DNA from: Terriglobia bacterium
Lineage (GTDB): Bacteria > Acidobacteriota > Terriglobia > Terriglobales > Acidobacteriaceae
Reading direction: 5' to 3'
DNA: 64,000 bases
Assembly: GCA_020072845.1 (NCBI GenBank)
Contig: JAIQGF010000008.1
Location: forward strand, 248,001-312,000
The translations under genes and the position numbers were made by a program. Shown here in pieces: positions 1-64,000 of the stretch. The first letter of the stretch is position 1; each line of letters begins with the position of its first letter. Under the pieces are notes generated by a model. The model had not been told where the DNA came from and did not search any database. It was given only the letters and a program-made list of their open reading frames with translations.

Positions 1-3000
1 GCGCCGGAAGCGCCGGGTTGGACCGCCGGCGGGGAGAACTGGCAGGTCATGGAAGCAGGCAGATTGGCGCAGCCCAGCGTGACCAACTGGTCGAAGCTGC
101 CGCCCTTGGGCGTGATGTTCACGTTGAGCGTGGTGGACTGTCCGCGCTTGAGGCTGGCAGAGGAGTCGCTCAAGGCAAGGGCGAAGTCGGAGACGGTGAC
201 GTTGACGGCGGCCGGCGCGGAGTCCACTTCCCCGTCGTTGACGATGAGCGTGACTTTGGAGGCGCCGAAGGGCAGGGTGACGGACGGCTTCGCTCCCGTC
301 ACGACGCCGTTGCCTTCGGGGAACGGCCCGGTCCAGCGATAGGTGAGCGAGTCACTGTCGGGATCGGTGGAGGATGAGCCATCCAGTACGACCGAAGCGC
401 CCACCACGCTGGTGCCCGATACGGTGCGATCGGCGCCCGCGTTGGCCGCCGGCGGATGGTTCACCGGCTCGAACAGGGCGAACGGCGAGAGCGATGCGGT
501 CAGCGCCGACACGGTGTAGGTGGAAAGATCCATGGCCACAGTGCGGTCCACCCAGGCGCCACCTTCCATGTGGAACAAGTGGACCTGCGCCGGCTTGTGG
601 AACTGAGCCGGCGGGAATCCAAACGACTCGGTGAGCGGCGGATTGTAGAGCGCCGAAGTGCTCAGGTCGAAGGTGGCGGGCTGCGCGCCGGTACGGAAGC
701 CCGAGGGCGGGGTGGCGCCGGCAGTGCGCGTGAGCGACGTGGTGCCGGGCTGAGTAACTTTGGCAAAGGTCACGCGGGCCAGGGTGCCGGAGGGGACGTC
801 GGCGAGTTGCACGGCAACGTTGTCGCCGCTCGGAGTGTTGAAAGAGTCCAGCGGAGGCGTGATCTGGGCGAAATTGTTGACCGGGTTGGGGTCGCCCTCG
901 GTGGCGGACGCGGTGCAATTAATACTCGCCCAGCCGGTGTCCGGCGGCTGCACCTGCTGCGTGACGCCGGTGCTGGCGCCCACCGCCAATGTGCCCAGCG
1001 AACACGTCAGGGATGCGCCGGAATAAGTGCAAGTGCCATACGGAGTGCTGTAGCCGAGGTACACGTAACGGTAGTAGGCGCAGGTCATGGAGACGTTGGT
1101 GGCCGGCGAAGGCCCGTTGTTGGTCACCATCATGGTGTAAGCCGGCGTGCCGTTGACGGTGGTGGGCGCGCTGGCGCCGACGATGGCGAGATCGGCGGCC
1201 AGCACAGCCGAGGTCAGGGTCAAGCTGTTGTTCGAGATCAGTGGATCGGTCTCGTTGCCCGACGCCGTGCCCGTCGCCGGGAAGCTGGCGACGGCAGTGG
1301 CGGTCATGGTGACGGTGACGGTCGCGGCGCTTCCCTTGGCCAGGTTTCCGATGTTGCAGGCAAGCGGGCCCGTGCCGGTGCAAGTGCCGGCGGTGGTGGC
1401 AACCGAATTCAACGTCGCGTTAGCGGCGGGAGGCAGGGCGATGTTGAGCGCTACGCCGGTGGCGGGCGAAGGCCCGCCGTTAGTCACGACGAAGGTGTAG
1501 GTGAAGCTGCCGCCGGGCAGAATGGACGCCGGACTTACCGTGCCGGTCACGGCGAGATCGGTTTGCGGACCGGTGCCGGCGCCGCTCAAAGTCACGCTGT
1601 GCGGGCTTCCGCCGGCGCTGTCGGTGATGGTGATGGCGCCGTTCTCGGGCGCGACCACCGAAGGCGTAAACGTGACGGTAAGGGTGCAGAACGAACCGGC
1701 GCCGAGGGTCGCCGGGCAATTATCGCTTTCCGCGAAATCGGCGCTGGACACGATGGAGGTAATGGTGAGCGCGGCATTGCCCGTGTTGGTGAAGGCCACC
1801 GATTGCGGAGCACTGGTCAAACCGATAGGCAAACTGCCGAATGACAACGAGGGAGGCGACAGTTGCACCTGGGGTCCGGTGCCGACGCCGGTCAGCGCGG
1901 CGCTTTGGGGACCGGCGTTACTGGTCACGGTGATGGAACCATTCCGCGTTCCCGCTCCGGCGGGAGTGAAGGTGACGCTGATGGTGCAACTCACCGAAGC
2001 CGCCAGCGAGGACGGGCAGTTGTTGGTCTGAGCAAATTCGGAGCTGGCGGTGATGGCGGAAATCAGCAACGCGTTGGTGCCCGAGCTGGTCAAGGTCAGG
2101 GGCAGCGAAGAACTGGTAGTACCCAGGCTGATGGTGCCGAAATTCAGGCTGGGCGGATTGAAGGTGACCGCCGGCCCCAGGCCGATGCCGCTCAGCGGCA
2201 CCTGGTGCGGGCTGCTGGCGGTGTTGTCGTAGATGAGCAGCGTGCCATTTCGCGTCCCCACACCGCCGGGCGTAAAGGTCACTGAAATCGTGCAGTTAGA
2301 ACCAGTAGCTAAAGTAGCGGGACAGGTATTGGTCTGGCTGTAATCGCCGCTGCCGCTGAAGGTGATGTTGCTGATGGTGAGAGCGGTGCTGCCGGTGCTG
2401 GACAAGGTGACGGTCTGCGCCGGGCTGGCGGTACCGACGGTGACGCTGCCGAAATTCAGCGATGCCGGACTCAATCCCGCGACCGGCCCGAAACCAACGC
2501 CGGTCAGATCCATGACCGCTGCGCCTCCGTTGATTCCATTGGTGTAGACATACAGCGCTCCGTCTTGCCTGGCGGCGGCGGTCGGGTTGAAGACAACCGT
2601 GATGGTGCAACTGGCGGCGGGCGCAAGCGTGGATGCGCAGTTGTTGGTCTGGCTGTACGGCGGGGTGTTGATCTGGAAGCCGGTGATGTTCATGGTCACG
2701 TTGCCGGTGTTGGTCAGCGTGACGGCTGGGCCGGTGGTGGGCGTACCGACGGCAACGGAGCCGAAATCAAGCGAGGTAGGACTGAACGTGGGTTGCGCGC
2801 CGAGGCCGACGCCGGTGGTCGAAATGGAATGCGGGCTGCCCGCTGCGCTGTCGGAGATGCTGATGCTGCCGGCTTGTGTGCCGATGACGGTGGGAACGAA
2901 GGAGACGTTAATGGTGCAACTGGCGCCGGCGTCGAGGCTGTTGCCGCAGTTGTTGGTCTGCGCGTAACCGGCAGTGGGCTGGATGCTGCTGATGGCCAGC

Positions 3001-6000
3001 GGGCCGCCACCGCTGTTGGTCAGGGTGACGGGCTGCGATGCCGAGGACGTGCCCACATTCTGGCTGGCAAAGGTGAGGGGAGTAGCGGGCGAGGTGGCCG
3101 GGGAAAGCGTGACCGCGGGCAGACCGATGCCGGTGCCGCTGACGGGGACGGTTTGCTGGCCGGCGCCGGCGTTGTCGTTGATGGTGATGGTGGCCGACCG
3201 GGTGCCGACCGCGGTGGGGGTGAAAGTGACGTTGATCGAGCAGCTACCGTTGGTCGGCAGCGTGCTCGGACTCAGAGGGCAGTTGCTGGTCTTGGTGAAA
3301 TCTCCGGCGGTGATGTCGATGGATGAGATGGTCATCGCCGAGCCGGAATTGGAGATGACAATTGATTGCTGCGCGCTGGCGACGCCGACCTGCTGGTTGC
3401 TGAAGATGAGGCTGGCGGGACTCACCGAGATGGAGGGCGAGCCCACACCCGTGCCGGAAAGACCGACGATGTGCGGACTACCTGCCGCGCTATCGGTGAT
3501 GGTGAGCGTCCCACTCTGCGCGCCGCTGGCGGCGGGCGTGAAGGTGACGGTGATGGCGCAATTGGCAAGGGCGTTCACCGTGGCGGGACAGTTATTGGCC
3601 GCGACCGCGAACTGCGGGCTGGCAGCGACGCTGGTGATGGTGAGCGCCGCGTTGCCCTGGTTGGTCAGGGTCACAGTTTGCGGCGTGCTGGGAACGTTCA
3701 CTGCCTGGTTTCCGAAAGCGACCGAGGTGGGCGAGAGCGCAACCAGCGGGCTCGCCGCCAGGGCGTTTCCGGTAATGTTCACCGATTGCGAGCCGCTGGC
3801 ATCGTTGTCGGTGATCACCAGCGTCGCGCTGCGCGTGCCGGGGCCGGAAACTGCAGACGGAGTAAAGGTGACGTAGATCGCGCAGGAGCTATTCACGGCC
3901 AAAGTAGCTCCGCAGGAACCAGCGGGGGTCAACGTGTAGTCGGCTGTCGCAGGAGCAAAAGCAATGCTGCTGATGGTCAGCGGCGCTGTCCCGGTATTGC
4001 TCAAAGTGAAGTACTGATATGCGCTGCTGCTGCCGATGTTCTGCGAGGCGAATACGAGGTTGTTGGTGGACAGGGTCGCGATCGGAAATGGATTGACGCC
4101 GGTACCGTTGAGGGTGATGGTGCGCGGGCTGCCGGCGCCGGTATCGGTGATGGTGATGCTGCCAGGGCGCGCGCCGGTGGCGGTGGGCTTGAAGTAGACG
4201 TAAAACACGCAGCTCTGAGTGCTGTAGATGTAGGACCCCGTGCCACACCCGCTGACCTGGTAGTCGCCGCTGACGGCGAAGTTGGTGATGTTGATGTAAT
4301 TCGTGCTCTGGTTTACCAGGTAGACGTACTGGACCGGGCTGGTGCTTCCCACCGCCTGGTTTCCAAAGGTGAGGCTGGATTGCGAGAGCTGCACTGCCGA
4401 GTTGGCGGCAACGCCGGTTCCGGCCAGCGCAATGCTACGCGGGCTGCCGGTGGCGGTATCGGTGACGGTGAGGGCGCCGGACACGGGCCCTGAAATCGTC
4501 GGGGCAACGGTCACATAGACGTAGCACTGGTTGCCGAAGTTTTGCAGCGTGCCGCAGCCGTTGTAATAAAGAGCGAAACCGGAACCGGTGATGGTGTCGG
4601 TGACGTTGGCGCCGGTGATGGTAACCGGAGAATTGCCGGTGCTGGTGACGGCGACATATTGATACGAGCTGGTGGTGCCGACCACCTGGGGCAGGAATTG
4701 CAGGTTGCCCGGAATCAAGGTGACCGTCGAGGTGGGGGTCTGTCCGTTGCCGCTCAGCGTCACGGTGTGCGTCCGGGCGGCGGAGTCATCGGTGATGGTC
4801 AACGTGCCGCTGCGAGGGCCGGTGGCCGTAGGAGTAAACGTCACGTAGATCTGACAGTTGGATTTCGGGGCAATGGCCGCGGGGTTGCAGGTGTACACGT
4901 AGGGATTGCCGAAATCGCCGGTGACGTTAACGCTGGAGACATTCAGCGTCACATTGCCGGTGTTGTAGAGCGCTACGGTCTGATAGGCGCTCGTGATGCC
5001 GACCGCCTGGTCGGGAAAAGTGAGCGCGGTGGCGCCGACGCGGGCGTCGTGGACAACCGCAACACCGTTGCCGGTGAGAGACACCGGGTAGGCTCCAGCA
5101 GAACTATTGATGGTCAGGCTGCCCGTGCGCGCTCCCGTCGCCGTCGGCTGGAAGATCACGTACACATAACAGTACGAGCCCGCAGACACCGAGCCCGTCT
5201 GGCAACCGCTGTAGGAAGCAGCGCTAAAGTCGCCCACGGTGGTGATCGGAGTGAACGTGACCGGCGCCGCGCCGGTGTTGTAAACCACAAAGTACTGGTA
5301 GTTGCTCGCTGTGTTCACCGGCTGGTCGGCAAAGGCAAGCGCGGTGGCGGTCAGAGTGAGCGTCTTGGTTGCGGGGATGCCGTTGCCTGACAGCGCGACG
5401 CTGTGCGGGTTGCCGGTGGCATCGTCGGCAATGTCCAGCGAGCCGGAGCGCAGACCCGCTTGGGAAGGGGTAAAGGTCAGGTACAGATAGCAGGAGCTGT
5501 GCGCATATACGGTGGAACACCCGTTGGAGGGCACGGCAAAGTCGCCGTTGGGCGTGATGGACGCGACGGTCACGTTGGTGTTGCCGGAGTTGTAGAGCGT
5601 GAGGTACTGCACCGCACTGGTGAAGCCGACAGGTTGATCGGGGAATTGCACCGAGGTGGCGCTGAACGCCAGGTTCTTGACCGGACTCACACCATTGCCG
5701 GTGAGGGTGACCACGTGCGGGCTGGCGGGATCGGCCAGGGTATTGATGGTCAATGCGCCGGTGATCGTGGTCGCCGAGGCCGGCTGGAAGACCACGTAAG
5801 CGTAGCAGTAGGAACTCGCCTGGATAATGGCCGAATTGCATGAAGTGGAGCTGACCGCGAAATCGGCGGGGGTGATGCTGATGCTGCCGCTGACACTTAC
5901 CGGGACCGTCCCCTGGTTCCAGAGATACACCAACTGAGCGCTGCTGCTGGTGCCGACGACCTGGTCTGGGAAGGAAAGGGCGGAAGCCGTCAACACCAAT

Positions 6001-9000
6001 TCGGTGGTAGCGGGCTTCGCGTATCCGGACAAATTAATCGCAATGGTGCTGCCCGTGCCGTAGGTGAAGGTAAGCGTCGCGGTGCGCACGCCGCTCGCCG
6101 TCGGTGTGAAATTGATGCTGACCGCGCAACTGCCCGTGTTGGGAACCGAGCTGCAATTATTGCTGTTGACCGCGAAGTCCCCCGGCGATGCTGCCACCGA
6201 GGAGACGGTCACCGTCGCTCCGCTGTGGTTGACGAAGGTGGCGCTCAACGCCGAGGAAGTCTTCCCTACCACGGTTTGAACGAAGGTGAGGCCGTTGGGC
6301 GAAATGGAGACAGCTGGCGTCGTGCTGGTCGGCGTGCCGGTCAACTGCACCGTGTGGTCTATGCCGGTGGAGGAATCGAGCACGGTGATGTTGCCGACTT
6401 GAGGGTCGGTTCCGCTGCCCGTATAGGTCACCGATATTCCGCACTGCGTGCCTGCGCTGATGATGCCAACACACCCCGAGCCCTGGAAGAAATTGCTCGC
6501 CGTGACGCTGGTCACGTTGACGGGCTGCGTGCCCGTGTTGGTCAGGTACAGGGCTTGCGCCGGCGAGGTGGTTCCGGCCAGGACATTGCCGAAATCCATG
6601 GCGGTAGGCGTGAGCGTAAGGCTGGCGCTGGCGGCCAGACCATTGCCATAGAGAGACACGCCGTGCGGACTGCCCGCCGCCGCGTCGGTCATGGTCAGTG
6701 TGCCGGTGCGCGGACCTGAGCCGGTCGGCGAGAACGTCACGTATTCAACGCAGTAGGACTGCGCCGGGATTTGTGTGCTGCACCCATTGCTGTAGATGGC
6801 GAAATCGCCGCTGATCGCAACATTGCTCACGCCGACGATGGTGTTACCGGGATTGAAGAAATAGATGGGCGAGTAGTTGCTCGTCGTTCCGACCACCTGG
6901 TCCAGGAACCCGAGGCTGGACGGAGTGGCGATGACTTCGGTGAAGGGGTTAATACCGTTGCCGATCAAGGTGGCGGTGTGCGGGCTGTTAGGGGCCGAAT
7001 CCATGATGCTGAACGTGCCGCTTCTCTGCCCCGCCACGGTGGGCGTGAACACTACGTATTCCGTGCAATAGCTTCCCGCATAGATGATGCTGCAGTAATT
7101 CGTCACCGTGAAGTCGCCGCTGGCGGTGGGTTGGCTGGTCACGGTGATGTTGGTGTTGCCCGGATTGTAGAGCGTGATGGCTTGTGCCCCGGAAGCGACT
7201 CCCAGCACCGTGTCAGGAAATCCCACGATCAGCGGGGTTACCTCGAGGCTGTTCACGCCCGTGAGTCCATTGCCCGACAAGGGAACGGAATGTGGGCTAC
7301 CGGGCGCGGTGTCGGTGATCGTCAGCGTGTCGGACCGCGGTCCTGCGCTTGTGGGCGCGAACGTGACGTTGACGGTGCAATATCCGAACGCGGGTACGGT
7401 GGTGCAGCCGCTCGCCGTGAAGTCTGGGAGACTGGTGGCCAGCTTGGAAATGGTGATGTCGAAGGTGCCCGGATTGTAGAGATATACGGTTGTGTAGGTG
7501 GAGGACCCCACGACGGTGTCGTCAAATCCGACGCTGGATGGGGACACAACCAGAGTTTCAACTGCCGTGACACCGTTCCCCGACAAGCCGATGGTTTGCG
7601 GACTGCCCGGAGCATCGTCCAGGAGCGTGACCGTGCCGGTGATTGGACCCGTGGTGGTGGGAGTAAAGGTCACGTCGATGTAGCAGGAGGAGCCATGCGG
7701 CGCCAGAACGGTAATGCAACCGGTGCTGGTGACGCGGAAATCGTTACCGCTGTCAAACACGCGATCGATGGTGACCGCGGTGTTGCCCTGGTTGGTCACC
7801 AGGATCTCCTGTGTTCCCGAGGTGGATCCGACCGCCGAGTCGGGGAACACCATGGCGGCGGGCGAAAACACAAGGCTCCCGACTGCCGGGATTCCGTTTC
7901 CCGTCAAGGAAACCGGCACCGCGGCGCCGGCGCTGTTGGGCAGCGTGAAAGTGGCGGAACGAGCGCCGGTTGCGGCAGGTGTGAAGATGAAGCCGAGCGT
8001 ACAAGAGGAGCCGGGAACAACTGCCGATTGGGGACAGGTGTTGTACGGCACGCTGAAGTCGCCGGGGTTGGCGCCGGCGATGCTCGGCGTCCCGAAAGTG
8101 ACCGGGACGGTGCCGGTGTTGTAGACGTAGACATACTGCGCGCCGCTGGCGGCGCCGACTGCCTGATCGACAAAGTTGACCGCCGTGGTGCTTAACGTCA
8201 ACGCCGCCGGGCCAACGCCGGTTCCACTGGAAGCCGTGCCATCCAGGCTCACGTAGAAATAACTGGTGCTCGCCGAGTTGGTCTGAATCAGCAGCGTGCT
8301 GCTGAAGTACCCGACGGTGAGCGGCGAGAAGGTGGCCGCCACGCTGCAACTCGCACCCGGCAGCAGCGAGGCCGGGCAGTTGTTGGTCTGGGCAAACTCC
8401 GGCTCTCCCGAATAGGTGTAGATGGAGCTGATCGTGGCCGGCAGCGTTCCGATGCTGGTCACCGTGATTACCTGCGTCGAGCTGCTGGTGTTGACCGCCT
8501 GAGTTCCAAAATGCAGTGAAGTGGGAGTGACGCTGACCAGCGGCTGGTTCGCTCCGAAGCCGGAAAGCGCGATGGTGGTCGGGTTATTGGTTCCATCATG
8601 GTTGATGGTGAGACTGCCGGAAACCTGGCCGGTGTAAGTGGGCGTAAACGTCAACTGAAGAGCGCAACTGCTGCCGCCGGCAATGGAGCCGCCACAACTG
8701 TTGGTCTGCGTAAAACCGGGAGTGGTGGTGAACGTGGAGAGGGTCACCGTGGCCGACCCGTAATTGCGCAGATTCAACGTGACGGGCGCACTGGCGATGT
8801 TGATCGTCTGGGTGGAGAAATTAATCTTGTACTGGTCGGGAATGACGATGCCGGCATTGGCGGGACTGATTTTGGTGAGGTAGCCACCGGTCGAACCCGG
8901 CCCGGTCAACGGAAAATTGGGGGAGTTGGTATTGCCGGCGATAAAGATGTTAGGGGTGGCGAGGCCGTCCAGGGAGACCTGGGGCAGGCGCTGATAGTAA

Positions 9001-11216
9001 TAGTAGTAATAGTAATAATAATAACCGGCATCAATGTTCTCGTCGTAGATGCCGCCGAGGTAGGAAGAAAACAGAGCGCTGGAACCGTCGCCGCTGACCT
9101 CGACGATAAAGGCGTCGGAATTGCCGCCGAGCGTCTTCTGGATTGCGTTTGCGGTGGTGGGGAAATCGTTGGCGGTAGTGAAGCCGCCGACATAGACGTT
9201 GCATGCGCTGGCGCATCCGGCGGGAACCGCAACCGAGGTGGGAGTCACAAGCCCGCTGGGGCCGCTTAGGAAAGTGGAATAAACCAGCGCGGAACCGGAC
9301 GGGTTGAGTACGCTCAGGAAACCGAACGGGAATGTGGTCTGGTACGCGCCCGTGGTGGCCGGAAAATCTCCGTAATTAGGGTCACCGACGACATAGGCGT
9401 TTCCGGAAGTGTCGGCAGCAATGTCGGCTCCGTTGCCGTATCCAAGATACGCAATGTACTGGGTGGCGCCGGCCGCATTCAGCTTCACCACGTACGCGCC
9501 GCCATAGACGACGTACACACCGTCATAGGTGAACGCACCCGGCGTGGTGGTGAGCGTTTGGGCCTGCACCAGAGCGTAAATGTTGCCGCTACCATCCGCC
9601 GCTACGCCCTGCCCGAAAGACGAATAGGTTCCGGGCACAACGGTGGAGTAAAGCAGCGAAGCGACGCCGCTGAGAGTGGGATCGAACTTGGCGACGAATG
9701 CGGTTTCGCTGCCGGTCAGGGTGACGCCGCTGGTGTTGGGAAAGTCCGTGGAGTAGGTGAATCCGGTAATCACCGGCAATGGGTGCGCGCCACTGTTGTC
9801 CAGGGCGAGCGCGACCGCGGAATCAACCGAACTGCCTTGCAGGTAGGTGGAATAAACCAGGGTGGAGCCGGTGGGATCCAACACCGTCAAGTAAGCATGC
9901 GCTCCGGAGCCGGAAACGGGCTGATAGGCCGTGGAGGTGGTCGGAAAGCCCGGTCCGGTTGTGCCCGTAAGGTACAGGTTCCCGGTGTTGTCCACGACCG
10001 CGCTGGCAGCATTTGCCCCATAGCCAGAGCCGATGCTGGTCTGATACAGCATGGTGGCGCCGTCGGTTGCCAGCTTGGTGACCTGGAGGATGCCGGAGGC
10101 GGAAGTCACGTACGCGTTGCCGGCGCTGTCGGTCGCCATGGAACCGAGGTATCCATAAGTGGCGGTGGTGGACGTGGAATAGCTCAGGACCGGATCGATG
10201 ACCAGGGCGCGGCGGTGGTCATAGGCGCCCAGGTCGAAGCGCACCAGGGTGCCGCCATCGCTGGCCTGAACATGATAAGAACCGGTGACGTACTGGCGCC
10301 CGTACTGATCCGACTGGTAGATAACCGGTTTCATGAACCTGAGTTCGGTGCCGCCGGCTTGCAGCACCAGATCGCCAGAGTCGGCCAGGGTGACGGCGGA
10401 GGTGTCGAAGCGCCAGGCAATCTGCCCGGCATCGGCGCCGGGCGCCACCGTAAAGTCGTACTCCAGTCGATTGCCGGCGCCGTGGAAAACGACATCAATG
10501 CCGCGGTAGACGTTGCCATAAAGCACGCCCGCATAAGTGGGCACGCCGGTGATCCAGGTGGCCGGATCCGAAGCACGCAGGTAGTTGGCTTTGCCCGGCA
10601 GCTCGCCCACGGCACTCAACTGCGGATGTTCGCTGGCGCCGAGAAGTTCAAGACCGACGGTGGTTTCACGCCCGGCTGAAGCCGGCGGCAGCATCGGCCC
10701 GGTGGAGCGCGATGCAGGCATTTCCGGGCGGGAAAATAAGTTGATCGTCAGTGCCCGGTCCTGCAGTTGGACATCGTAGCCGGGAGCGCGGGCGATATAT
10801 CGCACATCGCCGGCGGCCTGACCGCGGTTCGGTTGAAAGTTGATGGGCACCAGAGCGGTGCTGGTTCGAGGCTTCGATAATTGCGGCAGCGGGTTGGGCG
10901 CCGGCGGCTTGGCCGCTTGCATCAGTAATGAGGAAGCATGCGCGGACGAAGGCGGGCCGGGGAGGATGACCAGGCTCGTACTGGGATGCGAATTGGGGGT
11001 GGGCGGCGGAGCCGGCGCCGCCTGAACGGATAACGCTGCACCGTTGTGCCCGCCCACGGTGGCCGGAACGGATGCCGGTTGGCGTGAATCGCCGCGGCGC
11101 AAATCCCCCTGGAAAAGACCCGGTACACCCAGGCTGACGATCAGCGCCGCGGTCGCGAGGCAGATTACGAAGGTCGTGAGAATCAGTTTCCTGCCGCGGC
11201 TGAATACAATGTTCAT
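1..11216 (-). CDS. Giant exported SBBP / ASH-repeat (choice-of-anchor D) protein, 3' end outside window
   Basis: One frame stays open from an ATG at 11216 (AGAGGGG Shine-Dalgarno just upstream) to the left edge, at least 3738 codons; I read the same frame at both ends. Residues 1-35 are a basic N-terminus and a hydrophobic export segment. About residues 120-330 hold the NRGQ-type N-terminal domain usual before SBBP propellers, and about 345-752 glycine-rich SBBP-like repeats (DSAGNAYV, DNTGNLYLTG). About 796-3217 are 23 ASH/choice-of-anchor-D repeats of about 100 residues. Two DUF11-type repeats (VTNGGPSPATGV) follow, then a PKD-like domain (DGSSSTDPDSDSLTYRW) and an Ig-like stretch. The family is usually a secreted or surface adhesin-like scaffold in Acidobacteriota; the function here is inferred. 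No anchor or sorting signal is visible because the C-terminus lies outside the window. Confidence 0.9.
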   Translation of the reverse strand, partial: MNIVFSRGRKLILTTFVICLATAALIVSLGVPGLFQGDLRRGDSRQPASVPATVGGHNGAALSVQAAPAPPPTPNSHPSTSLVILPGPPSSAHASSLLMQAAKPPAPNPLPQLSKPRTSTALVPINFQPNRGQAAGDVRYIARAPGYDVQLQDRALTINLFSRPEMPASRSTGPMLPPASAGRETTVGLELLGASEHPQLSAVGELPGKANYLRASDPATWITGVPTYAGVLYGNVYRGIDVVFHGAGNRLEYDFTVAPGADAGQIAWRFDTSAVTLADSGDLVLQAGGTELRFMKPVIYQSDQYGRQYVTGSYHVQASDGGTLVRFDLGAYDHRRALVIDPVLSYSTSTTATYGYLGSMATDSAGNAYVTSASGILQVTKLATDGATMLYQTSIGSGYGANAASAVVDNTGNLYLTGTTGPGFPTTSTAYQPVSGSGAHAYLTVLDPTGSTLVYSTYLQGSSVDSAVALALDNSGAHPLPVITGFTYSTDFPNTSGVTLTGSETAFVAKFDPTLSGVASLLYSTVVPGTYSSFGQGVAADGSGNIYALVQAQTLTTTPGAFTYDGVYVVYGGAYVVKLNAAGATQYIAYLGYGNGADIAADTSGNAYVVGDPNYGDFPATTGAYQTTFPFGFLSVLNPSGSALVYSTFLSGPSGLVTPTSVAVPAGCASACNVYVGGFTTANDFPTTANAIQKTLGGNSDAFIVEVSGDGSSALFSSYLGGIYDENIDAGYYYYYYYYYYQRLPQVSLDGLATPNIFIAGNTNSPNFPLTGPGSTGGYLTKISPANAGIVIPDQYKINFSTQTINIASAPVTLNLRNYGSATVTLSTFTTTPGFTQTNSCGGSIAGGSSCALQLTFTPTYTGQVSGSLTINHDGTNNPTTIALSGFGANQPLVSVTPTSLHFGTQAVNTSSSTQVITVTSIGTLPATISSIYTYSGEPEFAQTNNCPASLLPGASCSVAATFSPLTVGYFSSTLLIQTNSASTSYFYVSLDGTASSGTGVGPAALTLSTTAVNFVDQAVGAASGAQYVYVYNTGTVPVTFGTPSIAGANPGDFSVPYNTCPQSAVVPGSSCTLGFIFTPAATGARSATFTLPNSAGAAVPVSLTGNGIPAVGSLVFSPAAMVFPDSAVGSTSGTQEILVTNQGNTAVTIDRVFDSGNDFRVTSTGCITVLAPHGSSCYIDVTFTPTTTGPITGTVTLLDDAPGSPQTIGLSGNGVTAVETLVVSPSSVGFDDTVVGSSTYTTVYLYNPGTFDITISKLATSLPDFTASGCTTVPAFGYCTVNVTFAPTSAGPRSDTLTITDTAPGSPHSVPLSGNGLTGVNSLEVTPLIVGFPDTVLGVASGAQAITLYNPGNTNITVTSQPTASGDFTVTNYCSIIYAGSYCTEYVVFTPTVAGQRSGTFSIMDSAPNSPHTATLIGNGINPFTEVIATPSSLGFLDQVVGTTSNYSPIYFFNPGNTIVGVSNVAISGDFAIYSNGCSTQIPAQSYCVEYVTFSPTGSGPRTGTLTMTDAAAGSPHGVSLYGNGLAASASLTLTPTAMDFGNVLAGTTSPAQALYLTNTGTQPVNVTSVTASNFFQGSGCVGIISAGTQCGISVTYTGSGTDPQVGNITVLDSSTGIDHTVQLTGTPTSTTPAVSISPNGLTFVQTVVGKTSSALSATFVNHSGATVTVSSVAASPGDFAVNSNNCSSVPNTGSCAVSINFTPTASGVRTATLTFTYGTGSTIAINLSGYAKPATTELVLTASALSFPDQVVGTSSSAQLVYLWNQGTVPVSVSGSISITPADFAVSSTSCNSAIIQASSYCYAYVVFQPASATTITGALTINTLADPASPHVVTLTGNGVSPVKNLAFSATSVQFPDQPVGFTSAVQYLTLYNSGNTNVTVASITPNGDFAVPSNGCSTVYAHSSCYLYLTFTPSQAGLRSGSLDIADDATGNPHSVALSGNGIPATKTLTLTATALAFADQPVNTASNYQYFVVYNTGAAPVTFTPITTVGDFSAASYSGCQTGSVSAGSYCYVYVIFQPTATGARTGSLTINSSAGAYPVSLTGNGVAVVHDARVGATALTFPDQAVGITSAYQTVALYNTGNVTLNVSSVNVTGDFGNPYVYTCNPAAIAPKSNCQIYVTFTPTATGPRSGTLTITDDSAARTHTVTLSGNGQTPTSTVTLIPGNLQFLPQVVGTTSSYQYVAVTSTGNSPVTITGANVTDTITGSGFALYYNGCGTLQNFGNQCYVYVTVAPTISGPVSGALTVTDTATGSPRSIALAGTGVAANSAVQLSQSSLTFGNQAVGSTSPVQYVYLVNQSTNYINITNFAVSGDYQVSGCGTGSYIYSTQSCVFYVYFKPTATGARPGSITITDTGAGSPRTITLNGTGVNPFPIATLSTNNLVFASQNIGSSSAYQYFTLSNTGTAPLTISSIAFAPATADYTLTPAGSCGATLAVNSSCAIYVTFTPSAVSGPGTRSATLVITDNDASGSQSVNITGNALAASPLVALSPTSVAFGNQAVNVPSTPQTVTLTNQGNAALTITSVAASPQFAVAANNCPATVNALANCAITVTFTPAASGAQSGTLTITDSAAGSPHIVGLSGTGVGSPSISVSPASLIFSNQQVGVASAQQSIVISNSGSAMTISSIDITAGDFTKTSNCPLSPSTLPTNGSCSINVTFTPTAVGTRSATITINDNAGAGQQTVPVSGTGIGLPAVTLSPATSPATPLTFASQNVGTSSASQPVTLTNSGGGPLAISSIQPTAGYAQTNNCGNSLDAGASCTINVSFVPTVIGTQAGSISISDSAAGSPHSISTTGVGLGAQPTFSPTSLDFGSVAVGTPTTGPAVTLTNTGNVTMNITGFQINTPPYSQTNNCASTLAPAASCTITVVFNPTAAARQDGALYVYTNGINGGAAVMDLTGVGFGPVAGLSPASLNFGSVTVGTASPAQTVTLSSTGSTALTISNITFSGSGDYSQTNTCPATLATGSNCTISVTFTPGGVGTRNGTLLIYDNTASSPHQVPLSGIGLGPAVTFNPPSLNFGTISLGTTSSSLPLTLTSSGTNALLISAITASSEFAQTNNCPSSLAASVSCTISVTFTPAGAGTRNGSITVTSNAGPQSAALTGVGTGPQVQLSPPSLSFGSLPIGLTSAPQSVAFTNTGNAALTITSIVSSADFAESDNCPATLGAGSFCTLTVTFTPSVVAPENGAITITDSAGGSPHSVTLSGAGTGPQTDLAVTGTVSPASILPGGSFTYTFVVTNGGPSPATGVALNIALPPAANATLNSVATTAGTCTGTGPLACNIGNLAKGSAATVTVTMTATAVASFPATGTASGNETDPLISNNSLTLTSAVLAADLAIVGASAPTTVNGTPAYTMMVTNNGPSPATNVSMTCAYYRYVYLGYSTPYGTCTYSGASLTCSLGTLAVGASTGVTQQVQPPDTGWASINCTASATEGDPNPVNNFAQITPPLDSFNTPSGDNVAVQLADVPSGTLARVTFAKVTQPGTTSLTRTAGATPPSGFRTGAQPATFDLSTSALYNPPLTESFGFPPAQFHKPAQVHLFHMEGGAWVDRTVAMDLSTYTVSALTASLSPFALFEPVNHPPAANAGADRTVSGTSVVGASVVLDGSSSTDPDSDSLTYRWTGPFPEGNGVVTGAKPSVTLPFGASKVTLIVNDGEVDSAPAAVNVTVSDFALALSDSSASLKRGQSTTLNVNITPKGGSFDQLVTLGCANLPASMTCQFSPPAVQPGASG
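1565..8830 (-). repeat. Array of about 23 ASH (choice-of-anchor D) protein repeats
   Basis: Within the giant gene, successive units of about 300 nt each encode the pattern hydrophobic-SP-x-x-L-x-F-x-(D/G)-x-x-V-G-x-x-S, a central NTG/NQG, a Cys pair around SxCxxxVxFxPT, and SGxxSGTLTIxD..G..L.GNG. I counted 23 starts by eye. The two Cys of each unit suggest disulfide-stapled Ig-like folds outside the cytoplasm. The C-terminal units (low coordinates, e.g. LDFGSVAVGT) are closer to one another than to the N-terminal ones (FPDQ.VG with many Tyr), so the array seems to have grown by at least two rounds of duplication. Confidence 0.85.
8994..9023 (-). repeat. TAY microsatellite encoding ten consecutive tyrosines
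   Basis: Ten tandem TAT/TAC codons lie in frame in the giant gene (about residues 732-741), between the SBBP propeller and the rest. The flanks read NIDAG before and QRLPQVS after. Trinucleotide tracts of this kind can change length by slippage without breaking the frame. Confidence 0.9.
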
Positions 11217-11419
11217 TACACCCCTCTTGAAGTCCGCCGAGCCGACAGACCAAGGCACACCGATACCAACTGAATTGAATACGGGCCGAAAACCTGGAGA
11301 AAATAACGGCCCGGGGGGGCCTAGAAGATAGTACGGTTTGCCGCCGCCTTCAACTGCAAAACCGTCCAAAACGGGACGCAGCGGTACAAATTCCCGGAAA
11401 GAAGCGAGATGACCATCCG
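11217..11419. other. Leader of the giant gene and intergenic gap
   Basis: No gene is seen. The minus-strand leader of the giant gene lies here. It holds a 7-bp inverted repeat CGGGCCG / CGGCCCG (11282-11288 and 11307-11313) around an A-rich loop, next to a run of seven G. I could not assign a convincing promoter. Confidence 0.4.
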
Positions 11420-11626
11420 TTACTGCCGAGCGTAGACATTGCCGTCCATGCTGCCGAAATAGACGACGCCGTGATCGACGGCCGGCGAGGAAAGAATGGC
11501 GCCGATGGAGATAAAGCGATAAAAATCGAGGTACATATCCTCGAAGTCGCCGAACACCGGCGCGAAGGCTTCTTGCCGCAAGCTGCCATCGGGGTTGAGG
11601 ACCTTCATCGAAAAGCGCTTGCTCAT
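11420..11626 (-). pseudogene. C-terminal remnant of a PQQ-like beta-propeller protein
   Basis: A 68-codon frame ends in SSPAVDHGVVYFGSMDGNVYAR-Q-stop, the classic last blade of PQQ-binding or BamB-like propellers (SSPAV..GVVYFGS.DG.VYA). Complete family members are several hundred residues long. Upstream the frame meets a TGA within about 11 codons and no other blade is visible, so this is most likely a decayed fragment rather than a working gene. It could be a short orphan peptide, but no Shine-Dalgarno supports that. Confidence 0.55.
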
Positions 11627-11693
11627 CCCGTGACAAGACCGCGGCGCCGTTCGTCACAGGACGAAACGCGGGTGCAATGGATGCCAAACCGCG

Positions 11694-12446
11694 TCAGATG
11701 GCGGTTTTGAGGATGGAAGCGAGGTTATCGCGATAACCGCGGCTGGAAGGCAGTTCCTTGCCGCTCTGCAGGCGAACCATGTATTCGCCGCTGTTGCACG
11801 GTTGGACGCCGCGGATCTTGGCCAGATTGACGATGAAGGAACGATGAATGCGGAGGAACTGCATCGGGTTGAGCTTTCTCTCCAGCTCATTCATGGTGTG
11901 GCGGACCAGGAACGACTGCGAACCGGTATGGATTTCGGCGTAGTTGGAAGCGGCTTCGATCCAGTCAATCTCCTTGGCGTCGAAAAACAGGATTCTGCCC
12001 TCCGATTTCACCAGAAAGCGATCGATGCCATCGGAGGCTTTCTGAAAGGTGTCGGTGGTGTGCCCGGAGGGCGTGGATTGCAGCAGGCGCGACTTGATCC
12101 TGCGTATGCAGCGCCCGAGCCGCTCTTCGTCAAAAGGCTTCAACAGGTAGTCGAGCACCTCCGCCTCGAACGCCTGGACGGCGTAATTGGAGTAGGCAGT
12201 GGTCAGGACTACCAGCGGGCGGGTGACGGGATCAATGGAATTGAGCGCGGCGAAGCCATCCACCTCCGGCATCTGCACGTCCAGGAACATCACCTGCGGC
12301 CGGTGCAAATAAATCGCCTGGATCGCTTCGCGGCCGGTACTGCACTCCTGCACGATGCGAAACATGGGATCGCGGCCGAGGAGCATGCGGAGTTTTTCCC
12401 GCGCTAGGGGTTCGTCATCCACGATCAGGGTTGCGATCTCGTTCAT
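11694..12446 (-). CDS. LytTR-family response regulator
   Basis: The 250-residue protein has an N-terminal receiver (acidic pair D10/D11, phosphoacceptor D56 in FLDVQMPE, later LTTAYS and LLKPF with the invariant Lys) and a C-terminal LytTR DNA-binding domain (FLVKSEGRILFFDAKEIDWIEAASNYAEIH, MQFLRIHRSFIVNLAKI), listed here as two separated motifs of the same domain. It is the output partner of the sensor kinase just upstream: the genes overlap by 4 nt (ATGA), so they are co-translated. LytTR regulators bind direct repeats upstream of targets; the giant surface protein gene nearby is a possible but unproven target. Confidence 0.93.
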   Translation of the reverse strand: MNEIATLIVDDEPLAREKLRMLLGRDPMFRIVQECSTGREAIQAIYLHRPQVMFLDVQMPEVDGFAALNSIDPVTRPLVVLTTAYSNYAVQAFEAEVLDYLLKPFDEERLGRCIRRIKSRLLQSTPSGHTTDTFQKASDGIDRFLVKSEGRILFFDAKEIDWIEAASNYAEIHTGSQSFLVRHTMNELERKLNPMQFLRIHRSFIVNLAKIRGVQPCNSGEYMVRLQSGKELPSSRGYRDNLASILKTAI

Positions 12447-13612
12447 GACGTGGTTTCGTACTCCACCGCACGCGCTTCGAAGAGCGCGCCCACGTCGTCA
12501 ACCGGAATGAACAGCTCCTGCCGCGCGCCGTGCGGTTGCAGGTTTTGCATGCTGAGGCGCGCGCGGAAGGCGTACAAACGCTGCAGTCGCTCGCGGACGT
12601 TGCTCGTGCCCACGCCCTCGGGAACGCCATTCCTGGCGAAGCCGGGACCGTTGTCCTCCACCGCGATCACCAGGCCACCGCGTTGCTTGTAAACCTTGAT
12701 CGCAATGCAGCCGCCACCGGAGAGCTTGGATGTGCCGTGCTTGATGGCGTTCTCCACCAGCGGCTGGAGGATGAGATTGGGAACGTCAACGGCGAGCGTG
12801 CCGGGCTCGATGGAGAAGCTGGTTTGCAGCCGGTCGGAAAAGCGAATGCGCTCGATTTCGAGGTACTTCATGACGTACTGCAGCTCCTCCTGCAGCGGCA
12901 CCGTCACCACCTCGGTGGTTTCAAGCGAGAGGCGCAGTAGATCGCTGAGTTGGGAGATGATGCGGTCCGCCCGGGGCGGATCGCTGTAGATGAGGGCGGA
13001 GATGGAGTGCAGCGCGTTGAACAGGAAATGGGGATGCAACTGCATTTTCAGCAGGCGAAACTGCGACTCCGACAATTGCTGCTTCAATTCGGAAGCTTTG
13101 AGTTCCTCTTCGCGCATGCCGCGGTAATAGGCGTACAAGGCGCCGCCCAGCAGCACCGGCAGGTAATACTTGAGCGCGCTATTCAACAAAATGACGCCGA
13201 AGGTTTTGGTGGTAAAAAATGGCTTCCACGTCAAGGTGTTGCCGTACATGGGCCACCACTTGAGATTCACCAGCCCGACTACGCCGTAGAAAAAGCTGCC
13301 CAGGAAACAGTACAGGCCAAGATGGATGGCAACCGCCGAGAGCGTGTTGCGGCCGGAGCGGCGTATCCAATCCATGACATGCAGGACCAGCGGCGCGACC
13401 AGGGCCCAATAGAGAAACAGGGTGAGCTGCGCCGCCACGTTCCAGATCCAGATCACGAGCGCCTGGTGCTCGTCCATGGCGGCGACGTCACGGACGGCCG
13501 TCAGCAATGCCAGCACCAGGGCGAATAGCACGGCCCATTTCATCTGCACTTCGACTTTTGCGAGGGCCTGCTTCCAGGCGTTCATAGATTTCTTATCGGC
13601 CAGCAGGTACAC
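12443..13612 (-). CDS. LytS/YehU-type membrane sensor histidine kinase
   Basis: It is 389 residues from a GTG at 13612; an ATG at 13585 (MNAWKQ) is an equally good start and neither has a strong Shine-Dalgarno. About four N-terminal hydrophobic segments (about residues 25-160) form the membrane sensor. A His_kinase core follows with HPHFLFN at residues 193-199 (phosphorylatable His in PHFLFN), then an HATPase domain with an N box in LVENAIKHG and G box VEDNGPGF and GVGTSNVRERL. It autophosphorylates and passes phosphate to the LytTR regulator that overlaps its stop codon. The input signal is unknown. Confidence 0.92.
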   Translation of the reverse strand: MYLLADKKSMNAWKQALAKVEVQMKWAVLFALVLALLTAVRDVAAMDEHQALVIWIWNVAAQLTLFLYWALVAPLVLHVMDWIRRSGRNTLSAVAIHLGLYCFLGSFFYGVVGLVNLKWWPMYGNTLTWKPFFTTKTFGVILLNSALKYYLPVLLGGALYAYYRGMREEELKASELKQQLSESQFRLLKMQLHPHFLFNALHSISALIYSDPPRADRIISQLSDLLRLSLETTEVVTVPLQEELQYVMKYLEIERIRFSDRLQTSFSIEPGTLAVDVPNLILQPLVENAIKHGTSKLSGGGCIAIKVYKQRGGLVIAVEDNGPGFARNGVPEGVGTSNVRERLQRLYAFRARLSMQNLQPHGARQELFIPVDDVGALFEARAVEYETTS

Positions 13613-13782
13613 CAGTGCTGATTGGACGTGCCGGCCGTCCTTTCGGTATCACGAAATGACATTGAAACACCGAACCGTCCCAGGGACTCGGCTGGATCAA
13701 GGGGTTCGCGTCGCAAATCCTGTTATCCGTCCCAGGGCGCACGACAAATTGACATCCCGAACGTCATAGTCGCCATAACACC

Positions 13783-14574
13783 GTGAGGATGCCAGTTATG
13801 TTCGACCCCGGGCCACTGACTCCGCGACGCCGCTCGAAGATGCGCGCGGTGATCTCCGATTACGACCTTTCACGCCGCGGGCTGTTGCGGCGAATGGTCG
13901 AAAGCGACCCGGCCTACGATGTCGTCGCTGAAACCGGAAGCGGCGACGAATGTGCCGGCGTGCTCGCGCGCGAGTTGCCGGAACTGGCGATTTGCAGCAC
14001 CGCCTGCGCGCCGGCGCTTGCCGGGATGCAGCCGGCGCTCCCGGTGATGATCACCATCGCCGGCGGCCCGGTGGCGTCAGAACGCGTGGTGTGCGACGTA
14101 GCCGTGCCGCTGCGCGAGGCGGAGATGGCCGAGGCACTGGCGCTGGCGGCGTCACGCATTTTGCAGATCAAGGTGGAGGACCTGTCCACCCTGCTCGGCG
14201 CTTACCTGGCGCACGGGGAAAATGCCGGCTCGCCGGTGAAACAGATTGATGTCGCCGACCAAAACGGGGAGCCGCGTTCGCTCAGCACCGACGACCTCCT
14301 CTGGATCAAGGCCGCGGGCAACTATGTCCAGCTCTACACCACGGCGGGCATCTTTGAAATGCGGGAGACGATCAGCAACCTCGCCGCCCGGCTGAAGCCA
14401 TCGGGTTTCCGGCGCATCCACCGCTGCGTGGTGGTGAACAACCGGGCGATCCGGGAGCGCAACCTGCAGGATGGAAGGTTGACCTCGGTGGTGCTCGACG
14501 ACGGCACGCACCTGCTGGTCGGCCCGAACTTCCGCCAGCATCCGCCGCTTGAGGGGGAAGAACTCGGCGCCTGA
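13783..14574 (+). CDS. LytTR DNA-binding protein with degenerate receiver domain
   Basis: It is 263 residues from GTG 13783; ATG codons at 13789 and 13798 are alternatives. The N-terminal half aligns by eye with a receiver (AVISDYDLSRRGLLRRMV.. PELAICSTACAP), but the position of the phosphoacceptor Asp reads Ser (ICS) and the Lys region is not kept. The C-terminal half is a normal LytTR domain (DDLLWIKAAGNYVQLYT, FRRIHRCVVVNNRAI). It is therefore probably a phosphorylation-independent DNA-binding regulator. It is transcribed divergently from the LytS/LytTR pair across a 170-bp spacer, so it may modulate the same promoters. Confidence 0.85.
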   Translation: MRMPVMFDPGPLTPRRRSKMRAVISDYDLSRRGLLRRMVESDPAYDVVAETGSGDECAGVLARELPELAICSTACAPALAGMQPALPVMITIAGGPVASERVVCDVAVPLREAEMAEALALAASRILQIKVEDLSTLLGAYLAHGENAGSPVKQIDVADQNGEPRSLSTDDLLWIKAAGNYVQLYTTAGIFEMRETISNLAARLKPSGFRRIHRCVVVNNRAIRERNLQDGRLTSVVLDDGTHLLVGPNFRQHPPLEGEELGA

Positions 14575-14577
14575 CGC

Positions 14578-14599
14578 CTGCCAATTGCGCGGTTGGCAG
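14578..14599 (+). terminator. Hairpin just after the LytTR gene
   Basis: CTGCCAA - 8 nt - TTGGCAG starts 4 nt after the TGA stop, with ATTTT about 12 nt further on. It is a weak factor-independent terminator candidate, since the T tract is short and distant. Confidence 0.35.
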
Positions 14600-14831
14600 C
14601 GCCTGACCGTATTTTGCCAGTGTTGTTGTTTTCCATTCGCTCAACCACCTGCACTTTCAGGAAATTATCTTGCGCGCCCATTCGCGGCCCACACCCACAC
14701 TAATAAAAACTTGACAGCGCTCTCGCGCGCTGTTGCAAGTTCCGTAATGCATTCGGACCAGGGTTTCCGTATGATTACGGTAGTCTGCAGGGATTCCTCG
14801 TTTGCGCGGGTACGCCGCAGAGTTCTCCCGT

Positions 14832-16997
14832 ATGTCATCCAAGAGTCTGTCCATTCGCAAGGCGCAGGAGGTCCGCGAGACCGCCGGCAAGATCGTGCCG
14901 ATTCAATCCCCGGTTCTGGACCATCCGGCTCTCTACATCAATCGCGAACTCAGCCTGCTGGCCTTCCAAAAGCGCGTTCTGGAAGAAGCGGTTGACCCCT
15001 CCAATCCGTTGCTGGAACGGGTGCGTTTTCTCTCCATTGTTGGATCCAACCTCGACGAGTTCTTCATGGTGCGGGTGGCCGGATTGATCCGGCAAATGGA
15101 TGCCGGCTCGGCGGAAGTCGGCCCCGATGGGATGACGGCCCGCGAACAGCTCGACGCGATTCGCGCCGACGTCGCCAAAGTGGTCGCCAGCGCGCAGCGC
15201 TGCTTGCATCGGCAGTTGCTTCCGGCGCTCGAACAGGAAGGAATTCATTTCCTGGGGTACGCCGACCTGAATGGCCGGCAGCGTTTGATTACCGACAAGT
15301 ATTTCTCCGACGTGGTATTCCCGGTCCTGACGCCTCTCGCCTTCGATCCGGGACGGCCGTTTCCCCACATCTCGAATCTCAGCGTCAACCTTGCCGTCGT
15401 CATTCGCGACAGCCAAGGGCAGGAACACTTCGCGCGCGTCAAGGTGCCCGACAGCCTGCCGCAAATCATTGCCGTCGACCGGGTGGCGCGCAAGAAAGCG
15501 CCGCTCAAATCGCAGGCGTTCATCTGGCTTGAGGACCTGATTGCTTCCAACCTTCAGGCCCTTTTCCCGGGGATGGAAATCGTGGAATCCCACGCGTTTC
15601 ACGTGACCCGCGATGCTGACCTCGAGATTCAGGAACTGGAGGCCGGCGATTTACTGGAAACCACCGAAGAAAGCCTGCGCCAGCGCCGGTTTGGCGACGT
15701 GGTCCGGCTGCAGGTCGGCGTCGGTACCCCGCCGCACATCCTCAAGATTCTGATCAGCAATCTGGAAGTGGACCGCAAGAATGTCTACCGCCTGAAAGGC
15801 CGCCTGTCGACCTCGCGGCTCAAGCATCTGGCCGACGTCGACCGCCCCGACCTCAAGTGGCCCAATTTTGTCAGCCGGGTTCCTCCGCCGCTGGAAAACC
15901 AAAGCGAAGACGAGGATATTTTTGCGGCGATACGGCGCCGCGACATCCTGCTGCACCATCCCTTTGATTCCTTCACTCCCGTTCTCGATCTCCTGACCAA
16001 AGGTGCGCACGACCCGGCTGCCTTGGCCATCAAGATCACGCTGTACCGCGTGGGGCGGAACTCTCCGGTGGTGAGACAGTTGCTGGAGGCCATCGAGGAA
16101 GAAACCCAAGTCGCGGCGCTGGTCGAACTCAAAGCCCGCTTCGACGAAGAGAGCAACATCGAATGGGCACGAGCGCTGGAAAATCAAGGCGGTCACGTGG
16201 TGTATGGCTTGCCCGGGTTGAAGGTCCACGCCAAAGCCGCGTTGATCGTGCGTCACGAGGGTGACCAGATACGGCGCTACGTCCACCTGGGAACGGGCAA
16301 TTACAACCCCACCACGGCACACCTCTATACCGACGTGGGGCTGTTGACGTCGGATGAGGACATTGGAGCGGACGTCACTGACCTGTTTAACTACCTTACC
16401 GGCTATTCGGCCAAAACGGATTATCGCAAGCTCCTAGTGGCGCCCATCAACATGCGCACTCGATTGGAAGAGCTGATCCGGAGGGAGATGCATCACCAGA
16501 CGGTCACTGGCAATGGCCGCATCATTCTGAAACTGAATTCTCTGACCGACGCCAAGATGATTCGCCTGTTGTACGAAGCATCGCAGGCGGGCGTGAAGAT
16601 CGATCTGCTGGTACGGGGGATGTGCTGTCTCCGGCCCGGTTTTCCGGGCGTGGCCGACAACATTCGAGTCATCAGCATCGTCGGCCGTTTCCTCGAGCAC
16701 AGCCGGATCTTTTACTTTCGCAACGCCGGTGATGAGGTTGTTTATCTCGGCAGCGCGGACTTGATGTCGCGCAACCTCAATCGCAGGGTCGAAATCCTGT
16801 TCCCGATCGAGGATCACAGGCTGGTCCGCCATCTGCGCGACCGCGTGCTCGAGGTTTATCTCCAGGATAATGTGAAGGCGCGCGAGATGCAGGCGGACGG
16901 AACCTACCCGCGCCGAACTCCTGCCCGTGGCGAATCCCCGGTCAATGCGCAAGAAGAACTGCTGAAGCGCCGCTCAGGCTCGAACGGACTGCGGTGA
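14832..16997 (+). CDS. ppk1: Polyphosphate kinase 1
   Basis: This 721-residue protein (ATG 14832 chosen; a TTG at 14802 would add ten residues unlike the family) is full length for PPK1. It polymerises the gamma-phosphate of ATP into polyphosphate, reversibly, through a phosphohistidine. The N-domain starts YINRELSLLAFQKRVLEEA. The catalytic His is H466 in GLKVHAKAAL and the second essential His is H623 in FLEHSR; their 157-residue spacing matches E. coli H435/H592. NYNPTTAHLYTDVGLLT is also present. It stands alone, so the link to the neighbouring signalling genes is only positional. A Pho-type box was not recognised upstream. Confidence 0.97.
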   Translation: MSSKSLSIRKAQEVRETAGKIVPIQSPVLDHPALYINRELSLLAFQKRVLEEAVDPSNPLLERVRFLSIVGSNLDEFFMVRVAGLIRQMDAGSAEVGPDGMTAREQLDAIRADVAKVVASAQRCLHRQLLPALEQEGIHFLGYADLNGRQRLITDKYFSDVVFPVLTPLAFDPGRPFPHISNLSVNLAVVIRDSQGQEHFARVKVPDSLPQIIAVDRVARKKAPLKSQAFIWLEDLIASNLQALFPGMEIVESHAFHVTRDADLEIQELEAGDLLETTEESLRQRRFGDVVRLQVGVGTPPHILKILISNLEVDRKNVYRLKGRLSTSRLKHLADVDRPDLKWPNFVSRVPPPLENQSEDEDIFAAIRRRDILLHHPFDSFTPVLDLLTKGAHDPAALAIKITLYRVGRNSPVVRQLLEAIEEETQVAALVELKARFDEESNIEWARALENQGGHVVYGLPGLKVHAKAALIVRHEGDQIRRYVHLGTGNYNPTTAHLYTDVGLLTSDEDIGADVTDLFNYLTGYSAKTDYRKLLVAPINMRTRLEELIRREMHHQTVTGNGRIILKLNSLTDAKMIRLLYEASQAGVKIDLLVRGMCCLRPGFPGVADNIRVISIVGRFLEHSRIFYFRNAGDEVVYLGSADLMSRNLNRRVEILFPIEDHRLVRHLRDRVLEVYLQDNVKAREMQADGTYPRRTPARGESPVNAQEELLKRRSGSNGLR

Positions 16998-17044
16998 GCC
17001 GACCCTGCTAGTCCTGCGCCACCGTCGCCGCGGCGTTTGCCAGA

Positions 17045-17896
17045 TCAAGCGAGGTATTTCACCAGCACAACTTCGTTCTGCGCCTCGTTGTACAGCATCT
17101 CATCGGCCAGGGCCTGCACCATCGCCAAGCCCAGGCCGCCCGGACGAATCCCCTTTGCCTCGCGGACCGCATCCGATGCCAGCGCGCCCGCGGGATTCGA
17201 CACCGCGGCGTGGGTCAGTCCTTCGAAACGGAAGCCGGGGCCGGGATCGGCGATGCGGTAAAACAGCATGCGTGGCGTACGAAGGCAGGCGAGGCGGACG
17301 CGGCGCGACGGATCCAGACCACCTCCCCACTCCACGGCATTCATCAGGAGCTCGCGAAAGGCCTGCGCCACCGGCTCCATGAGTTCCAAGCCGAGGTCGG
17401 CATCGAGCTGGCGGACGAAGTGTTCGATCCGTTCGGCGGAGTCGCGCGTGCAAGGAATGGATAACTCCACCCACTCCCGTTTTGCCGATACGACTTCAAT
17501 GGCGGGATCGGTTTTGGCGCTCAGCGCGCGCGTGACCAACTCCGCCAGTTCTGGCGCGGTAAACGGCTTGCGGAGGTAGTCGTAAGTATTCTGCCGGATG
17601 GCGCGCAGCAGGCTTTCCGGCGTGTCGTCGGCGGTGATCACGATCACGCGAAAAGCGCCGCCCATCTGGCGCAGCCTGGCCAGGACCTCCAGACCATTGA
17701 TATCCGGCAAGCCCAGGTCCAGCAGGATCAGGTCGAAGGAGCGCTCTGCGATCTGCCGCAAACCCTCGCCCGCCGTCTCACAGGAGACGATCTCCACGGG
17801 CAGCGAGCGAAGCGCATGGCCGACAAAATCGTGGACCATGGGATCGTCGTCTACCACCAGCAGTTGTTTTCGCGGCGCGGGAGGGCCGGTCGCCAT
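17045..17896 (-). CDS. Receiver - HATPase_c_2 (RsbW-like) signalling protein
   Basis: It is 283 residues from ATG 17896 (MATGPPAPRKQ). The longer frame starting at 18031 adds a Cys/Arg-rich segment that does not look like protein. The receiver has VVDDDPMVHDFVG, phosphoacceptor in LILLDLGLPDINGLEVL, VITADD and YDYLRKPF. The C-terminal part resembles anti-sigma-factor-type serine kinases: FRELLMNAVEWGGGLDP, FYRIADPGPGF, GGLGLAMVQALADEM. Such proteins often switch partner proteins or sigma factors by phosphorylation. It is divergent from the five-gene GTPase operon, so it may control or be part of that module. Confidence 0.85.
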   Translation of the reverse strand: MATGPPAPRKQLLVVDDDPMVHDFVGHALRSLPVEIVSCETAGEGLRQIAERSFDLILLDLGLPDINGLEVLARLRQMGGAFRVIVITADDTPESLLRAIRQNTYDYLRKPFTAPELAELVTRALSAKTDPAIEVVSAKREWVELSIPCTRDSAERIEHFVRQLDADLGLELMEPVAQAFRELLMNAVEWGGGLDPSRRVRLACLRTPRMLFYRIADPGPGFRFEGLTHAAVSNPAGALASDAVREAKGIRPGGLGLAMVQALADEMLYNEAQNEVVLVKYLA

Positions 17897-18194
17897 AGCT
17901 GTGGACCTTTCTGCTCGGTCTGCGGGCCTGGGTGCGGACACGCGCCGGGATGCGCATCCCTTGAAGCAGCCGGAGTGCAGTATTAGCATTGTTCGCGCGC
18001 CCGTGCAATAATCTCTTCCCCCACGCCCCACTTTGGCGTTCCAACGCGGGCGAAACGGCCCCTAGTGGTCTGCACAATGCAGCGCGGCATGGCCGCAGGA
18101 AGGACCACCTTCTTCAATGGCGCGCAAGCTCTCTAACGTGCGCAAAGCGGTGCTCAAGCTTCCCAACCTGCGCAAAAAAGTGCGAGGAATCCCT

Positions 18195-18794
18195 ATGACC
18201 GAAAACAAGAAAATTGCAGTGGTCCCGGCTGAGGGCAACGGCGCGGAGCAGGGCGCCACCAGCGTCGACAAGATCCGCGACATCCTGTTTGGTTCGCAGA
18301 TCAAGGGTTATGAAGCCCGCTTCGCGCGCCTGGAAGACACTCTGGCGCGTGAAACCGCGGAAATGAAGGATACGATGCGCCGCCGTTTCGAGTCGGTGGA
18401 GGGCTTTTTCCGCAAGGAGGCGGAGGCGCTATCGGGACGGCTCAAGGCCGAGCGGGAGGAGCGAACGGAATCGCTGAAGAGCATGGCTCGCGACCTGAAA
18501 GCGGCGAGCGACATGCTCAACAAGAAAATCCTTGAGCTCGATAACAAGACGGCCGAAGAGCAGAGCAGTCTGCGGCAGGAACTGATGCAAGAATCCCGCA
18601 AGCTGCTGGAAGAGATCCGTCACAAGAGCGACAGCCTGACCGCGCTGGTGGAGCGGCGTGCCGACGAATTGCGCGACCAGAAAGTCGACCGCGCCGCGCT
18701 GGCTTCCCTGCTGACGGAGATGGCGCTGCAACTGAGCGAGGAAGGCGTGGTGAGCGGCAAGCCGGTCAAGGTCGCCAAGGCAGCGGGACAGTAG
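18195..18794 (+). CDS. Coiled-coil cytoplasmic protein, first gene of the GTPase operon
   Basis: The start ATG 18195 is preceded by GAGGAA at good spacing; an upstream ATG (18117) would add 26 basic residues and cannot be excluded. The 199-residue product has no signal peptide. After a short variable N-terminus it reads SVDKIRDILFGSQIKGYEARFARLED and then about 120 residues of Glu/Lys/Arg-rich heptads, typical of a long coiled coil, and a tail with DRAALASLLTEMALQLSEE. I do not recognise the family. It lies 15 nt before an OmpA-like gene, and its shape suits a scaffold or an adaptor under the membrane. Confidence 0.75.
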   Translation: MTENKKIAVVPAEGNGAEQGATSVDKIRDILFGSQIKGYEARFARLEDTLARETAEMKDTMRRRFESVEGFFRKEAEALSGRLKAEREERTESLKSMARDLKAASDMLNKKILELDNKTAEEQSSLRQELMQESRKLLEEIRHKSDSLTALVERRADELRDQKVDRAALASLLTEMALQLSEEGVVSGKPVKVAKAAGQ

Positions 18795-18809
18795 CCAGCG
18801 AGGCTCAGC

Positions 18810-20399
18810 ATGAGCACAGCGCCCTTACGGGACCTGGCGCCAGAGAACGAGCCCAACGGCGGTCCCACCGGCGAGTACACGCGGCTGCGGGAACTGCTGG
18901 TCGGCCCGGAACAGGCGCGCCTGGAAGAACTCCAGCGGCGGCTTGACGACCGCCAGTTGCGCACCGAAGACCTGAGCCAGGTGGTGGCGGAAGCCATCGC
19001 CTTGCGCTCCCGGCGGGACCGCACGATTCAGCAGACCCTGAATCCCCTGGTCGAAGAAGCCGTGCGCATCTCGGTCACCCGCGATCCCAACATCCTGGCC
19101 AATGCCCTCTTCCCGGTCATCGGCGAAGCGGTGCGCAAGGCCGTTGCCCATGCCCTGCGCGGCCTGGTGGAATCGATCAACCAGACGCTGGAACGCAGCG
19201 TGTCGCTGGAAGCCTTGAAATGGAGAATCGAGGCGCTGCGCACCGGGCGGCCGTTCGCCGAGATCGTGCTGACGCGCAGCTTGCGCTACCGGGTGGAACA
19301 AGTCTTCCTCATTCACCGCGAAAGCGGGCTGCTGCTGCAGCACGTGGCACGATCGGACCAGATGGTGCAGGACTCGGACCTGGTCTCCGGCATGTTGACC
19401 GCGATCCAGGACTTCATTCGTGACTCCTTCGCGGGCGCCGGCGGCCGGGATATCGAGACGATCGAACTGGACGAGTTCAATCTGTGGGTGCAGCACGGAC
19501 CGTCGGCGATCCTGGCGGCGGTGGTCAGCGGCACGCCTCCTCCGGAATTGCGCAACGTGTTAGCGCGCAACCTGGAGCAGGTTCACGCGGAATATGGACC
19601 GTTGTTGGCTTCCTTCAACGGCGACGGAAGCGCGTTTGCCGCGGCGCGTCCGCTGCTTGAATCCTGCCTGCTCGGCCGCCAGGCGCAGAAGTCCGCGAAG
19701 CAGTCGAAACCGTTCTTCATTGTTTCCGCGGCCGCGCTGCTGGTGGCGATCGCGCTGGTGACCTTCTTCAGCGCGCGAACCCGCCGGCGCTGGGACCACC
19801 TGGTGGAGCGGCTGCGGCAGGAGCCCGGGATCATCCTGACCAGCGCCGACCGCTCCTGGGGCACCTACGAACTGGTCGGCCTGCGCGATCCGCTCTCCAC
19901 CGACCCGGAGAAAATCGTTCGTGCTTCCGGCATTGATCCGGCCAAGGTGACTTCGCGCTGGGAACCCTACGTTTCACTCGATGCGAAGTTCAAAGTCTTC
20001 CGCCAATTTCTGGCGGAGAAGGACGCTCTCGAGCAGGCGGTCCTGCGGTTCCCGCTGAACTCGGCCCAGCTTTCGGCGGAACAGTTGGCGAAGCTCGATG
20101 ACATTGAGGCGCACATCGTCAAGCTGCAACAGCAGGGGGCGGCGATCGGGCAGAAGTTTGTCATCGAGCTGCACGGCCATACCGATCCCACGGGAAACGA
20201 AGATAAGAACGACGCGCTCAGCCAGCGGCGCGCAGACGAGGTGGCAAAGGCGCTGGCCAGCCGCGGCATCAGCAAAGACATGCTGCGGACCGTCGCCATG
20301 GGCTCACGCGAGCCGGTGCGCGCCGCCGCAGCATACCTAACCGAACTGAACCGGCGTGTCACCTTCCACGTGGTCATCGGAAACGAGGCCGGCCGGTGA
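18810..20399 (+). CDS. Transmembrane protein with C-terminal OmpA-like peptidoglycan-binding domain
   Basis: This is a 529-residue protein without an N-terminal signal peptide. Residues 1-300 are a charged, probably cytoplasmic region (LRELLVGPEQARLEELQRRL and later IRDSFAGAGGRDIETIELDE). One membrane span is at about 306-324 (FFIVSAAALLVAIALVTFF), then an outer part, and a C-terminal OmpA domain at about 420-529 with IELHGHTDPTGNEDKN and LSQRRADEVAKAL, the usual peptidoglycan-contact residues. This topology ties the cell wall to the cytoplasm. The stop overlaps the GTG start of the small GTPase by 4 nt, so the two are made together and may bind each other. The N-terminal domain has no family I can name. 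Confidence 0.85.
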   Translation: MSTAPLRDLAPENEPNGGPTGEYTRLRELLVGPEQARLEELQRRLDDRQLRTEDLSQVVAEAIALRSRRDRTIQQTLNPLVEEAVRISVTRDPNILANALFPVIGEAVRKAVAHALRGLVESINQTLERSVSLEALKWRIEALRTGRPFAEIVLTRSLRYRVEQVFLIHRESGLLLQHVARSDQMVQDSDLVSGMLTAIQDFIRDSFAGAGGRDIETIELDEFNLWVQHGPSAILAAVVSGTPPPELRNVLARNLEQVHAEYGPLLASFNGDGSAFAAARPLLESCLLGRQAQKSAKQSKPFFIVSAAALLVAIALVTFFSARTRRRWDHLVERLRQEPGIILTSADRSWGTYELVGLRDPLSTDPEKIVRASGIDPAKVTSRWEPYVSLDAKFKVFRQFLAEKDALEQAVLRFPLNSAQLSAEQLAKLDDIEAHIVKLQQQGAAIGQKFVIELHGHTDPTGNEDKNDALSQRRADEVAKALASRGISKDMLRTVAMGSREPVRAAAAYLTELNRRVTFHVVIGNEAGR

Positions 20400-20932
20400 T
20401 CCAGAAAAAAATCTGCATGGTGGGAGCGTTTGGAGTGGGCAAGACCAGCCTGGTCGCCCGCTTCGTCTACACAAAATTTTCCGAGAAATACCAGACCACG
20501 GTGGGCGTGAAGATCGACAAGAAGGTAGTCCAACACCCCGCCGGCGACATTAACCTGATCCTCTGGGACCTGGCGGGAGAAGACGCGCTCACTACGGTGC
20601 GTCCGGCACACCTGAAGGGCGCCTCCGGTTACATTCTGGTGATGGATGGCTTGCGTCGGAACACGCTCGAGGTGGCGATCGATCTCCACGGGCGCGTCAG
20701 CGAAGCGGTGGGGGCTGTCCCCTTCGTATGCGTGGTCAACAAGGCCGATCTGCGGGAAACCTGGGAGATTCAGCAGAGCGATCTCGACAACCTGGTCTCT
20801 CGCGGGTGGACGGTGGTGGAAACCAGCGCGAAGACCGGCGCCGCTGTCGAAGGAGTTTTCCAGACGCTGACCGACGCGATGATGCAGGAGCACCATGTCG
20901 ACGACTCCACAGCCGGCGCCGTCGCCGGCTAA
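20396..20932 (+). CDS. Rab/Ras-like small GTPase
   Basis: The 178-residue protein has all G motifs in Ras order: P-loop G10-S18 (GAFGVGKTS), switch [10 protein letters not shown] with T34/T35, G3 WDLAGED (D58, G61), G4 NKAD (115-118), G5 TSAK (143-146). The position of the catalytic Gln61 of Ras is Glu here (E62), which predicts slow intrinsic hydrolysis or dependence on a partner. The start is GTG 20396, inside the stop of the OmpA-like gene. The next gene overlaps it by 38 nt. It is a prokaryotic Ras-superfamily GTPase, closer in switch I to Rab than to MglA as far as can be read by eye. Likely a membrane-proximal switch that reads the OmpA-like protein. Confidence 0.92.
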
Positions 20933-22817
20933 CCATTCCATCAACGATACTGCCGTCCTCCTGCTGGCGATCATGCAGATGGCCGCCTTTGAGCCTTTAC
21001 CCAGCGGCTCATTCCGCTTGATCTCAACTCCACCCGAATGGCTGCGCGATCTCTTACCTGGAATCGAATCCGCTCAAGAAACTGATCTGGTCGAACGCTT
21101 TCCCCTGCTGGAAGCATTCCTTCCGGAGGCGCAAGAGGTTTGGCGCGCAACCGGCGGCGGACGGGCCTGCTCCGATATCTGGACGGAGGCGCACCCCGGC
21201 GGCGGCGAGACGCACCTGCAGGCTTGGGCCTTCAACATAGCCGGGCGGCCGATTCTGTTGATCGAGGCGGCCGACATCCTGCACCGCGAACGGCAGTTGG
21301 TTCTTCAGTACGCCCATGAAACCGCGCTGCAATACGACACCATCACGCGGCTCAATCGTGAAGTGCAGCGCGCCGCGCAGGCCAAAAGCGATTTCCTGGC
21401 CATGATGAGCCACGAAATCCGCACCCCCATGAACGCCATTCTGGGCATGGCCGATGTGCTGGCGGAAACTTCACTGGGGCCCGATCAGCGCCGCTACGTA
21501 GACATTTTCCAGCGAGCGGCCAGCAGCCTGCTCGATCTGCTGAACGATATTCTGGATATGTCGAAGATCGAGGCCGGCCAGTTGACACTTGAAACCGTTC
21601 CCTTCGAGCTGCGCGATGTGGTGACGCGAGCCGTGGAACTGGTGGGCATCCGGGCGGGGGCGAAGGGGCTGAAGATAGAATCCGAAATCGCTTCCGATGT
21701 GGCGCCCTGGGTGAGCGGTGATCCGGTGCGGACCCGGCAGGTGCTGATCAACCTGCTGGGGAATTCGATGAAGTTCACCGAACAGGGGCAACTGACGGTG
21801 CGGGTCGAGCGGGACCCGGAGGGCAAGGGTCCGGCCTCGCTGCGCTTCGCCGTGTCGGACACCGGGATCGGAATTCCCGAAGACAAGCTGCCAAAGATCT
21901 TCGAAAGCTTCTCCCAAGCGGATTCTTCCACCACACGCAAATACGGCGGCACGGGACTGGGATTGACCATTTGCAAGCGGCTGGTGGAGGCGATGGGCGG
22001 CAGGATTTGGGTGGAAAGCACGGTGGGAGTTGGCAGCACCTTTTATTTCACGGCTGAGTTCGGTCACGCGGCGGCCCCGGAGACGCCGACTGCAACGGCG
22101 GCTGCGGTTGCTGCGAAGCCGGCCGAAGCCTTGCGTATCCTGGTGGCCGATGATTCCGAGGACAACCGTTCGGTGATGCGCGCCTACCTGCAGCACTCGC
22201 CGTACGAGCTTGACTTCGTCGAGGACGGCGCTTCCGCCCTGGAAAAGCTCCAGACCGGCCGGTACGATCTGGCGCTGATGGATGTCCACATGCCGCGCAT
22301 GGACGGATATGCCGTGGTGCGCGCCTTCCGGGAATACGAACGGGCCAAGAACCTGCCGCCGCTGCCGGTGCTGGCGTTGACCGCCGATGCCTTCAAAGAA
22401 GCGGTGGAGAAGAGCCTGGCGGCAGGATTTACCATGCACCTGGCCAAGCCGATCCGCAAGGCGACGCTGTTGGAAGCGATCACCCGGCACGGGCAGGCCC
22501 ATCCTGAAGCCGCGGCCCCAGCGAAACTCGATGTCGTTGTGGATGAGGAGCTCGCGGCGATTGTGCCCAAGTTCCTCAGCAACGTCCGGCGGAATCCTCC
22601 CGCCATCGCGGCCGCGCTGGCCCGCGGCGACTTCGGCGCCATCCGTTCGCTGGGTCACAACATGAAAGGGACTGGCGGCTCCTTCGGTCTGCCGCAGATC
22701 AGCGAGATCGGTGACCAGTTGGAGCGGGCGGCCAAAGAGCAAAATGCCGACTCGGTCCGCACCGTCACCGCCCAGTTGGTGCAATTCCTCGATTCCGTCG
22801 ACATCCGTTTCAAGTAA
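20895..22817 (+). CDS. Hybrid histidine kinase with receiver and HPt
   Basis: This is a 640-residue cytoplasmic kinase. The N-terminal domain (about 1-150) is PAS-like but unassigned, without membrane spans. HisKA carries H173 in [11 protein letters not shown]. HATPase has [21 protein letters not shown] and GGTGLGLTI. The receiver has D463 in [13 protein letters not shown] and HLAKPI. The C-terminal HPt carries H588 in [12 protein letters not shown]. The start at 20895 lies within the GTPase gene (38-nt overlap), so translation is coupled. It can run a full phosphorelay on its own, and the final acceptor may be the receiver of the next gene, 10 nt downstream. Confidence 0.92.
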
Positions 22818-22827
22818 GTGAGGCGAC

Positions 22828-24180
22828 ATGCGCGTGCGCTTCTGGGGAACCCGTGGATCGATCGCTACACCGGGCCCGGGCACAAACCGGTTCGGCGGAA
22901 ACACCTCCTGCGTGGAGGTCACCACCAATTCGGGCCAGCGCTTTATCCTGGACTGCGGCACCGGAGCGCGTCTGCTCGGGATGGACCTGATGGCGCGAGC
23001 CCCCAAGCCAATCCGGGCGACCATGCTGCTGGGGCATACACATTGGGACCACATCCAGGGCTTTCCTTTCTTTGCTCCGTTGTTCATCCCGCAGAATGAA
23101 TTCACCATCTGCGCCCCCACCGGCGTCGGACAAAGCCTGGCCAGCGTTTTGTCCGGACAGATGGAATTCACCTATTTCCCGGTTGCGCTGGACCAGTTGC
23201 CGGCGGCGATTGAATACAAAGATCTGACGGAAGGCACCTACGATTTCGATGGCGTGCGAGTGGTGACGCAATTTCTCAATCATCCCGCCACCAGCCTGGG
23301 TTACCGCATCGAAGCCGACGGCGCGGTGCTGGTGTATGCCTGCGATCACGAGCCCTTCGCGACCACGCTATGGCGGGAAGGAGCGCGGCCTGGGGTCATC
23401 GAATCCATCGTGCACAGTGGGGACCGCCGCCATGCCCTGTTCATGCGGCACGCCGACCTGCTCATCCACGACGCGCAGTACCTGCCGCAGGAATACGCGG
23501 CCAAGAAAAACTGGGGACACAGCACGTATGAGTATGTGGTGGAACTGGCCGCCGCGGCTGACGTTCGCCAGGTGGCGCTGACGCATCATGATCCGACCCA
23601 CGACGACGTGTTCCTGGACAGCCTGGAAGCCTCCGCACAGAGGTTGGCGCGCCAGCGGAATTTCTCCCTGCACGTCTTGTGCGCTTATGAAGGAAGTGAA
23701 TTCGAGGTCAGGGCGCCGCAGACCACCCGCTCACGTTCGCTGGCGGTGGCGAACGCGGGCGTCAGCTCTCCGGATCGCTTATGCGTTCTGGTGGTGGACG
23801 ACGATCCCAACCTGCGCATGCTGGTGGATTCAGCGCTGCGGCACGATGGCTATACCGTGCTGGAAGCCGAGGATGGAGAGCAGGGTCTGGAGCGCGTGCA
23901 AGCCGATCGTCCCGATCTGATTTTGCTGGATGTGAACATGCCGAAGATGGACGGGCTGGCCGTCCTGCAGCAGCTTCGCAGCAACGTTGCGACCCGGAAC
24001 ATTCCCGTGCTCATGCTGACTGCTCAGGCGGGCGGGACCACTACTCAGGCAGCCTTCGATGCCGGCGCGACCGACTACCTGGCCAAGCCGTTCACCGTCC
24101 CACAATTGACGACCCGGGTGCGCGCCTGTCTGGATCGTTGGCGAGGGACGCCAGCCGGGATGCAGGACTCGTCAAGGTGA
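22828..24180 (+). CDS. Metallo-beta-lactamase-fold hydrolase fused to a receiver domain
   Basis: It is 450 residues. The N-terminal 290 residues are an MBL-fold hydrolase of the PhnP / RNase Z-like group: MRVRFWGTRGSIATP, GGNTSCVEV, metal site H70-T-H72-W-D74-H75, a DHEPF segment, and a late LTHHDPTHDD. The C-terminal receiver has VVDDDPNLRMLVD, phosphoacceptor D368 in LILLDVNMPKMDG, and DYLAKPF. The substrate is unknown; phosphodiesterase action on a nucleotide is plausible for this subfamily. Being the last gene of the operon, it is the likely output: phosphorylation from the upstream HPt would gate the hydrolase. Confidence 0.88.
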   Translation: MRVRFWGTRGSIATPGPGTNRFGGNTSCVEVTTNSGQRFILDCGTGARLLGMDLMARAPKPIRATMLLGHTHWDHIQGFPFFAPLFIPQNEFTICAPTGVGQSLASVLSGQMEFTYFPVALDQLPAAIEYKDLTEGTYDFDGVRVVTQFLNHPATSLGYRIEADGAVLVYACDHEPFATTLWREGARPGVIESIVHSGDRRHALFMRHADLLIHDAQYLPQEYAAKKNWGHSTYEYVVELAAAADVRQVALTHHDPTHDDVFLDSLEASAQRLARQRNFSLHVLCAYEGSEFEVRAPQTTRSRSLAVANAGVSSPDRLCVLVVDDDPNLRMLVDSALRHDGYTVLEAEDGEQGLERVQADRPDLILLDVNMPKMDGLAVLQQLRSNVATRNIPVLMLTAQAGGTTTQAAFDAGATDYLAKPFTVPQLTTRVRACLDRWRGTPAGMQDSSR

Positions 24181-24189
24181 AGTAAGAGT

Positions 24190-24399
24190 ATGTCGCGGAA
24201 GTTGCTGCTTGCGGCATGGTTCGTTCTTCTCAGCGGGCACAGCTGCGGTCCCGCCCTGGGACAGAGTCCCGCGATCACTCAGCAGCGGACGATGCGCGCC
24301 GTGCCCTGGACTTTCCTGTTTACAATAGATTTTCCATTTGGTAGCGTCTCGCAATTCTTAAGGAGGGACCATGGCAAGACCGCAAGTAATTTGGACTAA
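24190..24399 (+). CDS. Short ORF with a signal peptide, possibly the start of a lost gene
   Basis: The 69-residue frame begins MSRKLLLAAWFVLLSGHS, a textbook signal peptide, 9 nt after the previous stop with GAAGTAAGAG upstream. After about 30 residues the sequence no longer looks like protein, and it overlaps the next gene, which has its own strong ribosome site. It is either a small exported peptide or the surviving 5' end of a disrupted secreted-protein gene. Confidence 0.3.
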   Translation: MSRKLLLAAWFVLLSGHSCGPALGQSPAITQQRTMRAVPWTFLFTIDFPFGSVSQFLRRDHGKTASNLD

Positions 24400-24880
24400 C
24401 AGTTTCCTGGTAATGATCGTCCTGGCCGGTTGTGTTGTGCTGGCGACTGTGGCGGCCGGCGCCCCCCAACAGACGGCAGCCAAAGACAAGGCGGCCGCTG
24501 GCAAGGAAGTTGTCAATGAGACGGCGAAGACGGGCAAGGCCGGCGCCGCCGACGCCAACATCAAGAGCGACACGGAGAAGAACAACCCTAATGCCAAGGC
24601 CACGCCGCCACCAGAAAAGGGCGGCCCCAAAACGCGGGGCGCGGGTCCCTATCGCTGCGGCATTCAAATCGACAATCACACCCCGTGGATCATTCGCACC
24701 TACGTGGATGGCATCTATGCCGGCGCCGTGAACCGGTACGGGGACATCGCTGGAATCACGGGCAACGGTCCAACTACCCTTTACGCCGTGGCTTTATTTG
24801 ATGATGGCTCGACGAGGAGCTGGGGACCGCATCTTTTTAACTGCGCTGCGGGCGACATTTACACCTGGCGCCTCCATTAG
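24371..24880 (+). CDS. Small exported or membrane-anchored protein of unknown function
   Basis: A strong AAGGAGG lies 4 nt before the ATG. The 169-residue product has one hydrophobic N-terminal segment (about 12-32, FLVMIVLAGCVVLATVAAGA), a low-complexity Lys/Ala/Thr/Pro linker (about 35-90), and a compact C-terminal domain with two Cys (YRCGIQIDNHTPWIIRTYVD, LFNCAAGDIYTWRLH). I do not recognise the family; the domain pattern suggests a small extracytoplasmic beta-rich fold held by a disulfide. It is followed by a hairpin and then by the caspase-fold gene on the same strand. Confidence 0.7.
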   Translation: MARPQVIWTNSFLVMIVLAGCVVLATVAAGAPQQTAAKDKAAAGKEVVNETAKTGKAGAADANIKSDTEKNNPNAKATPPPEKGGPKTRGAGPYRCGIQIDNHTPWIIRTYVDGIYAGAVNRYGDIAGITGNGPTTLYAVALFDDGSTRSWGPHLFNCAAGDIYTWRLH

Positions 24881-24905
24881 AGGCCAACAATTGAGTGGAT
24901 CCCCT

Positions 24906-24932
24906 GCGACCCCGTGCTAGTCATGGGGTCGC
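24906..24932 (+). terminator. Strong hairpin between small exported protein and caspase-fold gene
   Basis: GCGACCCC - 11 nt - GGGGTCGC is a perfect 8-bp stem 26 nt after the stop codon. There is no T tract, so it may be an mRNA-stabilising structure instead of a factor-independent terminator. Confidence 0.4.
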
Positions 24933-24970
24933 TCGGGGGTTCGTAAACACCTCACCCCGGGGACTGCGCC

Positions 24971-27415
24971 ATGCCACCGTTGGTGTTCCCTGTCCGCTTT
25001 TCTGCCCGTGGATTTCTCGCGTGGGCCTGCTTGTTCTGCTGCCTCGGTTCATCCAGTCTGGGTCGGGCCGAGACCAAGCGGGCGCTCTTGATCGCCATCA
25101 ATACCTACGAAACGAGCCGGAGGCCGGTGCATGCGCCGGCGGGAACCGCGGCGGGAAAACCGGGGTCGGGAGGCCGCTGGGACGGTCCCGTTTGGCACAA
25201 CCTGGATGGCGCGCTCAACGACCTGAACTCGGTGCACGAGCTGTTGATCAGCTCCAAGTTTGGCTTTGCGGATCGAAACATTCACATGTTGCGCGACAGC
25301 CAGGCCACGCGCGAGCAGATCCTCGCCGCCATGCGCAAATACTTGCTGGAGGAACCCGCCCCGGGCGACACGGTGGTGTTCTACTACGCCGGGCATGGCT
25401 CCCAGCGCTACAACTCGCGTTCGGAAAAGCCCAGCCACCTCGACGAAACCATGGTTCCCGCCGATGCCAACACCGGCGTGTTCGATGTTCGCGACAAAGA
25501 GATCGCGCGCTTGCTGAATCAGGTGGTGGACAAGGGCATTCGCCTCACCGCCATTTTCGACAGTTGTCATAGCGGTTCGATCGCGCGTGGCATCCCGGTC
25601 GGCGCCCCTGCCAAGGCACGCTTCCTGCCTTATGATCCCCGCGATGCCAATGACCCGCCGGACCGCACCCCGGATGGCAAGCCGGTCCCCAGGCCCGAGG
25701 ACCGCCCCAACGGCGCCTTGATCCTTTCCGCGACGCAGAGTGACCAACTGGCCTCGGAGTGGTCGGCAGAAGACATCTCCCATGGCGCGTTTACCGTGGC
25801 GGTGATGGACGCTTTGCGGGTGCTCCCTGCCGACGCGCCGGCCCAGGATATCTACAAGCGAGTCAAAGTGCTGATGCAGGGGATGGGTCTGGCCGAGCAA
25901 CAACCCACGCTCGCCGGACCAGCGGAGCGCAGGCAGGCGCCGTTACTGGGTCCGGGTCCACGCACCAGCGCTCTTACCGTGGCCGTCCGCTCGGCGGGAG
26001 TGAGTTCGGATGGAACTTTGGGATTAGACGCAGGTCTTGATCTCGGCCTGGGCAAAGGCAGCGAGCTGAAAAAAGTTGGTGTGCCGAACGGAGAGCCCGA
26101 AATTCGAGTGCGGATTACCTCCGCCGAACTGGGCCGGTCAAAGGCCGAATTGCTTCCCCCTGCCAAGCCCAGCCAGCTCGAAGCGGGCGACTTGTTGGAA
26201 CTCGACAAATGGGTGCCGCCGGAACATACCCGTCTCAAGGTTTGGATGCCCCCGGCCAACCTCTCCCATGCCCAACTGGCCGGAGTCGCGGCGGAATTGC
26301 GGAAAGCCAAGGAAGTCGTCTGGGTAGATGATCCCCTGCTGACCTCTCCGACTCATATCGTGGCCTGGAACGGTTCCACCTGGACTCTTTCCAAGGCTGG
26401 CGCCGAAGCACAAGACTTGGGCGCCACCCCCACCGCGGAAGGCTTGCTGCAAAAGTTGGGGTCCGGCGCCGCAACGGCCCGCGTCTTCCTGCAACTGTCA
26501 CCCTCGAAAGAGCTGAAGGCCGCGCTCGACCTCAATCCGGCGGGTTCGGTGGAAATGGTTGCCGGGCCGGAGTGGGCCCAATATCTGCTGGTGGGCCGCG
26601 CCAAGGCGGGCAGGATTGAGTATGCCTGGGTGCAGAAAAACTTGAGTGAAGATGACAAGGCAAAATGGAGCGCGGACGAGCGCGGCGTGCTCTGCTCGCC
26701 GGATTCTCCCTACCCGCCCAGAACGGATTGGGTGGAAGCCGGAGAAACCGCGGACGCTGTGCGCAAGACTTCCGCCACGCTGACGGAATACGCCTACGGC
26801 CTTGCCCGCGTCCGGGCCTGGCTGGAGTTGCCCGTTCCTCCAGGCGGACAGAGCGGCGCTTTTCCTTATCGCCTGGCTCTGAGAAAACTGGGCGCCGCGG
26901 CCGCAAGTGCGGGCAAGCCGGCTCTGGTGGACGAAGGGCCCGTCTTTGACGGCGAAAGTTATGGGTTGGTACTCCAGGCTAGTGGCGACATCCCCGCCAA
27001 CCTCCGGCCGAAATGGGTGTACGTGCTGGGTATCGAGTGCAATGGCGAAGGACACTTGCTGTATCCGCTGGCCAGCCAGGGTAATTTGCAGCCGCAGAGA
27101 AAACCGGGCGACCCCGAATGGCCGCGGACAGTTGAGCTGACCGGCGACACGGAGCGGATTGACATTAGTGCGCCCTATGGAATCGACACTTACGTGCTGC
27201 TGACTACTTCGGACCAACTTTCCGACCTCAGCGCCTTCAACTTCAAACCGGTGCTGACGCGCGGCGCCGAGCGAGGCTCGCTTTCGCCCTTGACGCGGCT
27301 GCTAGAAGGCGCCAACTCGAATACCCGCGGTATGAGCCCCAGCGTTCCTGCAAACTGGTCTGTGCAATATCTCCCGATCCGGAGCATGCGAAAACCCTCG
27401 GCTTCCGCAAAGTGA
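24971..27415 (+). CDS. Exported caspase-family (peptidase C14) protein with DUF4384-like C-terminus
   Basis: This is 814 residues with an N-terminal signal peptide (about 1-35, LAWACLFCCLGSSSLGRA). The p20-like caspase fold spans about 36-320: KRALLIAINTYE, DLNSVHELL, catalytic His H142 in YYAGHGSQ and catalytic Cys C199 in IFDSCHSGS, so both dyad residues are present. The long C-terminal part is unassigned until a DUF4384-like motif (VYVLGIECNGEGHLLYPLA). Bacterial caspase homologues cleave after Arg/Lys or Asp and are tied to stress or death responses; an extracytoplasmic place here is inferred from the signal peptide. No obvious substrate gene is adjacent, apart from the small exported protein upstream. 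Confidence 0.88.
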   Translation: MPPLVFPVRFSARGFLAWACLFCCLGSSSLGRAETKRALLIAINTYETSRRPVHAPAGTAAGKPGSGGRWDGPVWHNLDGALNDLNSVHELLISSKFGFADRNIHMLRDSQATREQILAAMRKYLLEEPAPGDTVVFYYAGHGSQRYNSRSEKPSHLDETMVPADANTGVFDVRDKEIARLLNQVVDKGIRLTAIFDSCHSGSIARGIPVGAPAKARFLPYDPRDANDPPDRTPDGKPVPRPEDRPNGALILSATQSDQLASEWSAEDISHGAFTVAVMDALRVLPADAPAQDIYKRVKVLMQGMGLAEQQPTLAGPAERRQAPLLGPGPRTSALTVAVRSAGVSSDGTLGLDAGLDLGLGKGSELKKVGVPNGEPEIRVRITSAELGRSKAELLPPAKPSQLEAGDLLELDKWVPPEHTRLKVWMPPANLSHAQLAGVAAELRKAKEVVWVDDPLLTSPTHIVAWNGSTWTLSKAGAEAQDLGATPTAEGLLQKLGSGAATARVFLQLSPSKELKAALDLNPAGSVEMVAGPEWAQYLLVGRAKAGRIEYAWVQKNLSEDDKAKWSADERGVLCSPDSPYPPRTDWVEAGETADAVRKTSATLTEYAYGLARVRAWLELPVPPGGQSGAFPYRLALRKLGAAAASAGKPALVDEGPVFDGESYGLVLQASGDIPANLRPKWVYVLGIECNGEGHLLYPLASQGNLQPQRKPGDPEWPRTVELTGDTERIDISAPYGIDTYVLLTTSDQLSDLSAFNFKPVLTRGAERGSLSPLTRLLEGANSNTRGMSPSVPANWSVQYLPIRSMRKPSASAK

Positions 27416-27852
27416 GGCGACGGCCATTCGGGATGCAAACCAAGACCGACTAGCTCGGTGTGGGCATGTCGCTTATGGACAAGATCCTCCCCGATCAGCC
27501 CTACCGGTTTGAGAGCCTGACCGATACCTGGGCCCCTTGTCGCTTCTACCCCTATCTCGGAATCGCCATGTAGATCGGTCCTGATCGCGTGGTGCAGGAA
27601 CTGGTGGTGGTGCAGACTGCGCGGCGCTAGCATTGCTTGAAAAGGGGTGCCGCCGTCGTAACACCCACCGATAGATCCCTAAAATCCACAGCCTTCGACA
27701 GGAATTCCTCATTCTGCACCGATATCCACAACTTCTTGCATTGCGTTACCACCTACCCGCTTCAATTTCGTAGAATGTTCAGTGCGGATGACCCGGCCTT
27801 GTTCCGCGTCTGAGAGGATGGCCGGGAAACACGCCGCTCTTGCCACGAGCGC
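27416..27852. other. Gap between caspase-fold gene and GAF-AMIN gene
   Basis: This is 437 nt without a confident gene. A short plus frame at 27466-27573 (MSLMDKILPDQPYRFESLTD..) is cut by TAG and continues in frame to 27630 (IGPDRVVQELVVVQ). It looks like a decayed coding fragment, but I cannot name the parent. The rest is intergenic; base composition falls near 27700-27780, where a promoter for the next gene would lie. Confidence 0.35.
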
Positions 27853-29259
27853 ATGAAGATGCACAAGCAGGTCTCAATTCCAGCTCCCCGTTTCGACGAC
27901 GCGGAGGAGTGCGATACCCCGGCCGCGTGGGCCGCACGGCCTAACTCGCTGCAGGATATCGCCGATCTCGCGGTCAAAGTCACCGGCGCCGACGGCGCCG
28001 CCCTGGCGCTGGAGAATCCATCGGGCGACATCGTCTGCGCCGCTCGCAGTGGCGAGGGCGCACCGGCGGTGGGCGCGGTCCTGAATCGTTCCCTCGGAAT
28101 TTCCGCGTTTTGCGTTCGCAGGGGTGTGGTGCAGCGTTGCGCCGATACCGAGACCGATCCCCGGGTTGATGCCGAAGTGTGCCGGCGACTGGGAATCCGG
28201 TCGATCATGGTGCTGCCGCTGCGCCGCAACGGGCGGGTCGCCGGCCTGCTTTCCGTTTACTCCCGTTCCGCTTCGAAGTTCGATCATCAAGATGTGGCCA
28301 AATTGGAGTACCTGCAGTCGGTCGCCGCCGGACTCGCGGATGCCGACGAGGCGACGGCGCAGCTTGCCCCGGAACTGATTGCGGCCTGGCGCCCGCGCGA
28401 GGAACCTTGCATCGAAGCCGCACCGCCGGAGACAGCCCCGCCCCCGAAGATGGAAGCGACCGTTATTGATTTCCCGCAACCGGCGAAGGCGGGAGCCGAG
28501 CTTGAATCTCCGCTTGGCGACCGCGGTGCGCCCACATCGGCGCCGGACGCCGACGAGCTGGGCGGATGGCGGCAGCCGCAGAGGTCCGTGCCACGGTCGC
28601 GGACCTTGCTGATTGCTTTGGGAATATTTTCGATCGCAGCGCTTGCGTTGGCCGGGTTGAGGTTCACGAGAATGCACAGCAACGCCTCCCGCGTGCAACT
28701 GCCTCCGCCGGTGGTGATCAGCGAAACGCCGCCGAGTACGCCGTTCCCCCCGTCCGAAATTTTGCCGACGGCGCCGCCGCACAGCGTTGTCCACGACCCG
28801 GCAGCCGCGGCCACGGCGCCGGTCGCGGAAACCGGCGTGGGGCATGTGCAATCGATCACGTGGTCTTTGGTCTCGGGCTATGCGCGCATCGAGATTGGGC
28901 TCGATCGCAACGTGCAGTACACCGCCTCTCGGCTCGACCGGCCGGAACGAGTTTATTTCGATCTGCGCAAGACACGCTTTGCGCCCGGAGTGCGTTCCCA
29001 GGAAATCGCCGTTGCCGGACCGGCATTGCGTGGCATTCGAAGTTCGCAATACGCGCAGGACGTGGTCCGTGTCGTGCTCGATTTGAACACCCGGGCTGCT
29101 TACCGCGTCGAGTTTCAGGCCGATCCACCTCGGCTCGTGATCGAAATAGATTCCGGGCGTAAAGCGCCCCTCCGCACGGCCGATAGCCCCGCTGCTACGC
29201 CCAGGGCCAGCGCGGGCGCGGTGTCGGTGAGTTGGTCGTACTGGATTTGTGTCGGCTGA
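27853..29259 (+). CDS. GAF domain - transmembrane - AMIN domain fusion protein
   Basis: It is 468 residues. About 30-165 form a GAF domain (LQDIADLAVKVTGADGAALA, RSIMVLPLRRNGRVAGLLSVYS). A Pro/Ala-rich linker follows, then one membrane span at about 250-270 (LLIALGIFSIAALALAGLRF), a second Pro-rich linker, and a C-terminal AMIN domain (ITWSLVSGYARIEIGLD, VYFDLRKTRF, VRVVLDLNTRAAYRVEF). AMIN domains bind peptidoglycan or target pilus/envelope machines to it, and usually sit outside the membrane; the GAF part would be in the cytoplasm. It could sense a small molecule inside and bind wall outside, or the reverse. No kinase or cyclase output is fused. Confidence 0.85.
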   Translation: MKMHKQVSIPAPRFDDAEECDTPAAWAARPNSLQDIADLAVKVTGADGAALALENPSGDIVCAARSGEGAPAVGAVLNRSLGISAFCVRRGVVQRCADTETDPRVDAEVCRRLGIRSIMVLPLRRNGRVAGLLSVYSRSASKFDHQDVAKLEYLQSVAAGLADADEATAQLAPELIAAWRPREEPCIEAAPPETAPPPKMEATVIDFPQPAKAGAELESPLGDRGAPTSAPDADELGGWRQPQRSVPRSRTLLIALGIFSIAALALAGLRFTRMHSNASRVQLPPPVVISETPPSTPFPPSEILPTAPPHSVVHDPAAAATAPVAETGVGHVQSITWSLVSGYARIEIGLDRNVQYTASRLDRPERVYFDLRKTRFAPGVRSQEIAVAGPALRGIRSSQYAQDVVRVVLDLNTRAAYRVEFQADPPRLVIEIDSGRKAPLRTADSPAATPRASAGAVSVSWSYWICVG

Positions 29260-29644
29260 TTCTGCGGAAATCCTCGCTGAAATGCGACGGGCCGCCAGGC
29301 ACCATCGCCAAGGTGACGAGGCGAACCACAAGCATGGCCATCAATAACGAGAAGCCGAGCACTGCCACGGTAAGACTCATTTCTCCCCCTCCCGCCAAGA
29401 ACACCGCTTGAAAGATTGAATCCAGCTTCCCTGGTTGGATAGCCGGCCCGCTAAAAATTGAATAAGGATTCCATAAAAAATTCGTAAAGCGAGCGCTGCT
29501 TTTCTTTATGAAGGTTTTACGAATGTTTTATTCGAAATTTATGCCTCTCGATATCCAATCGAAGTGCACGGCGAGCGGCCGAATCAAGTCCGTCCAGCGC
29601 GGTTGGCTCGGGCGTAACCGCACCGACCGAGACGAGGGGCCAAC
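29260..29644. other. AT-richer regulatory gap before the winged-helix gene
   Basis: This is 385 nt with no confident gene. It contains a local AT-rich zone (29455-29545) and a perfect 9-bp inverted repeat ATTCGTAAA (29480-29488) / TTTACGAAT (29516-29524). The arms are 36 nt apart centre to centre, suitable for a looped or double operator or for a leader hairpin. A short frame starting at 29508 overlaps the next gene out of frame and is not supported. Confidence 0.45.
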
Positions 29645-30031
29645 ATGGCAAGCCAGAATGTCACACCCAGAATTCGGCGACTGGGCCGTTTCTTCCGGAA
29701 GAGTTCCGAAGCGAATAACGATGCTCACCTGGTCGAAGTTGGCGACTTTCGGATCGATCTCGATAACCGCAGCGTGCGCATTCGGGACCGTGAACTCAGC
29801 CTGAGCCCGGAAGAATTCGACCTGCTCGTTTTTATGGCCGCACACCCCAAGAGAATCATTACCTCGCACACGAAGCTCAGCACACGATGCGGCAACCATC
29901 AGGTGCGCCAGGTCGAAATGCTGCCAACTCTGCTCAGTCTGCGCAAGAAGCTGCAAACGGTCGCCGATGGCTCGCGGTATATCCGTACGGAACCCTGGGT
30001 CTGCTATCGCTTCGAACCTGTCGCAGTGTAG
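29645..30031 (+). CDS. Stand-alone OmpR/PhoB-type winged-helix protein
   Basis: It has 128 residues; about 25-125 match the Trans_reg_C winged helix: RSVRIRDRELSLSPEEFDLLVFMA, PKRIITSHTKL, VEMLPTLLSLRKKLQ, YIRTEPWVCYRFEP. No receiver domain is attached, so activity is not set by phosphorylation of its own chain. It sits directly upstream of the outer-membrane barrel and metal-efflux operon in the same direction, hence it may regulate them; the inverted repeat upstream could be its own operator. Confidence 0.8.
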   Translation: MASQNVTPRIRRLGRFFRKSSEANNDAHLVEVGDFRIDLDNRSVRIRDRELSLSPEEFDLLVFMAAHPKRIITSHTKLSTRCGNHQVRQVEMLPTLLSLRKKLQTVADGSRYIRTEPWVCYRFEPVAV

Positions 30032-30204
30032 CGGTGGACAACAGTGAAAGGCCCGAGTTCCCAAGTGGCACAAGATCAAAGTCGAGATGAATGCCACGAA
30101 ACCGGGAAGACTTCGAATTTACGCGAAGAAGGGCTACTACAGCCCAGTTGACTGACAACCGTTTCTCAGTTTTGACAACAGAAAGGAATTGGTACCTAGA
30201 GAAT

Positions 30205-31992
30205 ATGAAAGACCTGTTGCGTAAGGGAGTGGCACTTTCCACTGTTCGTTCGATCATAGTTTTGAGTTTCGCACTCACGCAGGTGCCGCACAGCTACGCC
30301 CAAACTCCGGCGCAGACTGGCGCTCAGGCGAAAGCCGCCGCACAACCGTCATTCGGGTTGTTCGATCATTCCGCCGGCACGAGCAGCAGCAAACCGGCGG
30401 ATGGGGCAACGGCCGCTGACAATCAGCCATTACCGCCCGCGGTTGCCAACGCGCTTGCGGCAATGCAGGCACGTATCGACCAGTTGGAGGCGGAGTTGAG
30501 GTCGAAAAACGCGCGCGAACAAGCACCCTCGACCGCGTCACTCGTCGGAATGAAGACTCCGAGTGCGCCAGGCGAAGCAGCGGCGGCCGCCAGCCCGGCG
30601 ACCGAACCCGCCTCTCCCGATAAGCCCGCAAAAGCGGAGCCTTTCGCCTATGCGGATTGGACCTGGCTCAACGGCACCGCGCGCAACAAGGACGCGGTCT
30701 GGGACTCGAAGTTCTTCACCCCGGAAATCAGGTTCGACACTCACTTTGTGCACAGTTTCAATCATCCGAAAGATGACTCGATGGGCGGGTCGAGCGAAAT
30801 CTTCCGGTCAAACGAATTTCAGGTGGAGCAGATCAGCTTCGGCGGCGACTTCCACTGGCAAAATGTTCGCGGCAGAGTTTTGACCATGAATGGCATGTTC
30901 GGCGTCACCACGCCACGCAACGATGCCAGCCCTGGTCGTGGCCAGTGGGACCTCCGGGGCGCGTACAAGTACGTATCAGAAGCCTACGGCGGATACCACT
31001 TTGATGTGAACCACGGGCTCAACATCGACGCGGGCATCTTCGTGTCGTACATCGGACTCTTCAGCTACTACAACTTCGATAACTGGGCTTACCAGCCGTC
31101 CTATGTGTCGTCCAATACGCCATGGTTTTTCAATGGCCTACGGATACAGTGGTTTCCCACCGACAAGCTGAAGATCGAACCCTGGATCATCAACGGATGG
31201 CAGTCCTACGGCAGGTTCGGCAGCAAGCCGGGCCTGGGAGGACAGATCCTGTGGCGCCCGAGACCATGGCTCTCGTTTGTCTTCAATAACTACGGCATGG
31301 GCGAAGATACCCTCGGTAGCGGAAACGGTCAGTTTGGCCGTACGCGCATCCATACCGACGACAGTGTCGAGGTCAAATACTACGACCGGCCGCAGAACTT
31401 CCTCGACAAGATGGCGTTTTCCTTCACCGCTGACCTGGGATGCGAATACGGCGGCCCAGTTGCTGCCGGCCTGAACGTGAATTGCCATCACAACACTGCG
31501 ACCAGCAAGAAGCAGACCTTCGCGGGTTGGATGCTCTACAACCGGTGGTGGTTCAAGAAGGACACCTACGGTCTCACCATCGGCGGTGGCGCGATGAGTA
31601 ATCCGGGGCGCTATCTGACACTGCTGCCGCCCATCAATGGAGCGGATGCTATCTCCGGTTCGCCTTACTTTACGGCCAATCCGGGCGATCCATTCAGAGC
31701 CTGGGACGCTTCTCTCACTTTCGATTGGATGCCAAAGCAGTACATTACCTTCCGCACTGAGTATGGCTACCGCCACGCCAACGTGCCCTACTGGAGCGGA
31801 GCGGGTGGGATCACGCCTCCCGGCTTGAATACCGGCACACCGGGCGTGCCGGTAGGCACCACTACCTTCGTGCCGGGCCCGCAGTTGTCCGCCACGCCGG
31901 GTTCCACTTGTGTGGCAGGAGCGGCAGGTTGGTGCCCGGATCTGCGGAAGAATGAAGCCAGCGCGAGATTCGCGATCATGGTCAAGTTCTAG
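30205..31992 (+). CDS. Outer-membrane beta-barrel (porin-like) protein
   Basis: ATG 30205 gives a proper signal peptide (MKDLLRKGVALSTVRSIIVL.., cut after YAQ), so the upstream extension to 30091 is not used. It is 595 residues. After an Ala/Pro-rich linker and a short heptad stretch (AMQARIDQLEAELRSK) comes a barrel rich in aromatic alternation (DWTWLNGTARNKDAVWDSKFF, NGWQSYGRFGSK) ending in the terminal Phe of outer-membrane proteins (FAIMVKF). It resembles the acidobacterial outer-membrane barrel family often found near RND genes; the cargo is unknown. An inverted repeat after the stop separates it from the efflux genes. Confidence 0.8.
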   Translation: MKDLLRKGVALSTVRSIIVLSFALTQVPHSYAQTPAQTGAQAKAAAQPSFGLFDHSAGTSSSKPADGATAADNQPLPPAVANALAAMQARIDQLEAELRSKNAREQAPSTASLVGMKTPSAPGEAAAAASPATEPASPDKPAKAEPFAYADWTWLNGTARNKDAVWDSKFFTPEIRFDTHFVHSFNHPKDDSMGGSSEIFRSNEFQVEQISFGGDFHWQNVRGRVLTMNGMFGVTTPRNDASPGRGQWDLRGAYKYVSEAYGGYHFDVNHGLNIDAGIFVSYIGLFSYYNFDNWAYQPSYVSSNTPWFFNGLRIQWFPTDKLKIEPWIINGWQSYGRFGSKPGLGGQILWRPRPWLSFVFNNYGMGEDTLGSGNGQFGRTRIHTDDSVEVKYYDRPQNFLDKMAFSFTADLGCEYGGPVAAGLNVNCHHNTATSKKQTFAGWMLYNRWWFKKDTYGLTIGGGAMSNPGRYLTLLPPINGADAISGSPYFTANPGDPFRAWDASLTFDWMPKQYITFRTEYGYRHANVPYWSGAGGITPPGLNTGTPGVPVGTTTFVPGPQLSATPGSTCVAGAAGWCPDLRKNEASARFAIMVKF

Positions 31993-32014
31993 CCCTGAAA
32001 ACCATTGTCCCAAG

Positions 32015-32043
32015 GGGCGTGTTGGTTGCCTGACAACACGCCC
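32015..32043 (+). terminator. Hairpin between barrel gene and efflux operon
   Basis: GGGCGTGTTG - 9 nt - CAACACGCCC, a perfect 10-bp stem 22 nt after the stop. There is no T run, so a Rho-independent terminator is not certain; it may act as a processing or stability element. Confidence 0.5.
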
Positions 32044-32083
32044 GCGGGATTACTCCGACCGTTCGATTGTTGATGCGTGATTT

Positions 32084-33220
32084 ATGAAAAACAAAGGCCC
32101 GCAAGTCGGTCTTGTCCTGGTCTCCTTTCTGTTGCTGCTGACTCTTGGCGGCTGTAGCAGCGCGCATGGAAATCCGGCGGCGGAGGCGCCGCCTCCGGTG
32201 AAGGTCGTTTCTGATGTGAACGTCAGCCTTTTGAGCGTGGAGCGTCCGGAACAATTTGCGCTCAGTACGGCAACGGCGCGCGCCACCGTCTCGAAACTGG
32301 TTGTCACCGGCACGGTGAGCCCCGACATTCTGCGGAGCGTTCCCGTCATTTCACTGGCTTCCGGCCGCATCGTGGCCATTCACGCCAAGCTGGGCGACAC
32401 CGTGCACAAGGGTCAGTTGCTGCTGCAAGTGCAGAGCAGCGACGTGGCGGGAGCTTTCTCGGACTATCGCAAGGCGGTCAATGACGAGAGGCTGGCGCGT
32501 TATCAGCTCGACCGGGCGAAAATTCTTTACGACAAGGGCGCCATCTCGAAGAGCGCTCTGGAAACTCTTGACGACGCCGAACAGAACGCCGCCGTGGTCC
32601 TGGAAACCGCCCATGAGCATCTGCAGTTGCTCGGGTTGGACAAGGACCATCCCACCGGCATCGTCCGAATCGTAGCGCCGGCGTCGGGCGTGATTACCGA
32701 CCAGCAGGTCACCAATGCCGCGGGAGTGCAGGCATTGGGGTCGAACCCCTTCACGATTTCCGACCTGTCCTCGGTCTGGGTGGTTTGCGATGTCTACGAA
32801 AACGATCTCCCCAGGGTTCACGTCGGCGATCCGGCTGAGATCACGTTGAACGCGTATCCCGACAAGGTCATTACCGGCCGGATCAGCAACATCGGCGCGG
32901 TGCTTGATCCCAGCATTCGGACCGCAAAAGTCCGCATCGAGGTGCGCAATCCCGGAATGATGCGCCTGGGAATGTTCGTGACTGCCACCTTCCGTGGCGT
33001 CAAGAAGGAGACCCACACAGAAGTTCCCGCGTCTGCGATCTTGCATCTCCACGACCGCGATTGGGTCTACGTGCCGGCGGAAGACAAGAAGTTTCGTCGC
33101 GTGGAGGTTGTGAGTGGGGAAATTTCGCCGGATCAGATGCAAGAAGTTGTCTCCGGGCTACAACCAGGGGCACGTGTGGTGACGAATGCGCTGGCCTTGC
33201 AGCACACGGTCGAGCAGTGA
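32084..33220 (+). CDS. RND efflux periplasmic adaptor, lipoprotein (CusB/CzcB type)
   Basis: This is a 378-residue membrane fusion protein. Lipobox LGGC follows a signal segment, so it is anchored by lipid at about C24. HlyD-type features are the barrel-sandwich halves (VPVISLASGRIVAIHAKLGDTVHKGQLLLQVQ and VRIVAPASGVITDQQV, here as separate motifs), an alpha hairpin (about 110-175) and the beta-barrel (LSSVWVVCDVYENDLPRVHVGD). It joins the inner-membrane pump to the outer-membrane channel in the operon with the next two genes (41-nt gap, then a 4-nt overlap). Confidence 0.92.
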   Translation: MKNKGPQVGLVLVSFLLLLTLGGCSSAHGNPAAEAPPPVKVVSDVNVSLLSVERPEQFALSTATARATVSKLVVTGTVSPDILRSVPVISLASGRIVAIHAKLGDTVHKGQLLLQVQSSDVAGAFSDYRKAVNDERLARYQLDRAKILYDKGAISKSALETLDDAEQNAAVVLETAHEHLQLLGLDKDHPTGIVRIVAPASGVITDQQVTNAAGVQALGSNPFTISDLSSVWVVCDVYENDLPRVHVGDPAEITLNAYPDKVITGRISNIGAVLDPSIRTAKVRIEVRNPGMMRLGMFVTATFRGVKKETHTEVPASAILHLHDRDWVYVPAEDKKFRRVEVVSGEISPDQMQEVVSGLQPGARVVTNALALQHTVEQ

Positions 33221-33261
33221 GTCAAAACCCGGGCGACCGAACTCTCAGCAGGAAATAGCCA

Positions 33262-36200
33262 ATGATTCGCTTCCTCGTAGATTTCGCGCTCAACAACCGG
33301 TTTGTCGTGCTGGCGACTGCCATCCTGTTGCTCGCTTGGGGCGCGATCTCGTTCCACAACCTGCCCGTTGAGGCCTATCCCGACATTGCGGATAACTACG
33401 CGACCATCATTACCCAGTGGCCAGGCCGGTCTGCCGAGGAAGTGGAACAGCAGGTCACGATCCCGGTCGAAAAGGAGATGAACGGGATTCCTCATCTTTC
33501 GCATCTGCGCTCGGAGTCAATCTTCGGTCTGTCATTTGTGATCCTGATCTTCGACGACCAATCCGACAACGATTGGAATCGGCAGAAGGTTTTGGAGAGA
33601 CTTTCGCAAGTCGAGCTGCCTCCCGGGTTGCAGCCTCAAATGGGCACGGACTGGAGCACGACGGGGCAGATCTACTGGTACGTGCTGCGAAGTACAACGC
33701 CCACGATCGACCTCATGGAACTCAAGTCCATTGAGGACTGGACGGTGGAGCGGGAACTCAAATCGGTTCCGGATATCGTCGACGTCAGCAGCTTTGGCGG
33801 AACCACGCGGGAGTATCAGGTACGCATCGATCCCAATAAGCTCGTGTCCTACGGACTGACTGTTGGCCAAGTGGAACAACAGTTGGCCAATAACAACATC
33901 AATGCGGGCGGCAGCTTCGTGGAAACGGGTTTGCAACAGATGAACGTCCGCACTCTCGGGCTCTTCACCAATGTAAAAGATATCGAGCAGACGGTCTTAA
34001 CCGCCAAGAACGGGACTGCTCTTCGGGTCAAGGACATAGCCGAGGTAAGCCAAGGCCCCAAAATCCGCCTGGGCCGCGAGGGAAGGGCCATTCTTCGGGA
34101 CAATGGTGTCATCGTCGACAACGACGATGTCATCTTTGCGCAGGTGATGATGCGCAAGGGCGCACACTCGGGGCCTACCCTTGAAAAGCTTCACGCGAAA
34201 GTGCAGCAGATGAACAACGGCATCCTTCCTCCGGGCGTGAAGATGGAACGGATGATCGACCGCAGCGATCTGCTTCATTACACGCTGCACACCGTGCTGC
34301 ACAACCTGGCGGAGGGGATGATCCTGGTGACCGTCATCCTTTTGCTCTTTCTCCTCAGCGCCCGCGCAGCTCTGATCGTGGCAATCACGATTCCGTTCTC
34401 GTTGCTCTTTGCTTCCATCTGGCTCGACCTGACTCATATGGAGGCCAATCTCCTCTCCTTGGGCGCCCTGGACTTTGGGATGGTTGTGGACGGGGCCGTG
34501 GTCATGGTCGAGAACATCGTCCGGCATCTCAGTCGCAACAGCGGTTCCGATTCTAAAGTCGTGAAAACACCCGCGGTAGACATACGCAATGCCGCCCACG
34601 AAGTGCAACGCCCGGTGTTTTATGCCATTGCCATCATTATCACGGCTTACTTGCCAATTTTCACGCTGCAGCGAATCGAGGGGCGGCTGTTCAAGCCGAT
34701 GGCTTGGACGGTGGCCTTCGCTCTTCTCGGCGCCCTGGCTTTCTCGATTGTGGTCATCCCTGTTCTCTGTGGTTTGTTCTTCCGCGGGAGAATTCGAGAA
34801 CGACGCAACCGAGTCATGGAGTTCCTCATCAAGCAGTATCGGACACGGCTGCGCTGGGCCATCGCGCATCGGCGAATCACCATCGGCGCCGGCGTTGCCC
34901 TGTTCGGCGTAACCTTTTTCCTAGCCTTCAGCGGAGCGATTGGTTCGGAGTTCTTGCCTCATCTGGACGAAGGCGCAATCTGGGTGCGCGGAACCCTGCT
35001 CAACAGTACCAGTCTTACGGAAGGCGTTCGCTTCACCAATGAGGCGCGCCTCATTCTTGCATCGTTCCCTGAGGTGACCCAAGTGATCTCGGAAGTCGGC
35101 CGTCCCGACGATGGCACTGATACCGGCGGATTTGGCAACACCGAGTACTTCGTTGACTTGAAGCCAAAAGCGCAATGGAGACCGGTTTTTCATGAGGACA
35201 AAGAGGCCCTGATCGCCGCCATGAATCGCGAGCTGGATAAGAAACTGGTGGGAGCTACCTGGAATTTCTCGCAGCCAATTGAAGATAACGTGGCAGAAAC
35301 GGAAAGCGGCACCAAAGGTCATCTTGCGGCCAAGCTTCTCGGTCCTGACTTAAGGACACTGGATGAGTTGGGTGGGCAGATCGTTGCCGCCATGGCGCCC
35401 GTCGAAGGCGTTAAAGATCTGAAGCTTTATCCCACGGTGGGCCAGCCGAATCTGAATTTTACGATTGACCGGCAACAGGCCGCCCGCTTCGGAATCAACG
35501 TGGCCGATATTCAAGACGCCATTGAAACTGCGGTAGGCGGAAAGGCGGTAAGTCAAGTACTCCATGGTGAGGCGCGCTATGACGTGGTGGCGCGGTATCA
35601 GGAGCCGTATCGCAATACCAGGGAGGCGATCGAAAAGGTCCGCCTGCTTTCCCCCTCGGGAGAACGAGTCTCCCTGGCGCAACTCACCACGGTATCGGTT
35701 CGGGATGGCGCCTATGACATTTACCGCGAGAACAATAACCGCTATGACGCCGTGACCTTCAGCGTCCGAGGGCGGGACCTGGGAACCACGGTCGAAGAGG
35801 CCATGAAGCGGATCAATGAAAAAGTGAAGCTTCCGCCAGGCTATCGCCTGGAATGGGCCGGTGAATATGAGAGTCAGCAGCGCGCGAACAAACGCTTGGC
35901 GATCATCGTTCCGCTCACCATCATGCTCATCTTCATGATCCTCTATACGCTGTTCAAGTCGGTCAAATGGTCGCTGCTGGTTTTGGGCAACGTGGTCATG
36001 GCGCCGATCGGCGGTGTGTTCGCGTTGCTGGTTACGGGCAACAACTTCAGTGTTTCCTCGGGCGTCGGATTTCTCGCGCTGTTTGGCGTTTCGGTGCAAA
36101 CCGGGGTGATCATGCTCGACTACATCAACCAGCTCCGCGCGCGAGGCCAGTCCATCCAGCAGGCTGCGGTCGAGGGCGCCATCTTGAGGCTCCGTCCCAT

Positions 36201-36417
36201 CATGATGACCATGCTGGTGGCAACCTTGGGGTTGCTGCCGGCGGCCATGTCGCACGCCATCGGTTCGGATTCCCAGCGGCCCTTCGCAATCGTAATCGTC
36301 GGGGGGCTGATTGCGACCCTGGGAATGAGCATCTTCTTGTTGCCCACTTTGTATGTCTGGATCGCCCGCCCGGGTGACGTTCTGCCAGACGCGAAGGAGG
36401 CCGCCGAATACGCATGA
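33262..36417 (+). CDS. Heavy-metal-type RND pump (CzcA/CusA family)
   Basis: 1051 residues, the usual length. It starts MIRFLVDFALNNRFVVLATA and has two sets of six membrane spans with large periplasmic loops. The fourth span has the proton-relay motif DFGMVVDGAVVMVEN typical of the HME subgroup, whereas drug-pumping HAE members differ there. FRGRIRERRNR lies at the cytoplasmic turn. It expels a metal cation (Cu/Ag or Co/Zn/Cd class) driven by protons; the metal cannot be told by eye. Its 3' end overlaps the outer-membrane factor gene by 4 nt. Confidence 0.93.
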   Translation: MIRFLVDFALNNRFVVLATAILLLAWGAISFHNLPVEAYPDIADNYATIITQWPGRSAEEVEQQVTIPVEKEMNGIPHLSHLRSESIFGLSFVILIFDDQSDNDWNRQKVLERLSQVELPPGLQPQMGTDWSTTGQIYWYVLRSTTPTIDLMELKSIEDWTVERELKSVPDIVDVSSFGGTTREYQVRIDPNKLVSYGLTVGQVEQQLANNNINAGGSFVETGLQQMNVRTLGLFTNVKDIEQTVLTAKNGTALRVKDIAEVSQGPKIRLGREGRAILRDNGVIVDNDDVIFAQVMMRKGAHSGPTLEKLHAKVQQMNNGILPPGVKMERMIDRSDLLHYTLHTVLHNLAEGMILVTVILLLFLLSARAALIVAITIPFSLLFASIWLDLTHMEANLLSLGALDFGMVVDGAVVMVENIVRHLSRNSGSDSKVVKTPAVDIRNAAHEVQRPVFYAIAIIITAYLPIFTLQRIEGRLFKPMAWTVAFALLGALAFSIVVIPVLCGLFFRGRIRERRNRVMEFLIKQYRTRLRWAIAHRRITIGAGVALFGVTFFLAFSGAIGSEFLPHLDEGAIWVRGTLLNSTSLTEGVRFTNEARLILASFPEVTQVISEVGRPDDGTDTGGFGNTEYFVDLKPKAQWRPVFHEDKEALIAAMNRELDKKLVGATWNFSQPIEDNVAETESGTKGHLAAKLLGPDLRTLDELGGQIVAAMAPVEGVKDLKLYPTVGQPNLNFTIDRQQAARFGINVADIQDAIETAVGGKAVSQVLHGEARYDVVARYQEPYRNTREAIEKVRLLSPSGERVSLAQLTTVSVRDGAYDIYRENNNRYDAVTFSVRGRDLGTTVEEAMKRINEKVKLPPGYRLEWAGEYESQQRANKRLAIIVPLTIMLIFMILYTLFKSVKWSLLVLGNVVMAPIGGVFALLVTGNNFSVSSGVGFLALFGVSVQTGVIMLDYINQLRARGQSIQQAAVEGAILRLRPIMMTMLVATLGLLPAAMSHAIGSDSQRPFAIVIVGGLIATLGMSIFLLPTLYVWIARPGDVLPDAKEAAEYA

Positions 36418-37697
36418 GAAGCATAGGAAAGAAAAAACGAGCCGGCATCGCCTCGATTGTGGCTGCGTTAGCTTTGCTTAGCACTCTGCCGGCAATCGCC
36501 CAGAGCACTTCCCGCATCACTCTGGACGAAGCCATCGACTTGGCGCTGAAGAACAGCCCCTCACTGAAGGCCGCCCGCAGCAACATCGACCAGAGTAAGG
36601 CCCAGGAAGTAACGGCGGGATTGCGGCCCAACCCCACGCTCTCGTGGGACTCGCAGTACATCCCGTTTTTCACCCCGAGCCTGTTCTCGAAAGATACGCT
36701 GGACGCTATCCAGCAGTTCGACATCGGCGCCGGCTACCTCATCGAGCGGGGAGGCAAGCGTCACCGCAGGCTGGATGCCGCGCGTGACCAGACGCGCGTG
36801 ACCGAGGCGCAGGTAGTAGACGCCGAACGCGCGCTGAAGTTCAGCGTCGCTCAGCAGTTCATCAGCGCACTGCTCGCCAAGTCAAATCTGGAGTTCGCTC
36901 TCCAAGCCCTGAAAAGCTTTCGCCAGACTGTCGACATCAACGAGGAGCGTTACAAAGCCGGGGACGTCAGCAAAGGAGACTTTCTGAAGACAAGGGTCCA
37001 ACTGCTGCAGTTCCAGACCGACGTCACCGCGGCGGAGTTGGCGAAGGTGCAGGCCTTGGCGTCATTGCGGCAGCTCATCGGGTACGATTCCGTGCCGCGC
37101 GACTACGACTTGATTGGCGCTTTGGAATACGCGCCCGTCAAGGTTCAATTGGATGATTTGGAAGCGAGAGCACTGCAGGCACGACCCGACCTACGTGGGG
37201 CTGAGCTGGGCGTAAATGCCGCCAAAAGCCAGTTGGGATTGGCGAAGGCAAATGGGAAACAGGACCTGAATATCACCTTTAACTACACTCACGTATCTCA
37301 GGTCAACGATGGCGCCCTGTACTTCGCCATGCCGGTCGCCCTGTTCAATCGTAACCAGGGCGAGATCGCACGCTCCCGCTACGCGATAGATCAGGCGGAA
37401 TTGAACCGGAAAGCAGCGGAGGAAACCGTATTAACGGACGTAAAGAACGCCTACGAAGCGGTGAAGACGAACCAGGACGTGGTTGACCTGTATCAGTCTG
37501 GCTACCTGCAGCAAGCGCAAGAGTCCCTCGACATCACTGGCTTCGCCTACAAGCAGGGCGCGGCCGCATTGCTTGATTTTCTGGACGCGGAGCGCAGTTA
37601 TCGCAGCACTCAGCTTGCCTACCGGCAGGCGCTGGCCAGTCACATGCTCGCGGTTGAACAGTTGCGACAAGCGGTTGGGGTCAGGCAAATTCCGTGA
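36414..37697 (+). CDS. TolC-family outer-membrane factor (CzcC/CusC type)
   Basis: 427 residues, signal peptide to about 33 (LLSTLPAIAQS). Two homologous OEP halves: SRITLDEAIDLALKNSPSLKAARSN and the second half ITFNYTHVSQVNDGALYFAMPVALFNRNQGE, shown here as motifs only. Long helices (EETVLTDVKNAYEAVK) build the periplasmic tunnel. It completes the tripartite efflux pump with the adaptor and the RND gene, which overlaps its start. Confidence 0.9.
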   Translation: MRSIGKKKRAGIASIVAALALLSTLPAIAQSTSRITLDEAIDLALKNSPSLKAARSNIDQSKAQEVTAGLRPNPTLSWDSQYIPFFTPSLFSKDTLDAIQQFDIGAGYLIERGGKRHRRLDAARDQTRVTEAQVVDAERALKFSVAQQFISALLAKSNLEFALQALKSFRQTVDINEERYKAGDVSKGDFLKTRVQLLQFQTDVTAAELAKVQALASLRQLIGYDSVPRDYDLIGALEYAPVKVQLDDLEARALQARPDLRGAELGVNAAKSQLGLAKANGKQDLNITFNYTHVSQVNDGALYFAMPVALFNRNQGEIARSRYAIDQAELNRKAAEETVLTDVKNAYEAVKTNQDVVDLYQSGYLQQAQESLDITGFAYKQGAAALLDFLDAERSYRSTQLAYRQALASHMLAVEQLRQAVGVRQIP

Positions 37698-37712
37698 TCT
37701 GGGGAAGACCTG

Positions 37713-38318
37713 ATGCGAATTGATGGAGAACAACAAATGGTGAAGGATGTGTCTGCAATTTTGCAGAGCTTGCTCGACAGGGTTAAGAAGCGTGGGTACT
37801 CCGAGGATGAGATCCTCCGGGTTGCTGCGCAAGGAGATACCCTGCTCGACAAGTTTGCCGATGTCATGGCCGAGGCGGCCCGCAAGCCGAGAGATGTTTT
37901 CCCGGTGACGGTGAATTACGATCTTTCGGTGGAAGAGGCAATCAAGGCGGGAGATTACCAAGCGGTGCACGCCGATATCACGTCGAATAACTTTCCATCC
38001 ACGCGCAGCGGCCAGGCAGATGTGGAAATCGTTCTCATCCGCTATGACCGGCGCATGGCATCAGAAGATGTAGTCCGTGAGCTCGACCGGGAAGGTCTGC
38101 GGGCCGCCGAGTTGCCGGAATTTCTGGCCTTTGGCGCCAAGTATCCGGACGTGCAACGGAAATTCTCGGTGGCCGGCCTGGGCTCCGTGTGGCAGGACCG
38201 AAAAGGCTATCGCAACGTCCCGTGCTTGTATGAGGCTTCCGAAGGCCGTTACCTCGACCTCCACTGGTGGGATGACGGGTGGTACAGGTATACGCGATTT
38301 GCCGCAACTCACAAGTAA
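37713..38318 (+). CDS. Conserved hypothetical soluble protein at the end of the efflux operon
   Basis: It has 201 residues, no signal or membrane span, and a GGGGAAGA ribosome site upstream. It reads VNYDLSVEEAIKAGDYQAVHADITSNNFP, then IVLIRYDRRMASEDVVREL, and a Trp/Tyr-rich tail GLGSVWQDRKGYRNVP and WWDDGWYRYTRF. I do not recognise a named domain; similar phrases occur in uncharacterised cytosolic proteins of many bacteria. It starts 15 nt after the outer-membrane factor gene, so it is probably in the same transcript. Confidence 0.6.
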   Translation: MRIDGEQQMVKDVSAILQSLLDRVKKRGYSEDEILRVAAQGDTLLDKFADVMAEAARKPRDVFPVTVNYDLSVEEAIKAGDYQAVHADITSNNFPSTRSGQADVEIVLIRYDRRMASEDVVRELDREGLRAAELPEFLAFGAKYPDVQRKFSVAGLGSVWQDRKGYRNVPCLYEASEGRYLDLHWWDDGWYRYTRFAATHK

Positions 38319-38425
38319 AGCTTTGAGTTTTCGCATGGTGTTTGGTATTACGGAATCGGCTCTCATAAAGTAAGTGGGAACGAGTGAAACTCGGAACCAC
38401 GGCCTAGGCGGCTGGTGAGCGGTAG

Positions 38426-40180
38426 ATGCCCGCCGACCGAGGTTGCCCTTCTACCTCTATGACTCCGCCGATCGCCGAAGCCGTGCGCGAGGTTCTCTCC
38501 CAAGGACGGCCTGACGAGGCCGCCGCGATCATCCAGCGGCTCGACCCGAACACCGCGGCTGGGACATTGGCGGCACTGTCGTTTGAACAACAGCAAATAC
38601 TTTTCCGTCTGCTGCCGGCTGATTTCGCTGCCGCCCTGGTCAGTCACTTTCCCTACTACCACGAATACGTCCTGTTGCATTCGCGGCCGGCCACGGAAAT
38701 GCGGGCTATTGTCGACAAGCTCGACCCCACCGAACGGATGCGGTTTTTCGACGAGCTGCCCGAAGAGGCGTGGCAGCGGCTGATGGACGAGCTGGCCGCG
38801 GCAGCCGTGGAAGCGCCGAAACCCGCAGTCGTGGCCCCTGTCATTCCCTCTCCCGCGGTGGAGAAGATTATTGAGGCGCGGCACGTTCAGAAGAGTTTCC
38901 AGCAACCAGACGGGCGGGAGATCCAGGTGATAGCGCCTCTGGATTTGTGTGTAGAATCCGGCGCCATCATTGCGCTGCTGGGAGCTTCGGGTTGCGGCAA
39001 ATCTACGCTCTTGCGCATCCTCTCCGGCCTGGCAGCGCCAACCGGCGGCGCTGTTTTTTGGCATGAGCGGCCGCTCAGCGAGTGCAGTCCCAACGTCGCC
39101 ATCGTCTTCCAAAGCTTTGCCTTGTTTCCCTGGCTTACGGTCCTGGAAAACGTGGAGGTTCCGCTGCTGGCCCGCGGCATGCCTCACTACCAGCGCCATC
39201 GCCGGGCACTCGAAGCATTGAAGTCCGTGGGCCTGAAGGGATTTGAGAACGCGTTTCCCAAGGAACTCTCCGGCGGCATGAAGCAGCGTGTCGGTTTCGC
39301 CCGCGCCCTGGCGGTCGAACCGGAAGTGCTGTTCATGGATGAACCGTTTTCCGCGCTGGATGTGCTCACGGCAGAGAACCTTCGCGGCGAACTGATGGAG
39401 TTGTGGCTGAAGAAGCAGATTCCGACCAAAAGCATTTTCCTGGTGACGCACAACATCGAAGAGGCGGTGTTGCTGGCCGATCGCGTCATCGTTCTCGGCA
39501 GGAACCCGGCCCGCATCCACGCCGATTTTCCGATCCCGCTCACCCAACCCAGGGACCGCAAGTCAGCCGAGTTCCTGGTCTACGTGGACTACATTTACAA
39601 AGTCATGACGCAGCCGGAACTGGAGCTGGCGCCACCGATACGGCGCGAGCAGCCGGCCAGGCCTCCGCTCCAGAGGCTGCCCCACGCCAAGCCGGGCGGC
39701 ATGGCCGGCCTGCTCGAGTTGCTGAACGATCGCGGCGGGAACGAGGATCTTTACCATCTCGCGGATGAACTTTTGATGGAGGTCGATGACCTGTTCCCCA
39801 TCGTCGAGGAGGCGGTGCTGCTGGGCTTTGCCAAGTCGCATGAAGGGGACGTGGAGATCACTCCGGCAGGCAAAGCCTTCGCCGAGGCGGACATTGCCAC
39901 GCGTAAAAACCTCTTTCGCGAGGCGGCCCTCGCCCATGTCGTACTGATGCAGCAGATTCGCAGCGCTCTCGAGAAAAAGTCGGACGGAGCCATACCCCTG
40001 GAATTCTTCCGGGATGTCCTCGACGAACATCTGCCGGAGGAGGAAGTGCAGAGGCAGATCGAAACCGTATTGAATTGGGGCCGGTATGCCGAGATATTCA
40101 CCTACGATTCGGAAACCGACCGGCTGTTATTGCACCAGGCCGCAAGTTCCACGAACCCTAATGCTGCTCCGCTGCATTAA
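38426..40180 (+). CDS. MgtE_N-like domain fused to nitrate/taurine-type ABC ATPase with AAA-assoc C-domain
   Basis: 584 residues from ATG 38426 (GGTGAG upstream); ATG 38459 is an alternative. About 12-115 repeat LPPE/LDP-type helices like the MgtE intracellular N-domain (LDPNTAAGTLAALSFEQQQILFRLLP). About 150-400 form the ABC ATPase: Walker A GASGCGKST from residue 186, SNVAIVFQSFALFPWLTV Q-loop region, LSGGMKQR signature, LFMDEPFSALD. The last 160 residues resemble the AAA-associated C-terminal domain seen in NitT/TauT-type ATPases. It powers import together with the double permease downstream. The MgtE_N part may be an ion- or nucleotide-sensing regulator. Confidence 0.85.
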   Translation: MPADRGCPSTSMTPPIAEAVREVLSQGRPDEAAAIIQRLDPNTAAGTLAALSFEQQQILFRLLPADFAAALVSHFPYYHEYVLLHSRPATEMRAIVDKLDPTERMRFFDELPEEAWQRLMDELAAAAVEAPKPAVVAPVIPSPAVEKIIEARHVQKSFQQPDGREIQVIAPLDLCVESGAIIALLGASGCGKSTLLRILSGLAAPTGGAVFWHERPLSECSPNVAIVFQSFALFPWLTVLENVEVPLLARGMPHYQRHRRALEALKSVGLKGFENAFPKELSGGMKQRVGFARALAVEPEVLFMDEPFSALDVLTAENLRGELMELWLKKQIPTKSIFLVTHNIEEAVLLADRVIVLGRNPARIHADFPIPLTQPRDRKSAEFLVYVDYIYKVMTQPELELAPPIRREQPARPPLQRLPHAKPGGMAGLLELLNDRGGNEDLYHLADELLMEVDDLFPIVEEAVLLGFAKSHEGDVEITPAGKAFAEADIATRKNLFREAALAHVVLMQQIRSALEKKSDGAIPLEFFRDVLDEHLPEEEVQRQIETVLNWGRYAEIFTYDSETDRLLLHQAASSTNPNAAPLH

Positions 40181-40207
40181 CGGAATTTCATTCCGAGGAG
40201 ACGGGCA

Positions 40208-41947
40208 ATACAAAACGCAGACACATCACCGATTTCAGGCTGGGGAATCGTCCCTGCGGGTGGCCGATCTCTGCTCCGAGATCTGCCGATCATCCTTGCG
40301 GGAATGGCCTTCTTTTATGGGGTGCTCTCCTTTGGCCGCTACTGGATCGGCCCGGTCAGCACCCAAGCGGAAATTGACCTCCATCCAGCGGCGTTGCCCA
40401 AGTACGCGCTGTACTCCGTGCTGCGCATCACCATCGCTTATGGGTTCAGCCTGGGATTCACTCTGATCTACGGCTATGTCGCCGCCTACAACCGGAAGGC
40501 GGAGCGCTTCATGATCCCGCTGCTGGACACTTTGCAGTCGATTCCTGTCCTCAGTTTCCTGCCCGGCGTCATGATCTCGATGGTTGCGCTTTTTCCGACC
40601 CGCCAACTGGGCGTGGAACTCGGATGCGTCCTGCTGATCTTCACTGGCCAGGTCTGGAACATGACCTTCAGCTTCTATTCGTCGCTGAAGAACATTCCGC
40701 GCGAGATGTACGAGGCGGCGCAGGTCTACCGGTTGAGCTGGTGGCAGAGGTTCCGGCAGCTCGAGTTGCCGTACGCAGCCATCGGGCTGATCTGGAATTC
40801 CATGATGTCGGTGGCGGGCGGATGGTTCTTCCTCATGGCCTGCGAGATGTTTGTGCTGGGTAACCGCGACCTTCGCCTTCCCGGGCTGGGCTCCTACCTG
40901 CAGACGGCCGCCAACGCCGGGAACACGCGAGCGATCCTCGCCGGTCTCGCGGTCATGGTCGGAGTGATCGTGCTCATCGACCGGGTGGTCTGGCGCCCCG
41001 TGATCGCCTGGGCCGAGAAGTTCAAGTTTGAGCAAGTGGAAGCCGCCGAGACGCCGCGGTCACCCATTTTGGACTTGCTGCGCCGGTCGCGCGTGCTGTC
41101 GCTGGCCGCCAGGAAGTCGGTGATGCCGATTCGCGAGGCCTTGGACCTGCACTTTGCGAGAGCTCACGCATCTGCGCCCACGCCTGGAAAGCGACTGGCA
41201 TCGAGGTGGACTGCGCGGATGGTCGGCGTTGTCGCGCTGGGCGGTATCGCCTATGCAGTGGTGAAGATGTTGTCGGTTGCTGCATCGGTCTCATGGTCCG
41301 ATCTGCGCACCATCTTCCTGGGAGCTGGAGCTACATTCCTGCGTGTAGAGTTCGTTCTCGTGCTCGCGGCCCTTTGGACGATCCCGGTAGGAACCGTGAT
41401 CGGACTGCATCCGAAACTCTCCGCCATCGCCCAACCGATTGCGCAGATCGCCGCGTCGGTGCCCGCGACCGCCTTGTTCCCGATCATCCTGCTGGTCCTG
41501 ATTCGCTGGGGAGGCGGACTGGGAATTGGTTCGATTGTCCTGCTGCTTCTTGGTACGCAGTGGTACATGCTGTTCAACGTCATCGCCGGGGCGACGGCCA
41601 TCCCCACGGACTTGAAAGAGGTGTGCGACGTCTACCACTTGAAGCGGGTGGAGCGCTGGCGAAGGCTGTTGTTGCCGGGAATCTTCCCTTATCTGGTAAC
41701 CGGTTTCGTAACTGCCTCCGGGGGCGCCTGGAACGCGAGCATCGTCGCCGAGTACTTTCACTTTCGCGGCCAGACAATCTCGACCGTGGGACTGGGTGCG
41801 GTGATCAGCCAAGCCACGGACCATGGAAATTTCCGGATGCTGCTGATGGCGACTATGGTTATGGCGATCATTGTGGTCACCATTAACCGTATGCTTTGGC
41901 GGCGGCTCTATGCCCTGGCTTCAACCCGCTTCAAGCTGGAGTCCTGA
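40208..41947 (+). CDS. Fused double-permease of an ABC importer, apparent ATA start
   Basis: Two binding-protein-dependent permease units are joined in one chain; each EAA-type loop is visible (EMYEAAQVYRLSWWQRFRQLELP and DLKEVCDVYHLKRVERWRRLLLP, as motifs). The first ATG (40304) falls inside the first membrane span: the frame upstream reads LLRDLPIILAGM and stays open to the stop of the ATPase gene. No ATG, GTG or TTG lies between. A perfect GAGGAG (40195-40200) sits 7 nt before an in-frame ATA at 40208, giving 579 residues. Either ATA is used, or the base is a mutation or sequencing error of ATG. The substrate is unknown; nitrate/sulfonate/taurine-type class by architecture. Confidence 0.75.
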   Translation: MQNADTSPISGWGIVPAGGRSLLRDLPIILAGMAFFYGVLSFGRYWIGPVSTQAEIDLHPAALPKYALYSVLRITIAYGFSLGFTLIYGYVAAYNRKAERFMIPLLDTLQSIPVLSFLPGVMISMVALFPTRQLGVELGCVLLIFTGQVWNMTFSFYSSLKNIPREMYEAAQVYRLSWWQRFRQLELPYAAIGLIWNSMMSVAGGWFFLMACEMFVLGNRDLRLPGLGSYLQTAANAGNTRAILAGLAVMVGVIVLIDRVVWRPVIAWAEKFKFEQVEAAETPRSPILDLLRRSRVLSLAARKSVMPIREALDLHFARAHASAPTPGKRLASRWTARMVGVVALGGIAYAVVKMLSVAASVSWSDLRTIFLGAGATFLRVEFVLVLAALWTIPVGTVIGLHPKLSAIAQPIAQIAASVPATALFPIILLVLIRWGGGLGIGSIVLLLLGTQWYMLFNVIAGATAIPTDLKEVCDVYHLKRVERWRRLLLPGIFPYLVTGFVTASGGAWNASIVAEYFHFRGQTISTVGLGAVISQATDHGNFRMLLMATMVMAIIVVTINRMLWRRLYALASTRFKLES

Positions 41948-41997
41948 AGCCCGCCAGATGTTCCATCACCGGCCCGACCGGGAAAAAGCTCAAACCG

Positions 41998-42180
41998 ATG
42001 GCGGTGCGGAAGAATCGGCTGGGACATGCCGATGCACAAACCACGATGGACTACACGCACGCGGTTACCGCAGACGAACGCAGGATTGCGGCAGAGCTGG
42101 GGAGAATTCTGCACGTTACTACACGAAATGAACAAGAGAAAGGGCCAGCGCTGAGAACGCTGACCCCGATGATTCAGTAG
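41998..42180 (+). pseudogene. C-terminal tail of a tyrosine recombinase (integrase)
   Basis: The frame reads RKNRLGHADAQTTMDYTHAV, the hallmark end of XerC/phage integrases (LGH.. then the nucleophile Tyr in YTH), followed by about 40 residues. Nothing upstream in this frame resembles the rest of the catalytic domain, so only the tail survives. It lies immediately before a copy of the tRNA-fMet 3' end, the place where an integrase gene of a tRNA-targeting element would be expected. Confidence 0.75.
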
Positions 42181-42185
42181 GAAAC

Positions 42186-42216
42186 TTGGTTGCGGGGGGT
42201 GGATTTGAACCACCGA
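42186..42216 (-). repeat. Duplicated 3' end of tRNA-fMet (att-like copy)
   Basis: 31 nt identical to 42566-42596: the T arm, 3' acceptor strand and CCA of tRNA-fMet. On the minus strand it is preceded by a 17-nt perfect hairpin ATCCCGC-TGA-GCGGGAT and by GGCTCATAA, which equals the anticodon loop region, so a 3' half of the tRNA has been copied with its middle altered. It cannot fold to a full tRNA. It is probably an attachment-site scar. Confidence 0.85.
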
Positions 42217-42231
42217 TCCCGCTCAGCGGGA

Positions 42232-42525
42232 TTATGAGCCACGACGAAAGCGTGCTCGATCAAGTCCGGTAAGTTCGAACAGTCCGTTGCCGCCTTTCTG
42301 CTTCTTCAACAGCAGCTCACGCTGACGAGCGAGGCGGTAATCAGCGTACACCTCACGGTGCACCAACTCCCAAGGCCGATGGCGCGAGGTCCAACCTCGG
42401 CTGGTACCGTCATTGTGTTGCCGCAAACGGGCATCCGGGTTCTCCCCGATACCGATATAGAACCGCTGCCCTGATGCGCTCCACAGGATGTAAACGAAAT
42501 ATGGCTTTCCGCTGACGCGACTCAT
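42232..42525 (-). CDS. GIY-YIG nuclease family protein inserted at tRNA-fMet
   Basis: 97 residues from ATG 42525: KPYFVYILWSASGQRFYIGI gives the GIY-like and YIG motifs, then R in ARLRQHND, WELVHREVY, and E of the ARQRELLLKKQ helix. This is the small stand-alone GIY-YIG type. It is flanked by tRNA-fMet on one side (41 nt) and a copy of the tRNA 3' half on the other; its last codons GGC TCA TAA are the tRNA anticodon-loop sequence of that copy. There is no Shine-Dalgarno: a terminator hairpin and T tract directly precede the start, so expression may be low. A longer frame through the tRNA is an artefact. Confidence 0.85.
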   Translation of the reverse strand: MSRVSGKPYFVYILWSASGQRFYIGIGENPDARLRQHNDGTSRGWTSRHRPWELVHREVYADYRLARQRELLLKKQKGGNGLFELTGLDRARFRRGS

Positions 42526-42556
42526 TAAAGCAAGAAAGGCTGCGCTGGGCGCAGCC
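42526..42556 (-). terminator. Factor-independent terminator of tRNA-fMet
   Basis: On the minus strand GGCTGCGC-CCA-GCGCAGCC (8-bp perfect stem, 42556 to 42538) is followed by TTTCTTGCTTTA. It begins 10 nt after the CCA end of the tRNA and ends at the ATG of the GIY-YIG gene. Confidence 0.85.
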
Positions 42557-42565
42557 CTCAGATCT

Positions 42566-42643
<78 letters not shown>

Positions 42644-42763
42644 TTGCGATGATAACAACGCGAGTGGCAACGGTCAATGCGCCGCCGCCGCGCGCAGCGG
42701 GAAAGATGCCCGAGGCGTGACCAATTTGGAATTTCGGGTGATGAAGTTTCCGGCAGCGGCATT

Positions 42764-44761
42764 TCAGGCGGCGCTGCCGGCGCCGGCGGCCTGAGCGCTT
42801 GCTGACTGCCCTCGCGGCAGGAAAATGGAAAAACACGTGCCGCTGCGTCCCGGCTGCCGGCCACTGTGGACGCGAATCGAGCCATGGTGCTTTTCGACGA
42901 TGCCCTGGCTCACCCACAAGCCCAGGCCGGTTCCCTTCTGTCCCTTGGTGGTAAAGAAAGGCTCAAAGATTTTCTGGCAATACTCGCGGCGGATACCGGG
43001 GCCATTGTCGGCGATGACGATGCGCACGCCGGAGCGCCGCGGGTCGCGCCAGTCGACGGAAGCGTAGACGTGCACCCGCACCCGCCCGCCTTCACCGACG
43101 GCGTCGAGCGCGTTCAGCAGCAAGTTGGAAAACACCTGCCGCATTTCGCCGGGATAGAGATCGATGGGCGGCACCGGCTCGTACAACTTCTCGATGACGG
43201 CGCCGCTATGGCGAATGCGGCGGCCATAAAGTTCGAGGACGCTGTCGAGCAATTCCGTGATCTGTACCGCCACCGACTTGGCGGACTCGCGATAGAAGCC
43301 CAGCATCTGGCGCGTGATGTGCGCCATGCGCGCGAGTTCGTCCTGGGCCAGCCGCGCGTACTGACGCGCCGGCTCGTCCACTCCCGGGGCATTCTGGATC
43401 AGGTAAATCAGGTTGGTGACCGCCGCCATCGGATTGTTGATCTCATGCGCGATGGACGCGGCCAGACGGCCCGTCGTGGCGAGCCGCTCGCTGGTGCGCA
43501 AGGCGGCCTCGGCCTGGCGGCGCTCGGTGACATCCACGATGAGGCCTCGCAACTGGCCCACGCTGCCGCTGTCGTCGCGCAGCGCGTACACGATCATCCG
43601 CAGCCAGAGCAGGCGTCCGGCGGAGGTCACGCCGCGGTATTCGCAATCGTTGGCGACGTCGGGCACAGGATGCTGCAGCAAGTCGAGCACGCGCTCGCGG
43701 TCTTCGGCAACAATGTGCCGCAGCCAGCCGTCGCTTTTCACCCACTGCTCCGGGGCGTAGCCGAGGATCTGCTCGGCACGGCGGCTGACGAACGTGAAGT
43801 GCCCGCTGGGCTCCGCCTCCCACACGATGGCGTCGAGGCCTTCGACTAGGTCGTGGAAACGGCGCTGGGCAGCTTCCGCCTCGATGCGGGCCGCTTGTTC
43901 CATGAGCAATTGCTTGCGCGCGGTGATGTCGCGCGAATGGATCACGATGCCGGCCACCCAAGGCTCGTCCAGCAAATTCTTCCCGACACACTCCAGGGTG
44001 CGCCAGGAGCCGTCCTTGGCGCGGAACCGGAGCTCGACCGGCGGCGAAGTTGCGCCCGGCTTGTTCACCCCGGATTGAAACTTGGCGCCCACCCGGGGAA
44101 GGTCTTCCGGACTTATGAACAGGAAGACGTTTTGTCCCACCAGTTCATTGGGCGCATAGCCGAGGTCGCGCTCCAGCGACGGGCTTTGGTAGCGGACCAC
44201 GCCGTCGGCGCCGAGGATGGTGACAATGTCGGAAGTGTTCTCGATGAGCAGGCGGAAGTACTGCTCGCGCTGGCGAAGTTTCTTCTCGGCACGACGCCGC
44301 TGGTCGCTCAGGGAACTGATCAGCACCGCCACGCTGGCGAATACAGTCAACCGCACAATATCGGCTACCGCCGTCGGCAGGACCTGGGAGGGGTGTGGCG
44401 GGACAAAGTACGCGTTGATGATGAGAACCGATATGGCGGTGGCAAACAGGCCCGGACCGAGTCCGGCATAGAGGGCGGACAGGACAACGGCGGTAAAGGT
44501 CAGCGCCCCGGGACTCTGCTCACGCAACGGCGGGATGGCCCAGGTAATGGCGAAAGCCACCACCGCGCTGGCAGCCGCAAATCCGTAGCGGAACAGCCGC
44601 GAACTGCGGCGCGATGCGAACCACTCCCGCGCCCGCGCCAAAGTGCTGTCCCCGCCTACCGGAGCCATGCGGTCCTCGGCGTCAATGGTGCGCGCAGCGG
44701 ACACATCTTTTCGGTTGGGAAATTCGTCACCAAGCGGTTTCCTGGGCCAGAGAGTATGCAC
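42764..44761 (-). CDS. Membrane PAS-domain sensor histidine kinase (KdpD-like DUF4118 sensor)
   Basis: 665 residues from 44761; an internal ATG at 44668 (MAPVGG) is possible and would lose no domain. About 60-145 hold four short hydrophobic segments with LSALYAGLGPGLFATAISVLIINAYF, typical of the DUF4118 membrane region. Two PAS/PAC units follow (FRLLIENTSDIVTILGADGVV and FHDLVEGLDAIVWEAEPSG as separate starts). HisKA has SIAHEINNPMAAV; HATPase has NLLLNALDAV, DNGPGI and KGTGLGLW. No receiver gene is next to it, so it is an orphan kinase. Confidence 0.9.
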   Translation of the reverse strand: MHTLWPRKPLGDEFPNRKDVSAARTIDAEDRMAPVGGDSTLARAREWFASRRSSRLFRYGFAAASAVVAFAITWAIPPLREQSPGALTFTAVVLSALYAGLGPGLFATAISVLIINAYFVPPHPSQVLPTAVADIVRLTVFASVAVLISSLSDQRRRAEKKLRQREQYFRLLIENTSDIVTILGADGVVRYQSPSLERDLGYAPNELVGQNVFLFISPEDLPRVGAKFQSGVNKPGATSPPVELRFRAKDGSWRTLECVGKNLLDEPWVAGIVIHSRDITARKQLLMEQAARIEAEAAQRRFHDLVEGLDAIVWEAEPSGHFTFVSRRAEQILGYAPEQWVKSDGWLRHIVAEDRERVLDLLQHPVPDVANDCEYRGVTSAGRLLWLRMIVYALRDDSGSVGQLRGLIVDVTERRQAEAALRTSERLATTGRLAASIAHEINNPMAAVTNLIYLIQNAPGVDEPARQYARLAQDELARMAHITRQMLGFYRESAKSVAVQITELLDSVLELYGRRIRHSGAVIEKLYEPVPPIDLYPGEMRQVFSNLLLNALDAVGEGGRVRVHVYASVDWRDPRRSGVRIVIADNGPGIRREYCQKIFEPFFTTKGQKGTGLGLWVSQGIVEKHHGSIRVHSGRQPGRSGTCFSIFLPRGQSASAQAAGAGSAA

Positions 44762-44789
44762 ATTATAACCGAATAACCGAGGGTGAATT

Positions 44790-45776
44790 TCAGTAGCCGC
44801 GGGCCTTGTCGACGATGTTCAACAGCGGCGCGCCCGCGAGGAAGCGGCGCAAGTTCTCAGAAACCAGCACGTAATGACGCTCCCAGAGTTTGTCGGTAAG
44901 GGCCGCGGTGTGCGGGGTGATGACCAGGTTGGCTGTTTTCCACAGCGGAGAGTCGGGTGGGAGCGGCTCTTTTTCAAAGACATCGAGCGCGGCGCCGGCA
45001 ATGCGGTGCTGGCCCAGTGCGTCAAGAAGCGCCACCTGATCAATGAGCGCGCCCCGGCTGACGTTGATCAGGTAGGCGTCGGGCTTCATCTGCAACAGCC
45101 GATCGCGGTTGATCAGGGCACGCGTGCGCGGGGTCAGCGGCGCGGCCAGCACTACATAATCTGAAACACGAAGCATTTCATCTAATTCATTTGGAGCAAA
45201 GACTTTAGAGACGCATGCATGGTGCGGCTTGTCGGCGTGCTCGCGGACCGCAATCACCCTCATGCCGAGCCCGGCGGCCCGTCTCGCCGTTTCCAGGCCG
45301 ATGCTTCCCAAACCGACAAGCCCCAGCGTCGCGCCGGCAACTTCACGCGGGCGCGGCGACTCGCGCCAGATCTGGTCTTGCGCCCACGTGCTCTCCTGCT
45401 GATAGCGAAAGGCGGACGGAAGCCGCTTGGCCAGCGCGAGCACCAACGCGATGGCGTGTTCGGCGACCACCGGTCCGTGGACGTCGCGCGCGTTGGTGAC
45501 GACAACATCGCCGGCAATGATTTCGGGAATCATGAGCGCGTGCACGGCGGCAGCGGGGGAATGTATCCAGCGCAATTTGCGGGCGGCGCGGAACTGCTCG
45601 GGACGCAACGACCAGGTGATGGCGATGTCGGTGTCGCGCAGGTCGCCTTCGATGTCGCCGTATTCCTTCCGCTGTACGACTTCGACGCCGGGAAAGTCCT
45701 GGCGCAGTCGCTCGGAAAACCACGGCGGCGCTTGCCAGAGTTCGAAAGGATGGTAGACAACAATCAGGATTTTCAT
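44790..45776 (-). CDS. D-2-hydroxyacid dehydrogenase
   Basis: 328 residues from ATG 45776 (MKILIVVYHPF), preferred over the longer frame. The NAD-binding fold has GATLGLVGLGSIGLETARRA. Catalytic Arg lies in NVSRGALID and catalytic His in VITPHTAAL. It reduces a 2-keto acid with NADH or NADPH; the exact substrate (glyoxylate, hydroxypyruvate or a branched keto acid) cannot be read off. It lies alone on the strand with gpmI upstream, separated by a repeat-rich spacer. Confidence 0.9.
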   Translation of the reverse strand: MKILIVVYHPFELWQAPPWFSERLRQDFPGVEVVQRKEYGDIEGDLRDTDIAITWSLRPEQFRAARKLRWIHSPAAAVHALMIPEIIAGDVVVTNARDVHGPVVAEHAIALVLALAKRLPSAFRYQQESTWAQDQIWRESPRPREVAGATLGLVGLGSIGLETARRAAGLGMRVIAVREHADKPHHACVSKVFAPNELDEMLRVSDYVVLAAPLTPRTRALINRDRLLQMKPDAYLINVSRGALIDQVALLDALGQHRIAGAALDVFEKEPLPPDSPLWKTANLVITPHTAALTDKLWERHYVLVSENLRRFLAGAPLLNIVDKARGY

Positions 45777-45910
45777 GTCACCACGGAAGCACGGAGACAC
45801 GGAGACACGGAGGATAAAAGATCATCCGCGAAGACGCAAAGGTCGCGAAGACAAAATGCGGTTGCGGGCGACCGCGCTCCAACAATTAGTGTCCTCTGTG
45901 TCCTCTGTGG
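45777..45910. repeat. Short-word repeats in the gpmI - dehydrogenase spacer
   Basis: ACGGAGACACGGAGACACGG (tandem) near 45790 and GTCCTCTGTGTCCTCTGTGG near 45890, which are imperfect complements of each other, so the spacer can form a long hairpin. Other gaps in the window have similar word-repeat tracts. Confidence 0.6.
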
Positions 45911-47521
45911 CTAAGTTCCCAGCGTGATCCTCAGGTCTTTCCCGGTCATGTCCTTCGGCTGCGGAATGCCGAGCAGCGCGAGGATGGTGGGAGAGATGTC
46001 CTGGAGCGCGCCGTCCGGGCGCAAGCCGAAGCTCTTCCTTGCCTCGCTGATGATGATGAGCGGCACGGGATTGGTGGTGTGCGCGGTGTGCGGGCCGCCG
46101 CTGGCGGGGTCAATCATCATTTCGGCGTTGCCGTGATCGGCGGTCAAGATGATCGCGCCGCCCTTCTGCCGCACCGCGCGGTAGATCTCGGCGAGGCAGG
46201 CGTCCACGGTTTCCACCGCCTTGATAGTGGGAGGAATTTTGCCGGAGTGTCCCACCATGTCGGCGTTGGCGAAGTTGACGATGATGACGTCGAACGCGCC
46301 CTTCTCCACCGCGTTGACCACGGTTTCGGCAATACCGGGAGCGCTCATCTCCGGCTTCAGGTCGTAGGTGGCGACCTTCGGCGATGGCACCAGCGAGCGT
46401 TCCTCGCCCGGAAACGGCTGCTCGACGCCGCCGTTAAAGAAGTAGGTGACGTGCGCGTACTTTTCGGTTTCGGCGACGCGCAGGTTGCGCAGCTTCTGGT
46501 TCGCCATGATGTTGGCGAGAATGTTATTCAGCTCCTCGGGTGGCACGACGTAGGGCAGCGTGAACGCCTTGTCGTACTGCGTCATGCAGACGTAGTGCAG
46601 ATTTTTCGGGACCTCGCTGCGCGGGATGGTGGCGTCGAGCGCGGCGGCGTCGGGAAGTTCGCGGCCGCCGTTGGGGGCGAGTCCGCTTTCGCGGGCGAGC
46701 GCGCGCGCGATCTGCCGGGCACGGTCGGCGCGGAAGTTGAAGCAGATGCACGCGTCGTCGTCGCGGATGGTGGCCAGCGCCTCGCCGCGGTTGCCGGTAA
46801 CGGCGAATGGAATGATGAACTCGTCGGTGACGCCGCGGTTGTACGACTCCTTCACGCCCTGCGCCGGGTCAATGTAGTTTCCGGCCTCGCCGTTGCCTTT
46901 CACCATGGCGTTGAAGGCCTTCAGCTCGCGCTCCCAGCGCTTGTCGCGGTCCATGGCGTAGTAGCGGCCCTCGACGGAGGCGATCTTGCCGACGCCATAC
47001 TCGCGCATCTTCTGCTGAAGCTGCTCGATGTAGCCGGCGCCGTTGGTGGGCAGCGTGTCGCGTCCATCCATGAAGCAGTGGACGAAGACGCGCTCCACGC
47101 CGTTCTGCTTGGCCATGCGCAGCAGCGCGTACAGGTGCGTGTTCAGGGAGTGCACGCCGCCGTCGGAAAGCAGGCCGAACAGGTGCAGCCGCCGCCCACC
47201 CGAGCGCGCATGCTTCATGGCGCCCATGAGAACGGGATTGGTGAAGAAATCGCCCTTCTCGACCATCAGATCAATGCGCGTGATGTCCATGTAGACGACG
47301 CGCCCGGCGCCGATGTTGAGGTGGCCGACCTCGCTGTTGCCCATCTGGCCGTCAGGCAAACCGACAAAACGCCCGCTGGTGTGGATGAGCGTGTTGGGAT
47401 AGTCGGTGAGCAGCTTGTCGTAGGTGGGCTTGCGGGCTAAGGAAATGGCATTCGCTTTGGACGGCGGCGCGTACCCCCAGCCGTCGAGGATGATGAGGAC
47501 GAGAGGTTTGGGTATCGGCAT
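45911..47521 (-). CDS. gpmI: 2,3-bisphosphoglycerate-independent phosphoglycerate mutase
   Basis: 536 residues, slightly longer than the usual 510-515. It converts 3-phosphoglycerate to 2-phosphoglycerate through a phosphoserine with two Mn ions. Motifs: [11 protein letters not shown] (metal Asp), [20 protein letters not shown] with the catalytic Ser, [35 protein letters not shown], and [12 protein letters not shown]. It lies 199 nt downstream of eno on the same strand, and the two enzymes act in successive steps of glycolysis, so coordinated expression is likely. Confidence 0.96.
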
Positions 47522-47644
47522 GAGTCTTCAGTCGTCGGTCTTCAGTCGTCAGGAAAAACTTGGCCGCGGATTTACGCGGATGAACACGGATAAAGAAAAA
47601 TCAAACCGCAAAGAACGCGAAGGTCGCAAACCAATTTCAAAATT

Positions 47645-47666
47645 GCACACGCGAGGGCGCGTGTGC
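47645..47666. terminator. Perfect hairpin between eno and gpmI
   Basis: GCACACGCG-AGGG-CGCGTGTGC, a 9-bp perfect palindrome with a 4-nt loop, without T tract. It lies 55 nt after the eno stop on the minus strand and about 124 nt before gpmI. It may be a REP-like element or a processing structure that tunes the two genes. Confidence 0.5.
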
Positions 47667-47720
47667 CACACGTACGGTAATGGAATTCAACGATCAGCGT
47701 TCATCTGCGGCTGATTTGTT

Positions 47721-49403
<1,683 letters not shown>

Positions 49404-49907
49404 ATGGCGCAGCACAGCGCGACGCTGAATGTCGGGGACCGCGCGCCGGACTTTTCGCTGGCATCGGCGAACGGAATGGGCGAGGTATCGCTAGGAAGAT
49501 TGCTGGAGCGCGGGCCGGTGATCATCGAGTTCCTGCGCGGCACCTGGTGACCGAACTGCGTGAAGCGCATGGCTCAGGTTGAGCCGATCAAAGATGAACT
49601 GGCCGGGACGCCGTTGGTCTACGTCGCGGCGGAAAAGCGCGGTGGAATGTTCCATCCCGAAAAATATTTTGCCGAGCATCCCATCTCGTTTCCGTTCCTG
49701 CTCGACGAAGACCGGTGTGTGACCAGGGCGTACGGGGTGTACCACGCGATCGGAATCGACGCGCTCAACATTGCGCATCCGGCGACCTTCATCGTCGGAC
49801 GCGAAGGCAACATCCGCATGATCTACGTCGGCATGAACCAGCGCGACCGCATGCCGGTACAAGCAATTCTGGAAGTGCTCCGGGGAATCCCGAAGGAGGC
49901 AACATGA
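49404..49907 (+). CDS. AhpC/TSA-type redoxin, candidate selenoprotein with UxxC motif
   Basis: The frame from ATG 49404 reads MAQHSATLNVGDRAPDFSLA, ..VIIEFLRGTW, then TGA (49548-49550), then PNCVKRMAQVEPIKDELAG and on to HPATFIVGREGNIRMIYVGM, stop 49905-49907. Thioredoxin-fold peroxiredoxin-like proteins have Cys at the TGA position (RGTWCPNC), so reading TGA as selenocysteine gives GTW-U-P-N-C with Sec49 and resolving C52, 167 residues. A hairpin fit for a bSECIS starts 20 nt after the TGA. Without Sec insertion the product would be a useless 48-residue stub, yet the rest of the gene is fully conserved in frame. Likely a thiol/peroxide reductase. No sel genes lie in the window. The next gene overlaps its stop by 3 nt. 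Confidence 0.85.
49548..49585 (+). promoter_or_regulatory. Candidate bSECIS element (TGA plus downstream hairpin)
   Basis: TGA at 49548-49550, 20 nt spacer, then the perfect stem GGCTCA (49571-49576) / TGAGCC (49580-49585) closed by loop GGT. Bacterial SECIS elements are small stem-loops just 3' of the UGA, with the apical loop about 16-37 nt away and at least one G among the first loop bases. All of these hold here (loop starts 26 nt after the UGA and begins GG). Confidence 0.75.
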
Positions 49908-50596
49908 AAAAGTTACTGGCACTGCTGCTCTGCGTGGGAATCGCCGTTTCGCTGGCGGCGCAAATATCCGAGAGGCCGGCGCCGGAGGCGATCGCGCCGG
50001 CGGCCGGCGCCGCCACGAGCACGGACCTGATGGCTTCGCTGCCGGTCGGGACCGCGGTGAAGATGAAACTGGAAACGGCCATCTCCACCCGCACCAACAA
50101 GTCCGGCGACCGTTTTTCCGGGCGCGTGACCGAAGGCGTGACGCTGAATGGCCGCACCATCATCCCGGTGGGTGCGTCGCTGGAAGGGCGCGTCGCGAGG
50201 GCCCAGGACCGCCGCCGGATCCGCGGCACACCGACGATTGACCTGCGTCCTGACACCATCATCATGCCGAGCGGCGACCGCTACACGCTGAACGCGGTGG
50301 CGGTGGACACCAACGCGCGTCCGGACGTGGACGTGAACGATGAAGGCAAGCTGAAGGGCCGCGGCCATGACGGCAGCGATTGGAAGGAAACCGGCATCGT
50401 GGCGGCCGGGGGAGCGATTGCCGGCGGAGTCATCGCGGGCGGCGAAGGCGCGCTCATCGGCGCCGGCGTCGGCGCAACCGCCTCGGTGGTGCACTGGCTC
50501 ATCCAGTCGCGCTCCGCCGTGCTGCCCGCCGGAACGGAAATCGTCTGGGAGCTGAGCCGCCCGATGTCGCTGGGCGCCGGCAGCGGCGGACAATAG
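49904..50596 (+). CDS. Exported protein of unknown function with glycine-zipper segment
   Basis: 230 residues from ATG 49904 (AAGGAGG upstream), overlapping the redoxin stop as ATGA, so the two are translationally coupled. Signal peptide MKKLLALLLCVGIAVSLAAQ. The middle part LPVGTAVKMKLETAISTRTN, KSGDRFSGRVTEGVTLNGRTIIPVGASLEGRV is a beta-rich module seen in periplasmic proteins resembling TrbI/VirB10-like C-domains; this resemblance is weak. About 165-195 are Gly/Ala-rich (GAIAGGVIAGGEGALIGAGVGA), a glycine zipper that may span a membrane. Function unknown. Confidence 0.75.
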   Translation: MKKLLALLLCVGIAVSLAAQISERPAPEAIAPAAGAATSTDLMASLPVGTAVKMKLETAISTRTNKSGDRFSGRVTEGVTLNGRTIIPVGASLEGRVARAQDRRRIRGTPTIDLRPDTIIMPSGDRYTLNAVAVDTNARPDVDVNDEGKLKGRGHDGSDWKETGIVAAGGAIAGGVIAGGEGALIGAGVGATASVVHWLIQSRSAVLPAGTEIVWELSRPMSLGAGSGGQ

Positions 50597-50607
50597 CGCC
50601 AGTTACA

Positions 50608-51396
50608 ATGAGTGCGGTCCCACGCGTGGCCGCACTCATGTTGTTCCGTCTCGCCATCGTCGTCGCATTTCTGCTGGCCCTCGCCGGCTGCAACCGGGAA
50701 CCGTATTCGCGCTCCAACAGCGGGTTCTCTTCCCTCGACAAGAAAATCCTTTACGACTTCCGCCCCCACGAGCCGGCCGCGGACGCCGAGGTCGACGCCG
50801 CGACCACTCGAAAGATCCTCTCCGCGGTTTTTCCCTCCTACCTGTCATCCCTGCGCGCGTGCAACGCCGGCCCGGAGGCGAATGCGCCGGGACAAATTGT
50901 TCCGGCCATCCGCGGCGCTGCCGAGGGCTCCTTCACCGCCGCCGGCCTGAAGCAAACCGTGTACCTGATTGACGTGGGCGAGTGCAGCCACGACCCTGTG
51001 TCCTCGACCCGCCGCCTGGTCGTGTTCACGGCGGGCGCGTTGACCGCCAACGTGGAAGCTCCCATGGGTACGGGAAACCTGCGGACGTACGACCTGAATG
51101 GCGATGGCAAACATGAACTGCTGTTGCAAGGCGGCCACACCGGGCGGGGCGAATGGATCGAGGCCGCGCGGCTGGTGGAGTTCGACAAAGACAAGCTGGC
51201 CACCGTCGAAGATTTCGGGCAGATCTACGACGACACCTGCGATACCGATGCTGCTTCCAAATCCATCAGCGCGAGCGTGGTGTACTACCTACCGCCGCCC
51301 GCGGGCCAGAAGCCGCGCTTCACCGTGGAGCTGTATCGCGCCCCTTGCCCGGCAAAAGGTCAACCGCCGCAGTGGGCGCGGATTTCCGGCAAATAA
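50608..51396 (+). CDS. Putative lipoprotein of unknown function
   Basis: 262 residues from ATG 50608; ATG 50638 (MLFRLAIVV) is an alternative with a shorter signal. Lipobox LALAGC is followed by NREPYSRSNSG. The mature part contains TYDLNGDGKHELLLQGGHTG, a calcium-type DxNxDGxxEL loop as in FG-GAP/VCBS repeats, and four or more Cys. It lies 11 nt after the preceding exported-protein gene, so probably co-transcribed with the redoxin. No catalytic motif seen. Confidence 0.7.
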   Translation: MSAVPRVAALMLFRLAIVVAFLLALAGCNREPYSRSNSGFSSLDKKILYDFRPHEPAADAEVDAATTRKILSAVFPSYLSSLRACNAGPEANAPGQIVPAIRGAAEGSFTAAGLKQTVYLIDVGECSHDPVSSTRRLVVFTAGALTANVEAPMGTGNLRTYDLNGDGKHELLLQGGHTGRGEWIEAARLVEFDKDKLATVEDFGQIYDDTCDTDAASKSISASVVYYLPPPAGQKPRFTVELYRAPCPAKGQPPQWARISGK

Positions 51397-51444
51397 GACT
51401 TAGGTTTTCCGCCTGAAGCCTGAAGCCTAGAGCCTAAAGCCTGC
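51397..51444. repeat. GCCTGAA/GCCTAAA word repeats
   Basis: Tandem variants of a 7-nt word (GCCTGAAGCCTGAAGCCTAG then AGCCTAAAGCCTG) fill the spacer between two convergent genes. Confidence 0.6.
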
Positions 51445-53727
51445 CTAGCTGAACGCGCTGTAATTCATCGCGCCTGCCGACATCTCGTCTTCCGATATAA
51501 CGGGCAGTTCCATCGTGCCTTCGACCGGCAGGGCGTCCACGGGGAGGTGGTCGCGCCAGAGGCTGAAGCGCAGCCGGAGTATCTGGCCAAAGCCGGCGCC
51601 GAGCAGCGCCAGCGGAATCTGGAACTCGAAATTCTTGTATAACGTCGCGCGCACCGTATTGTTGTAGGGCACGTCAGAGCCGGCGATGTCCGTCTTTGAA
51701 TCCGCCGGGCGCAGCCGCCACCTCTTGATGGCGCGGTTTTCGACTTTCAATTCCAGGCGGAACGACGCCGGCGCGCTGTCGGTGACCAGTTTTCGCGTTC
51801 CACCGGGAACGGAGGCAGCGGTGTTCCCGGCGGGAGCAGCGCGATCGCAGGTCACAATCAGCTCGAACGCCTCTTGGGGAATTCCTCCGATGAAATCCAG
51901 GCGGCCGTAGAGAAAATCTTCATCAATGCCGGCGTAGATGGCGTCGAGCAGGAACACTTTGCCGTGCATGGCGCCGGCGCGGCGATCGGCGGTGTACATG
52001 GCGGCGCCGATCCAGTCGAAGTAGCGCGTGAAATCGGCGCCCACCCGCGGATGAATGTACGCGGTTTGCGCGGCGAACACCGGACGCACCATGCCGCCGG
52101 CGATGGCGTGTGCCAGGTACACCGGCGGCGCCGCGCCCAGGCTCTGGTAGACGTTGGAGAGGTGCTTGCGGTAGAGCTCGTCGAATTCGCGGTCGTTGGC
52201 GGAGTGATGCTCCGGGCCGTACCACCAGTTCCAGTCGCTCCCCTCCGCGATCAGGAGCTCCTCCAGCGCGAGGCGCCGCTTTTCCGCCGGCGCCATCGGG
52301 GCGGCCTGGGTGTAGAACGCGCGCGCCGCGGCCAGGTAATCCCACGCCGTGTTGTCCTCGGGCGCTCCGATCCAGACATCGAAGTTGGCGTTGATCCATG
52401 AGCCCGGCACCAGCGACTGCAGCCGCGGCGCATGGCGGTGTCGCTCCACCGCCTGGCTGACTGTGACCGCCTCCAGCCCGGCATCCTTTTGCAGCGCGTC
52501 GTACACGCGGCGGAGGAATTCGCGGCCGGAGCGCGGGTAATATTCCCACGCATTCTCGCCGTCGAGAATGACCGCGACCAGCGCATCGCTTCCCTTCCGC
52601 AGCAACGGCTCGGCCGCTTGCCGGATGCTGCGCACAAAATGATTGGCGGCCTCCCGCGCGTTCATCCCGGAGTACACGAAGCCGATCAGGTCCGACAGCG
52701 TGTGATCGCGAAAGACCAGGTTCATGCGGGTCGCGCCCTTCTCGTAAACGTAGGGTGCGTAGAGGCGCTCGGGGCCGCCGGGCGCAAGCTGGCCGTGGCC
52801 GTCGCGCGCGAAGTGAAAGCCCAAAGTGCGGCCGAGCACGCCTTCGTCGGTGGCCATCCAGCGGATACCGGACTGGCACGCGAGATCGAGCACCTGCTCC
52901 GACACGCTGCCCTCCGACGGCCACACCCCAAGCGGCCGCGCGCCGAACACGCGCTGGTGCAAGTCGAGGCCGCGCTGCAGTTGCTCGCGCGCATCTTCAG
53001 GGTGCCGGTACGGACTGGCAGGCAGGTGCAGCCCGGGATGCGAGACCGCGCCCTGGTCGGTGTCGCACACCAGCGGCAGGATGGGATGGTAGAAGGGCGA
53101 GGTCGAGAGCTCGATCCCGCCGCGCCGGGCCGCTGCCGCATACGCGGGCAGGACCGCAGCCATGATCTCGCGCTGCTTGGCGGTCACGAATTCCTGGTCC
53201 TGGCGCGAAAACTTGCGCTCTTTCTTGACCAGCGCGGCCACGTCCGGCTGCTCCAGAAAGAACTCGTCGAACCAGGCAAGCTGCGAGAGAACTTGCAGAT
53301 CGGTGAAATCCTGCGCCTGGAACATGCGTTCGGCGCGCGTGGAGTCCTGGCCGGCGCCACGGAACGTGTCCCACAACTCGCGATAGCGCGGGTAGCGCCC
53401 AATCATCTGCGTCGGATTGGCGTAGAACAGGTACTCGAGCGCGAACCGCCGCTCTTCGCTCGAGAGTTCCCCGGCGGGCTTGGTGGCGACGTCGAGAAAA
53501 GGATCGCGCGCGCTGCCGGCGACGTACTCCTCGAGCTGCGTCACCAGCGACGGCACCAGGTTGAAGGTCTGGTGGACGTTGGGAAATTCGTCCAGCAGCT
53601 TCACCATGCCGTAGTAATCCTTGAGCGCGTGCATGCGCACCCACGGCAGGCGGTAGTCTCCGCTGACCAGGTCCTTGTAGAAAGGCTGGTGCATGTGCCA
53701 GAGGATTGCGATGCGCAGCGTGGGCAT
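51445..53727 (-). CDS. Glycoside hydrolase family 57 (alpha-amylase/alpha-glucan type)
   Basis: 760 residues. It starts LRIAILWHMHQPFYKD, the GH57 opening motif (HMHQP), then LVPSLVTQLEEY. The catalytic nucleophile Glu is expected in GVWPSEGSVSEQ and the acid/base Asp in RWMATDEGVL. DGENAWEYYP and GSDWNWWYGPEH are further GH57-like blocks. It acts on alpha-glucans such as glycogen or makes branching or debranching changes; the exact activity is unknown. No signal peptide, so cytoplasmic. It is a lone gene between repeat-rich spacers. Confidence 0.9.
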   Translation of the reverse strand: MPTLRIAILWHMHQPFYKDLVSGDYRLPWVRMHALKDYYGMVKLLDEFPNVHQTFNLVPSLVTQLEEYVAGSARDPFLDVATKPAGELSSEERRFALEYLFYANPTQMIGRYPRYRELWDTFRGAGQDSTRAERMFQAQDFTDLQVLSQLAWFDEFFLEQPDVAALVKKERKFSRQDQEFVTAKQREIMAAVLPAYAAAARRGGIELSTSPFYHPILPLVCDTDQGAVSHPGLHLPASPYRHPEDAREQLQRGLDLHQRVFGARPLGVWPSEGSVSEQVLDLACQSGIRWMATDEGVLGRTLGFHFARDGHGQLAPGGPERLYAPYVYEKGATRMNLVFRDHTLSDLIGFVYSGMNAREAANHFVRSIRQAAEPLLRKGSDALVAVILDGENAWEYYPRSGREFLRRVYDALQKDAGLEAVTVSQAVERHRHAPRLQSLVPGSWINANFDVWIGAPEDNTAWDYLAAARAFYTQAAPMAPAEKRRLALEELLIAEGSDWNWWYGPEHHSANDREFDELYRKHLSNVYQSLGAAPPVYLAHAIAGGMVRPVFAAQTAYIHPRVGADFTRYFDWIGAAMYTADRRAGAMHGKVFLLDAIYAGIDEDFLYGRLDFIGGIPQEAFELIVTCDRAAPAGNTAASVPGGTRKLVTDSAPASFRLELKVENRAIKRWRLRPADSKTDIAGSDVPYNNTVRATLYKNFEFQIPLALLGAGFGQILRLRFSLWRDHLPVDALPVEGTMELPVISEDEMSAGAMNYSAFS

Positions 53728-53931
53728 GCTCAGTGGTCAGTGGCCAGTGGCCAGTCGTCAGTAATGCCAGCTTTCGTGATGATCGGCGAATACATTGGGA
53801 GAACGTAAAGAGTAATTCACGCGGGGCGGTGGTGGCAAAACATCGTGCTAGACTCAGGCTTTGGGCGCCAGGCTTTAGGCGTTAGGCGGCTTAAAACCTA
53901 AAGCCCAAGGCCTAAGGCCTAAAGCCTATTC
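53728..53931. repeat. Word-repeat spacer between GH57 and lptFG
   Basis: CAGTGGTCAGTGGCCAGTGG (53730s) and then, at 53858-53928, many AGGCTTTAGGCGTTAGGC-like units on one strand facing CCTAAAGCCCAAGGCCTAAGG-like units, an imperfect inverted array. Its last unit (AAAGCCTATTC) touches the lptFG start codon, so that gene has no normal Shine-Dalgarno. Confidence 0.65.
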
Positions 53932-56250
53932 ATGAGAATCCTGACCCGCTACATCCTGAGCGAGGTGCTCTCGCACGCCCTGATCGGCGTGGCGATCTTC
54001 ACCTTCGTGATTTTCCTGCGGGACCTGGAGCGCATCCTGGAACTGGTGGTGCGCAACAGCGCGCCGCTGCCCAGCGTGGCCGAGATCTTCTTTCTGACCA
54101 TGCCCGGCGCGCTCACCGTCACCATTCCCATGGCGGTGCTGGTGGGAATCCTGATCGGGCTGAGCCGGCTGGCGGCCGACAGCGAGGTCACCGCCATGCG
54201 CGCCAGCGGCATCGGGCCGGGTACCTTCGTCCGCATCCTCGCCATTTTCGTGACCATCGCCTGGCTGCTGGCCCTGGCCAACAACGTCTTCATCGCGCCG
54301 CGCTCCGCGTCGGCTCTGGCGCGCCTGCAGAACCGGCTGAAGAGCAGCCAGGTATCGTTCGAGATCCAGCCCCGCGTCTTCTACGAAGACTTCAAGAACC
54401 TGGTGCTCTATGTCCAGGACGTCAGCAGCGCCGAGGGCGCCGCGCTGTGGAAGGGCGTATTCGTCGCCGACATCAGCAATCCTTCCGCGCCCATGATCAC
54501 CGTAGCGCAAAAGGGCGTCGCCGTCAGTGAAGGCCCGGACAAGCTCCGGTTGCACCTCGAGAACGCATCGCGGCATGAAACCGACCCGCGGCGCCCGCGG
54601 GAGAATGACATTTACACCTTCCGGGAGACCGAAATTTTTCTCCCGCTTCCGGCGCCCCAGAATCCGCCCAGCAGCGTTACCCCGGCGGCCGAGATGAGCA
54701 CTTCGGAACTGCTGCAGCGCATGCGCGATAACGGGCCGAAGAGCCGGGCGTCCGCCATCGAGTTCCACCGCCGCCTGGCGCTTCCCACCGCCTGCATCGT
54801 GCTGGCGCTGGTGGGAATTCCCCTCGGCCTTTCGGCGAAGAAGGGCGGCAAGAGCACCGGTTTCGTGCTCACCATCGGCCTGGTGTTCCTCTATTACTTC
54901 CTCTCGCTGGCGGGAATGTCGATGGCGCGCCAGGGCAAGATTGCCGCCGGGCCGGGCTTGTGGCTGGGCAACATCGTGTTCCTCTTCGGCGGACTCTTCC
55001 TGCTGTGGCGCTCGGAGCGGATGCCGATCGATATTTTCTCCCTGCGCCATTTCTGGGCGGAACTGGCAGCCAGGTTCAAGGCGCGCGTGCCGGCGGTCCG
55101 GGGCGAAGGCGGGGCGTTTGAACGCGCTGCCAATCGCAAGCGCGTGTTCAGCGCGCATTTTCCGCTGATCATTGACGACTACATCCTGCGCGATTTCTTC
55201 GTCTACCTGGGCATGATCCTGAGCACCTTCCTCATGCTGCTGCTGGTCTTCACCTTTTTCGAGCTGCTGGGCGACATCGTGCGCAATCGCGTGCCGCTGG
55301 TCATGGTCGGTCAGTACCTGGTCAACGTGACGCCGTACTTCATCTACAACACCACCCACATCAGCGTGCTGCTGGCGGTGCTGGTGACCTTCGGCCTGAT
55401 GCAGAAGGCGAACGAGATCACCGCCATGAAGGCCACCGGCATCAGCATCTACCGCGTGATCCTGCCGGTGATGGTGATTGCCGCCATTCTCGCCACCGGA
55501 CTCTTCTTCTTCGAGCAGCTCTACCTGCCGCATGCCAACAAACGGCAGGACGCGCTGCGTAACCAGATCAAGGGCAAGCCGGCGCAAACCTATCTGCGTC
55601 CCGACCGCAAGTGGATCTTCGGCCAGCGCTCCGACATTTATTACTACGAGTTCTTCGACGCCGAGAGCAATCGCTTCGGCAGCATTTCCATTTTCGAATT
55701 CGATCCCAAGACTTTCGAGTTGAACAAGCGTATTTATGCCACGCGCGCGCACTGGTCCGACACGCTCCAGAAGTGGATCTTCGAACAGGGCTGGGAGCGC
55801 TCGTTCCGCGGTTCGGCGATCGAGGCTTACCGCCCCTTCGATGTCGAGACCTTTGCCGAACTGCGCGAGCCGCCCGGCTACTTCAAGAAGGAAGTGAAGC
55901 AGTCGTCGGAGATGAATTACGAGGAGCTGAAGAACTACATCCACGACCTGCAGCAGAGCGGATTCGATGTGGTTCGGCTGCGGGTGCAGTTGCAGAAGAA
56001 GTTCGCGTTCCCCATCATCACCTTCGTCATGGCGATGCTGGCGGTGCCGTTTGCGCTTACGGCCGGACGCCGCGGCGCGCTGGCCGGTGTGGCCACCGCG
56101 GTGGGCATTGCGGTGGTTTACTTCATCGTCTCCGGCCTGTTCGAAGCCATGGGCAATACCAACCAGCTTCCCCCGGCCCTGGCCGCCTGGTCTCCCGACC
56201 TGCTGTTTGCGCTCGCCGGGGGTTACATGATCCTAAAAGTGCCGACGTAG
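53932..56250 (+). CDS. LptF-LptG fusion: LPS transport permease in one chain
   Basis: 772 residues, about twice the length of a single YjgP/YjgQ permease. The first half (about 1-365) starts RILTRYILSEVLSHALIGVA and the second half (about 405-772) starts again LIIDDYILRDFFVYLGMILS. Each has the order two or three spans - periplasmic beta-jellyroll - three spans, and the RASGIG / KATGIS coupling motif (EVTAMRASGIG, EITAMKATGIS) for LptB. It extracts LPS from the inner membrane with LptB and passes it to LptC/LptA; these partner genes are not in the window. Confidence 0.9.
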   Translation: MRILTRYILSEVLSHALIGVAIFTFVIFLRDLERILELVVRNSAPLPSVAEIFFLTMPGALTVTIPMAVLVGILIGLSRLAADSEVTAMRASGIGPGTFVRILAIFVTIAWLLALANNVFIAPRSASALARLQNRLKSSQVSFEIQPRVFYEDFKNLVLYVQDVSSAEGAALWKGVFVADISNPSAPMITVAQKGVAVSEGPDKLRLHLENASRHETDPRRPRENDIYTFRETEIFLPLPAPQNPPSSVTPAAEMSTSELLQRMRDNGPKSRASAIEFHRRLALPTACIVLALVGIPLGLSAKKGGKSTGFVLTIGLVFLYYFLSLAGMSMARQGKIAAGPGLWLGNIVFLFGGLFLLWRSERMPIDIFSLRHFWAELAARFKARVPAVRGEGGAFERAANRKRVFSAHFPLIIDDYILRDFFVYLGMILSTFLMLLLVFTFFELLGDIVRNRVPLVMVGQYLVNVTPYFIYNTTHISVLLAVLVTFGLMQKANEITAMKATGISIYRVILPVMVIAAILATGLFFFEQLYLPHANKRQDALRNQIKGKPAQTYLRPDRKWIFGQRSDIYYYEFFDAESNRFGSISIFEFDPKTFELNKRIYATRAHWSDTLQKWIFEQGWERSFRGSAIEAYRPFDVETFAELREPPGYFKKEVKQSSEMNYEELKNYIHDLQQSGFDVVRLRVQLQKKFAFPIITFVMAMLAVPFALTAGRRGALAGVATAVGIAVVYFIVSGLFEAMGNTNQLPPALAAWSPDLLFALAGGYMILKVPT

Positions 56251-56298
56251 GGACAGGGTTTTAGGTTTTAGGCGTTAGGCACAACTCAGGACTAAAGA
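56251..56298. repeat. TTTTAGG/GTTAGGC word repeats
   Basis: GTTTTAGGTTTTAGGCGTTA with neighbouring variants in the spacer between convergent lptFG and the anti-sigma gene, and ACTAAAGACTAA on the other side. Confidence 0.55.
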
Positions 56299-57051
56299 CT
56301 AATTCGCCCGCTTCAGCAACTCCGCCAGGGCGCTCACGTCTTCCGGCGCCGCATCGCTGACCACGAAAAACTGCAGCCCAGCGCGGTTCCACGTCTCGAC
56401 ATTGAAAGCACGCGAGCGCCACGCCTTTGCTGACGACGGCAACAGCCGCGCGAAATCGCCGCGGTCCTGCAAGACAAACACCGACAGGTGATGCTTCCGC
56501 ACGTCATAAATAAGGTGCGCGCCGGGCTCGCTGTCGAGATACACCATCCGCCCGCCGGCCAGGGTGAACGGCGTTCCCGTCAACTCCGGCAAATCAAACG
56601 TGAACGGCAGCTTGCCCGCAAACCACGGCTTCACGGTGTGCCGGTCGCTGGATACCACGTCCACCGGCGAGGCACTGGCCAGAGCGGTGATGTGGCTATC
56701 CACCACGCCCGCGATCAACTGGTCGCGCGCCGCCGTCCGTGACGGCAGCACGATCGCCAACCCGAGGCCAATCACCACCACAGCCGCCAGCGCGAGGCCC
56801 AGCGCCCATTGCCATCCGCCGCGCGCCGGCTTGGCCGCAATCTGCCGGAGCACGCGCGCGCGCAATTCCGGCGCCGGGGTGTACCGCTTCCCCGCCGTCG
56901 CCGTGACGCGCTTCAGTTGCATGATCTGCACAATCTCCGCCGTGCACGCCGGACATCCGGACAGATGCTCAGCCATGGAGCGCATCGTGTCCGGGGGAAG
57001 CTCCGCGTCGGCATACGCATCGAGTTTTGATTGCCAGGCTTCGCAGTTCAT
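56299..57051 (-). CDS. Zinc-type (ZAS) anti-sigma factor with one membrane span
   Basis: 250 residues. The N-terminus has the zinc anti-sigma motif C3...H29-x3-C33-x2-C36 (AEHLSGCPACTAEI), a span at about 84-105 (WALGLALAAVVVIGLGLAIVL), and an extracytoplasmic part of 140 residues (PWFAGKLPFTFDLPEL, GAHLIYDVRKHHLSVFVL) shared by many membrane anti-sigma proteins that bind a sensor signal. It should hold the ECF sigma factor encoded just upstream (9-nt gap) inactive until released. The release signal is not visible; redox or copper is a guess from the target operon. Confidence 0.88.
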   Translation of the reverse strand: MNCEAWQSKLDAYADAELPPDTMRSMAEHLSGCPACTAEIVQIMQLKRVTATAGKRYTPAPELRARVLRQIAAKPARGGWQWALGLALAAVVVIGLGLAIVLPSRTAARDQLIAGVVDSHITALASASPVDVVSSDRHTVKPWFAGKLPFTFDLPELTGTPFTLAGGRMVYLDSEPGAHLIYDVRKHHLSVFVLQDRGDFARLLPSSAKAWRSRAFNVETWNRAGLQFFVVSDAAPEDVSALAELLKRAN

Positions 57052-57060
57052 ATCTTCCGT

Positions 57061-57612
57061 CTATCGCGCCGCTGTTCCCTTCTTCTGTTCATAGCCGGAC
57101 TCCATCAGTTTCTGCCGCGCCGACTTGCGCGCGCGGGCCAGCCGCGACATCACCGTCCCGATGGGAATGGACAACGTCTCGGAAATTTCCTGGTACGACA
57201 TTTCCTCCACGTCGGCCAGCAACAGCACTTCGCGGAACGGCACCGGCAGGGCTTCGATCGCCTGCTGCAACGCCTCGCCGAGGTCCTGGGTGATCACCAG
57301 CGTCTCCGGCGTATGCGACGAAACCGGCAGCACCCGGTCCTCGTCCCCGGGTTCCAACGGCTCGGTATGCGCGCCGCTCAGCCCGCTACGCGAGGTCAGG
57401 AACGTATTGCGCAGGATCTTGAATATCCAGGCGCGAAAGTTCGTGCCCGGCCGGAACGAGCCGAAGCCCTTCAGAGCCTTGGCGTAAGTTTCCTGGACAA
57501 GGTCCTCGGCCTGGTGCCGGTCCTGCGCCAGCCAGTGCGCGAAGTTATAGAGCGAATCGAACAGTGGCAGGGCCAGCGCTTCGAATTCCGCGTTGTTGCC
57601 GCTATCCCACAA
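57061..57612 (-). CDS. ECF-family RNA polymerase sigma factor
   Basis: 183 residues from TTG 57612, with AGGTGG at good distance. Region 2: LPLFDSLYNFAHWLAQDRHQ AEDLVQETYAKAL with FRAWIFKILRNTF; region 4: LPVPFREVLLLADVEEMSYQ, EISETLSIPIGTVMSRLARA (as motif pieces). It is paired with the membrane anti-sigma gene downstream. Its own leader carries GGAATA-N15-GGTT, as does the divergent phosphoesterase operon, so it probably transcribes both. Confidence 0.93.
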   Translation of the reverse strand: MWDSGNNAEFEALALPLFDSLYNFAHWLAQDRHQAEDLVQETYAKALKGFGSFRPGTNFRAWIFKILRNTFLTSRSGLSGAHTEPLEPGDEDRVLPVSSHTPETLVITQDLGEALQQAIEALPVPFREVLLLADVEEMSYQEISETLSIPIGTVMSRLARARKSARQKLMESGYEQKKGTAAR

Positions 57613-57626
57613 ATTCCACCTGTGCT

Positions 57627-57651
57627 AACCGCCGAGCCTGAATTTTATTCC
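57627..57651 (-). promoter_or_regulatory. Candidate ECF promoter of the sigma gene
   Basis: Minus-strand GGAATA (57651-57646), 15-nt spacer, GGTT (57630-57627). The expected start point leaves only about 8 nt of leader before the TTG. Confidence 0.55.
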
Positions 57652-57672
57652 GCAAATTAATTTCGTGCAGCG

Positions 57673-57697
57673 GGAATAAACCGCCGCCGGCCCGGTT
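57673..57697 (+). promoter_or_regulatory. Candidate ECF promoter of the phosphoesterase operon
   Basis: Plus-strand GGAATA (57673-57678), 15-nt spacer, GGTT (57694-57697), then about 34 nt to the ATG with GGGAGGG in between. It has the same element and spacing as the promoter facing the other way, the expected sign of a sigma-specific regulon. Confidence 0.6.
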
Positions 57698-57730
57698 GTG
57701 CACGCCGATAGCCCGTATCGGGAGGGACAC

Positions 57731-58702
57731 ATGACCGACTTCGACCGCCGCTCGTTCCTGAAGATTTCCGGCGCCGCCCTGGGCATCGGCGTGCTGTACC
57801 AGGTTGCGCCGCTGGCCTCCGCCGAAGCCTCCGAGACCTTTCGCCTGCTGGGACGCCACAGCGGCGAAGCGGTTACACCGTTTTCCTTCATTCAACTCAG
57901 CGACGCGCATGTCGGCTTCAATGGCCCTCCCGACCCGCTGGGCACCAAGGCCTTCGAGCGCGCCGTGGAAATGGTCAACGTGCTGCCGCATCAGCCTGAT
58001 CTGGTCCTGTTCACCGGCGACTTGACCCACGACAGCGAGGACAAGGACGTCCACGCCAAGCGCATGGCAAATTTTCGCGATATCGCCGGCCGCCTCAAGG
58101 CGAAGAAGTTGATGTGCGTGCCCGGCGAACACGACGCTGGTCTGGATGGCGGCGCGCTGTTCCGCGACAACTTCGGTCCCAGCAACTACTCCTTCGACCA
58201 TCGCGGCGTGCACTTCATCGCCCTCGACAACGTCTCCCGCGCCAAGCCCGAGGTCGGCCCCGAGCAGCTTGCCTGGCTGAAGAAAGACCTGGCGCGCTTC
58301 TCCAAGTCGGCGCCCATCGTGGTCTTCACCCACCGCCCGCTGTTCGACCTCAAGCCGGAGTGGGAATGGTTCACCATCGACGGCGACGACGTCATGAACG
58401 CGCTCGCCGGCTACGAAAACGTCACCGTGCTCTACGGGCACATCCACCGCGACGACGAGCACCATGAAGGTCACGCGCACCACTACGCCGCGCGCTCGCT
58501 CATCTTCGCGTTTCCTGAGCCCACGGCTCCGGCGAAGAAGCCCTACCCGTTCGACAAGGACCAGCCATTCAAGCGTCTCGGAATCCGCGTGGTCAGCGCC
58601 GCGCCCAAGCAGCCCATCGCGGTGCAGGACGTGGAACTCACGCTGCGCGAATACTCCGGACTGAACGGCATCCAGCAAATTTTGAAGACACCCACGCTAT
58701 AG
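57731..58702 (+). CDS. Tat-exported metallophosphoesterase
   Basis: 323 residues from ATG 57731 (GGGAGGGA upstream); the longer frame is not used. The Tat signal is DRRSFLKISGAALGIG. The calcineurin-like metal site is spread as usual: QLSDAHVGF, VLFTGDLTHD, CVPGEHDAG, VVFTHRPLF, and LYGHIHRDDEHHEGHAHHYA. It cleaves a phosphomono- or diester outside the membrane; the substrate is unknown. It is the first gene of an operon with a CuA-type cupredoxin (9-nt gap) and a cytochrome c, under the predicted ECF promoter. Confidence 0.9.
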   Translation: MTDFDRRSFLKISGAALGIGVLYQVAPLASAEASETFRLLGRHSGEAVTPFSFIQLSDAHVGFNGPPDPLGTKAFERAVEMVNVLPHQPDLVLFTGDLTHDSEDKDVHAKRMANFRDIAGRLKAKKLMCVPGEHDAGLDGGALFRDNFGPSNYSFDHRGVHFIALDNVSRAKPEVGPEQLAWLKKDLARFSKSAPIVVFTHRPLFDLKPEWEWFTIDGDDVMNALAGYENVTVLYGHIHRDDEHHEGHAHHYAARSLIFAFPEPTAPAKKPYPFDKDQPFKRLGIRVVSAAPKQPIAVQDVELTLREYSGLNGIQQILKTPTL

Positions 58703-58711
58703 GAGAGGGTC

Positions 58712-59074
58712 ATGCGTTTGCCACATCGCCGAATCACGCTCGCCGTGCTGCTCGTTCTCGGTGTCGTCGCGCTCGTTCCACATCGCACGCGCGCGCAGGA
58801 TCCGAAGGTCATCAACATCACCGCCAAGCGCTTCGAATTCAGCCCCAATCAGATCACGCTCAAGAAGGGCGAGCCGGTGAAGCTGCTGCTGACCTCCGCC
58901 GACGTCGTCCACGGCTTCTTTCTGAAGCCGCTGAAGATTGATGAGATCATCCAGCCCGGCAAGACCACCGAAGTGAACCTGACGCCGCAGACTGCGGGCA
59001 CCTACCTGCTGATCTGCGACCACTTCTGCGGCGTCAACCATGCCGCCATGAACATGAAGGTTATCGTGGAGTGA
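58712..59074 (+). CDS. Exported cupredoxin with a CuA-type site (COX2-like)
   Basis: 120 residues, signal peptide to about 29 (TRAQ). The C-terminal ligand block CDHFCGVNHAAM gives C102-x3-C106-x3-H110-x2-M113, the CuA pattern of cytochrome c oxidase subunit II, and a His in DVVHGFF (about 69) supplies the other ligand. There is no COX2 membrane hairpin. It probably carries electrons between a periplasmic donor and an oxidase, or a partner such as the cytochrome in the next gene, which overlaps its stop. Confidence 0.88.
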   Translation: MRLPHRRITLAVLLVLGVVALVPHRTRAQDPKVINITAKRFEFSPNQITLKKGEPVKLLLTSADVVHGFFLKPLKIDEIIQPGKTTEVNLTPQTAGTYLLICDHFCGVNHAAMNMKVIVE

Positions 59075-59571
59075 TGGTGGCCCGGCGTAGTGCAGGTTTC
59101 GCAATGGCGGTTGCTTCCCTGCTGGCACTGGCGGCCTGCCGCGTCAGCCCGCCGGGACGCACCGAAACCGCGGTGATGACCACCATCAAGCGTTGGGTGA
59201 CCGTGGGCGGAACCAAGAAGCAGAATCCCCTGCCGGCGACGGCGGAGAACATCCATCGCGGCCAGCAGGTTTTCTCCTCCTACTGCGCCGCCTGCCACGG
59301 ACTTGATGGCCAGGCGACGGGGGTGCCGTTCGCCGCCGCCATGTCGCCGCCCATCCCGGAATTGAATTCTCCCTCGGTGCAGGCCTATACCGACGGGCAG
59401 CTCAAGTGGGTCATCACCAACGGGCTTAGCCCGTCGGGCATGCCCGCGGCCAAGGGCATCCTGCGCGACGAGGAGGTGTGGGCCATCGTCACCTACCTGC
59501 GCCACCTTCCCGCCAAGGGCAGCCTGGGCGAACCCGCCATGTACAGCGGCGACCCAGGCGGAAAGCGTTAA
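59074..59571 (+). CDS. Lipoprotein cytochrome c
   Basis: 165 residues from ATG 59074 (or GTG 59071 that overlaps the cupredoxin stop). Lipobox LALAAC at about residue 22; a single haem site CAACH in SSYCAACHGLDGQ, and axial Met in LSPSGMPAAKG; EEVWAIVTYLRHL is the C-terminal helix typical of class I cytochromes. It is membrane-tethered outside the cytoplasm and probably exchanges electrons with the CuA cupredoxin; this pair resembles the donor side of a cytochrome oxidase chain. Confidence 0.9.
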   Translation: MVARRSAGFAMAVASLLALAACRVSPPGRTETAVMTTIKRWVTVGGTKKQNPLPATAENIHRGQQVFSSYCAACHGLDGQATGVPFAAAMSPPIPELNSPSVQAYTDGQLKWVITNGLSPSGMPAAKGILRDEEVWAIVTYLRHLPAKGSLGEPAMYSGDPGGKR

Positions 59572-59646
59572 CCACGGATTTCCACGGATTACACGGATCA
59601 ACTTCTTGAGATCCTCATCCGTGACAATCCGTGTCGATCCGTGGTT
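59571..59646. repeat. Long imperfect inverted repeat after the cytochrome gene
   Basis: ACCACGGATTTCCACGGATT.. (59571-59600) faces ..ATCCGTGACAATCCGTG TCGATCCGTGGTT (59617-59646): repeated CACGGAT units on one arm and ATCCGTG units on the other, able to form a stem of about 25 bp with mismatches. It follows the stop directly and may terminate or stabilise the transcript. Confidence 0.65.
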
Positions 59647-59719
59647 GAGGTTCTTTGCCCGGAGCGTAACGCCTCTCCCCTGAAGCCTACGCTGTTAGAA
59701 TCACATCTATATTTCAACC

Positions 59720-61567
59720 ATGGTGAAGGAACTCCGACCGCTGTTTCCGTACATGAAGAAGTACCGCCGCGGTTTTGTCTGGGGCGGGATCACGGTGTTG
59801 CTCAACAACGGCATCTGGATCCTGGGCCCACTGGTCATCCGCGGCGCGGTAAACGACCTGCAGGGCTGGCACGACGGCAAGCTGGCCGCCGATGTCATGG
59901 CGCACAAGTTGCTGATCTGGGCGTTGCGGCTGGTGGCCGTCATCGCCGCGAAGGGCGTGTTCCAGTTCCTGACCCGCTGGATCATGATCGGCATCTCGCG
60001 CGACATCGAATTTGACCTGCGTAACGATCTCTTCCGCCACCTGGAACAACTTTCCTACTCCTATTACCAGCGCATGCGGACCGGCGACATTATGGCGCGC
60101 GCCACCAACGATCTGAACGCGGTGCGCAACCTGCTCGGTCCCGGCATCATGTACACCGCCAATACCCTGGTGCTGAGCGTCTTCGCGCTCGCCATCATGA
60201 TCAGCATCAGCCCCAAGCTGACGCTCTACACCTACGCGCCCCTTCCCATCATCAGCATCGTGGTGCAGTACTTCGGCCGGCGGATTCATGAGCGCTTCGA
60301 AAGAATCCAGGCCAGCTTTGCCGATATCTCTGCGCGGGCGCAGGAGAATTTTTCCGGCGCGCGCATCATCCGCGCCTTTGCCCAGGAAGACGCCGAGATC
60401 GCCAGTTTCGAGACCGCCAATAAGGAATACATTCGCCGCAGCCTGAAGCTGGTGCGGCTGATGGGCATGCTGTGGCCGACCCTGGAATTGCTTCTTGGAA
60501 TGGCGGTGGTGCTGGTGCTCTGGCTGGGCGGGCGCGAGGTGCTGCTGGGACAAACGCGAATCGACCTGGTCTCAATCCTGGGGACCAAGACGACTCTATC
60601 GCTGTCTGGCAGCATGACGGTCGGTGATTTCGTTGCGTTTAACACATACATGGTGCAGCTCACCTGGCCGGTCATCGCGCTGGGTTGGGTGATTAACCTC
60701 TTCCAGCGCGGCACCGCTTCCATGGTGCGTATCCAGGAGATGTTTGAGCAGAAGCCGGAAGTCGCGGACGTCTCCGTCGTCCATGGCGATGGAGCGCGCT
60801 CGCCCGCGAGCGCGCCTTCCATCCGCGGCGAGCTCGAATTCCGCCATCTGAGCTTCAGCTACAACGGAACGCAAGTGCTGAGAGACATCAACCTCAAGAT
60901 TCCCGCCGGCAGCAGCCTGGCCATCGTCGGCCCGACGGGCTCGGGAAAATCCACTCTGGTGAGCCTGATCCCTCGCGTGTATGACGCGCCCGAAGGCGCC
61001 ATCCTGCTGGACGGCCGGCCCATCCGCGAATTCCCGCTCGAGGGGTTACGCCGCAGCATCGGCTTCGTGCCCCAGGAAACGTTTCTCTTCAGCGACACGG
61101 TGCGGGAGAACATCGCTTTCGGGGTGGAGACTTCCACCGACACGCAGATCATGGAGGCTGCGGAGGGCGCCAACATCGCACGCGACATCGCCGCCTTCCC
61201 GGAGAAGTACGGCACCATGGTCGGCGAGCGCGGCATCACCTTGTCAGGCGGCCAGAAGCAGCGCACCGCGATCGCCCGCGCCCTGGTCCGCGATCCGCGC
61301 ATCATGGTGCTCGACGACGCGCTCTCCAGCGTGGATACCTACACCGAAGAAAAAATCCTCAACCACCTGCGCGAAGTGATGCATGGCCGCACCACCATCT
61401 TCATCTCGCACCGCGTCTCCACCGTGCGCAGTGCGGACCGCATCGCGGTCTTGTTCGATGGCCGCATTGTTGAGCTGGGCACGCATGACGAGCTGCTCGC
61501 CCTCAACGGCTACTACACCGGCCTGTACAACAAGCAACTGCTCGAAGAGGAGCTGGAGACGGTGTAG
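59720..61567 (+). CDS. ABC exporter half-transporter (MsbA/multidrug type) with altered Walker B
   Basis: 615 residues: six spans (about 20-330) then ATPase. Walker A GPTGSGKST, Q loop FVPQETFLFSDTV, signature LSGGQKQR, H loop ISHRVST. Walker B is IMVLDDALSSVD: the catalytic Glu after the Walker B Asp is Asp (D533), as in the degenerate site of heterodimeric exporters such as TM287 or BmrC. An insert of about 15 residues (RIDLVSILGTKTTLSLSG) precedes the fifth span region. No partner half lies next to it. It exports a lipid or drug-like substrate. Confidence 0.88.
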   Translation: MVKELRPLFPYMKKYRRGFVWGGITVLLNNGIWILGPLVIRGAVNDLQGWHDGKLAADVMAHKLLIWALRLVAVIAAKGVFQFLTRWIMIGISRDIEFDLRNDLFRHLEQLSYSYYQRMRTGDIMARATNDLNAVRNLLGPGIMYTANTLVLSVFALAIMISISPKLTLYTYAPLPIISIVVQYFGRRIHERFERIQASFADISARAQENFSGARIIRAFAQEDAEIASFETANKEYIRRSLKLVRLMGMLWPTLELLLGMAVVLVLWLGGREVLLGQTRIDLVSILGTKTTLSLSGSMTVGDFVAFNTYMVQLTWPVIALGWVINLFQRGTASMVRIQEMFEQKPEVADVSVVHGDGARSPASAPSIRGELEFRHLSFSYNGTQVLRDINLKIPAGSSLAIVGPTGSGKSTLVSLIPRVYDAPEGAILLDGRPIREFPLEGLRRSIGFVPQETFLFSDTVRENIAFGVETSTDTQIMEAAEGANIARDIAAFPEKYGTMVGERGITLSGGQKQRTAIARALVRDPRIMVLDDALSSVDTYTEEKILNHLREVMHGRTTIFISHRVSTVRSADRIAVLFDGRIVELGTHDELLALNGYYTGLYNKQLLEEELETV

Positions 61568-61573
61568 CCGTTT

Positions 61574-61676
61574 CTTGGCTTTTAGCTCTTAGCTCTTAGC
61601 TTTTAGCCAGAACGGAACCGGACAGTGATGGCCTTTTTCTCCGGCTAAGAGCTCTAACAGCTAAGAGCCAAAAGCT
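61574..61676. repeat. GCTTTTAGCTCTTAGC word repeats, inverted
   Basis: GGCTTTTAGCTCTTAGCTCT.. (61578-61608) and ..GGCTAAGAGCTCTAACAGCT.. AAGAGCCAAAAGC (61645-61675) are complementary arms about 40 nt apart. The second arm ends directly at the methyltransferase ATG (AAAGCTATG), taking the place of a ribosome site. Confidence 0.7.
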
Positions 61677-62360
61677 ATGAAGCGCGTGGTCACCCCGGAA
61701 CTGCTGGATAGCGATGCGGCGACGCCGGCCGAAGTCCAGCAAACGCTCGCCGACTTGCGGCGCATCAACCGCTGGTTCGGCGGCATCAGCACCACCCGGC
61801 GCATGCTGGAGCAGGTGGTTGCGCGCCTTGGAAAACGCTCTTCTGCCCCCACCGAACTTACCCTGCTCGACGTCGGCGCCGGTTCCGGCGATGTCTCTTT
61901 GTCCGCGGCCCGTCAAATCCGGCCGCCAGCCCAGATCAGAGTCACCCTCATGGACCGCATGCCGGCACACCTGCCGCGCAACGGTACCGGTACGGTCGCC
62001 GGCGATGCCCTGGCGCTGCCATTCCTCGACGGCAGCTTCGACCTGGTGACCTGTTCCCTGCTGATCCATCACCTCGAGCGCGAGCAAATCGTGCATTTCG
62101 TCAACCAAGCGCTGCGCGTCGCGCGCGTCGCCGTTTTGCTGAATGACCTCCGCCGCGAGCCTCTCCACCTCGCCCTCATGTACGCCGGTTATCCTCTGTT
62201 TGCCCGCCTGACGCTGCACGACGGCATCGCCTCCGTGCGCCGCGCCTACACGCCGCAAGAGCTGAAATCAATCCTTGGGAATACCCAAGCCGCTGCCGTC
62301 GAGATGGGAAACCGCTATCTCTACCGCATGGGAATTATTGTGTGGAAGGATGTGCGGTGA
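61677..62360 (+). CDS. SAM-dependent methyltransferase (class I)
   Basis: 227 residues. SAM-binding motif I ELTLLDVGAGSGDVSL, acidic LMDRMPAHL, motif III DALALPFLDGSFDLVTCSLL, IHHLEREQIVHFVNQALRVA, and RRAYTPQEL near the end. It resembles the UbiE-like methyltransferases that act on lipids, quinones or polyketides; the substrate is not known. Its start abuts a word repeat. It is convergent with a second methyltransferase. Confidence 0.85.
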   Translation: MKRVVTPELLDSDAATPAEVQQTLADLRRINRWFGGISTTRRMLEQVVARLGKRSSAPTELTLLDVGAGSGDVSLSAARQIRPPAQIRVTLMDRMPAHLPRNGTGTVAGDALALPFLDGSFDLVTCSLLIHHLEREQIVHFVNQALRVARVAVLLNDLRREPLHLALMYAGYPLFARLTLHDGIASVRRAYTPQELKSILGNTQAAAVEMGNRYLYRMGIIVWKDVR

Positions 62361-62391
62361 ATACCTTGCTCCGGCCTTGCGCCTTGAGCCT

Positions 62392-63069
62392 CTAGCGGAC
62401 CACAATCACTTCCCGCACGTTGTCTCGCGCCAGGAAGAACTTCAGCGAGGCGAATTCGCGGAAAAGATTTTCGATGTGGCGGTTGTTGAACACCCGCTGC
62501 AAGCGGAATACGGTCGGGCCGTTGCGCGGGGTCGCCTGCAATTGCAGCATGTCGTTGCTGGCGATGTGATAGCGGTAATGCGGCGCGTCGGGTCCGGCAT
62601 CGCGGGTGTGGAAAAACGCCAGCAGGATGCCGCCTGGCTTCATCAGCGCGCACAGACGTTCCACCACCGGCTTTACCAGCGGCTCCGGAAGATAGTCGGG
62701 GACATCCCAGGCCAACACGGCATCGAAAATCTTTCCCTGGTAGGCCAGGCTGTCGCGCAGGAAACGCGGCACGTCGACGGTTCTCTTTCCGTCTGCTCCG
62801 GTCATGAGCAACAGGGGATCGTAGGCCGCGTCGAGCAGGTCTTCGGTGCAAACCTTGTGACCCATCCCGGTGAAGCGCGAAATGTTGGTCGCCGAGGTGC
62901 ACCCCAGGTCGAGGATGCACAGCCCTTCCTGGCCGGCAATGGACTTGGAAAACTCGTTGAGCCCGCTGGAGCGGCGGTTGACGCGCGCGGCCGACGGCTG
63001 CTGGTTGGGTCCATTCCCGGCGGCGCCACTGCGGAAAAATCGAAACAGATTGTGCGTCACCGAACCCAT
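62392..63069 (-). CDS. Putative SAM-dependent methyltransferase
   Basis: 225 residues. EGLCILDLGCTSATNISRFT is motif I with GCTSATN in place of the usual GxGxG, and KIFDAVLAWDVPDYL, LKPGGILLAFFHTRD follow the class I order. The altered glycine loop may weaken SAM binding, so it could be a divergent or specialised enzyme. A bactofilin gene lies 69 nt upstream on the same strand, so they may share a transcript; this class of methyltransferase is often next to bactofilin in related bacteria, to my memory. Confidence 0.75.
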   Translation of the reverse strand: MGSVTHNLFRFFRSGAAGNGPNQQPSAARVNRRSSGLNEFSKSIAGQEGLCILDLGCTSATNISRFTGMGHKVCTEDLLDAAYDPLLLMTGADGKRTVDVPRFLRDSLAYQGKIFDAVLAWDVPDYLPEPLVKPVVERLCALMKPGGILLAFFHTRDAGPDAPHYRYHIASNDMLQLQATPRNGPTVFRLQRVFNNRHIENLFREFASLKFFLARDNVREVIVVR

Positions 63070-63138
63070 GCCATAACTTCTTGAGCGACTAAGCTCATTG
63101 TGCTCCGGCTCGACGCAAAGCGCAACGCGACGCCGCGG

Positions 63139-63672
63139 TTACCTTTTCGGCTCCAACAGCGACGCTTGCGCCGCCGGCGCGCTCGCCGGTGCCACCGGGG
63201 AACTGGACACGGCCGGCACGGTCACCGCCGGCTTTGGCTCCGGCTTTTGCTCCCGCTGAACGTCGATGGAACCCTTGAAAAACGCGCCTTCCTCGATGAT
63301 GACCCGCCGGGTGACGATATTACCGACGTGGATGGCCGATTTCTTCAGCTCCACACGGTCGGCATTAATGTTTCCGTCCACCTTGCCGTGGACCACCGCG
63401 TCCTTGGCCCGGATGTGCGCGCGCACGCGGCCATTCGGCCCCACCGTCAGGTTGTGACCGCGCAACTCGACGCTGCCCTCCACCTCGCCGTCCAGGTACA
63501 GGTCTTCGCTGCCGGACAGTTCACCTTTCACCAGCACAGATTTGCCGATGTGCGCAACTTCGGAGCGGAATTCGTTTACAGGTTTTGGCGTTTCCACGGG
63601 ACGGACCTCCTTGGAGCTGAAGACGCTAGGCGTTGAGGCGGGAATCTCATCCTCTTTGCGTGATTTCCACAT
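63139..63672 (-). CDS. Bactofilin
   Basis: 177 residues from ATG 63672 (MWKSRKEDE); the longer frame upstream lacks similarity. The core (about 45-145) is the bactofilin beta-helix with repeats of G-hydrophobic-x-G: VAHIGKSVLVKGELSGSEDL, YLDGEVEGSVELRGHNLTVG, PNGRVRAHIRAKDAVVHGKV, DGNINADRVELKKS. The tail is Pro/Ala-rich. Bactofilins form nucleotide-independent filaments on membranes and act in shape, polarity or wall synthesis. The N-terminal part (SSKEVRPVETPKP) is a disordered linker. No peptidase M23 neighbour is seen. Confidence 0.92.
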   Translation of the reverse strand: MWKSRKEDEIPASTPSVFSSKEVRPVETPKPVNEFRSEVAHIGKSVLVKGELSGSEDLYLDGEVEGSVELRGHNLTVGPNGRVRAHIRAKDAVVHGKVDGNINADRVELKKSAIHVGNIVTRRVIIEEGAFFKGSIDVQREQKPEPKPAVTVPAVSSSPVAPASAPAAQASLLEPKR

Positions 63673-64000
63673 GCGTGATCCTCCACTGCCTACTGACACC
63701 AAGGTCGCTGGCCGGCGCCATCCCGACGCGGTCGCAAACAGAACGCGGGCGCAGGCGAGGAGACCGAAGAAGCTGTTGCCGACTATATCCAACCGCGCCG
63801 AAAGCGGCAATCAGGTTTTTCACGCCTGAGCATGCCCACCCTCGTCGGTTAGTAACTACTTTAACATGAGCTAGTTCTGCGATGAACCTCGACGGTTCCA
63901 AGAACTGTGCTTGGGCCCGTCCCTGGCTCATGACCAAGTGTCGGCCGCTTCGCCTCCACCCGCCGGCGCGTCTTTGTTATCCGGCTGGCGCCCGCGGCAC
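63673..64000. other. Right-end gap without confident gene
   Basis: 328 nt. Short frames on both strands overlap one another and lack ribosome sites or recognisable motifs. The bactofilin promoter should lie here; GAGGATCACGC before the bactofilin ATG could serve as its ribosome site. The rest may be part of a gene outside the window. Confidence 0.4.

Follow-up and report, generated by a model that had tools for sequence, protein, structure and literature searches.

A predicted UxxC selenoprotein of the Prx-like kind in Acidobacteriota, with a candidate bSECIS hairpin conserved among its relatives

Introduction

Prx-like selenoproteins are predicted bacterial selenoproteins in which selenocysteine (Sec) stands in a UxxC or UxxU motif of a PF00578 domain, and their substrate is not known (PMC13188914, Table 1; "Prx-like 1" in PMC2398784). 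Their UxxC motif sets them against the Sec peroxiredoxins, in which the motif is TxxU (PMC13188914). UxxC proteins of both the Prx-like and the redoxin kind were already present in the 2008 ocean survey and in reviews of 2022 and 2026 (PMC2398784, PMC13188914). Reversions from Sec to Cys are rare, and the documented cases are mainly those of FdhA and SelD (2026 review, PMC13188914). In 2006, Acidobacteria were credited with only four selenoproteins from three families (PMC1794560), and our literature search on acidobacterial selenoproteins found no dedicated study.

Here we describe a redoxin gene with an in-frame TGA, located in a window of 64,000 nucleotides (the whole stretch of DNA analysed; G000:C8:248001-312000). 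Judged from its sequence and that of its relatives, the gene very probably encodes a UxxC selenoprotein, with Sec49 inserted by means of a bSECIS element and SelB, which would most likely act as a Prx-like thiol:disulfide oxidoreductase.

The gene and its in-frame TGA

The features of the coding region are as follows.
49404..49907, + strand: full selenoprotein gene (predicted), 167 aa including Sec49, with its final stop TGA at 49905-49907; based on the orthologue alignment
49548..49550, + strand: predicted Sec-encoding TGA (Sec49), position 1 of UxxC; TGA in 51 of 52 orthologues of the order, TGC in the Cys form
49557..49559, + strand: codon for Cys52 in UPNC, which is presumed to be the resolving Cys; invariant column in the orthologue alignment

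Read from the ATG at 49404, the frame runs through 48 codons to the TGA at 49548-49550 and then through 118 further codons to the terminator. This TGA is the sole interruption of the redoxin frame, and it replaces the first Cys of WCxxC in the context RGTW-TGA-PNC. With a Cys put at the TGA, the protein matches PF00578 over residues 10-139 (1e-17, 64.7 bits with a cut-off of 26) and PF08534 over residues 10-148 (2.7e-17); since both matches cross the TGA, the two halves belong to one domain. Frame reading and Pfam thus bear out the original prediction of a single redoxin frame of 48 codons, TGA, and 118 codons, as well as its placing of the TGA at the first Cys of RGTW-C-PNC to give UxxC.

Purifying selection acts with similar strength upstream and downstream of the TGA. 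In comparisons of the window's gene with its orthologues in sister species, omega is 0.17 upstream and 0.23 downstream for L012, and the corresponding values for L010 are 0.18 and 0.13. Among the Sec sequences, pS lies at 0.38-0.50 from codon -5 to about codon +12 around the TGA and at 0.57-0.85 elsewhere; this low stretch, which takes in the TGA and the hairpin described below, is the sole dip in synonymous divergence along the gene.

The hairpin downstream of the TGA

Two stem-loops, one a candidate bSECIS and the other more doubtful, were noted past the TGA.
49571..49585, + strand: bSECIS stem-loop (predicted), GGCTC-AGGTT-GAGCC; bSECIS rules, covariation at 2 of 5 pairs, synonymous dip
49557..49569, + strand: TGCG-tgaag-CGCA, a short candidate hairpin that lies past the TGA and ahead of the SECIS stem; 97.5% of cells paired

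The hairpin GGCTCAGGTTGAGCC at 49571-49585 begins exactly 20 nt past the TGA, as the original prediction had it, and an A-U pair can close its GGU loop. A check against the published bSECIS constraints (PMC13188914), which had been proposed along with the prediction, came out in its favour: the loop AGGTT, the stem of 5-6 bp, the spacing of 25 nt and the MFE of -8.9 kcal/mol (49570-49586) all satisfy the rules, with the bare 15-nt hairpin, at -7.4 kcal/mol, just short of the energy rule. Taken alone, the hairpin is unremarkable and could be due to chance. Of the 1793 TGAs on both strands of the window, 49 (2.7%) are followed at this distance by a perfectly paired stem of 6 bp or more, and the 43-nt fold has a z of -1.5 relative to shuffles. 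An Rfam scan of the region gave no match. The case rests on conservation across relatives and not on the single sequence.

An alignment of 50 distinct Sec sequences shows the five-pair stem to be 98% paired. At pair 25-37, 27 of the sequences have GC, 11 have GU and 12 have AU; at pair 27-35, 43 have UA, two have CG and five are unpaired, with a C-A mismatch. The other three pairs never vary, hence the covariation evidence comes from two pairs only. The covariation score of the stem is above those of all 500 shuffles and of all slid versions, and RNAalifold independently recovers the identical stem. With the covarying substitutions the encoded residue changes as well, from Ala to Thr or from Pro to Ser, and the pairing is nevertheless maintained. 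Distant acidobacterial homologues have hairpins of other sequence at about the equal place. The small hairpin at 49557-49569 is almost invariant and therefore yields little covariation evidence, and its pairing could reflect protein constraint only.

Selenocysteine machinery

In the mechanism that we propose, UGA49 would be decoded by SelB-GTP carrying Sec-tRNA-Sec, with SelB recruited by the mRNA hairpin (bSECIS) 25 nt downstream; if the hairpin were missing, translation would be expected to end after 48 residues. SelA would make Sec, and the selenophosphate for it would come from SelD, which in this genome is a predicted selenoprotein too. The original prediction had named the sel genes and tRNA-Sec as the machinery to search for, and the window's genome holds all of it: tRNA-Sec (66.8 bits; ARAGORN agrees and gives TCA as the anticodon), selA (563.7 bits), selB (364.7 bits) and selD (352 bits, in two stretches), the three genes all being over cut-off.

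The selD frame of this genome itself contains a TGA (AAG-TGA-ASKL; L033:1471-2139, equal to G000:C11:217393-218031). SelD read through a TGA is known in other bacteria. Another SelD-like frame (L035, G000:C27:2058-2753; 318 aa, 69.9 bits, below cut-off) lies near selA on a shared contig. Among other candidates, a second probable selenoprotein of the genome is a redoxin with FYRGHW-TGA-PFC, again UxxC (L051:4173-4874, G000:C12 at about 28170-28870), and a third is an apparently secreted AhpC/TSA-like protein with FTGG-TGA-TTEM, which is TxxU as in Sec peroxiredoxins (L052:3881-4594, G000:C8 at about 215880-216590). In another family of the order, four redoxins (L024, L025, L026 and L028) have RGAW-TGA-PSC or RGLW-TGA-PFC and GC-rich hairpins, and by their sequences they would form a related but separate group of UxxC selenoproteins.

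At the level of the order, 45 of the 51 Sec-form genomes carry selB (E <= 1e-65), compared with 121 of 345 genomes that do not have the redoxin gene (Fisher p = 3.5e-13, a guide only, as the genomes are related and not independent). Of the six Sec-form genomes without selB at this threshold, five contain selA; in the remaining one, selB is split into two pieces and is over cut-off. Five Sec-form MAGs have no selB match over cut-off.

Orthologues and the single Cys form

The orthologue was found in 52 of the 397 genomes of the order, 51 times with TGA and once (G356) without a stop, and 40 relatives gave twelve best orthologues and a split one in G004, each with a single in-frame TGA. A scan of the genomes of 84,980 species returned 19 orthologues, all of them in Acidobacteriota, 18 with TGA and one with TGC. 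Within the order, the signature of the group is EFLRGTWUPNC-x-x-RMAQ. Beyond the order, a phylum-wide sample contained 11 homologues in other Acidobacteriota families, each with one or two TGAs within the match; the six that were read have RGTW-TGA-PxC, with the TGA at the position of that in the window's gene. An equal gene with an equal TGA codon therefore recurs across the phylum, as expected of a real selenoprotein family. Frameshifts or other stops past the TGA, which would have spoken against the original prediction, were sought in the approximately 52 orthologues of the order. Two frameshifts turned up, one after the TGA (L071, G004:C13:171188-171668) and one before it (L070, G012:C185), both in draft MAGs and attributable to assembly error or decay, and the rest of the frames are open through the domain. 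Cys homologues, in turn, do align a Cys at the TGA, as had been anticipated, both in TWCPPC of 3kcm and in the TGC orthologue.

This TGC orthologue (L068) is one open frame in an Edaphobacter-labelled MAG; it and the locus of G356, both on 5,049-base contigs, are probably one record. It is syntenic with the Sec forms, lying between eno and a secreted-protein gene. No qualifying hairpin was found in the Cys form, and its genome, rated 100% complete, gave no selA and no selB match over cut-off. In a 54-row tree, which is midpoint-rooted and has long outer branches, the Cys row falls within the Terriglobales clade (98/93) and all outer rows are Sec. A Cys form at the syntenic locus, lacking both the hairpin and selA/selB, fits a Sec-to-Cys reversion, and one such change is the simplest reading of L068, which is a single case. 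We lean, with some reserve, towards the broader view that this phylum-wide redoxin family is essentially Sec-locked, Sec being ancestral as well as nearly universal and the lone Cys form a reversion whose lineage no longer has the sel genes or the SECIS. If so, the residues that follow the active site (MAQxEP, MAQxES, MTQxES) would owe their make-up to the RNA hairpin as well as to the protein. The group offers a clean natural test of the limits that SECIS pairing sets on coding sequence, and also a probable reversion from Sec to Cys that goes with the machinery's loss.

Alternative readings and predicted function

An in-frame stop, along with frameshifts in two relatives, is what a pseudogene or a sequencing error would produce, the Cys codon having mutated to TGA and the downstream half being a relic; yet the TGA is shared by 51 genomes of the order and by distant families, and selection holds the downstream half as tightly as the upstream one, which makes decay exceedingly improbable. 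Just as little weight can be given to the reading that the locus makes two separate short products, the first ending after 48 residues and the second, of 115, starting from GTG 49560. The downstream ORF from 49560 that the original prediction expected is indeed in the mechanical ORF list, ending at 49907, but a single thioredoxin-like domain would then have its two active-site residues on different chains, orthologues do not keep the GTG as a start (they have GTC, GTA, GTT, GCC, CGC and others), and the Cys orthologue is a single open frame. That a near-cognate tRNA puts another amino acid, for instance Trp or Cys, at the TGA, or that general readthrough passes it without Sec, is very unlikely. 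Our call of Sec is made on DNA, which leaves this reading some room; against it stand the presence of tRNA-Sec, selA, selB and selD, the covarying hairpin that obeys the bSECIS rules, the gene's own terminator at 49905, which is also TGA, and the sole Cys form, which uses TGC and whose genome yielded no sel genes. We have rejected these three readings on account of the conservation of the TGA, the downstream constraint, the unconserved GTG and the TGC orthologue.

Given a UxxC selenoprotein, its activity has to be judged from fold and motif. An AlphaFold2 model from an 11-row alignment (pLDDT 82.7, pTM 0.85) places residue 49 just before helix 50-66. The fold is thioredoxin-like, and Sec49, where its first long helix begins, would be the nucleophile; the U49 selenolate may attack a disulfide or a peroxide, to be resolved by C52 as a selenenyl-sulfide. 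In the PDB, the closest folds are those of BCP/PrxQ peroxiredoxins (2cx3, E 7.9e-12, 25% identity), which would suit an enzyme working mainly as a peroxidase. However, in the alignment to 2cx3 it is C52 that falls on the Cys of SPVC, which we take to be the peroxidatic Cys, with U49 three residues earlier, whereas TWCxxC proteins (TlpA/ResA-type) align their first Cys with U49 and give sequence matches as good as that of 2cx3. These alignments favour a Prx-like thiol:disulfide oxidoreductase. The protein does not fit the definition of the classical (Sec) peroxiredoxin, with Sec or Cys at the peroxidatic position in a TxxC/U motif; it does combine a PF00578 domain with UxxC, as Prx-like proteins do, and this division of motifs (PMC13188914) also speaks against a mainly peroxidatic role, which we regard as unlikely though deserving some weight. 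Hence, according to sequence and model, the protein is most likely a UxxC Prx-like/TlpA-like thiol:disulfide oxidoreductase and not a peroxiredoxin proper. The original prediction of a Sec-containing peroxiredoxin/thioredoxin-like enzyme accordingly stands for the Sec redoxin, as a prediction, with the one refinement that a peroxiredoxin proper is unlikely, the Sec being at UxxC and not at TxxU. No signal peptide or membrane anchor was apparent when the N-terminus was read by eye, so the protein is probably cytosolic.

Promoter and gene neighbourhood

A promoter-like pair of boxes lies directly before the start codon.
49367..49372, + strand: -35-like box TTGTGC; promoter-like pair in 39 of 51 orthologues
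49390..49395, + strand: -10-like box TACAGT, separated from the ATG by 8 nt; same pair

The pattern shared by the 39 orthologues is TTGnnn-N16-18-TAnnnT, mostly TTGTnC-N17-TAnAGT, and since it abuts the start codon, it suggests that the mRNA of the selenoprotein may be leaderless. The 12 relatives checked retain all or part of the gene order gpmI, eno (divergent), redoxin gene, secreted protein, GH57, and in the closest ones the block goes on with LptF/G; the neighbourhood shows synteny and no functional link beyond that.

Comparison with known selenoproteins

A gene caller without Sec support would truncate the gene, and therefore this redox enzyme, which occurs throughout a major soil phylum, is probably absent from many annotations. 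Among protein families, the gene is below cut-off for every NCBIfam model matched. It resembles the SelL-related redox protein NF040769 (redoxin family related to selenoprotein; 9.7e-11, residues 14-115), but at 41.6 bits with a cut-off of 120 it is not a member, and with PrxU (NF040737, thioredoxin-dependent peroxiredoxin) it has the AhpC/TSA-type fold in common while scoring 15.2 bits with a cut-off of 270. In the TlpA/ResA-type proteins 3kcm and 3c71, Cys is found in place of Sec, T-W-C-P-x-C of 3kcm aligning with T-W-U-P-N-C; the acidobacterial protein differs from this type in having no apparent signal peptide or anchor. It is likened by domain and motif to the redoxin family selenoprotein (PF08534, UxxC; PMC13188914, Table 1), having both the PF08534 match and UxxC in common with it, and likewise to the Prx-like class, with which it has the Pfam domain, UxxC and a single Sec in common (PMC13188914, PMC2398784). 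In the ocean survey, Prx-like 1 comprised 225 Sec and 2,740 Cys sequences (PMC2398784), whereas the acidobacterial group, found here only in Acidobacteriota, has almost no Cys form. By its sequences, then, the group appears to be a subfamily of the known UxxC Prx-like kind, acidobacterial and with hardly any member that is not Sec, and nothing categorically new.
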